The translations under genes were made by a program, and so were the position numbers. Below, piece by piece: positions 1 to 40,386 of a stretch of 40,386 nucleotides of DNA. The DNA comes from Sulfurospirillum sp. (lineage in GTDB: Bacteria; Campylobacterota; Campylobacteria; Campylobacterales; Sulfurospirillaceae), in NCBI GenBank assembly GCA_026987955.1, contig JALSME010000100.1:1-40386 (forward strand), given 5' to 3'. A model generated the notes under the pieces. That model was not told the origin of the DNA and did not search any database. It saw nothing but the letters and a program-made list of their open reading frames with translations. The stretch's first letter is position 1, and the number at the start of each line of letters is the position of its first letter.

Positions 1-44
1 TTTCGATAAAATAATTCAATTTTAAAATATATAGGATAAAATCG

Positions 45-2585
45 ATGGATGTTAGAGCAGAATTTTTAAACTTCTTTGAAAAAAAAGGACACAAATTAGT
101 CCCAAGTGCACCTTTAGTGCCAGATGATGCGACACTACTTTTTGTAAATGCTGGAATGGTTCCTTTTAAGACTATTTTTACAGGAGAAATACCAAGACCA
201 AATCCTCCAAGAGCAACAAGTTGCCAAACTTGTATACGAGCTGGCGGAAAACATAATGATCTTGACAATGTAGGTTATACTGCTCGTCACCATACATTTT
301 TTGAGATGCTAGGTAACTTTTCTTTTGGAGACTACTTTAAAGAGGATGCTATAGCTCATGCATGGGAGTTTGTAACAGAGGTACTAAAGTTTCCAAAAGA
401 GAAACTTTGGGTTACTGTTTATACAACTGATGACGAGGCTGAAAAACTTTGGCAAAAGCACATTCCACTTGAGCGTATAAAGCGTTTTGGAGATGCAGAT
501 AACTTCTGGCAAATGGGAGATACTGGACCTTGTGGGCCATGTAGCGAAATCTTTATTGACCAGGGTGAAGAGAACTTTGGTGGAGAAGAGGATTATTTGG
601 GTGGAGATGGAGATAGATTTTTAGAAATCTGGAACTTAGTTTTTATGCAGTATGAGCGAAGTCAAGATGGTACTCTTACTCCTCTACCAAAACCTTCTAT
701 TGATACGGGTATGGGTCTTGAAAGAGTAGTTGCTGTTAAAGAAGGAAAACTTAGCAACTATGATTCGAGCGAGTTTATGCCTCTTATTGAGAAAGTTGCG
801 GAACTTTGTAATAAACCTTACTCTTACGAGAGTGGAGCTAGTTATAGAGTTATAGCTGACCATATACGATCAACCGCATTTTTACTAGCACAAGGGACAA
901 ACTTTTCAAATGAGGGAAGAGGTTATGTTCTTCGTCGTATAACTCGTCGTGCTGTTCGTCATGGCTATCTTCTTGGTATTCGTGAGCCTTTTATGTATAA
1001 ACTTTTAGATACTTTAAACTCGCTTATGGGTAAACAGTATCCATATTTGATTGAGAAAAAAGATGCATTAGCAGAGCAGATTCGTCTTGAAGAGGAGCGT
1101 TTTTTAACGACTATTGCTTCTGGTCTTGAAATTTTTGAAAATGAATTAAAAAATACAAAAAAAGTTTTCAGTGGAGAGGTTGCGTTTAAGCTTTATGATA
1201 CTTGTGGGTTTCCACTAGATTTAACAGAAGACATGCTTCGAGATAAAGGCTTAAAAGTTGATACTGCAAAGTATGATGAGCTTATGAAAATTCAGCGAGA
1301 GCGTTCTAAAGCTTCTTGGAAGGGTAGTGGAGATAAAGCATCAAGTGGTGACTTTAAAGCTCTTCTAGAAAGAGATTTAGAAAATACATTTGTAGGCTAT
1401 GAGAGCTCTACATGTAGAGCTAAAGTAGTTGCTCTTTTGGATGATAATTTTAAAGAGGTTAGCACTTTAGACAAATCAGGTTGGATTATGCTTGATAAAA
1501 CTCCATTTTATGCAACAAGCGGTGGACAAACTGGTGATTGTGGAGAGATAAATGACTATGGAAAAGTAGTCGCTACAGAGAAATTTTTTGATCTAAATCT
1601 TTCAAAAGTAGAGTTAAAAAAGGCTTTACATGTAGAGGATGAAGTTGAGGTTGCTGTTGATGTTTCTAGAAAAGAGATAGAAAAGCACCACTCAGCCACT
1701 CACTTGCTGCATAGTGGACTTAGAAGTATTTTGGGAGACCATATTGCACAGGCTGGTAGTTTGGTTGAAAAAGATAGACTTAGATTTGATTTTTCTCATC
1801 CAAAGGCGATGAGTAGTGAAGAGATACAAAAAGTTGAAGATTTTGTAAATGGCGTTGTTGCTAGAGGTGTTAGTGGCGAAACAAAAGTTATGAGTGTGGA
1901 TGATGCTAAAAACTCTGGAGCAATGGCTCTTTTTGGTGAAAAGTATGGCGATGAAGTTCGTGTTGTAAGTTTTGGAGATGCTAGTGTTGAGCTTTGTGGC
2001 GGAACGCATGTAAGAAATGCAGCAGAGATTGGAACTTTTATTATAGTTAAAGAGAGTGGTGTTAGTGCTGGGGTAAGAAGAATTGAGGCAATTTGTGGAA
2101 AGAGTTCATATGAGTATACAAAAAAGTTAAGAGCTAAGCTTGAGGGTATTAAAGAAGCAGTTAAACATAAAGACCCACTTATTGGGATTGAGAAGCTTAG
2201 AGGCGAGATTAAAACTTTAAAATCAGATGTTGAGGCACTTGAATCAAGTGCAGGTAAAGAGGTAAAAAGTGAAAATATCAATGGAGTTGAGCTTATTGTT
2301 GATGAGCTAGGAGCTGGAGATATTAAAAAAGCGATAGATGATTTTAAAAACCAAAAAGAGAGTGTTGCTATACTTCTTTTTCAGATAAAAGGTGATAAAG
2401 TTCTCATAGCAGCTGGAGTTAAAAATGCACCACTAAAAGCAGGAGATTGGATTAAGGCTGTAGCTCCTATAGTTGGTGGTGGGGGAGGAGGACGACCTGA
2501 TTTTGCACAAGCAGGTGGTCGTAATCCTTCAAAAGTAGAAGAGGCAAAAAGTATCGCCTTAGAGTTTGCAAAAAAAGCACTTTAA
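45..2585 (+). CDS. alaS: alanyl-tRNA synthetase
   Basis: 846 aa; class II AlaRS N-terminus ([36 protein letters not shown]), editing motif [15 protein letters not shown], Gly-rich C-terminal [15 protein letters not shown]. Confidence 0.98.
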
Positions 2586-3083
2586 ATGCAAGATTTTATA
2601 GCTGGTTTGTTTAATGATTTTGGTGGAATTATAGTTTTTTTCCATATTATAGCAGCCTCTTTTTTATTGGGAAGTATGTTTATGATAGTTTTCATTATAA
2701 AGCCAGCACTTATGGATATAGATGATTTAGCAGTTAGATATAGCCGATGTATCAAAATACTAGGTCGATATTTTTATTATTTGTTGGGAGTAATGGCTCT
2801 TATCATATCTGCGTCATTTGCTATGAGAGTTGGTCTTGGATTTGAATTTGCTAGTCCTGTTTTACTCTCTTTAGTACATGTAAAAGAGGCTATTTGGTTG
2901 TTAGTAGCATGTAATTTTATATATATGTATATAAGATTGAGAAATGCAAAGAAACTTTTAAGCACGAGAGAGTTTTTTGAAGTACATGAAAATTTAGGGC
3001 TTATTGTAAACTGGCTAATGCCTTTAAATATTATTTTATCTATGATAGCTATATACATTGGTATCGCTATAAGAGGACTTTGA
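2586..3083 (+). CDS. small integral membrane protein (four or so hydrophobic helices; CopD/DUF4149-like)
   Basis: 165 aa hydrophobic ORF directly after the alaS stop; conserved FHIIAASFLLGSMF-type helix. Confidence 0.7.
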   Translation: MQDFIAGLFNDFGGIIVFFHIIAASFLLGSMFMIVFIIKPALMDIDDLAVRYSRCIKILGRYFYYLLGVMALIISASFAMRVGLGFEFASPVLLSLVHVKEAIWLLVACNFIYMYIRLRNAKKLLSTREFFEVHENLGLIVNWLMPLNIILSMIAIYIGIAIRGL

Positions 3084-3637
3084 TGCAAAATATTATTTTA
3101 GCTTCTAATTCAACCACAAGAGCAGAGATACTTAGAAAAAACGGTGTTCCTTTTATCCAAAAAAATAGTAGTTTTGATGAGGAGAGCCTTACGATTAAAA
3201 ATCCTGCACATTTTGTTTATAGAGCAACTGTTGGGAAAATGAGTAGTTATGAAGAAGAGTTTGGAATAGCAACTCCTGTTCTTTGTGCTGATACAGTTGT
3301 TACATGTAGAGGTAGACTTTTAAGAAAAGCAGTAGATATTGATGATGCAAGAAATATACTATTAGCACAAAGTGGAGGTGTTGTTTCTATTCTAACTTGT
3401 ATGATTTTAAAATCAGAAAAGTTAGAGTTTATAGATCTCTCTTCGACAGATTATATCTTTAAAGAGTTTGATCAAGATGCTTTAGAAGAGTATTTAAAAG
3501 GAGATGATTGGAAAGGGAAAGCAGGAGCTTGTATGGTTGAGGGTTTTTGTAAAGAGTATATCCAAGAGGTTAGAGGCCATGAAAGTACTGCAATGGGACT
3601 TTGCATTGAAAAACTTCTGCCATTTTTACAAAATTAG
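3080..3637 (+). CDS. maf: Maf-family nucleotide pyrophosphatase
   Basis: N-terminus IILASNSTTRAEILRKNG; CADTVV motif; GKAGACMVEGFC. Confidence 0.9.
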   Translation: MMQNIILASNSTTRAEILRKNGVPFIQKNSSFDEESLTIKNPAHFVYRATVGKMSSYEEEFGIATPVLCADTVVTCRGRLLRKAVDIDDARNILLAQSGGVVSILTCMILKSEKLEFIDLSSTDYIFKEFDQDALEEYLKGDDWKGKAGACMVEGFCKEYIQEVRGHESTAMGLCIEKLLPFLQN

Positions 3638-3648
3638 AGTGTTGTATA

Positions 3649-4338
3649 GTGTTTATATGTAAAAAACTTTTCATAAAAAATGATGATGTAAAGCTTGTAG
3701 ATATAAGTTTTAGTTTTAAAAATTCATTTGCACTGATTGGTGAAAGCGGGAGTGGTAAAAGTTTAAGTTTAAAGGCTCTTTTAGGTATGTTACCAAAAAC
3801 TTTAGATGTGGAGATTGAGTTAGATAATTTTGATATAAAAAGAGGTAAAAGTGTTGCACTTGTTCCTCAAAACCCCTTTACTGCCCTATCTCCTCTTACA
3901 AAAATAATAGATCAATTTTTGGTTAGTAAAAATGAGGCAAAAGAGTACTTTGGTATGGTTGGTTTAGAGAGCAGTTTTCTTGATAGGTTTCCAAGTGAAT
4001 TGAGTGGTGGACAGCTTCAGCGTGTCGTTATCGCTTTTGCGCTTCAGTTAAAGCCAAAACTCCTTCTACTTGATGAGCCAACAACAGCTCTTGATATTAA
4101 GAGTAAAGAGGCAATACTGAAACTTTTAAAGACTCTACATGTAGAGCAGGGATTTAAGATGATGTTTGTAACTCATGATATCGATGCTGTTGAGAACCTC
4201 TGTGAAGAGATAGGCATAATTAAAAAAGGCAAAATAATTGAGAGCGGTAACTTGAAAGAGATTATCTCAAACCCAAAAGAGATGTATACTAAAGAGTTAA
4301 TAGACTCTGGTTTTAAAAATAGGAAATTTAGAGAATGA
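3649..4338 (+). CDS. ABC transporter ATP-binding protein (DppD/NikD-like), orphan
   Basis: Walker A GESGSGKS, LSGGQLQR signature, Walker [16 protein letters not shown] start; no permease nearby. Confidence 0.88.
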   Translation: MFICKKLFIKNDDVKLVDISFSFKNSFALIGESGSGKSLSLKALLGMLPKTLDVEIELDNFDIKRGKSVALVPQNPFTALSPLTKIIDQFLVSKNEAKEYFGMVGLESSFLDRFPSELSGGQLQRVVIAFALQLKPKLLLLDEPTTALDIKSKEAILKLLKTLHVEQGFKMMFVTHDIDAVENLCEEIGIIKKGKIIESGNLKEIISNPKEMYTKELIDSGFKNRKFRE

Positions 4339-6260
4339 AGTACATAATAACAATATTTTTAGCAGGCGTTTTTCTAGTTGCAGCAGGGCTTGTTTACCTC
4401 TATTCACAAATTCGTTTTGATGCTTATAAAATAATAGACTACAACCCAAATGTGAGTACTCAAATATATGACAGGAATGGAGAACTAATTGCTAATATAT
4501 TTGAAAAACATCATAGATTATACGCCAATTATGATGAAATACCAGCTCGAGTAATAGAGGCACTTGTAGCTATTGAAGATACATCATTTTTTGAGCATAA
4601 GGGAGTAAATTTTGAAGCTATTTTTAGAGCAATAATTAAAGATATAAAGGCTATGAAGCTTGTTGAGGGTGCTAGTACTATCACTCAACAACTTGTTAAA
4701 AATACAGTTTTAACTAGAGAGAAAAAAATAATTAGAAAGTTAAAAGAGGCACTTTTAGCTTTCAAAATAGAAAATGAACTTACGAAAGAGCAGATTTTAG
4801 AGAGGTATTTTAATCATGTATATTTTGGTAATGGTTATTATGGTATAAAAACAGCTGCACAGGGGTATTTTCACAAAAATTTAGATGCTTTGAGTCTAAA
4901 AGAGATAGCAATTTTAGTTGGTCTTCCAAAAGCACCTAGTGCATATGATCCTACTAGAAATATTGATCTATCTTTAAGTAGAGCAAATAGAGTTTTATAT
5001 AGAATGAATGCTTTAGGCTGGATAGGGGAGAAGAAGTATAGAGAGTCTATATCAGAGCAACCTATAGTTTATGATGAGACACTTACTAAAAATAGAGCTC
5101 CCTATATTGTTGATGAGGTTATAAAAAGAGCTAGTAAAGACTATGATGATTTTAAAACAGGCGGATATAAGATATATTTAGGTGTAGATATACGGCTTCA
5201 GGCTCTTGCTAGAAAGTCACTTAAATATGGTTATGACGAGATTTTCAAACGCCATCCAAAAGATGCTAATAATACTTTAATTAATGGTGCTTTGGTTGTA
5301 TTGGATAGCAAGAGTGGTGATATCTTGGCAATGGTAGGTGGTGTTGATTACAAAAAATCAAGTTTTAATAGAGCAGTACAGAGCAAAAGACAACCAGGGT
5401 CTGCATTTAAACCTTTTATATATCAAAAAGCTTTAGATATCGGTTATTCTACAATGAGTGAAATTCCAGATATATCAAGAGTTTATACAGATAAAAAAAC
5501 AGATAAAGATTGGAAACCAAAGAACTATGAAGGTAATTTTGAAGGACTTTTAACTCTAAAAGAGGCATTAGTTCATTCAAGAAACTTGGCAACTATAAAC
5601 CTTGTAAATGCACTAGGACTAGATAGTCTTTATAAAGAGTTAAAAAAAGATGGATTTAAAGATATACCTTATGATCTCTCTTTATCTCTTGGAAGTTTTG
5701 GAATATCTCCTTTGGAATTTAGTGGTTTTTACTCTATGTTTCCAAATTATGGTGTAAAAGTTGAGCCTAGATTAATCAAAAAAGTTGTTGATAGATTTGG
5801 AAATGAGACAATATTTGAAGATGAAAAAAAGAGAATTACTTCACCAGAACAAGCCTTTTTGATGGTAGATATTTTGCGTACAACAGTAGAGAGAGGAACA
5901 GGTAGGAGAGCAAAAGTAGCTGGTATTGAGACTGCAGGTAAAACAGGAACTACAAACAAAAATATTGATGCTTGGTTTTGTGGTTTTACTCCAGAGATAG
6001 AAGTTTTGGTCTGGTATGGTAATGATGATAACTCACCAATGCCAAAATATGAAACGGGTGGCAGAGTAGCAGGTCCTGTATTTTCTCAATTTGTCAAGGG
6101 TTATATCGATATTTATCCTCAAACAAAAAGAAAATTTATTCCTCCTGAAGGTGTTATGATGAGAAAAATAAATGGTAGAAATGAGTACTTTACAAAAAGG
6201 TCTCCAATGCCACAAACAAATAGTATAGAAGAAAATGAAAGTGGAGGAATGTTGTTTTGA
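4335..6260 (+). CDS. penicillin-binding protein 1A (transglycosylase/transpeptidase)
   Basis: GT51 motifs EDTSFFEHKG and GASTITQQLVKN; transpeptidase SAFKPF, KTGTT. Confidence 0.95.
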   Translation: MKYIITIFLAGVFLVAAGLVYLYSQIRFDAYKIIDYNPNVSTQIYDRNGELIANIFEKHHRLYANYDEIPARVIEALVAIEDTSFFEHKGVNFEAIFRAIIKDIKAMKLVEGASTITQQLVKNTVLTREKKIIRKLKEALLAFKIENELTKEQILERYFNHVYFGNGYYGIKTAAQGYFHKNLDALSLKEIAILVGLPKAPSAYDPTRNIDLSLSRANRVLYRMNALGWIGEKKYRESISEQPIVYDETLTKNRAPYIVDEVIKRASKDYDDFKTGGYKIYLGVDIRLQALARKSLKYGYDEIFKRHPKDANNTLINGALVVLDSKSGDILAMVGGVDYKKSSFNRAVQSKRQPGSAFKPFIYQKALDIGYSTMSEIPDISRVYTDKKTDKDWKPKNYEGNFEGLLTLKEALVHSRNLATINLVNALGLDSLYKELKKDGFKDIPYDLSLSLGSFGISPLEFSGFYSMFPNYGVKVEPRLIKKVVDRFGNETIFEDEKKRITSPEQAFLMVDILRTTVERGTGRRAKVAGIETAGKTGTTNKNIDAWFCGFTPEIEVLVWYGNDDNSPMPKYETGGRVAGPVFSQFVKGYIDIYPQTKRKFIPPEGVMMRKINGRNEYFTKRSPMPQTNSIEENESGGMLF

Positions 6261-6448
6261 GTGGACAAAAAAGAGCAGATATAAGAGCTGGGTTAAGTGT
6301 AAAAATCGTTTTGAAAAAGGACCAAAGAAGTGGAGTTTTAACAAGTGGGATTGTTAAAGACATACTTACAAACTCTCCAACTCACCCACATGGGATTAAG
6401 GTTAGATTGACTAGTGGAGATGTTGGAAGAGTAAAGGAGATAGTCTGA
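6257..6448 (+). CDS. YwbE family protein
   Basis: 63 aa; RADIRAGLSVKIVLKKDQRSGVLTSGIVKDILTNSPTHPHGIKVRL pattern. Confidence 0.85.
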   Translation: MSGQKRADIRAGLSVKIVLKKDQRSGVLTSGIVKDILTNSPTHPHGIKVRLTSGDVGRVKEIV

Positions 6449-6891
6449 AGCTCTATATTGATGGTGATGCATTTCCAAACCTTTTGAAACCTATCGTATT
6501 AAAAGCTATTGAAAGGTTAAAACTAAAAACATATGTCGTTGCAAATAAAAAAATAAATATTGGGAAGTCTATACATATTGAGTATATTATAGTAGACCAA
6601 GGTGCAGATGAGGCAGATAATCATATTGTTGAGCTTGTAAATGAGGGTGACTTAGTTATAACTGCTGATATACCACTTGCTGATAGACTCATAAGTAAGG
6701 GTGCTCATGCAATTGATCACAGAGGAGAGCTTTATAGTGAAGAAAATATAAAACAGTATCTTACTATGCGAAATCTAATGAGTGAACTAAGAGATAGTGG
6801 TGAAGTTACAGGTGGACCTGCACCTTTTAGTAAAAAAGATGCAGAGGGTTTTGCAAATCAGCTAAATGCTTTTTTGCAAAGAAGAAAATAG
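6445..6891 (+). CDS. YaiI/YqxD family (DUF188) protein, probable CTG start
   Basis: The tracked ORF starts at a TTG (6484) inside the conserved domain. Upstream in-frame sequence CTG AAG CTC TAT ATT GAT GGT GAT GCA TTT CCA (LKLYIDGDAFPN) is the family N-terminus; AAGGAG lies 5 nt before the CTG. Confidence 0.8.
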   Translation: MKLYIDGDAFPNLLKPIVLKAIERLKLKTYVVANKKINIGKSIHIEYIIVDQGADEADNHIVELVNEGDLVITADIPLADRLISKGAHAIDHRGELYSEENIKQYLTMRNLMSELRDSGEVTGGPAPFSKKDAEGFANQLNAFLQRRK

Positions 6892-6909
6892 TAGATTTAG
6901 AGGTACTCT

Positions 6910-7800
6910 TTATATGCTAATGATTTTTTTCTCTGCTAGACACATTGCAACGCCTTTTTCATAGTAGGCAGCTTCATTTATAAATAGGGCATAAAGTCCG
7001 TCCAAATCACTATAGCATATATATTCTCCATCAAGAGTAACAAAAATTGGATCTCCCTTTTTGAGTTTATAATATCCATTTTCTTGTAAGTCTGGATGTA
7101 CCATTGCCTCAATGTTGCCATCTTTGTCTCTTGGAAAATCAACAGATTTAACATTGTCATAAATCTCTATTTCTGTATAGACCTTTTTAAGTTTTTCGTT
7201 ATTATAAAGTTCAAAAAAGTTTAAAATTGTTTGGATAATTTTTTCTGTTTCAAAAAACATATCTGCTCTTAAAACTCCTTGTGGAATTGAGCCTACTTCT
7301 ATGGTAAATCCACTAGGAGGGATAGAACTTACAAAAGAGGTATCTCCAGTGTCCCCCTTCCAGCTAAATATATGAATTTCTGGTATACACTCTTTAACAT
7401 ATGCAGCCACTTGCCATGAAAGTTTATCTTCAGTGCTAATACAAATAGATAGACCCATATTAGATGTTGTTGAGTGCAAATCCATAATAAAATCAACATT
7501 TGGATTATCACTACCCTTTGGACCTATTTTTTGATTTATCTCTTTTGCTAGTATGTCTTCATATGTATCAAGGTCTGGATTGTTTAACCCATCTTTTGTA
7601 AATGTGCGGTTTAAATCTTTATCTATATATCTAGTACATTGTTTAATTGCTTCTAAATTTGTATGCATAAAAATAGTTTTAAAACTATCTCTTTTTACCA
7701 AGTCGGGGTTTTTTGTAAATTTATTTATAAGATAAACACCGGTTAGTTCATTGCCATGAGTACCACCAGTAATGGCTATTTTATTGATTTGTTTTTTCAT
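6910..7800 (-). CDS. aspA: aspartoacylase (N-acetylaspartate amidohydrolase)
   Basis: ITGGTHGNELTGVYL, CTRYIDKDLNRTF, DLHSTTSNMG, IEVGSIPQGVLRAD, VDFPRD, HPDLQ, GDPIFVTLDG, FINEAAYYEK: matches the remembered human ASPA sequence rather than AstE. Confidence 0.9.
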   Translation of the reverse strand: MKKQINKIAITGGTHGNELTGVYLINKFTKNPDLVKRDSFKTIFMHTNLEAIKQCTRYIDKDLNRTFTKDGLNNPDLDTYEDILAKEINQKIGPKGSDNPNVDFIMDLHSTTSNMGLSICISTEDKLSWQVAAYVKECIPEIHIFSWKGDTGDTSFVSSIPPSGFTIEVGSIPQGVLRADMFFETEKIIQTILNFFELYNNEKLKKVYTEIEIYDNVKSVDFPRDKDGNIEAMVHPDLQENGYYKLKKGDPIFVTLDGEYICYSDLDGLYALFINEAAYYEKGVAMCLAEKKIISI

Positions 7801-7984
7801 AAATATGCTCTTTTTTTAATTTCGTTTAGTATATTACAATCATTTATGCTGTGTCAAATAATTCTTAATTATTGTATATATAAAAAAAATTTATCACTAA
7901 AATTTTAATATATTTTAAGTACTTATCTTTTATAATGGCTATATAATCCTAATTGTATGATTTGGGAATAATAAAAGGATAAAT

Positions 7985-9133
7985 ATGATTGATAATATTG
8001 ATAAGTTATTGGAAAAATATAGCTCTCAGATGTATCTAGACTTAGAAGAGATTGTAAATATAAATAGTTTTACAACTAATATAGATGGTATAAAAAAGGC
8101 ATCTAAAAGTCTAATAAGTATTGCAAAAAAACATGATATTTGCTTAGAAACTGTATTTTCATCAAAAAAGTCTAGGCCACATTTAATGTATGGAGATGAG
8201 AAGAGAAAAGACTATTTTGCATTTATTGGTCACTATGACACTGTACATACTCCAGCAAGTGACTTTAATAGATATGTTGAAGATAATGACCTTATTAGAG
8301 GACCTGGAACAAATGATATGAAGGCAGGAGTGATTGTTGCTTTATACTCTTTGGTAATTTTAAAAAAATTATATCCAAATGAGGATATACCAATAAAAAT
8401 ACTTTTTAACTCTGATGAAGAAATTGGTTCACTAGATTCTCAAGAGATTATAGAGTCTCAATTTATAGGTGCAAAAGCAGGATTTGTGTTTGAGCCAGGA
8501 AGACCTAACGGAGAGATAGTTACACAAAGAAAAGGTATAGCAACTTTAGATATAGAAGTTTTAGGGAAACCAGCGCACTCTGGTGTTGCTCCATGGGATG
8601 GTATAAATTCTCTTTTAGTCTCTTGTGATATAGTAAAAAAACTAGAAGAACTAAATGATTATAAAAAAGGCATTATAGTAGGCTGTAATCAGCTTAGTTC
8701 AGGTGTTGCAAGAAATGTAGTTCCAGCCTATAGTAAAATAGTTGTTGATGTTAGATTTGAGGCGATGAATCAAAAAGAGGTTTTATTTCGCAAAATAGAA
8801 GATATCTTGAATGAAAAAAATAGTTTAGGTGCCAAAATAAAATATGACTTAAAACTAAACAGACCACCTCTAGAGAAATGTAGCGAAGCTATAAAAATTG
8901 CAAAACTATATAGAAGTACATCAGAAGAATTAGGATATAAATGTGATGAAATAAGTACTGGTGGAGGATCTGATGGTAATTTTTTATCAGCTATGGGAAT
9001 ACCAACAATAGATGGATTAGGGGCTATTGGTGATTTTAGTCATACAAAAAAAGAGTATATTAAAAAAGAATCTCTTATTTATAGAACGAAAATTTTTGTC
9101 TTATTTATAATAAAATTGATGCAGAAAGACTAA
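7985..9133 (+). CDS. M20 family metallopeptidase, glutamate carboxypeptidase (CPG2)-like
   Basis: GHYDTVHTP, RGPGTNDMKAG, NSDEEIGS, GKPAHSGVAPWDGINSL, TGGGSDGNFLSAMGIPTIDGLGAIGDFSHTKKEYI; no signal peptide evident. Confidence 0.88.
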   Translation: MIDNIDKLLEKYSSQMYLDLEEIVNINSFTTNIDGIKKASKSLISIAKKHDICLETVFSSKKSRPHLMYGDEKRKDYFAFIGHYDTVHTPASDFNRYVEDNDLIRGPGTNDMKAGVIVALYSLVILKKLYPNEDIPIKILFNSDEEIGSLDSQEIIESQFIGAKAGFVFEPGRPNGEIVTQRKGIATLDIEVLGKPAHSGVAPWDGINSLLVSCDIVKKLEELNDYKKGIIVGCNQLSSGVARNVVPAYSKIVVDVRFEAMNQKEVLFRKIEDILNEKNSLGAKIKYDLKLNRPPLEKCSEAIKIAKLYRSTSEELGYKCDEISTGGGSDGNFLSAMGIPTIDGLGAIGDFSHTKKEYIKKESLIYRTKIFVLFIIKLMQKD

Positions 9134-9963
9134 TCTATATTTATATTTTTTAGGTATTCACTAATTTTTGGGATATTGTCTTTTCTGCACACGAGACAAG
9201 TTGGTATCTCAAGAATGTTTTTATCGACAACAGTTGTTTTTAGTTTATCTATGTAACCATATTTTTCAACAATAATCCTGGGAATGATTGCTCTACCCAT
9301 GCCCAGTTCTATACATGAGAGTATTACTTCAAAATCAGCAATTTCAATTAGATCACAATCATATATATTGATATGTTCATAGTATGTTTTCATTGCATTG
9401 TGATAAGCACAGTTCTCTTCATATGCTAATATAGTGTTATTTTGAATTTTTGTATCCTTTTTTTCTAAAAAAAGAAGTTCATTATGAAATTTTTTTAAAA
9501 CTAATATATCCTTATTTTTTGGTACATGATTTATAAAACCAATGTCAATTTTGTAGTCTAGTAGCAATCTTATAATAGGTAGTTTAGTTTTTATTACAAG
9601 CTTTAGTTCAATATTGGGGAAATCTGTATTTAAATTTTTTAAAAAAGGAATTAATCTTTTACTAGCATTTGAGTGAGTAGATGCTACTACTAGAGTTTCT
9701 TGTAGATTAATATTTTTCATTTGCATTTGAACTTCTTTAAATTTTTTCTCTAGCTCACATGCAAGAGGAAAAAGTTTTTCTCCCTCTTTTGTTAGTATTA
9801 CGCCTTTTGGCACTCTATGAAAAAGTTTGTGTCCTAACTGTTTTTCAAGTTGCTTGATTCTTAGTGTAACATTTGCTTGGGTCACTTTTAATTTTTTTGC
9901 TCCTAGAGTAAAACTTTTACTTTTTGTAACAGCTATAAAAATTTTTAAAAGGTTAGAATCCAT
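9130..9963 (-). CDS. LysR-family transcriptional regulator
   Basis: N-terminal wHTH FIAVTKSKSFTLGAKKLKVTQANVTLRIKQLEKQLGHKLFHR. Confidence 0.92.
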   Translation of the reverse strand: MDSNLLKIFIAVTKSKSFTLGAKKLKVTQANVTLRIKQLEKQLGHKLFHRVPKGVILTKEGEKLFPLACELEKKFKEVQMQMKNINLQETLVVASTHSNASKRLIPFLKNLNTDFPNIELKLVIKTKLPIIRLLLDYKIDIGFINHVPKNKDILVLKKFHNELLFLEKKDTKIQNNTILAYEENCAYHNAMKTYYEHINIYDCDLIEIADFEVILSCIELGMGRAIIPRIIVEKYGYIDKLKTTVVDKNILEIPTCLVCRKDNIPKISEYLKNINID

Positions 9964-9972
9964 GTAAACTCC

Positions 9973-10005
9973 ATATATAATTGTTCAGAAGGTTCAATTA
10001 TATAT
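9973..10005. promoter_or_regulatory. perfect inverted repeat, candidate LysR operator
   Basis: ATATATAATTG-(ttcagaaggtt)-CAATTATATAT: two 11-bp arms, 11-nt spacer, in the lysR/dppA intergenic region. Confidence 0.65.
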
Positions 10006-10077
10006 CATATAAGCTAAAAGTTACTACTATTGCATTTAGTATAAATTTTTTTTATATGGACAATAATTATAAGTAAT

Positions 10078-10106
10078 TTGACATGAAAATATTTATTATA
10101 TATACT
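10078..10106 (+). promoter_or_regulatory. sigma70-type promoter for the peptide ABC operon
   Basis: TTGACA (10078-10083), 17-nt spacer, TATACT (10101-10106), then AAAGGAG and ATG at 10134. Confidence 0.8.
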
Positions 10107-10133
10107 TATTGTAATTCAAAAAAAGGAGTTTTT

Positions 10134-11666
10134 ATGAAGAAAATAATAATGGGGCTAGCTACAGTTGCTCTACTATGTTCTGTCGGAAATGCTAAAACTT
10201 TAAAAGTTGGTTTGGCATCAGGTGCTTTAAGTATGGATCCATACGCTCACAATGAAACAGCAACAAATTCAATTCTTTCAAATATATTTGATGCTTTAAT
10301 ATCTTTTGATAAAGATATTAACACTCATCCAGGATTGGCAGTTTCGTGGACTAATCCTGAACCTACAGTGTGGATTATGAATCTAAGAAAGGGTGTTAAA
10401 TTTCACAATGGAAGTGATTTTAATGCAGATGATGTTGTTTTCTCTTTCAATAGAGTAAAAACATGGAATAAATCAGGCTTCAAAGGAAAAGTTAGTGCTA
10501 TAGATTCAGTTGAAAAAATAGATGACTATACTGTTAAGTTTATAACAAAAAAACCTTATCCTGTGTTTTTAAGAAAGCTAACATATGTAAATATATTAGA
10601 TAAAGAGACACTTGAGGGAAAAAGTGATCAGTGGATTGGACTAAATCCTATTGGAACAGGTCCATATAAACTCACTTCATGGAGTAAGGGTGATCATATA
10701 AAAATGGATGCAAATAAAGATTACTGGAGAGGTGTAGCAAAATTTGATAAAGTCCTTTTTAGACCATTAACAAATAATGCTACAAGGGTTGCAGCAATTC
10801 TTAGTAATGAAGTTGATATTATAAATAGAGTTCCTGTTGTTGATGTAAATAGAGTTAAAAATAACGATAAGTTAAATTTCTTTGTTCAGCCAGGATTGAG
10901 ATTGATATATTTGCAAATGGATCAAGATAGAGATAAATCTCCATACATTAAGTCTCATGACGGTAAGAATCCTCTAAAAGATGTTAGAGTAAGGAAAGCT
11001 ATATATTATGGTATAAATGAAGATGCAATTGTTAAGTATGTTATGAAGGGTTTTGCAAAACCTGCAGCTCAACTCAGTCCAAGTGCTGTATTTGGTTATG
11101 ACCCAAGCATAAAAAGACCATCATATAATCCAAAAAAAGCTAAAGCACTTCTTGCAGAAGCTGGCTATCCAAATGGTTTTGAAATTCAATTGGATTCACC
11201 AAACAACAGATATATTAACGATGCACAAATTGCTCAAGCAGTTGCTTCCTCTTTAGCAAAAATTGGTATAAAAGTAAAAGTTAATGCAACTCCAAAATCA
11301 ACATTCTTTAAAGAGACAGGAAAGCTAAATACAAGCTTTTTCTTAATCGGATGGGCAAGTAGTGATGGTGATGCTAGTTCAATCTTAGATGGTTGTGTTC
11401 ATACATATGATGCAGAGACAGGATATGGAAGATATAACAGAGGAAGATATTCTAATCCAAAAGTTGATGCTCTTATCGAAGAATCAGCTGGTATTATGGA
11501 TCCAAAGAAGCGTTTAGAGGTGCTTAGAGCTGCACAGAAACTAGCTATTGTTGATGATCAAAACTTCATACCTCTTCACTATCAAGTAGATATTTATGCA
11601 TCTAGCAAAGATATTCAATTTGAGACAAGAGTAGATAGCCGCATCTGGGCTTATGATATAAAATAA
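10134..11666 (+). CDS. dppA: peptide ABC transporter substrate-binding protein (SBP_bac_5, DppA-like)
   Basis: Signal peptide MKKIIMGLATVALLCSVGNAKT; family-5 motifs (PIGTGPYKLTSW, LKDVRVRKAIYYGINED). Start refined to the ATG after AAAAGGAG; the tracked ATG at 10083 lies just inside the promoter. Confidence 0.92.
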   Translation: MKKIIMGLATVALLCSVGNAKTLKVGLASGALSMDPYAHNETATNSILSNIFDALISFDKDINTHPGLAVSWTNPEPTVWIMNLRKGVKFHNGSDFNADDVVFSFNRVKTWNKSGFKGKVSAIDSVEKIDDYTVKFITKKPYPVFLRKLTYVNILDKETLEGKSDQWIGLNPIGTGPYKLTSWSKGDHIKMDANKDYWRGVAKFDKVLFRPLTNNATRVAAILSNEVDIINRVPVVDVNRVKNNDKLNFFVQPGLRLIYLQMDQDRDKSPYIKSHDGKNPLKDVRVRKAIYYGINEDAIVKYVMKGFAKPAAQLSPSAVFGYDPSIKRPSYNPKKAKALLAEAGYPNGFEIQLDSPNNRYINDAQIAQAVASSLAKIGIKVKVNATPKSTFFKETGKLNTSFFLIGWASSDGDASSILDGCVHTYDAETGYGRYNRGRYSNPKVDALIEESAGIMDPKKRLEVLRAAQKLAIVDDQNFIPLHYQVDIYASSKDIQFETRVDSRIWAYDIK

Positions 11667-11670
11667 AACA

Positions 11671-11697
11671 TAACCTCACTCTAAAAGAGTGAGGTTA
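11671..11697 (+). other. intra-operonic stem-loop (candidate mRNA stabiliser/attenuator)
   Basis: TAACCTCACTCT-aaa-AGAGTGAGGTTA, perfect 12-bp arms; no T-tract follows; between dppA and dppB. Confidence 0.8.
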
Positions 11698-11711
11698 CCC
11701 ATGGAAAAATT

Positions 11712-12662
11712 ATGACAAAATATATTTTAAATAGACTTTTTCACTCTGCCTTAGTAATGTTTACTATTAGCTTTATAGTATTTTTTATAATGTTTAAAGC
11801 TGGTGACCCTGTTGAGCTTATGCTTCCACCTGATGCAACTCAACAAGATGTAGTTGACATGAGAGCTGCCTTAGGGCTTGATAAATCGTTTATTGTGCAG
11901 TATCAAAAGTTTCTTGTTAATGTTTCAAAAGGAAATTTAGGAAATTCATTTATATATGGACAACCTGCATTAGATATTGTATTTGAAAGAATGCCTGCTA
12001 CTATGGAGTTAGCAGTTATTGCTATGTTTATATCGGTACTAGTAGGAATACCACTAGGTATTATCTCTTCTATAAAACCTAACTCTATATTAAGTAGGAT
12101 TATCATGTTTTTTTCTTTAGCAGGTATTTCAGTGCCTGTTTTTTGGACTGGTATGATACTCGTACTTATATTCTCTGTTATTTTAGGTGTTCTTCCTAGT
12201 TCTGGAAGAGGGGAGGTGTACCTGTTTACAAGTGCTTTTACATGGGATGGTATTAAGCATCTTATTATGCCAGTTGCAACTTTAGCCGTTTTTCAATTAG
12301 CTCTAATTTTAAGGCTAACAAGAACGGGTATGATGGAAGTTTTAATGCAAGATTATATTAAACTAGCAGCTGCAAAGGGAGTTCCTCGAAAAGTTATAGT
12401 TTACTATCATGCATTAAAAAATACACTTATTCCTTTAATAACAATTATCGGTATTCAGTTTGGACAATTAGTAGCCTTTACAATAGTTACAGAGACAATA
12501 TTTGCATGGCCAGGAACGGGAAAACTAATAATAGATTCTATACAAAATTTAGATAGACCAATAGTAGTTGCCTATTTACTAGTTATATCCTTTATTTTTG
12601 TAGCTATTAACTTTGTAGTAGATGTTTTATATACATTTGTAGATCCAAGAGTGAGGGTATGA
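11712..12662 (+). CDS. dppB: peptide ABC transporter permease DppB-like
   Basis: MTKYILNRLFHSALVMFTISFIVFFIM; C-terminal YTFVDPRVRV. Confidence 0.93.
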   Translation: MTKYILNRLFHSALVMFTISFIVFFIMFKAGDPVELMLPPDATQQDVVDMRAALGLDKSFIVQYQKFLVNVSKGNLGNSFIYGQPALDIVFERMPATMELAVIAMFISVLVGIPLGIISSIKPNSILSRIIMFFSLAGISVPVFWTGMILVLIFSVILGVLPSSGRGEVYLFTSAFTWDGIKHLIMPVATLAVFQLALILRLTRTGMMEVLMQDYIKLAAAKGVPRKVIVYYHALKNTLIPLITIIGIQFGQLVAFTIVTETIFAWPGTGKLIIDSIQNLDRPIVVAYLLVISFIFVAINFVVDVLYTFVDPRVRV

Positions 12663-13516
12663 TGAAACTATTTAAAAATAAGATATTAATAGAGTATTTT
12701 GAAGATAAGTTAGCAGCAGCAGGTCTTATTGTATTTTTAATACTTGCAATATTTGCAATTGCCCCATCACTATTTTCTTATCAAAATCCATATGATTTGA
12801 TGCAGCTATATTTGGAAAACAGTTTTCAAGCTCCAAATGCAAACTTTTGGTTAGGAACGGATGAGCAAGGAAGAGATATCTTCTCGGCAATCATGTATGG
12901 TCTTAGGGTTTCATTGTATGTTGGCTTTGCTAGTACTATTTTATCTGTTATTATCGGCTTTACACTTGGTTTAATATCTGGATATTATGGTGGATGGATT
13001 GATACTATTATTATGAGAATAGCTGATATTCAGCTCTCTTTTCCTGCAATTCTTATTGCTTTAATCATAATGGCACTATGGGGTGCTGGTGTTGGTAAAA
13101 TAATTATTGCAATCACAATTGTAAACTGGGTTTACTATGCAAGAACTGCAAGAGGTGTGGTGCTTAGTGAAAAAGAGAAGGATTATGCACAATCTGCAAA
13201 AGCATTGGGTATGAGTAATTTTTCTATAATATTTAAAGAAATTATGCCAAACACAACAGCTCCAATCATTGTAATTGCAACTGTAAGAATTGCAGTTGCA
13301 ATTATACTTGAAGCGACACTTAGCTTTTTAGGATTAGGTGTTCCTATAACTGAGCCATCATTAGGATCTCTCATATCCAATGGATATCAGGTTCTTTTTA
13401 GCGGTTATTGGTGGACTTCTGTTTTTCCAGGTATTGTTTTAATGATATTAATAATCTCTATAAACCTTATAGGTGATAGAACTAGAGATATAATGAATCC
13501 GAGGTTAAAAAGATAA
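12659..13516 (+). CDS. dppC: peptide ABC transporter permease DppC-like
   Basis: WLGTDEQGRDIFSAIMYGLRVSL; LSFLGLGVPITEPSLGSLISNG; C-terminal DRTRDIMNPRLKR. Confidence 0.93.
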   Translation: MMKLFKNKILIEYFEDKLAAAGLIVFLILAIFAIAPSLFSYQNPYDLMQLYLENSFQAPNANFWLGTDEQGRDIFSAIMYGLRVSLYVGFASTILSVIIGFTLGLISGYYGGWIDTIIMRIADIQLSFPAILIALIIMALWGAGVGKIIIAITIVNWVYYARTARGVVLSEKEKDYAQSAKALGMSNFSIIFKEIMPNTTAPIIVIATVRIAVAIILEATLSFLGLGVPITEPSLGSLISNGYQVLFSGYWWTSVFPGIVLMILIISINLIGDRTRDIMNPRLKR

Positions 13517-14472
13517 TGGCACTACTAGAAGTAAACAATTTACATACACATTTTTTTACAAGAAATGGGATTATTAAAGCCGTAGATGGTATTAGTTTTT
13601 CAATAGAAAAAGGTGAGATACTAGGTATAGTTGGAGAATCTGGAGCAGGAAAATCTATAACAGGGTTTTCTATGCTTGGACTTATCGACCAACCAGGTAA
13701 AATAGTCAGTGGAGAGATAATTTTTAATGGTGTGGACTTGGTGAAAAAAAGTGAAAAAGAGCTTCAAAAGATAAGAGGTAATGAGATAGCAATGATATTT
13801 CAAGACCCCCAAACTTCACTAAATCCTGTTATTAGTATTGGCGATCAACTTATGGAGGCAATACTCTATCATAATAAAAAAGCATCAAAAAAAGATGCTT
13901 ATAATGCTAGTGTAGATATATTGAAATTAGTTGGACTACCAGCAGCAGAAAAAAGGATGAAGAGTTATCCTCACCAACTCTCTGGTGGTATGAAACAAAG
14001 AGTAGTCATTGCAATGGCACTTCTAAACAATCCAAAATTGTTAGTTGCAGATGAGCCAACAACTGCACTTGATGTTACTATTCAGGCACAGATACTTTAT
14101 CTTATGAAAAAGCTTAGCAAGGATTTTGATTCTTCGTTGATTTTAATTACCCATGATATAGCAGTCGTTTCGCAGTTATGTGACAAGATAGCTGTAATGT
14201 ATGCTGGACGTATAGTTGAATATGGTAAAAAAGAGGATATTATATTCAACCCAAAACATCCTTACACAAAGGGCTTAATTGAATGCTTGCCGAAACTCAA
14301 TGATGACAAAGAGAGACTATATCAAATTCCAGGTATTATGCCATCACTTCTTTCTCTTCCTGAAGGATGCTATTTTAAGGACAGATGTGAGTTTGCAGAT
14401 AAAGAGTGCGATGTCTATCCTGATCAACAAGATATAGAGGGAAGGAGAATATTTTGTCACAAAGTGAAGTAA
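13516..14472 (+). CDS. dppD: peptide ABC transporter ATP-binding protein DppD-like
   Basis: [34 protein letters not shown]-terminal oligopeptide-transporter domain. Confidence 0.93.
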
Positions 14473-15431
14473 AATTACTAGAAGTTAAAAATGTAGAAAA
14501 AATCTTTTCTGTTAAAGTAGGTACATTTGAAAAAAAAGATCTTCATGCTTTAAATAAAGTAAGCTTTGATATTTTTAAGGGTAAGACTCTATCTTTAGTC
14601 GGTGAGAGTGGTTGTGGTAAAACAACTATTGGAAAGGTCATATTAGGACTTTATAAGGCGACAAATGGCTCTGTAATGTTTCAAGACAAAGATATAGCAC
14701 AATTATCCCCTATTAAAAGAGGCTCTATACAAAGTGATGTTCAGATGATTTTTCAAGATCCATATTCGTCTTTAAATCCTAGAAAAAAAATAAAAATTAT
14801 TTTGGAACAACCCTTAAAAATTCATACAAAAATGAATAAAAAAGAGAGATTAGAAACAATACTTTCTCTGTGTGATGATGTTGGAATTGATCATACTTAT
14901 TTGGAGAGATACCCTCACCAGTTTTCAGGAGGGCAAAGACAAAGAATAGCAATTGCACGAGCAATGGTACTAAAACCAAAACTTATTTTGGCAGACGAGC
15001 CCATATCGGCACTAGATGTGTCTATACAAGCACAAATCTTAAACTTAATGATGGATTTAAGAGAAAAATATAAAATGACAATGCTTTTTATAACTCATGA
15101 TATTAGTGTTGTAAAACATCTAAGTGATTATGTGGCTGTAATGTATTTAGGTGAGATTGTTGAATATGCTTCAAAAAAAGATTTATTTAAATCTCCACAG
15201 CATCCATATACAAAAATGCTATTTTCTACTGTTCCAGATATTCATACACCATTAATGACGGATAGTGTTTTAAAGACGGGAGAGATACAAAGTCCAATAG
15301 ATTTACCAACCGGATGTTTCTTTGCCAATAGATGTCCTTATAAAGATAGTTCGTGTGATGATAAGCATCCAGATTTGATTTCAATAGGCGATAATCACTT
15401 AGCAAGATGCCCTAAAATTGGTCAATTTTAA
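14454..15431 (+). CDS. dppF: peptide ABC transporter ATP-binding protein DppF-like
   Basis: [34 protein letters not shown]; overlaps the dppD 3' end. Confidence 0.93.
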
Positions 15432-15433
15432 AT

Positions 15434-16366
15434 TTGAAAAAAAATAATATAGACTATGAAAAGGTATTAAAAGAGATAGAAAAAGAGGTTTTGCCTTTTA
15501 TGTGTGATGGAGAAGTTGCAAGCTACATTGCACCACTAGCAGGTGTTAATCCTAATCAATTTGCTATGAGTTTGCAGTTTTTAGATGGAAGGGAATATCA
15601 CAAAGGTGCGAGCCAAAAGAAATTCTCAATTCAAAGTATTTCTAAAGTTTTTAGTTTTGCACATATTATGAAGCTATATAAAGGTGATTTGCAAAATCGT
15701 TTGGGGCTAGAGCCATCTGGCAATCCATTTAATTCTTTGGTCTTATTAGAGTATGAAAATGGAGTTCCAAGAAATCCATTTATAAATGCAGGAGCTATAG
15801 TTGTAGCAGATATGCTGATTAGTTATTACAAGAACAATACATTTGATAAGGTTTTAGAGCATATTAGGCTTGTTGGCGATACTCTTAATGTTGATTTTGA
15901 CAATGGGCTATATCAGTGTGAAAAAATCAGTGGGTATAGAAACTATTCAATGGTAAATATGATGAAAAGCTTTGGTAATATCAAAAATAGTATAGATGAT
16001 GTTATGAGTCTCTATTTTAAACTTTGTTCTATAGAAATGAATACAAAAGAGTTATGCAGAACAATGCTTTTTTTAGCGAACCACGGAGTTAATCCAATTA
16101 CAAAAGATGTTTTTTTGACTTCTTCTCAAGCAAAAAGGGTTAATGCACTTATGCTTACATGTGGACATTATGATGCTTCAGGAGATTTTGCCTATAGAGT
16201 TGGAATCCCTGCTAAAAGCGGAGTAGGAGGAGGTATTGTGGCTATAATACCTGGCTTGATGTCACTTTGTGTCTATTCTCCAAGACTTAATAAAAAAGGT
16301 AATTCTTTAGTTGGAACTAAGGCTTTAGAGCTATTTACAACAAAAACTGGATTGTCTATTTTTTAG
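15434..16366 (+). CDS. glsA: glutaminase
   Basis: YIAPLAGVNPNQFAMSLQFLDG, FSIQSISKVF, NPFINAGAIVV, PAKSGVGGGIVAIIPG; TTG start 2 nt after the dppF stop. Confidence 0.93.
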   Translation: MKKNNIDYEKVLKEIEKEVLPFMCDGEVASYIAPLAGVNPNQFAMSLQFLDGREYHKGASQKKFSIQSISKVFSFAHIMKLYKGDLQNRLGLEPSGNPFNSLVLLEYENGVPRNPFINAGAIVVADMLISYYKNNTFDKVLEHIRLVGDTLNVDFDNGLYQCEKISGYRNYSMVNMMKSFGNIKNSIDDVMSLYFKLCSIEMNTKELCRTMLFLANHGVNPITKDVFLTSSQAKRVNALMLTCGHYDASGDFAYRVGIPAKSGVGGGIVAIIPGLMSLCVYSPRLNKKGNSLVGTKALELFTTKTGLSIF

Positions 16367-16379
16367 GTATAAATAGAGC

Positions 16380-17381
16380 TTAAATTACAAAGTATTTATG
16401 AGCTTCTTCTCTTGTTGGAAGTGGAGTAGTTTTTAATATTTTTTCTCCCATATGTACACTGTATTGCGTTGATATGTCTGTTTTGGCAAATGTAAGCACA
16501 ATTCTAGCTGCTAAATTGAAGTCTTCTTCATCGGCACTATTAGATAGCAGGGCAAATGGTCCTGGTATTTCATCGGCCTTAATTTTTATATATTTATGGT
16601 TTATAGCTTTTTCAAGTAGTTCATTTTCATTTTTATCTCTTCCAATAACAAGTTTTGATCCATTTGGTAGTCTTAGATGTCTTCCATTTTTTAGTACATC
16701 TATATCCTCAACTTCAAGATCATTATGCTCAATAAATTCACGCATTTTTTTTGTAAAGTTGATGTCTGTTAGAAGACACCCACCACCAGGACTTTGAAAA
16801 TTCTCCCAGCCAAATTCTGCTGCAAGTCTTAGTTGTACCTCTCTACTTCTTCCACTAATATCAAGTAGTTTCTCTCTATCAACCCAGCCCTCTCTTTCTG
16901 GTTTTGTAATTTCCATATTTTTTGCACACATTGGACGAAGGATTAAGTCCTCTTCATCAAGAGCTAGTTTCTTTACAAGCCCAAGAGCTTCTGAGCGCTG
17001 ACTCATTGGGCGTTGACCAAGCACTTCACCTGTTACCATAAAATCTGCATCTAGTTCCGTTAAGTACTCCTTGGCAATACGAAACATAAAGCCATGGCAG
17101 TCAATACAAGGATTAAAATGTTTTCCATAGCCATATTTTGGATTGAAAAGTACTTTTTTCAAGTAATCATCTCGCACATCTAAAACTAAAAATTTTGCTC
17201 CCGCAAGTTCTGCTCTCTCTCTCATAATATCACTTACATCAGTTCTGCTTCCAAACCCTATATTCATATTGATTGCAGTTACTTTTATACCCTGCATTGT
17301 CATGAGTTTAATTGCAATCATACTATCAAGTCCACCGCTGAAAAGTGCTAATGCATGGTATTGTTTTTTATTGTCTTTCAT
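16380..17381 (-). CDS. PP-loop ATP pyrophosphatase with C-terminal NFACT-R/DUF814-like domain (predicted tRNA thiolation-type enzyme)
   Basis: PP-loop ALFSGGLDSMIA; CIDCH; SPGGGCLLTD; C-terminal NGRHLRLPNGSKLVIGRDKNENE. Confidence 0.8.
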   Translation of the reverse strand: MKDNKKQYHALALFSGGLDSMIAIKLMTMQGIKVTAINMNIGFGSRTDVSDIMRERAELAGAKFLVLDVRDDYLKKVLFNPKYGYGKHFNPCIDCHGFMFRIAKEYLTELDADFMVTGEVLGQRPMSQRSEALGLVKKLALDEEDLILRPMCAKNMEITKPEREGWVDREKLLDISGRSREVQLRLAAEFGWENFQSPGGGCLLTDINFTKKMREFIEHNDLEVEDIDVLKNGRHLRLPNGSKLVIGRDKNENELLEKAINHKYIKIKADEIPGPFALLSNSADEEDFNLAARIVLTFAKTDISTQYSVHMGEKILKTTPLPTREEAHKYFVI

Positions 17382-19014
17382 ATTTTACTAATTTTCCTTG
17401 TTTTAATTTAAATATCTTTTCTTGAATTTTTCGTATCAAAAAACTCTTGTTTTTATAGTCCTGATTAGAACTTTTTACTTTTGCAAGCTCAGAGTTATAA
17501 AAGCTTGCCAAAAAGTTAATCATAGATGCATTTAGTTCATCTTCGTCATAGACTTTAATATCATCTCTAAGAAGAATTTTTCTTAAACTTGGGTGATCAA
17601 TATGGTTGTTTAAGATAGCAAGTAGCTCCATATTATGAGTTTTAAACATACTAGCATCTATTGTATCTAAAACCATATCAATAAACTTGGGCTTTGTCAA
17701 TAAGGTCTTAATAATAGTAAGCTCCAAAGTATCTTCAAACACTCTTTTTTGACCTCTTAATCTATTTGATTGATGAGTCTGTACTTTCACTAGATTTTGG
17801 TTTATATTTAGTATTCCTGAGAGAACACCACTATAACTTCCAGCAATGGAGCTAGGCAGAGTTTTTAGATAGCTACTTCCTTCTTCTAGTGCTTTTTGTT
17901 TGTCTTGTGGATTGTGTAAGTCATATTTTTTAACTAATTTTTCAATGGTAAATTCAATAAAAGGTTGTGGATTTAAAAATAGTTTATTTAGCTTTTCGCT
18001 CTGCCCATTTTGCACCATATCGGCAGGATCCATTCCTTGTCCAAAAAGAACAACTCCACCGTCTATACCAGTTTGACTTAGCATTGTTGATGCTTTTAAT
18101 GCAGCGTTTATACCTGCACTATCACCATCATATGCTAAAATTACCTTTGGATTTCCTCTGCTAATTAGCGGTATATGCTCTTTTGTAAGAGCGGTACCAA
18201 GAGTAGCAACTGCATTTGTAAATCCAGCTTGATGGAGCATAATTACATCAAGATATCCCTCTGTAACTATAATTGCTCTATTTTGATATATGCTGTCTTT
18301 TGCAAAATTGTAACCATATAGTAGGTAAGATTTATTAAAAAGTTTTGTCTGAGGAGAGTTGACATATTTGGCTTGGTGTCCTGTAATGGTTCTGCCTCCA
18401 AAACCTACTATTTTTCCACTTGCACTTCTAATTGGAAATGTGATTCTTTCAATGAATCTTGCAAAGTTTCTACCATTTTCACCAATACCAGCTACTCCAG
18501 CTTCCACTGCTTCACTAATACTATATCCATTTGAGCTTAAAAAGTTAAGGTTTTCGGATGAGCTAGGTGCATAACCTAGCTCAAATTTTTCTATACTAGC
18601 ATCTCCTATGCCTCTTGTTTTTATATAATCAATAGCACTCTTTTTTAAAGCTAAGTTTTTTTTAAAAAAATTATTAATATTCTCAAGTAGTTTTCTGTCT
18701 TCTTTAATTTTACCATCATTAGAGGTATAATCAAGTGAAAAATTGTACATTGATGCAAGTTTTTCTATACTTTCTGGGTAGCTTAGCTTTTCATATTCCA
18801 TGACAAATTTAATACAATCTCCACCAGCTCCACAACTAAAGCAGTGATATATCTGTTTTGATGGACTTACAACTAAGCTTGGATTGCTATCATCATGAAA
18901 AGGACAAACACACTTCCAGTTTGCACCATTTTTTTTGAGCTCCAAGTAGTTTCCTACTACATCAACAATATCAAGGCGTGATTTGAGATTTTCTATCGAA
19001 TTATTATCTATCAT
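17368..19014 (-). CDS. dnaG: DNA primase
   Basis: CHC2 zinc finger CPFHDDSNPSLVVSPSKQIYHCFSCGAGGD; TOPRIM VTEGYLDVI and AYDGDSAG. Start refined to MIDNNS. Confidence 0.96.
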   Translation of the reverse strand: MIDNNSIENLKSRLDIVDVVGNYLELKKNGANWKCVCPFHDDSNPSLVVSPSKQIYHCFSCGAGGDCIKFVMEYEKLSYPESIEKLASMYNFSLDYTSNDGKIKEDRKLLENINNFFKKNLALKKSAIDYIKTRGIGDASIEKFELGYAPSSSENLNFLSSNGYSISEAVEAGVAGIGENGRNFARFIERITFPIRSASGKIVGFGGRTITGHQAKYVNSPQTKLFNKSYLLYGYNFAKDSIYQNRAIIVTEGYLDVIMLHQAGFTNAVATLGTALTKEHIPLISRGNPKVILAYDGDSAGINAALKASTMLSQTGIDGGVVLFGQGMDPADMVQNGQSEKLNKLFLNPQPFIEFTIEKLVKKYDLHNPQDKQKALEEGSSYLKTLPSSIAGSYSGVLSGILNINQNLVKVQTHQSNRLRGQKRVFEDTLELTIIKTLLTKPKFIDMVLDTIDASMFKTHNMELLAILNNHIDHPSLRKILLRDDIKVYDEDELNASMINFLASFYNSELAKVKSSNQDYKNKSFLIRKIQEKIFKLKQGKLVKYERQ

Positions 19015-19069
19015 AAAGCTATTATACAAAATTCGCTATAATAATCTCCTTTACACAACGGAGGTATTT

Positions 19070-20113
19070 ATGGGTAGTATGTTTTTAGAGTATCGAGACC
19101 CAATGGTTGGTATTATTATTCTTTTTGCTACTATATTTGTAATCTCATTTGTAAACTATTGGTGGGGTGCATATAAAAGCAAAGAGGAAAAAGCTGGCAT
19201 AGAAGATTTTATTAAAAGATTTGAAATAGTAAGTGATGAGAGCGAATTTAAATCACTTTTAAAAGATAAAACAATCCCACTAGAATCATTGGTTTTATTG
19301 GCACACGGCTATGCAAAGAGTGGAAATTTTGAAAAGGCCATAGGACTATATCTCTTAGCATTAGATAGGACTAAACACAGGGAAGAGAAAAAATATATAT
19401 TAAGTGAGCTTGGAAAAACCTATTTTAATGCTGGTTTTTTAAGAAGAAGTTGTGAAATATTTTTAGATTCATTAAAACTTCATCCAAGAAATGAAGAGTC
19501 TTTAAAATATTTAAGTGTAAGTTATGAAAAACTAAAAGAGTATGATAGGGCAATAGAGGTTTTAGATTCTCTTGAGGAGCTTGGTGCAAAAGTAACAAAA
19601 CAGAGAGACTACCTTACTGTTTTATCAATTAAATATGATTATAAGTTGAGTGACAAAGAGAAACTCAAAAAGATGATTAAAATGATAGATAAAGCACCAT
19701 TTGTAGAGAGAAAAGTATTTGAGTTTTGGCAGATTACAAGGGCAGAAGTAGATATTGAACTTTTTGAGACATTTAATCATAAAAGACTTTTAGATCTTTT
19801 ATGGATGTCAGATCCAGATTGGTTTGATATCTCTACATGTAAAGCACCCTTGCTTAAAGAGATAAGCTCTGCAAAAGGTCTTTTAAATGAGAAAATAGAG
19901 CATTATGAATATTTTGAGTTAGAGGTCTTATCAAAACTTAGCTCAGTTGGATATGAAAAAGCGGGTTTGAACTTTGAGTACATATGTGATGATTGTAAGA
20001 GTAGCTTCCCTGTACACTCTCACAGGTGTCCAAACTGTCAAGCAATTGCAAGTGAACATATTGAGCCAGTTTTATCAAAATCGAGCTATCAAGATAGTGT
20101 ATCATTTCAATAA
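19070..20113 (+). CDS. TM-anchored TPR protein with C-terminal zinc ribbon (LapB/YciM-like architecture)
   Basis: N-terminal TM, TPR-like helices, C-terminal [21 protein letters not shown] at 19070 follows GGAGG. Confidence 0.72.
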
Positions 20114-20124
20114 AGGAGAAAAAA

Positions 20125-20805
20125 TTGAGTAAATCATTAGAAAATTTACAAAAGCGTCTGGGTTATCAGTTTGAAAATCAAAACCTGATAATCGAGGCAC
20201 TTACGCATAAGAGTTATAAAAAACCTTATAACAATGAGAGGTTAGAGTTTTTAGGGGACGCAGTACTTGACTTAATCATAGGTGAGTATCTGTTTTTTAA
20301 GTTTCAAAATGTTCCAGAAGGAGATCTTTCGAAACTTAGAGCCTCTTTGGTTAATGAAAAGGGATTTGAAAAATTGTCCCGTATTTTAAAGCTTGGGGAG
20401 TGCATATACCTTTCAACTGCTGAAGAAAACAATAAGGGAAGAGAGAAACCTTCTCTTCTTTCTAATGCCTTTGAGGCCGTTGTTGGGGCATTATACCTTG
20501 AAGCTGGACTAGAAAGAACTAAATCAATTGTGATTCCTATTTTGGAGTCGGCATATGCTAAAATAGACCTTGAGAGCATATTTAGAGATTATAAAACAAC
20601 ATTGCAAGAGTATACTCAAGCCCATCAAGGCATAACTCCTGAGTACATTATGGAGCGCTCTTTTGGTCCTGATCACAAAAAAGAGTTTGAGATTTCTGTT
20701 AATATACATGGCAAACAGATATCAAAAGCCCTTGGAAAGAGTAAAAAAGAGGCTCAACAAAATGCAGCTCAAATTGCACTAAAAATATTAAGCAAGGGTA
20801 ACTAA
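20125..20805 (+). CDS. rnc: ribonuclease III
   Basis: [17 protein letters not shown]-terminal ds[23 protein letters not shown]. Confidence 0.97.
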
Positions 20806-21881
20806 TGTCTAACCATTTTGGTAGAAAATTTACATTTACAACTTTTGGAGAGTCTCATGGCAAGGCTTTAGGCTGTGTGATAGATGGTGTTCCAGCAGGT
20901 CTATGTATAGATGAGGAGTTTATTCAAAGTGAACTAGACAGAAGAAAACCAGGTCAAAACAAGTTTGCAACTGCAAGAAGAGAGGGCGATAAGGTAGAGA
21001 TTTTAAGTGGTGTTTTTGAGGGTAAATCAACAGGAACACCTATTGCCCTTGTCATTTTCAATGAGAATCAAAAAAGCAGAGACTATGAGAATGTAAAAGA
21101 TATATTTCGTCCAGGTCATGCTGATTTTACTTACTTTTACAAGTATGGACTTAGAGATTATAGAGGTGGAGGAAGAAGTAGTGCTAGAGAGACAGCAGCT
21201 AGAGTAGCAGCTGGTGCAATAGCAAAGCTAATGCTAAATCAAATAGGTCTACATGTAAAGAGCGGAGTTTGTGAAATTGCAGGTATAAAAGCTGAAAACT
21301 TGGACTTTAATTATGTGCAAAATAGTGAAATATATGCGCTTGATTGCAAGAAAGAGCAGAGCTGGAAAGATGCGATAATTGGTGCTAAAAATTCTCATGA
21401 CTCTGTTGGTGGAGTTGCACATATAAAAGTTGAAGGAGTACCAGTTGGACTTGGAGAGCCACTTTATTATAAATTAGATGCTATCTTAGCAGAGGCTATG
21501 ATGGGAATCAATGGCGTAAAAGCAGTCGAAATTGGTGAGGGATTTAACTCCTCTTCTCTAAGAGGTTCTCAAAACAATGACAATATCAAGCAAGATGGTT
21601 TTGTTACAAATCATAGCGGAGGAATACTAGGAGGCATAAGCAACGGGGAGCCAATAGACTTAAGAGTCTACTTTAAACCAACACCATCAATATTTATAAA
21701 TCAAGATACTGTAGATACTTCAAATAAAGAGCAAAATTGTGCTTTAAAAGGGAGGCATGATCCTTGTATAGCAGTAAGAGGGAGTGTGGTTGCTGAGTCT
21801 ATGACAGCATTAGTTTTAGCCGATATGGTTCTACTTGGTATGAGTTCAAGAATTGAAAATGTCAAAAAAGTTTTTTCTTAG
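20805..21881 (+). CDS. aroC: chorismate synthase
   Basis: FTTFGESHGKALGCVIDGVPAG; RPGHADFTY; DYRGGGRSSARETAARVAAGAIAK. Confidence 0.98.
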   Translation: MSNHFGRKFTFTTFGESHGKALGCVIDGVPAGLCIDEEFIQSELDRRKPGQNKFATARREGDKVEILSGVFEGKSTGTPIALVIFNENQKSRDYENVKDIFRPGHADFTYFYKYGLRDYRGGGRSSARETAARVAAGAIAKLMLNQIGLHVKSGVCEIAGIKAENLDFNYVQNSEIYALDCKKEQSWKDAIIGAKNSHDSVGGVAHIKVEGVPVGLGEPLYYKLDAILAEAMMGINGVKAVEIGEGFNSSSLRGSQNNDNIKQDGFVTNHSGGILGGISNGEPIDLRVYFKPTPSIFINQDTVDTSNKEQNCALKGRHDPCIAVRGSVVAESMTALVLADMVLLGMSSRIENVKKVFS

Positions 21882-22710
21882 TTTTTTACTCTTTTTTACT
21901 GTTACTATTGTTCTGTTTTTTACTATTGAATATATGCTTGAGGATAAACCTGTTACTAAAAAAGTAGATATTATTAAAAAAGCAGATATAGTTAAAAAGA
22001 GTTATAAGTATAGAAAGTATCTACATGTAGAGCAGTTTTATAAAGAGATTACAAAAGATGCTATAGAAATCGGTATGAAATACAATGTACCACCACCAGC
22101 ACTTTTAGCAATTGCAGGAGTAGAATCAGGATATGGAAGGGGCTATGTTGCTCATATAACTGGCAATATACTAAGCCTTGGTGCCAACTCAAATGAACCA
22201 GAACTTCCTGCTTTGTACTTACCAAACCTAAAAAGTGATAGTTCCAAAGTGCTTTTTGGTGCACAGATATATAAGTATAAGGACGATGAACTTATATGGA
22301 AAAATAGGCCCAATAGTTTAAAAAAAGACTATAGGCCAAAAGGTATTGCAGGTAGTCCAGAGTTTTTAGACTACTTAGATACTAACCCATCTAAAAAAAG
22401 AGAAGCACACTATACTTGTATGGAAGATTTTGCAAGTAAATGGATAAGCCTTAGTAAAAAGTTTAAACCATTCGTTGATGCGAGAAAAATGCTAGATGAA
22501 CAGGTAAAACTTCACTCGAAAGAGATTTTGTTCGATAGAGATCTAAATATAAAGTTTATTTATATGATTGGTGGAAAAGAGAATTCGTTTAACTATCGTA
22601 AATCTTGGCCTAAAAAAGTTGTAAATATTATGGACAATGTAGGTTTACTAGATCTTACATATTCTCTACATGTAGAGGGCAAGACTTTTAAAAATGCTTG
22701 GGCACTTTAA
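21859..22710 (+). CDS. Bax-like glucosaminidase-domain protein
   Basis: N-terminal TM; PPPALLAIAGVESGYGRGYVAHITGNILSLG. Confidence 0.8.
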   Translation: MSKKFFLSFLLFFTVTIVLFFTIEYMLEDKPVTKKVDIIKKADIVKKSYKYRKYLHVEQFYKEITKDAIEIGMKYNVPPPALLAIAGVESGYGRGYVAHITGNILSLGANSNEPELPALYLPNLKSDSSKVLFGAQIYKYKDDELIWKNRPNSLKKDYRPKGIAGSPEFLDYLDTNPSKKREAHYTCMEDFASKWISLSKKFKPFVDARKMLDEQVKLHSKEILFDRDLNIKFIYMIGGKENSFNYRKSWPKKVVNIMDNVGLLDLTYSLHVEGKTFKNAWAL

Positions 22711-22726
22711 AGAGATATAAAATTTA

Positions 22727-22753
22727 CCAAGATAATAGGAGTTATTATCTTGG
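22727..22753. terminator. bidirectional terminator-like hairpin between convergent genes
   Basis: CCAAGATAATA-ggagt-TATTATCTTGG, perfect 11-bp stem. Confidence 0.75.
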
Positions 22754-22762
22754 CTTAATAAA

Positions 22763-23170
22763 TTAGAGTACAAGTATCTTATCGCTACAAGATATTGTGC
22801 CTTCTTGTGTAACTTTTGCAAAAATACCTCTATCTTTTTTCAACAGAAGAGGTAGTTTGCTATCTATACATGACAATGTTTTACAAATAGGGCATTTTTG
22901 ACTAATTTCCAAAATGACATCTCCTATTTGAAGCTTTGCACCTATATCAAGAGAATATGGGTTGAAATCTACCAAAATATTTTCCCCAAGTTCTCCGTAC
23001 TCTAACTCAATCATATTTTTTTTTGCAAGCTCATAGCTATAGGTAGAAGATATTAAAACTGATCGTTTTATATTCTTTCCATGATATTTATCATTTACTA
23101 CACCACCAAGGTCAAGCTTTAAGTTATCACACTCTTTTTTTGCTCTAAATAGTTTTAATATATTAGACAT
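22763..23170 (-). CDS. MOSC-domain protein
   Basis: 135 aa; GGVVNDKYHGKNIKRSVLI, LGENILVDF, LQIGDVILEISQKCPICKTL. Confidence 0.8.
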   Translation of the reverse strand: MSNILKLFRAKKECDNLKLDLGGVVNDKYHGKNIKRSVLISSTYSYELAKKNMIELEYGELGENILVDFNPYSLDIGAKLQIGDVILEISQKCPICKTLSCIDSKLPLLLKKDRGIFAKVTQEGTISCSDKILVL

Positions 23171-23190
23171 TTTTTATCCAGCTCTTTATG

Positions 23191-23586
23191 TTACATCTTT
23201 TTTTCATAAGGGTTAACAGGAAGTGCGCTCAAAGGAAGATTTTTTCTTCTCTCTATTTTATCATCAGGTGCATAGTTAGTAGCAAGATAATCTAAAATAG
23301 ATTTTTCAGTTGCAGGATCAAATTCCCAAAGTCCTTGAGTTTTTTGCATCCATCTGATCATATCTTTCCATGTGTCTCTACTTCCTCTTTGAAGTGTTAT
23401 GAACTTTGCACTGTGACAAGCAGTACAGTTAGCGACAACATTTTCAATACCTTTTGCAACAATCAATCCAGTTTCAGGATCAATTGCTGTAATTTTTTTT
23501 ACTTGTTTAGGTTGAGCCGCATTAACATTAAGTGCAAATAGTGCACTTAATGTTATTAGTGTAAGGATTTTCATAGGTTTTTTCAT
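23191..23586 (-). CDS. sorB: sulfite dehydrogenase cytochrome c subunit (SorB-like)
   Basis: Signal peptide; CTACHS haem motif; MIRWMQKTQGLWEF; directly downstream of the sorA-like gene. Confidence 0.8.
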   Translation of the reverse strand: MKKPMKILTLITLSALFALNVNAAQPKQVKKITAIDPETGLIVAKGIENVVANCTACHSAKFITLQRGSRDTWKDMIRWMQKTQGLWEFDPATEKSILDYLATNYAPDDKIERRKNLPLSALPVNPYEKKM

Positions 23587-23595
23587 GAGTTTTTC

Positions 23596-24936
23596 CTATA
23601 CAGCTTGTATTGCGATTCTGTGGCAAGAGTTATTCAAGTAACCTCTTGGGTTCCATCCAGGAAGTACCATAGGTTGCTTTTTACCATTGCTATCAGTTGC
23701 TCTTGCCCATACTTCATAGTATCCATCAAGTGGAAGGCTAACAGTAGTTGACCATTTTTGCCATGCTAGTCTATTAGGAGCTTTTTCTAATTTAGCTTTT
23801 TGCCAAGACGCACCAAAATCAATAGATACCTCTACCTCTTTTACAGACAAGTCTCCAGCCCATGCTTTTCCTCTTACTTCAAATAGTTTTCCAGCTTCTC
23901 TATTTACTCCAGTTTTAGGGAATGTCACTATAGATTTAACAGGCATTGATTCAATGACTCTCATATCTTTATTTGGTACTTTTGTACCAGGTGCAACAGG
24001 ATTTGAAGGTACTCTATATGATTGTCCTGTCATTTTTTTACCATCATGCTGAGTGTCTCTGATAAATATTTTTTTCAACCATTTTCCACTTACTGATGCA
24101 GGCCAACCACCAGCAACAAGTCTTAGAGGTGCACCATTTTGATAGTGAATTGCTTCTCCATTTACTTCCCATGCAAGTAGTGTTTCAGGCTCAAGAGCTT
24201 TAGATAAAGGAACACCTCTTGAGATAGTATGCTTCTCAGGATCACCACTAAGGTGAGTATCAGCCCCAAGGTAACCAATATAGATGGCTTTTTGAGTAAG
24301 TCCCATATCTTCTAGCACATCTTTTAGTCTAACACCAGTCCATTTTGGACATGCTATAGCACCTGTTGACCACTGATTTCCTTTAGCTGGAGGATTAAAT
24401 TCAGATCTACCATTTCCACCACATTCAATTTGAAGAGCATAAGTATGTGTTTTGTACTTTTTCTTTAAATCTGCTATAGATAGAGTAACAGTTTGTTTTT
24501 TTGTTGTTGTACCCTTGTCGGCGATAATTTCAAATGTCCAGCTATCTGTATTTTCTACAGTTGTATTTTCAGCAGGTGGTTGCCCATTGTTTCTTATAAA
24601 TGCATATTTGTTAGAAGTAAAATCTTCGTCTAGCAAGTGAGGAGGAGTCTCTGCATTAATTGGTCTATCATTAAGATATACTAATCCTGTTTTGCCTTTA
24701 ACTTTAAATGGCTCATTTGTTGCAGCTAATGCGGCAGGTATAAGACCTCCTGGCATTTTGTCTGCAAAAGGTATTTTTGAACCAACTACTGCTGCCATTG
24801 CAATAAGAGCAGATTTTTTTAAGAAACCTCTTCTTGTTTTAGGATCTACTTCTCTTCCAAATACCTCTAAATCCGCTTTTTCTGGGTCTTGTGCATATGC
24901 TTCATGAATCCCAATCTCTTTTTTTTCTTCAGTCAT
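23596..24936 (-). CDS. sorA: sulfite dehydrogenase molybdopterin subunit (SorA/SoxC-like)
   Basis: Tat signal TRRGFLKKSA; sulfite-oxidase fold motifs ALQIECGGNGRSEFNPP, NGAPLRLVAGGWP, GKWLKKIFI. Start refined to MTEEKKE. Confidence 0.85.
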   Translation of the reverse strand: MTEEKKEIGIHEAYAQDPEKADLEVFGREVDPKTRRGFLKKSALIAMAAVVGSKIPFADKMPGGLIPAALAATNEPFKVKGKTGLVYLNDRPINAETPPHLLDEDFTSNKYAFIRNNGQPPAENTTVENTDSWTFEIIADKGTTTKKQTVTLSIADLKKKYKTHTYALQIECGGNGRSEFNPPAKGNQWSTGAIACPKWTGVRLKDVLEDMGLTQKAIYIGYLGADTHLSGDPEKHTISRGVPLSKALEPETLLAWEVNGEAIHYQNGAPLRLVAGGWPASVSGKWLKKIFIRDTQHDGKKMTGQSYRVPSNPVAPGTKVPNKDMRVIESMPVKSIVTFPKTGVNREAGKLFEVRGKAWAGDLSVKEVEVSIDFGASWQKAKLEKAPNRLAWQKWSTTVSLPLDGYYEVWARATDSNGKKQPMVLPGWNPRGYLNNSCHRIAIQAV

Positions 24937-24956
24937 TACCAGTCCTTCTTTAAAAT

Positions 24957-24979
24957 ATTTCAAACTAATTATTTGAAAT
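24957..24979. promoter_or_regulatory. inverted repeat in the sorA leader
   Basis: ATTTCAAA-N7-TTTGAAAT immediately upstream of the refined sorA start. Confidence 0.45.
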
Positions 24980-25000
24980 TCTTATACTAGTTTAACAGAG

Positions 25001-25022
25001 TTTTATTAAAATTTTATTAAAA
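25001..25022. repeat. 11-bp tandem duplication upstream of sorA
   Basis: TTTTATTAAAA TTTTATTAAAA. Confidence 0.7.
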
Positions 25023-25113
25023 TGATGCTTTTTTATTGTTTTTGTATATAATTAATTATAATAATTACCAATTTGCTCATTTTTTCTAGATTTAAGGGTT
25101 TTTAGAGGTGCCC

Positions 25114-25662
25114 TTAAAATAGAGTAGGTTCTCTTAAAGATTTAATTTTAAAACTTTTTCTATGGATTGAAGAGTAACCAAATTTTTCAATCTCCTTTAT
25201 GTGCAGAGCTGTTCCATATCCCTTATGTTTTTCAAATGAGTAGTTAGAAAAATCACTTGAAATTGAATACATATAGCGATCACGACTTACTTTAGCTAAA
25301 ATACTTGCAGCACTAACTTCAGCTACACTAGCATCTGCTTTTACTTTTGTTTTAACTCCTTGAACACCAAAAGAGCAATTACCGTCCATGAGTATGTCGC
25401 AGTTAGAAAAATGCTCTTTTATAGTCTTTATTGCATACTGCAAGCACCAACTTAGTCCTTTTTTATCTATAGTTGTGTTTTTACAAAAAACAATTTTATA
25501 ATCTGCATTTTTTTTGATTATATCAAATAACAATTCTCTCTTCTTCTCACTAATAGCCTTTGAATCACCTATGCCATCTATATCTTTACTTAAAACTACA
25601 CCAGCTACAACAAGGGGACCAGCAATGCAACCTCTCCCTGCTTCATCAATACCACACAGCAT
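25114..25662 (-). CDS. rnhB: ribonuclease HII
   Basis: CGIDEAGRGCIAGPLVVAGV; KVKADASVAEVSAASILAKVSRD. Confidence 0.96.
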   Translation of the reverse strand: MLCGIDEAGRGCIAGPLVVAGVVLSKDIDGIGDSKAISEKKRELLFDIIKKNADYKIVFCKNTTIDKKGLSWCLQYAIKTIKEHFSNCDILMDGNCSFGVQGVKTKVKADASVAEVSAASILAKVSRDRYMYSISSDFSNYSFEKHKGYGTALHIKEIEKFGYSSIHRKSFKIKSLREPTLF

Positions 25663-27236
25663 TAAACTTGTATATCTTTCATTGTTACAAGAGTATCAGT
25701 TTTAAATTTATGATCTTGTTCAGGATAATCTTTTCTAAAATGTGCTCCACGACTCTCTTCTCGTAGCAGTGCTGACATAGCAATTGTTTTTGCAACCAAA
25801 ATAGAGTTTTTAAGCTCTATCATTGCCTTTAGAGTAGAAGTTGTTCCATTGTTTGTATTTTTTATCTGTTCTTCTATAACTATAAGTTCTTCAAATGCTT
25901 TTTTAATACCATCTTCATCTCTAATTATACCAAGATAATTAAATAAAATTTCACCAATTTGATTTCTTATTTGGTTTGCATTTACTCTTTTTGATTCTTC
26001 TTTTAGCTCTTCTATATAGTGAATATCTTTCATGATTTCGTAGTAGTCTACACCATTGAACTTACCCTTTCTATTGGCAAATTTAATCGCTTCATAAGCA
26101 GCTATTTTTCCAAAAACTGCTCCTTGTGAAAGTGAGTTTCCTCCTAGCCTATTGGCTCCATTTACGCCATTATCTCCAGCTTCACCAACAATAAAAAGTC
26201 CATCTATAGATGTTCTTCCAATTGTATCGGTTTTGATTCCTCCCATCGTGTAGTGAGCAACTGGTGATATAGGAATAAAATCTTTAGTTACATCAAGTTT
26301 TTTTAATGTTTTTACTCTTTTTTTTATGCCAATAAGTTTTGTATTGATTAGCTCCTCGGGGAGATGAGTTAGATCTAAGTATACTTTTCTATCTTTTGCA
26401 AGCTCTTTATATATCGCCCTTGTTACAAAATCTCTAGTATTTAGCTCATCTACAAATGACTCTCCATTCTCATCTACTAGTCTTCCTCCCTCTCCACGAG
26501 CAGCTTCACTAATTAAAAAATTTGAACCATCTAGTCCTGTTGGGTGAAATTGTACAAATTCTAGATTCATCGCTTCAAGTCCAGCACGCAGTCCCATAGC
26601 TATGCCATCACCTGTTGCATCTCTAACATTTGAGGTATGATTTTTATAAAGTGATGCAAAGCCTCCACTTGCCAAGATAAGACTTTTTGCTTCACATACA
26701 AGTACTTTTTTATTAACTTCATCCAATAGAGTTACTCCTGAGATGATGTTGTCTTTTGTTACGAGATTAATTGCCATATAATTTTTCAATATATCAATCC
26801 CATACTCTTTAATTACTCCATATAGAGTTTTCATAATCGCAGCACCAGTCTCATCTGCAGCATGTACTGTTCTTTTGAACTTAGAGCCACCAAATGAGCG
26901 TTGTGAAATTTTTCCATTTTTAAGCTTATCAAATGCTACCCCATATTGAGAAAGGTCTCTTACCGCTGCGGGAGCCTGTTCACAAAATATATTGATTGCC
27001 TCTTTGTTACCAACACCAAGTGAGCTTTTGTATGTTTCATGAGCATGTTCAAATATACTATCTTTATCTTTCATATTTCCCATTGCCGCATTAATACCAC
27101 CTTTTGCCATAAATGAGTTATTGGCAGTTGGAGATGCTTTTGTTATTAGTGCTACATTTGCTCCTAGTTCTTTAGCTTCAATTGCTGCTCTCATACCTGA
27201 TATACCACTTCCAATCACTACAATATCATATTTCAT
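25662..27236 (-). CDS. FAD-dependent fumarate reductase/succinate dehydrogenase/L-aspartate oxidase-family flavoprotein
   Basis: GSGISGMRAAIEAKELGANVALITK; QFHPTGLDGSNFLISEAARGEGGRLVDENGESF; ESRGAHFRKDYPEQD. Confidence 0.85.
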   Translation of the reverse strand: MKYDIVVIGSGISGMRAAIEAKELGANVALITKASPTANNSFMAKGGINAAMGNMKDKDSIFEHAHETYKSSLGVGNKEAINIFCEQAPAAVRDLSQYGVAFDKLKNGKISQRSFGGSKFKRTVHAADETGAAIMKTLYGVIKEYGIDILKNYMAINLVTKDNIISGVTLLDEVNKKVLVCEAKSLILASGGFASLYKNHTSNVRDATGDGIAMGLRAGLEAMNLEFVQFHPTGLDGSNFLISEAARGEGGRLVDENGESFVDELNTRDFVTRAIYKELAKDRKVYLDLTHLPEELINTKLIGIKKRVKTLKKLDVTKDFIPISPVAHYTMGGIKTDTIGRTSIDGLFIVGEAGDNGVNGANRLGGNSLSQGAVFGKIAAYEAIKFANRKGKFNGVDYYEIMKDIHYIEELKEESKRVNANQIRNQIGEILFNYLGIIRDEDGIKKAFEELIVIEEQIKNTNNGTTSTLKAMIELKNSILVAKTIAMSALLREESRGAHFRKDYPEQDHKFKTDTLVTMKDIQV

Positions 27237-27356
27237 ATGCGCTCCTTAGTGTATATTCTACAATATTAAAATAAGAATATACTAAAAAAGCTATAATTTA
27301 TTAAATATTTATAAAATTTTAGTAATAATGTATAAAATTAATATACAGGAGTCATT

Positions 27357-28310
27357 ATGGGCAGTAAAAGCAAAGTTTCGGTTATCGGGGTTGGCAATGT
27401 AGGAAGAGTTGTAGCTTATTCTGTTGCTATGCAGGGATTGGCTCATGAGGTTGTTCTTGTTGGTAGAAATGCAGATAAAGTAAAAGGTGAAGCTCTTGAT
27501 ATGAATCAGGCATCAGCTGCTATGCGTTCACATTCTGTTGTAAAAGTAGCAGAAAGTTATGAAGATATAAAAGATAGTAAAGTTATTGTAATTACAGCAG
27601 GACAACCAAGAACTGAGGGTATGAGTCGTGATGATCTTTTGGTTAAAAATGCTGAAATTGTGCGAGATATCTCTGCCCAAATAAAAATTCACGCACCAGA
27701 TTCAATAGTAATAGTTGTTTCTAATCCACTTGATGTTATGACATATATTGCTCTAAAAGAGACAGGGTTTCCAAAAGAAAGAGTTTTAGGTATGGCGGGT
27801 ATTTTAGATGCAGCAAGAATGACCCACTTTATACAAGAAAAACTAGGCTATGGTGCAGGGCAGATTAGAGTTAGTGTCGTTGGTGGTCATGGAGATACTA
27901 TGGTTCTTCTTCCTCGCTTTACAACGGTTGCCGGAGTTCCACTTTATGATTTGTTAAATGAAAAAGAAGTTGATGAAATAGTAGAAAAAACTATTCATGC
28001 TGGTGCGGAGATAGTAAAACATATGGGAACATCAGCATATCTAGCACCAGGTAAATCAACAGCTATTATGATAGAAGCAATTTTGAGAGATAAAAAAACA
28101 ATTTTTTCATGCTCAATTCAAATGGATGGGGAGTATGGATATAACGGAGATGTAAATGGAGTCCCAGTAATGCTAGGAAGTGGTGGTGGAGAGAGAATTA
28201 TAGAATTTGTATTGGATAGATGTGAAAAAAAGCAGTTTGCAAAGAGTGTTGAATCTGTCAGTGGTGTTATACAGAAGCTTAAAGACAAGGGGTTCTTTGA
28301 TTCAAAATGA
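27357..28310 (+). CDS. mdh: malate dehydrogenase
   Basis: VSVIGVGNVGRVVAYSVA; GMAGILDAARM; SVVGGHGDTMVLLPR. Confidence 0.93.
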   Translation: MGSKSKVSVIGVGNVGRVVAYSVAMQGLAHEVVLVGRNADKVKGEALDMNQASAAMRSHSVVKVAESYEDIKDSKVIVITAGQPRTEGMSRDDLLVKNAEIVRDISAQIKIHAPDSIVIVVSNPLDVMTYIALKETGFPKERVLGMAGILDAARMTHFIQEKLGYGAGQIRVSVVGGHGDTMVLLPRFTTVAGVPLYDLLNEKEVDEIVEKTIHAGAEIVKHMGTSAYLAPGKSTAIMIEAILRDKKTIFSCSIQMDGEYGYNGDVNGVPVMLGSGGGERIIEFVLDRCEKKQFAKSVESVSGVIQKLKDKGFFDSK

Positions 28311-28335
28311 TAAAAAGTTAAAGCCAGTGAACTAT

Positions 28336-28360
28336 GGATATTCACAAAGAGTGAATATTC
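28336..28360 (+). terminator. terminator-like hairpin after mdh
   Basis: ATATTCAC-aaaga-GTGAATAT followed by TCTCTTTT. Confidence 0.65.
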
Positions 28361-28381
28361 TCTTTTAGTATTTTGTTTATT

Positions 28382-28398
28382 CCCCCCCCCTTTTTTTT
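28382..28398. repeat. homopolymeric C tract followed by T tract
   Basis: About C9 then T8, intergenic, about 100 bp upstream of the 28498 gene. Confidence 0.8.
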
Positions 28399-28497
28399 AC
28401 CTTTTTATATTATATACTTCATTTAAACAAATTATGAAATATAGTTCACCAAAGTCGTGCTTGTTCTTGGATGGCTATATATAAAGGATGGTATAAA

Positions 28498-28836
28498 ATG
28501 AAATTAAAATATTTGATATTAGTTTTCTTGTTGATTTCTACACTGAATGCTACACAAAATACTGTAGATACCAATAGTGAAATGGCAAATCAAGAAATGT
28601 TTTTAGGAAAAGTGTTAGAGGTTATTCCAGTTCCTGGTTTTAAATATATGAAAGTTAAAACAAACAATAAAGAAATATGGGTAGGCATTATGGATGTTCC
28701 AAATCCCTTTAAAGTTTCTAAAGGCGATAAAATAAGCTACGACATATCAACAGTAATGCGAAATTACAAAAGTAGCTTACTCAATAGAGTATTTAAAGAA
28801 GTTATTTTTGCATCTAAAGTAACTTTGGTTAATTAA
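28498..28836 (+). CDS. small periplasmic OB-like protein (NrfJ-related)
   Basis: Signal peptide MKLKYLILVFLLISTLNA; GKVLEVIPVPGFKYMKVKTNNKEIWVGI. Confidence 0.65.
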   Translation: MKLKYLILVFLLISTLNATQNTVDTNSEMANQEMFLGKVLEVIPVPGFKYMKVKTNNKEIWVGIMDVPNPFKVSKGDKISYDISTVMRNYKSSLLNRVFKEVIFASKVTLVN

Positions 28837-28853
28837 TTTTTTATGGGGTATAT

Positions 28854-29135
28854 ATGAAGTTAATTGTATTACTATTTGTTTTGTATAGTTCTGTTTTGTT
28901 TGCCCAAGTCAATATAGATGAATGCAAGAAGTGTCATGGTGAAAAATTTGAAAAAATTGCATATGGAGTTAGCGAAATTGTTAAAAATATGAGTAAATTA
29001 GAAATTGAAAAGGCACTTTTGGCATATAAATCAGGCAAAAGAGATAAGTATGGCATGGGTTTGATTATGAAATTAAGGACTAGATTCTACAAAGTAAACA
29101 AACTTAAAGAGATTGCAAAAAAAATTGGAAGATAA
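28854..29135 (+). CDS. small periplasmic c-type cytochrome
   Basis: Signal peptide and single CKKCH haem motif; 93 aa. Confidence 0.8.
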   Translation: MKLIVLLFVLYSSVLFAQVNIDECKKCHGEKFEKIAYGVSEIVKNMSKLEIEKALLAYKSGKRDKYGMGLIMKLRTRFYKVNKLKEIAKKIGR

Positions 29136-29143
29136 GTTAAAGC

Positions 29144-29162
29144 AGAGGGCTTAAAGCCCTCT
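29144..29162. terminator. bidirectional terminator-like hairpin
   Basis: AGAGGGCTT-a-AAGCCCTCT between the convergent cytochrome gene and glnA. Confidence 0.75.
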
Positions 29163-29167
29163 ATTAT

Positions 29168-30598
29168 TTAGCAAGAGTAAGTTGATTTGAATTCAAATGC
29201 TGTTGGTCTTGCTTCATCTGGCCAAACTTGAGTTTCAAATTTGTAGTGTTGGTATGTGTCTATAAAATCATCGCTCATAACAGGTTTTAAGAAGTCATTG
29301 AATCTAATTAGTGATTCTAAAGATCCTCTTAGTGTATGAGGCATCTGCTCGATTCCCTTCTCTCTAATCTCAGCAAGAGTCATTTCAAAAAGATCTTCAT
29401 CCATTGGACCAATTGGTTCTGTTTTTTTCTTGATTCCATCTATACCAGCTAAAAGAAGAGCAGCAAATGCAAGATATGGACAAGCAGTAGAATCTGGGAA
29501 TCTCATCTCAGCTCTTACGGATTTTTCACCAGCACCATAAGGTATACGACAACTTGCACTTCTATTTTGTGAAGAGTAAGTCAAGATTGAAGGTGCTTCA
29601 AATCCTGGGATTAGTCTTTTGTAAGAGTTAGTAGATGGGTTTGTAAATGCAGCAACTGTTCTAGCATTTGCTAAAACTCCACCTATGTAGTGTCTTGCCA
29701 TATCACTTAGATTTGCATACTCGCCCTCTTTGTAAAACATATTTTTGCCATCTTTCCAGATAGACATATGTACATGCATACCGTTACCATTGTCACCATA
29801 AAGTGGTTTTGGCATAAATGTAGCAGTTTTACCATTTAGGTGAGCTACCATCTTAACAACATATTTGTACTTTTGTACATTGTCTGCTGCTTCAACTAGT
29901 GTTCCAAACTTAACACCAATCTCGCCTTGTGCTTGTGCAACTTCGTGGTGAACAACAAAAGTTTCAAGTCCGATTTGCTCCATAACTTGAACCATCTCAG
30001 CTCTTAAGTCAACCATGCTATCAGTTGGTTGGCAAGGGAAGTATCCACCTTTTGTTCTAGGACGGTGTCCTGTGTTGAATCCATCAGGGTAAGTTGCATC
30101 GTCACTCCACTCTCCCTCTTCTGATTCTACTTTATAGAAAGAGCAGTTTATATCATCTCTAATTTGAACATCATCAAATACAAAGAATTCATTTTCAGGA
30201 CCAAAATAAGCAACATCACCAAATCCTGTTTCGTTTAGGTGCTCTAGTGCTTTTTTAGCAATACTTCTTGGGCATTTCTCATACATTTGACCTTTGTAAA
30301 TATCATAAACATCACAAAAAACTATGATAGTTGAATCAGCAGTAAATGGATCTAAAAAAGCAGTTCCAGCTTCCGGCATAAGAATCATATCTGACTTATT
30401 TATCGGCTGCCATGCATCTACACTTGAGCCATCGAATGGTATACCATTTTTAAAACTATCTGCATCTATTGAATGCATAGTATATGTTAGATGGTGCCAC
30501 ATACCTTTCATATCTGTAAAGCGAAAGTCTACAAACTCGACTTCATTCTCTTTGCAGTACTCAAAAAACTCTTCAACACTATTGACAAATTTTCCCAT
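29168..30598 (-). CDS. glnA: glutamine synthetase type I
   Basis: [58 protein letters not shown]. Confidence 0.98.
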
Positions 30599-30666
30599 GT
30601 AATTCTCCTAAAATTATTTTGATATCATTTTATCCAATTAAAGTTAACAATTGATATAAATAATGA

Positions 30667-31446
30667 TTAAAAATTAACCATTATTATATCTCTGTTTACA
30701 AATGCAGCACATTTAGTATAGTTATATTTTCTTGCTAACTCATATAACTGATTTTGTTTAAATCCAACCTGTTCTGGTTTATGAGCATCTGATGAGAAGG
30801 TGATAGGCACATCATACTCACATAACAACTCCATGATGTCACTACTTGGATATATCTCTTTAATAGGTTTTCTTAAACCAGCAACATTAAGTTCAACAAC
30901 CATGCCGGCTTTTTTTATCTCTTTAATAGCAGTATTAGCTATGGATTTTATATCTTTTTTTGGTAAAAAATTGAATATTTTTATAAGGTCAATATGTCCA
31001 ACTATATCAAAAAGATTACTTTTTGCCATCATAGAGATTGCCTCAAAGTACTCTTCCCATATTTTATCTATATTTTTATGTTTATAGTGACCAATAAATT
31101 CTGGATTATCAAAACCCCACTTGTCAATAAAGTGAACAGAGCCTATAAGATAGTCTACTTTTGCATTTAAAACTCTTTGATCTATAAAGCCGTCTAAAAA
31201 GTCAACTTCATATGCTAGTAGAATATTTATATACTCTTTATACTCCTCTTTGAGAGCTAAAATTGAGTTCTCGTAGTCTTTCATATCTTCAAATTTCATG
31301 CGATATTTCATATCAAAATTCATAGGTGCATGGTCACTAAAACCAAAATAATCTATATTATTTTCTATTGCTTTTTCTATATATTCTCTCGATGTACCAG
31401 TGGCATGATTGCATAAAGTTGTATGATTGTGTAAGTCTACACTCAT
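30667..31446 (-). CDS. hisK: PHP-domain histidinol-phosphatase
   Basis: VDLHNHTTLCNHATG; FGFSDHAP; FSSDAHKPEQVG. Confidence 0.85.
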   Translation of the reverse strand: MSVDLHNHTTLCNHATGTSREYIEKAIENNIDYFGFSDHAPMNFDMKYRMKFEDMKDYENSILALKEEYKEYINILLAYEVDFLDGFIDQRVLNAKVDYLIGSVHFIDKWGFDNPEFIGHYKHKNIDKIWEEYFEAISMMAKSNLFDIVGHIDLIKIFNFLPKKDIKSIANTAIKEIKKAGMVVELNVAGLRKPIKEIYPSSDIMELLCEYDVPITFSSDAHKPEQVGFKQNQLYELARKYNYTKCAAFVNRDIIMVNF

Positions 31447-31536
31447 TATTTATCCTTTTAAAGTTATATTATATGAAAAATTATATATAATAGAGCTAAA
31501 AATTAGACTGATTTAGTCTAACTCTAGGAGATACTA

Positions 31537-32274
31537 ATGACACAAGAAGAACTTGACGCATTGATGGCTGGGGGATTAGATGATGAAGTGACAACAGAAG
31601 ATATAGCTGAAGATACAGCAGAAGATACTGTTGTTGATGATGTAGATGATGAGCTAAAACTTGAAGAGAAAACAGATGAAGAAGATTCAGAGCTAAAAGA
31701 AGCACACGAATACAGAACATCTGCCGATATGTCTTGGCCACCACCACCACCAACAGATGATCACAAGATGGTTTATCAGCTTGATGATGTTACAAAAGAC
31801 TCCGAAGTAAAAGCTGGAGAAGTTTTTGATAAGCTTGAAGCTATTAATGAATTTATGATGAAAGCAGAAGAGAGTGCCAATGAAGTAATAGCTTTAATAG
31901 ACTCAAATATAGAACTTTTTTCAACACTATGTGAAAAGTTTCCAAATGTTGAGGAATTTTGTAAAGCATTAGAAGATAATAAAGATATGAAGTCTAAAGT
32001 TGAAGGTTTAGTTCAAGCTGCTCAAGATACGGAAGATGAAGTAATGATGACTATGGATATTATGCAATATCAAGATATCCACCGTCAAAAAATTGAGAGA
32101 GTTATCAATGTCATGAGAGCACTTTCTAGGTATATGAGTACTCTTTTTGAAGGCAAGATAGATGACGATAAGAGAGTTGGGAGTGCGGTTCACATTGATG
32201 GTGATGAGAGTACAGAAAATGTTGTTAGTAATGATGATATAGAAGAGCTTATAGCAAATCTAGGAAAGAAATAA
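31537..32274 (+). CDS. cheZ: CheZ-like chemotaxis phosphatase
   Basis: DIMQYQDIHRQKIERVINVM catalytic helix; C-terminal NDDIEELIANLGKK. Confidence 0.82.
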   Translation: MTQEELDALMAGGLDDEVTTEDIAEDTAEDTVVDDVDDELKLEEKTDEEDSELKEAHEYRTSADMSWPPPPPTDDHKMVYQLDDVTKDSEVKAGEVFDKLEAINEFMMKAEESANEVIALIDSNIELFSTLCEKFPNVEEFCKALEDNKDMKSKVEGLVQAAQDTEDEVMMTMDIMQYQDIHRQKIERVINVMRALSRYMSTLFEGKIDDDKRVGSAVHIDGDESTENVVSNDDIEELIANLGKK

Positions 32275-32275
32275 T

Positions 32276-33529
32276 TTGATAAAAACAGAACTACTTGCAC
32301 CTGCAGGAAACTTTGAAAAGTTAAAAATAGCATTGGCATATGGTGCAGATGCAGTTTATGGAGGAGTTAGTCATTTTTCATTGCGAATAAGAAGTGGAAA
32401 AGAGTTTACATATGAAAGTTTTGAAGAAGCGATTGAGTATACGCACTTAAAAGGTAAAAAAATTTATGTGACAATAAATGGTTTTCCTTTTAACTCACAA
32501 ATAGAGCTTTTAAAAAAACATATAGAGAGAGTTGCTGCTATGAAGCCCGATGCATTTATAGTTGCTGCTCCTGGAGTTATTAGGCTTGCTCGAAAGATTG
32601 CTCCAGAGATTCCGATTCATCTCTCTACTCAAGCCAATGTGTTAAACTATCTCGATGCAGAGGTTTTTTATGAGATGGGAGTAAAGAGGATTGTGGCTGC
32701 TCGTGAAGTTAGTTTAAAAGATCTTATAGAGATAAAAAAACGACTTCCAAAACTAGAGATAGAAGCTTTTATACATGGGTCTATGTGTTTTGCATATAGT
32801 GGGCGTTGTCTTATAAGCTCAGTTCAAAGTGGAAGAGTTTCAAACAGGGGAAGTTGTGCAAATGATTGCCGTTTTCCTTACACTATGTATGCAAAAAATG
32901 AAGAAACTGGTACGCTTTTTAAAGTAGAAGAGGATGATGCAGGAACGCATATCATGAATGCAAAAGATTTAAACCTTTCCGCTCATGTAGATGAAATTCT
33001 TGCAAGTGGAGTCATAAGTGCACTTAAGATTGAAGGACGAACTAAGAGTAGCTACTATGTTGGAATAACAACAAAAACATATAGAAGTGCCATAGATGAT
33101 TTTTATGCCGGAGAGTTTGAAAAACAGAAGTATATAGATGAGTTAAATAGTACCAAAAATCGTGGATTTAGTGACGGTTATTTGGTTAGTCGTCCATATG
33201 AAAAAAATGATACTCAAAATCTTGAACACTCTATTAGTGAAGGAACTCATCAAGTTGTTGCAGAAGTTACTAGCGATAGCGAAGGAGTCTTGTCCAAAGA
33301 TAAGCTAGAGCCAAATGTAGAGTATGAGTTAGTTTTGCCTAGCAAGATTGATGAGGTAGAAAATGATATTGGGTACATTAAGAAAAGGGGTAGTAAATAT
33401 AGTATACTTTTCAAAGAGCTTAAAACCTCAAAGGGAAAAGTTTATGAATCAATCCATAGTGGCAATGTTAATGTAGTGATGACACCGTGTAGGTTACCAG
33501 CCTATACATTTTTAAGAAAAAAACTTTAA
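32276..33529 (+). CDS. U32 family peptidase / tRNA hydroxylation-type (TrhP/YegQ) protein
   Basis: ELLAPAGNFEKLKIALAYGADAVYGG; EAFIHGSMCFAYSGRCLISS; GSCANDCRFPY. Confidence 0.92.
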   Translation: MIKTELLAPAGNFEKLKIALAYGADAVYGGVSHFSLRIRSGKEFTYESFEEAIEYTHLKGKKIYVTINGFPFNSQIELLKKHIERVAAMKPDAFIVAAPGVIRLARKIAPEIPIHLSTQANVLNYLDAEVFYEMGVKRIVAAREVSLKDLIEIKKRLPKLEIEAFIHGSMCFAYSGRCLISSVQSGRVSNRGSCANDCRFPYTMYAKNEETGTLFKVEEDDAGTHIMNAKDLNLSAHVDEILASGVISALKIEGRTKSSYYVGITTKTYRSAIDDFYAGEFEKQKYIDELNSTKNRGFSDGYLVSRPYEKNDTQNLEHSISEGTHQVVAEVTSDSEGVLSKDKLEPNVEYELVLPSKIDEVENDIGYIKKRGSKYSILFKELKTSKGKVYESIHSGNVNVVMTPCRLPAYTFLRKKL

Positions 33530-33542
33530 AGGAATTAGTGAA

Positions 33543-34037
33543 ATGAAATTTGTATCAATTTTAATGGGAAGTAAGAGTGACTATGAAATAGTCTCAGAAG
33601 CAGCAAAGATATTAGAGAAGTTTGGAGTAGCACACGAGCTTGTAATCGCTTCAGCTCATAGAAGCCCTGAGAGAACTCATAAGTATGTTAAAGAGGCTGA
33701 GGCAAAAGGGGCAAAGGTTTTTATAGCAGCCGCGGGAATGGCAGCTCATCTAGCTGGTGTTGTGGCATCTTTGACTACTAAACCTGTTATAGGAGTACCT
33801 ATGAAAGGTGGAGCTATGGATGGACTAGATGCTTTGCTTAGCACTGTTCAAATGCCTTCTGGTATGCCAGTTGCAACTGTGGCACTTGGAAAAGCAGGAG
33901 CGATGAACTCTGCATATCTAGCAATGCAGATTTTGGCGGTAGAGGATGAAGAGTTAAAAGCAAAGCTTTTAGAAGACAGAATTTTAAAAGCAAAAAAAGT
34001 TGAGTCTGACTCAAATGAGGTAGAAGTAAGAGTATAA
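33543..34037 (+). CDS. purE: 5-(carboxyamino)imidazole ribonucleotide mutase
   Basis: ILMGSKSDYEIVSEAAKIL; ASAHRSPERT; AAAGMAAHLAGVVASLTTKPVIGVP. Confidence 0.97.
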   Translation: MKFVSILMGSKSDYEIVSEAAKILEKFGVAHELVIASAHRSPERTHKYVKEAEAKGAKVFIAAAGMAAHLAGVVASLTTKPVIGVPMKGGAMDGLDALLSTVQMPSGMPVATVALGKAGAMNSAYLAMQILAVEDEELKAKLLEDRILKAKKVESDSNEVEVRV

Positions 34038-34047
34038 AGGTGGCAAC

Positions 34048-34524
34048 ATGCAAACTTGGTTAGAGATAGAAGAGTTTAGTAAACTTATACATTTAGATAT
34101 AGCGACTATTGAAGATATGATAGAGCGTGGTAAGTTGAGTGTAAAAGAGGAAGACGGTAAGAGACTTATAGAGGCTTCCAAAGGTACAAGTGAACTTATG
34201 CCTATCTCTAAAAAAGTAGAAGTTGATGCAGAAGTTGTCAATCTACCTGGAGCTGATTTTATTGAAAAGACAATCGGGACGATACTTGGTCTTCATGAAA
34301 AAGTTATGGATGCAAAAGATGAGACTCTTGATGCCCTAAAAAGTGAAAATCACTTTTTAAAAGAGGCCCTTTTTTCAATGCAAGAGCTTTATGATGAAGA
34401 CAGAAAGATAGTAGAAACTCTAACAAAACAGCTTGAAACTACACAAGAAGAGTTGGAGTTTACAAGAAGAAAATACAAGCTTATGTGGAATAAAGCTGTA
34501 GAAAATTACAAAAAGGACAAGTAG
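34048..34524 (+). CDS. DUF3972-like protein (N-terminal helix-turn-helix-like, C-terminal coiled coil)
   Basis: 158 aa; WLEIEEFSKLIHLDIATIEDMIERGKL followed by a charged heptad-rich C-terminus. Confidence 0.65.
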   Translation: MQTWLEIEEFSKLIHLDIATIEDMIERGKLSVKEEDGKRLIEASKGTSELMPISKKVEVDAEVVNLPGADFIEKTIGTILGLHEKVMDAKDETLDALKSENHFLKEALFSMQELYDEDRKIVETLTKQLETTQEELEFTRRKYKLMWNKAVENYKKDK

Positions 34525-35400
34525 TTGTTAACATTTAGTGAGATGCTTTTAAAGTTACAAACATATTGGCAAGATGAGGGTTGTACTATAGTTCAGCCAT
34601 ATGATATGCCAGCAGGTGCAGGAACTTTTCATAATGCGACATTTTTAAGAAGTTTAGGAAGTAAACCTTGGGCAACAGCATATGTGGCACCTAGTAGAAG
34701 ACCAACAGATGGAAGATATGGAGAAAATCCAAATCGTCTGGGTGCATACTATCAGTTTCAAGTTCTTATTAAACCAAGCCCAGATAATATTCAAGAAATG
34801 TATTTAAAAAGTCTTGAGGCACTAGGTCTAGACTTGAGTAAACACGATATAAGGTTTGTAGAAGACAACTGGGAAAGCCCAACATTGGGAGCATGGGGTC
34901 TTGGCTGGGAAGTTTGGTTAGATGGTATGGAAGTTACACAGTTTACTTACTTTCAACAAGTCGGAGGTATCCCTTGTGATCCTATTTCAGTTGAAATTAC
35001 ATATGGGGTAGAGAGACTTGCAATGTATTTGCAAGAAAAAGATAGTGTATATGACTTGGTTTGGAATGAGAACAAACACGGGATTACTACTTATGGAGAT
35101 GTTCATAAACAGAGTGAATATGAGTTTAGCAAGTACAATTTTGAAGTTGCTGATGTAAGTATGCTTTTAGAGCAGTTTGAAAATGCAAGAGTTGAGTGTA
35201 AGCGTTGCCTTGAAGTTGATCTTCCTCTTCCTGCCTATGACTACTGTTTGGTGGCTTCACATACATTTAATGTTCTTGATGCTAGAAAGGCTATATCGGT
35301 TACACAAAGACAAAACTATATACTAAAAATCCGTGAGTTAGCAAAAGGTTGTGCTGTGAAGTACAAAGAGGTTATAGATGCAGCTGAAGACAATATATAA
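34525..35400 (+). CDS. glyQ: glycyl-tRNA synthetase alpha subunit
   Basis: [38 protein letters not shown]. Confidence 0.98.
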
Positions 35401-36100
35401 TATTTTAGATGATTTAAGTCCATTTGAGCTACAAGCTAGTTGGGATAACAGTGGCTTGCAAGTTGGTCAGATGAGCAATGAAGTAGAGAGAGTATATCTT
35501 AGTTTAGATGTTGATAGTGCACTTTTAGATGAAGTGGAGCAAAACTCTTTGATTGTTACACATCATCCTCTTATCTTTAAGGGTATTAAGAGGTTTGATA
35601 GCTCTATATACCCCTCAAATCTTATAGAGAAAATGATAAAAAAAGATATATCTCTTATATCTATGCATACAAATTTTGATGTTACTCATCTTAACAAATA
35701 TGTTGTTACAGATGTTTTAGGCTACAAGGTAAGCAATTGTAATGGATATGTTTGTTACTTTGATGTAGATTGTAGTTTTGATGAATTAGCTCTACATGTA
35801 AAGAAGTCTTTGGGGCTTGACATATTGAGAGTCGTTGGCAAGAATAGAGAGTTAAAAAGATGTGCTATTACTACAGGAAGTGGTGGCGATATGATAGGCG
35901 AGATTGAGGCAGATTGTTTTTTGAGTGGTGATTTTAAATATCATCAAGCATTTGAAGCAAATGAGAATAGTTTGAATTTATTGGACATTGGACACTTTGA
36001 AAGCGAGTCCTATTTCCCAGAGTGTTTAGCTAAAAATTTGATTAATTTTCCATTAAAAGCTATAATAACAAATTCAAAAAACCCATTCAACTACAAATAA
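35378..36100 (+). CDS. Nif3-like dinuclear metal centre hexameric protein
   Basis: [42 protein letters not shown]. Confidence 0.93.
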
Positions 36101-36114
36101 TAAGGTAAAGATTT

Positions 36115-36834
36115 ATGAACAAACACTTAGGACAGTTAATTGAACTGTCAAAAACAGATAAGCAGATAGATGATTTTGGACCCAAAATAGAGGCAATCGA
36201 AGCTAAACTTAGAGCATCAGCTGCAAAAGAAAAAGATGTATCTGAGAAGATAGAGGCATTAGAAGAAGAAGTAAAAGAGTGCAAGGTTAAAAAATCTAAA
36301 AATGAGCTTCACTTAGCAGAGTTAGCAGACAAACTTGTAGAGTTATCAAAAAAAGGTGCTATTGTTAAGACTGATAAAGAGATTAAGGCACTTCAGCTTG
36401 AAGAGGAAATCTCAAAAGAGCAGTGTGAATTTGCTAATGAGGAGATTGAAAGACTTGATAGTATTATTGAATCAAAAGAGTTAGATGTTGAAGAGCTAAA
36501 ATCTACCCTTGAAGAGATTCAAAAAAGCAGTGAAGAGATTCGTAAATCAATTGAATCAGATATGGTTGAGATAGAAAAACAAAGAACAGAAGTATATGCT
36601 GCAAAGCAACAACTAGTTTCTGATATGAGTCAGAAAATACTTACTTTTTATGAAAAAATTAGAAAGTGGGCAGGTAATTCAACAGTTGTTCAAGTAAAAA
36701 AACAGGCATGTTATGGTTGTTTTATGAGAATAAATGATAAAACATATGCAGAAGTAATAAGACAAGAAGACATAGTAACTTGCCCTCATTGTGGAAGAAT
36801 TCTTTATAAAGAAAATGAGGAAGAGCAGGCATAA
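36115..36834 (+). CDS. coiled-coil protein with C-terminal C4 zinc ribbon (DUF164-like)
   Basis: CYGCFMRIN..CPHCGRILY after a long coiled coil. Confidence 0.88.
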   Translation: MNKHLGQLIELSKTDKQIDDFGPKIEAIEAKLRASAAKEKDVSEKIEALEEEVKECKVKKSKNELHLAELADKLVELSKKGAIVKTDKEIKALQLEEEISKEQCEFANEEIERLDSIIESKELDVEELKSTLEEIQKSSEEIRKSIESDMVEIEKQRTEVYAAKQQLVSDMSQKILTFYEKIRKWAGNSTVVQVKKQACYGCFMRINDKTYAEVIRQEDIVTCPHCGRILYKENEEEQA

Positions 36835-36835
36835 T

Positions 36836-37966
36836 TTGCTTTTTTTCTACTACTTATTGGTCGTGTTACTTTTTATAGTAGCACTTCCATTTTTGATAAT
36901 ACTCTCTTTTAAACAAAAATACAAAGTTTCACTACCAGCAAGATTTTTTCTAATAAACAATCCACCTTTTAAAAAGAAAGGTATTTGGTTTCATGCTTGT
37001 TCTTTAGGTGAAGTAAACTCACTTAAAACAGTTTTCAAAGAGCTAAAAGATGAAAACATAAACTTATCTGTGATAACAGGTACTGGTTTTAAATCAGCCA
37101 AAGAAGTTGCTGCTCTACATGTAAGATTTTTGCCGTTTGAACTTTTTTTGCCATTTTGGATAAAAAAACAGAAGACATTGGTAGTGACTGAAGCTGAACT
37201 TTGGCCTTTGCTTTTTATAGTCTCAAAGCTGAAGGGTACAAAAACAGTTTTGATAAATGCAAGAGTATCTGATAACTCTTACAAGTCATATCAAAAGATG
37301 GCTTGGTTTTACAGATGGATTTTTGCAAGTATTGATGAAGTGTTTGCACAGAGTGAAGTAGATAAAAAAAGACTTGAAGAGTTAGGTGCAAAGAGTGTAG
37401 TAGTAAACGGAAACATAAAGACATTTTCAAAGCCAATTGTAACAAAAGAGTACAAGAAGCCAAAGAAAAAAGTAATAGTTATGGCAAGTTCTCATGAGGG
37501 TGAAGAGCAAATGCTACTAGAAAATCTAAATCTTAAAAAAGATGAGATGCTAATAGTAGTTCCAAGGCACCCAGAGAGGTTTGAGAGCGTAGATAGACTT
37601 CTAAAAGAGTTTAGTAGTGATAGAAATTTAAATTATGCAAAAATAGATGATAATTTGAGAACAGATATAGTGCTTTGTGATAAGATGGGTGAACTAGTTA
37701 ACCTTTTTGCAATTGCAGATGTGGTTTTGCTATGCGGTTCATTTAAAGATGGCATAGGTGGACATAACCCGCTTGAGCCAGCTTTTTTTGGGTGTAAAAT
37801 AGTAAGTGGTAAGTACACATTTAATCAAAAAGCACTCTTTTCTTTAGTAGAAAACATAAAAGTATGCTCAGCAGATGAGCTAAAAAATATAGACTTTGAA
37901 GATATAAAACCTTCAAAAGTATTACATGCAGGAGATATAAATATCCTGCTAAATAGGATAAGATAA
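36836..37966 (+). CDS. waaA: 3-deoxy-D-manno-octulosonic acid (Kdo) transferase
   Basis: GIWFHACSLGEVNS; VTEAELWPLLF; GGHNPLEPAFFG. The tracked start overlaps the upstream zinc-ribbon CDS; an in-frame TTG at 36836 fits better. Confidence 0.88.
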   Translation: MLFFYYLLVVLLFIVALPFLIILSFKQKYKVSLPARFFLINNPPFKKKGIWFHACSLGEVNSLKTVFKELKDENINLSVITGTGFKSAKEVAALHVRFLPFELFLPFWIKKQKTLVVTEAELWPLLFIVSKLKGTKTVLINARVSDNSYKSYQKMAWFYRWIFASIDEVFAQSEVDKKRLEELGAKSVVVNGNIKTFSKPIVTKEYKKPKKKVIVMASSHEGEEQMLLENLNLKKDEMLIVVPRHPERFESVDRLLKEFSSDRNLNYAKIDDNLRTDIVLCDKMGELVNLFAIADVVLLCGSFKDGIGGHNPLEPAFFGCKIVSGKYTFNQKALFSLVENIKVCSADELKNIDFEDIKPSKVLHAGDINILLNRIR

Positions 37967-38704
37967 ATGGAAAAAGCATATAAACTTCTAGCAATTCAAG
38001 AAGGCATCTCAAATAGAGCTGCAAAAGACTTGATTGATCGTGGGGTAGTTTACAGTGGTGGAAAAAAAGTAACAGTAGCTCGTGGAGAGATAAGTCCAAA
38101 GGCAAAATTTAGAGTAGAAAAGATAAATAAACCAAAGATAATCTACCAAGATAAAAAAATAGTTGCAGTAGATAAACCAGCACATATGACAACAGAAGAA
38201 GTAGCAAGAAGTTACTCAGATTTTACACTTCTTCATAGACTAGATAAAGAGACAAGTGGAGTTCTCCTTTTTACAAAAGATGAAGAGTTTCATGAGGAGG
38301 CTGTAAAAGCTTTTAAAAGAAGAGAAGTGGTAAAAGAGTATATAGCTGTTGTTCAAGGTAAGTGTGTTGAGCCTCTAACAATAGACCAACCAATCATAAC
38401 AATAAAAAAAGGCAATATTCTTTTTAGTAAAGTTGCAGACGAGGGTAAAGATGCTGTTAGTCACATAGAACCACTTATGTTAGAGGGAAAACTCTCAAAA
38501 GTAAAAGTGACTATAGAAACAGGAAGAACCCACCAGATAAGAGCTCACTTAAAAAGCATAAATATTCCAATACTTGGGGATACCCAATACGGTGCAAAAC
38601 CATTTAAAAGAGTAATGCTTCATGCTTGGAAGATAGAACTTTTAGGATACAAGTTTGAGAGTAAGGAGCCAAGTGAGTTTGTTCGTATTATGAATATGGG
38701 ATGA
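37967..38704 (+). CDS. RluA-family pseudouridine synthase
   Basis: LLHRLDKETSGVLLF; ETGRTHQIRAHLKSINIPILGDTQYG. Confidence 0.95.
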   Translation: MEKAYKLLAIQEGISNRAAKDLIDRGVVYSGGKKVTVARGEISPKAKFRVEKINKPKIIYQDKKIVAVDKPAHMTTEEVARSYSDFTLLHRLDKETSGVLLFTKDEEFHEEAVKAFKRREVVKEYIAVVQGKCVEPLTIDQPIITIKKGNILFSKVADEGKDAVSHIEPLMLEGKLSKVKVTIETGRTHQIRAHLKSINIPILGDTQYGAKPFKRVMLHAWKIELLGYKFESKEPSEFVRIMNMG

Positions 38705-38762
38705 AAATAGCACAAATTTGTTAAAAATTATGTTATAATAGTGTTTTTTACAAGGATATCAT

Positions 38763-39965
38763 ATGTATAAACGACATCTTGACTCATTGGTTAGCGAAGC
38801 ACTGAAGGTAAGTCCTGTAGTTTTACTCAGTGGAGCCAGACAAGTTGGTAAATCTACATTGGCTATGAAAAAGGTCAAAAACTATAAACTTTTTGATGAT
38901 GTAGCACTTCGTGATTCAGTTCTTAGTGATGCAAAACTATTTTTAGGCACTTTAAAAAAACCAGTATGTTTAGATGAGATACAAAAAGTTCCTACTCTTC
39001 TAGAACCTATAAAAATGGATGTTGATAACAATAGAGTAAATGGTTCATATCTTTTAACTGGTAGTGCTTCGATACTCGATATGAAGAGTATTGGAGATAC
39101 TTTGGCTGGTCGCATCATAGAACTAACTCTTTATCCTTTGAGCTCGTATGAGATAAACTCTAAAGAAGAAAATATTATAGAAAAACTTTTTGCAAAAGAT
39201 GTTCTACATGTAGACAAAATAAGTTATGATAAAAAAGTAAAAACTATAGTAAACGGAGGATACCCAGAGTATTTAAAAATAGAAAATGAAAAGATAAAAA
39301 GTTACTGGTTTAGCTCATACATAAGTACTTACATAGAGAGAGATGTAAGGGACATAGCTAACATAAGAGACTTAGATGCTTTTATAAGACTTTTCAATCT
39401 TTTAGCTCCAAGAAGTGCAAATATTGTAAAAACAAATGAACTAGCAAACTCAAGTTCGCTTAATATTGAGAGTGTAAAGAACTATCTTAAAACACTAGAA
39501 ATAGTCTATCAAATAAAGTTTTTAAAACCATATAGTTCAAATATATCAAAGAGATTTATAAAATCAAAAAAACTTTTTTTCTTAGATAGTGGTTTGCTTA
39601 GTCATCTTTTTGGAGTATATAGCATAGATGACTTCAACAGTTCTAGACAAAAAGGACAAATAGCCGAGACTTATGTATATGCTGAACTGTTAAAACATAT
39701 AGGTTTTTTTGATAAAAATTGTGAAATATATCATTATAGAACAAATGATCAAAAAGAGATAGATTTTATACTTAAACTATCAGATAAGCTTATAGCCATT
39801 GAAGTAAAATCATCAAAAAGTATATCAAAATCTGATTTTAAGCATATAGTAGATTTTAAATCTAAAGAAGATGATTTTCATTTAGGTATAGTTTTTTACC
39901 TTGGAGATGAAGTATTGCCTTTTGGGACAGGTTTATATGCTTTGCCTATCTCTTTTTTTATGTAA
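38763..39965 (+). CDS. AAA ATPase with DUF4143 domain
   Basis: VVLLSGARQVGKSTLA; PVCLDEIQKVPTLL; YLLTGSASI; C-terminal DFILKLSDKLIAIEVKSS. Confidence 0.9.
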   Translation: MYKRHLDSLVSEALKVSPVVLLSGARQVGKSTLAMKKVKNYKLFDDVALRDSVLSDAKLFLGTLKKPVCLDEIQKVPTLLEPIKMDVDNNRVNGSYLLTGSASILDMKSIGDTLAGRIIELTLYPLSSYEINSKEENIIEKLFAKDVLHVDKISYDKKVKTIVNGGYPEYLKIENEKIKSYWFSSYISTYIERDVRDIANIRDLDAFIRLFNLLAPRSANIVKTNELANSSSLNIESVKNYLKTLEIVYQIKFLKPYSSNISKRFIKSKKLFFLDSGLLSHLFGVYSIDDFNSSRQKGQIAETYVYAELLKHIGFFDKNCEIYHYRTNDQKEIDFILKLSDKLIAIEVKSSKSISKSDFKHIVDFKSKEDDFHLGIVFYLGDEVLPFGTGLYALPISFFM

Positions 39966-40010
39966 ACTATGTTCAAAATACCCAACTTTAAAATAATCTT
40001 TAGTAATCTT

Positions 40011-40090
40011 GATCTTGAGGGTTGGATCTTGAGGGTCGGATCTTGAGGGTCGGGTATTTACTTTGATCTTGAGGGTCGGGTATTTACTTT
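40011..40090. repeat. tandem/interspersed 14-bp repeat (GATCTTGAGGGTCG), last two copies with the 12-bp spacer GGTATTTACTTT
   Basis: Units 40011-40024 (one T variant), 40025-40038, 40039-40064, 40065-40090; the last two 26-mers are identical. Confidence 0.95.
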
Positions 40091-40191
40091 TACTCTTTAT
40101 CCCCATCTGACCTGTAAATATTACTCCTCTCTATACCTCTGTTCACTATATGGTGAAATCCTGCCATATCTAATCTAGGTCTTCTTCCCAC
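40090..40191 (-). pseudogene. N-terminal remnant of a REP-associated (Y1/HUH) transposase
   Basis: Minus strand from GTG at 40191: MGRRPRLDMAGFHHIVNRGIERSNIYRSDGDKE*; typical TnpA-REP N-terminus, then a stop at the repeat junction. Confidence 0.82.
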
Positions 40192-40236
40192 TTTTTATCC
40201 TCTGATTTTTTAAAAATAGTATAGCATAAAAAGTGG
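40188..40236. mobile_element. inverted repeat at the start of the transposase remnant, possible element-end hairpin
   Basis: CCACTTTTTAT (40188-40198) / ATAAAAAGTGG (40226-40236), perfect 11-bp arms, 27-nt loop. Confidence 0.55.
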
Positions 40237-40259
40237 CGATTCACGACACGGTACTTTAG

Positions 40260-40386
40260 TTGATTGATAAAAATTCTATACTAATTAGATATGGCGGAGA
40301 TGAATTTATAGTTTTATCTCATGTAACTGATTGTCAAGAGTTACAACAATTGAGTCAGTCCATTATAAAATCATTATCACAACCAT
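40260..40386 (+). pseudogene. GGDEF-domain (diguanylate cyclase) fragment, 5' truncated, running off the window
   Basis: LIDKNSILIRYGGDEFIVLSHVTDCQELQQLSQSIIKSLSQP; in-frame TAG at 40257, so the domain N-terminal half is missing here. Confidence 0.75.

Follow-up and report, generated by a model that had tools for sequence, protein, structure and literature searches.

The last few hundred nucleotides of the window (the whole stretch of DNA analysed, 40,386 nucleotides, which constitutes an entire contig) carry a hybrid remnant of the TIRYT family of Y1 transposases: its left end and the peptide it encodes belong to clade A of the family and its right 20-nt end belongs to clade B. We consider it likely that this remnant arose when a rearrangement brought two TIRYT ends together and has since degenerated, that it is dead, and that the duplication of flanking DNA together with the edge of the terminal inverted repeat (TIR) seen beside it is general at TIRYT ends. 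The sequence-only reading had described a truncated Y1 start fused to a repeat array, which holds, but it had overlooked that a left terminal repeat lies at 40225-40256 and that the window is a whole contig. The features of the remnant and its neighbouring genes are collected in Table 1.

Table 1. Coordinates of the remnant, its array and the neighbouring genes in the window
Feature	Position	Strand	Remarks
AAA_14/DUF4143 ATPase gene, array side	38763..39965	+	apparently intact, outside the element; Pfam DUF4143 E 2.9e-43, AAA_14 E 2.6e-21
Reiteration array outside the B end	40011..40072	+	four copies of the flank GATCTTGA (40011, 40025, 40039, 40065); after each of the first three comes a truncated TIR start
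Right end of remnant, clade B terminal repeat GGGTCGGGTATTTACTTTTA	40073..40092	+ (inward orientation)	1 mismatch to the C59 TIRs
Truncated TIRYT tnpA	40090..40191	-	33 codons, GTG start; nearest full-length relatives are clade A
Left terminal repeat, clade A type, AAGTACCGTGTCGTGAATCGCCACTTTTTATG	40225..40256	- (reads 40256..40225 along the tnpA strand)	same type in G003:C1 and G119:C63
5'-truncated GGDEF (diguanylate cyclase) gene	40260..40386	+	adjoins the left end and runs off the contig; open frame of 42 aa that matches positions 70-112 of the Pfam GGDEF profile (E 6e-5)

Two ends of different clades

The truncated tnpA translates as VGRRPRLDMAGFHHIVNRGIERSNIYRSDGDKE*, with a start codon that is GTG (read as M) and not ATG, and with TAA as stop codon. 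Its peptide shows 72% identity to an intact 258-aa transposase from a genome of the same genus (G039:C27), with 90% identity over 49 nt at the DNA level, which places it with the N-terminal sequence of the family and confirms that a Y1 N-terminus ending after 33 codons is real. A Pfam search with the 33 residues that are left gave no match and thus no Y1 catalytic domain, the intact relatives contain PF01797, and the remnant gene has lost the HUH motif, the catalytic Tyr and the putative C-terminal helix-turn-helix (HTH). For the C-terminal extension expected to resemble an HTH in intact members, the G039 protein gave weak sigma70-r4-type matches below the cut-offs. It had also been observed correctly that the reading frame stops where the repeat begins: the stop codon (40090-40092) lies within the clade B end sequence, which supplies the TAA, and one base, 40090, is common to the reading frame and the second 26-mer of the array.

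The terminal repeats of the remnant are of two types, AAGTACCGTGTCRTGAAT on the left and TAAAAGTAAATACCYGACCC on the right. The left repeat is present as a single copy in the genome, and its type recurs in a 64-bp mini-element (AAGTACCGTGTCATGAATAGCCACTTTTTATG) and in a 187-bp internally deleted element of two other genomes. Its inner part, TGAATC-x-CCACTTTT, is common to intact clade A elements, the inner half matching their TIRs, e.g., ...GTGAATGAATCTCCACTTTT; an intact element with exactly the left repeat of the window was not found among the relatives examined. The right end, which reads TAAAAGTAAATACCCGACCC along the tnpA strand (40092..40073), is one base off both TIRs of an intact element on contig C59 of the same genome (inverted ends GGGTCAGGTATTTACTTTTAACT...AGTTAAAAGTAAATACCTGACCC) and also one base off a solo copy of this end at C69:9614-9633. 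In a tree of 96 proteins, those with A-type TIRs are split from the long B-type proteins (327-356 aa) by a 100/100 branch. Clade A members rank first by similarity to the window peptide, an assignment that is based on 33 residues and one 32-nt repeat.

A left end and peptide of clade A with a right end of clade B point to a deletion or rearrangement that joined two TIRYT ends and not to an element with its own 3' repeats. An internal deletion connecting the transposase start to its own 3' array, as had been proposed, is thereby partly correct, as internal sequence must have been lost but the 20-nt end belongs to the other clade. The array goes with the clade B end, and the transposase gene has no part in it. 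The outcome that had been named as refuting, no related transposase or repeat anywhere, did not come about, as both parts have relatives: the genome encodes three intact Y1_Tnp genes on contigs C50, C59 and C63, of which the C50 transposase is clade A-like and the C59 transposase is clade B, and G039:C27 and the solo end on C69 add to these.

As a separate observation, the ribosome-binding site and start region of the truncated tnpA can pair with the inner left repeat (40182-40238, minus strand; RNA fold -14.4 kcal/mol, z -3.7). The predicted hairpin would probably be formed only by transcripts begun outside the element, and insertion sequences are known to be protected from read-through transcription in a similar way. 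Visual inspection of G039:C27 and C50 showed no counterpart of this pairing.

History and mobility of the remnant

In the simplest history, the DNA between a clade A element by the GGDEF gene and a clade B end that followed the ATPase gene would have been lost. A clade A element would once have been located beside or inside the GGDEF gene; nearly all of it, its own right end included, would then have been lost with the left repeat, the leader and the first 33 codons being kept, and a junction would have formed between this start and a 20-nt B end, either solo or part of a clade B element, a short way past the DUF4143 ATPase gene. A search of the assembly for the rest of the clade A gene gave three matches, those on C50, C59 and C63, and no such remainder, and a DNA search among relatives in the family, yielding mainly tnpA, terminal-repeat and ATPase matches, returned no empty pre-insertion site.

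The main alternative to a deletion between two elements is that a clade B transposase placed a solo, REP-like B end into a clade A tnpA and that the rest of the A gene was lost later. The solo end at C69:9614 agrees with this, as its match to the B consensus, like that in the window, stops at nucleotide 20 and as it is preceded by a reiterated flank, ATATACGCAATATACGA; on the other hand, an extra deletion is needed, this is the only other solo copy in the genome and no remainder of the A gene lies beyond the array, so that we regard such an insertion as unlikely. A misjoining of two unrelated ends by the assembler is very improbable: the genome is a draft of 143 contigs and this contig ends at 40386, 130 bp past the left repeat, but no k-mer-sized sequence is shared across the A/B junction that could have misled the assembler, neither flank is found elsewhere in the assembly and the array pattern recurs independently in other genomes.

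The remnant is most likely dead. The sequence-only reading had considered it a possible non-autonomous derivative that can be moved by an intact copy; such a derivative would resemble a MITE (miniature inverted-repeat transposable element). Members of the family can indeed move, as one genome (G184; L172, G184:C1:1117400-1123300) contains two TIRYT copies, 996-1856 and 3968-4828, that are 100% identical over 861 bp and lie at different sites with different flanks, showing that some members moved recently. Intact clade A-like (C50) and clade B (C59) transposases are available in the window's own genome, and other genomes contain derivatives that have an internal deletion and two matching A ends, i.e., the 187-bp clade A miniature, the interior of which still reads like a TIRYT C-terminus (G119:C63; L195, 41000-43000), and the 64-bp mini-element, a near-palindrome (G003:C1; L099, around 2622-2685). 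Nevertheless, mobilisation of the window copy in trans would be quite improbable: its left and right ends are of different clades, only one copy is present in the genome, and the C50 ends (CGTCAAATCTCCACTTT) are unlike the left end of the window in their outer part. As the two ends are mismatched, no single transposase known here is expected to recognise both, and the absence of HUH motif and Tyr, the mismatched ends and the lack of a second copy in the genome together make mobility as a unit unlikely.

Further observations on family members concern their inheritance and decay. In genus g4 the element is found at an apparently common site with similar flanks in many genomes, which indicates that other family members were inherited vertically. 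In one of the two G184 copies the outer GGGGTC of the left TIR is missing. The genome that encodes the intact G039:C27 transposase also contains a second truncated TIRYT start of 38 codons (G039:C11; L061, 20000-22700), behind which lie two small RelE/ParE-like genes, identified by eye as a pair, and further on a clade B-like end, GGGTCAGAGATTTACTTTTA.

Flank reiteration at TIRYT ends

Together with the B end the tandem array spans 40011-40092. The four repeat units reported before, two of them as identical 26-mers, are present: GATCTTGAGGGTYG occurs at 40011, 40025, 40039 and 40065, and the 26-mers at 40039-40064 and 40065-40090 hold the last two copies. With at most one mismatch, GATCTTGAGGGTYGG has four matches in the window and none in each of 100 dinucleotide shuffles. 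On the plus strand the array is composed of GATCTTGA+GGGTTG, GATCTTGA+GGGTCG, GATCTTGA+GGGTCGGGTATTTACTTT and GATCTTGA followed by the full B end, i.e., a constant 8-nt flank with a TIR outer edge of variable length (6, 6, 18 or 20 nt). A search of 84,980 genomes with the 18-mer GATCTTGAGGGTCGGGTA returned 16 matches, mostly in high-GC genomes and lacking the TATTTAC continuation, which were judged to be due to chance.

The same architecture is found at the C59 element, where an 8-9-nt flank, (G)CATTTGCA, is reiterated outside the right end, and at many relatives, such as AAGTCTA+GGGGTCA three times in G321, AAACAGA+GGGGTC in G346 and AAATTTA+GGGTCAGG in G039. In a survey of TIRYT ends the last six flank bases recurred within 90 nt at 41 of 128 ends, compared to 7/126 to 9/126 in far-flank controls, i.e., the identical test shifted 60-80 nt outward; the count of 41/128 is approximate as near-copies inherited vertically, most of which lack arrays, were counted too and four ends (the window, C59 twice and C69) were added by hand. 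Of the 74 extra flank copies, 30 continue into the TIR start for 2 nt or more. Two explanations were dropped. A fixed cleavage offset of 8 nt, suggested by the window and C59, does not fit the flank lengths of 6-17 nt across loci, and an origin of the flank repeats by target-site duplication does not fit the unrelated flanks at the two ends of an element.

At TIRYT ends a short host flank would be duplicated in tandem together with a variable length of the TIR outer edge. This probably happens incidentally, either when DNA nicked by the transposase is re-synthesised over a limited stretch and ligated again or when the polymerase stalls and switches template at the TIR. A more specific possibility, which we put forward only tentatively, is that the TIRYT transposase nicks a short distance outside the TIR, and that the 3' end is extended variably into the TIR before being joined again to the displaced flap. 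One unit of flank plus TIR start would be gained with every abortive cycle, the arrays would be an enzyme-made record of past cleavages, and solo ends would arise by the same process. The remnant itself is an ordinary case of decay in a known family and its comparative by-product is modestly interesting: tandem arrays of flank plus truncated TIR occur at TIRYT ends in this bacterial order far above chance, may constitute a sequence footprint of how a little-studied enzyme family handles DNA, or of replication across its ends, and could guide the mapping of cleavage in vitro.

Putative clade B cargo and comparison with known systems

The most unusual by-finding lies outside the main finding and concerns the clade B elements. 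Their transposases possess a conserved C-terminal extension of ~100 aa without Pfam match (L066, L177-L185, L111), and at 10 of 12 clade B loci an AbiEii-type nucleotidyltransferase gene, or a piece of one, overlaps downstream; in the two downstream genes tested, Pfam AbiEii was matched with E 5e-14 and 9e-14. In the C59 element (L066, G000:C59:11000-13954) the last codons of the AbiEii-type gene are encoded by the right TIR. The location of the gene between the TIRs suggests that C59 is a TIRtron with toxin-antitoxin-like cargo and that TIRtrons can carry such cargo.

The sequence-only reading had called the transposase REP-type. Its family is that of the TIRYTs (TIRtron, TnpA_REP subclass 2.1) and not REP/RAYT. 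Matching TIRs of 15-34 bp starting with GGGGTC flank most intact tnpA genes among ~100 relatives, and in most intact copies they carry a GGGGWSAS-like motif, e.g., AGGGGTCAGGGCTAAACTTTTAACTTTTTA; the window copy deviates from this with its A-type left and B-type right end. Genes flanked by such TIRs were named TIRYTs and the elements TIRtrons (Di Nocera et al., 2013; PMC3733652). TIRYTs belong mostly to TnpA_REP subclass 2.1, a subclass whose prevalence in the epsilon-, beta- and delta-proteobacteria has been described (Quentin et al., 2018; PMC6006769). The intact relatives fit this description, with a Y1 tnpA of ~250-260 aa, GGGGWSAS-like TIRs and the epsilon-proteobacterial prevalence, whereas in the window copy only 33 codons are left, between the ends of two clades.

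REPtrons and their RAYTs (REP-associated tyrosine transposases) resemble the family in having a related Y1 transposase. However, direct reading of the window and of the flanks of C50, C59, C63 and G039 revealed no GTAG-tagged palindromic REPs around tnpA, and the ends in the window's family are terminal inverted repeats, each the complement of the other rather than a self-complementary hairpin. Bacterial MITEs are similarly internally deleted, with terminal repeats and without coding capacity, and the 187-bp (G119) and 64-bp (G003) elements are likely examples in this family; the window copy differs from a trans-mobilised MITE by its mismatched ends and its single copy.

For the arrays, no earlier report of flank plus variable-length TIR-start reiteration directly outside TIRYT ends was found in the open-access literature searched. 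The TIRYT/TIRtron literature describes TIR copies in dimers or clusters in some genomes (PMC3733652, PMC6006769), and in published REP clusters some units are repeated in tandem along with variable lengths of adjacent DNA (PMC3733652), which makes the reiteration at TIRYT ends akin to a known phenomenon.
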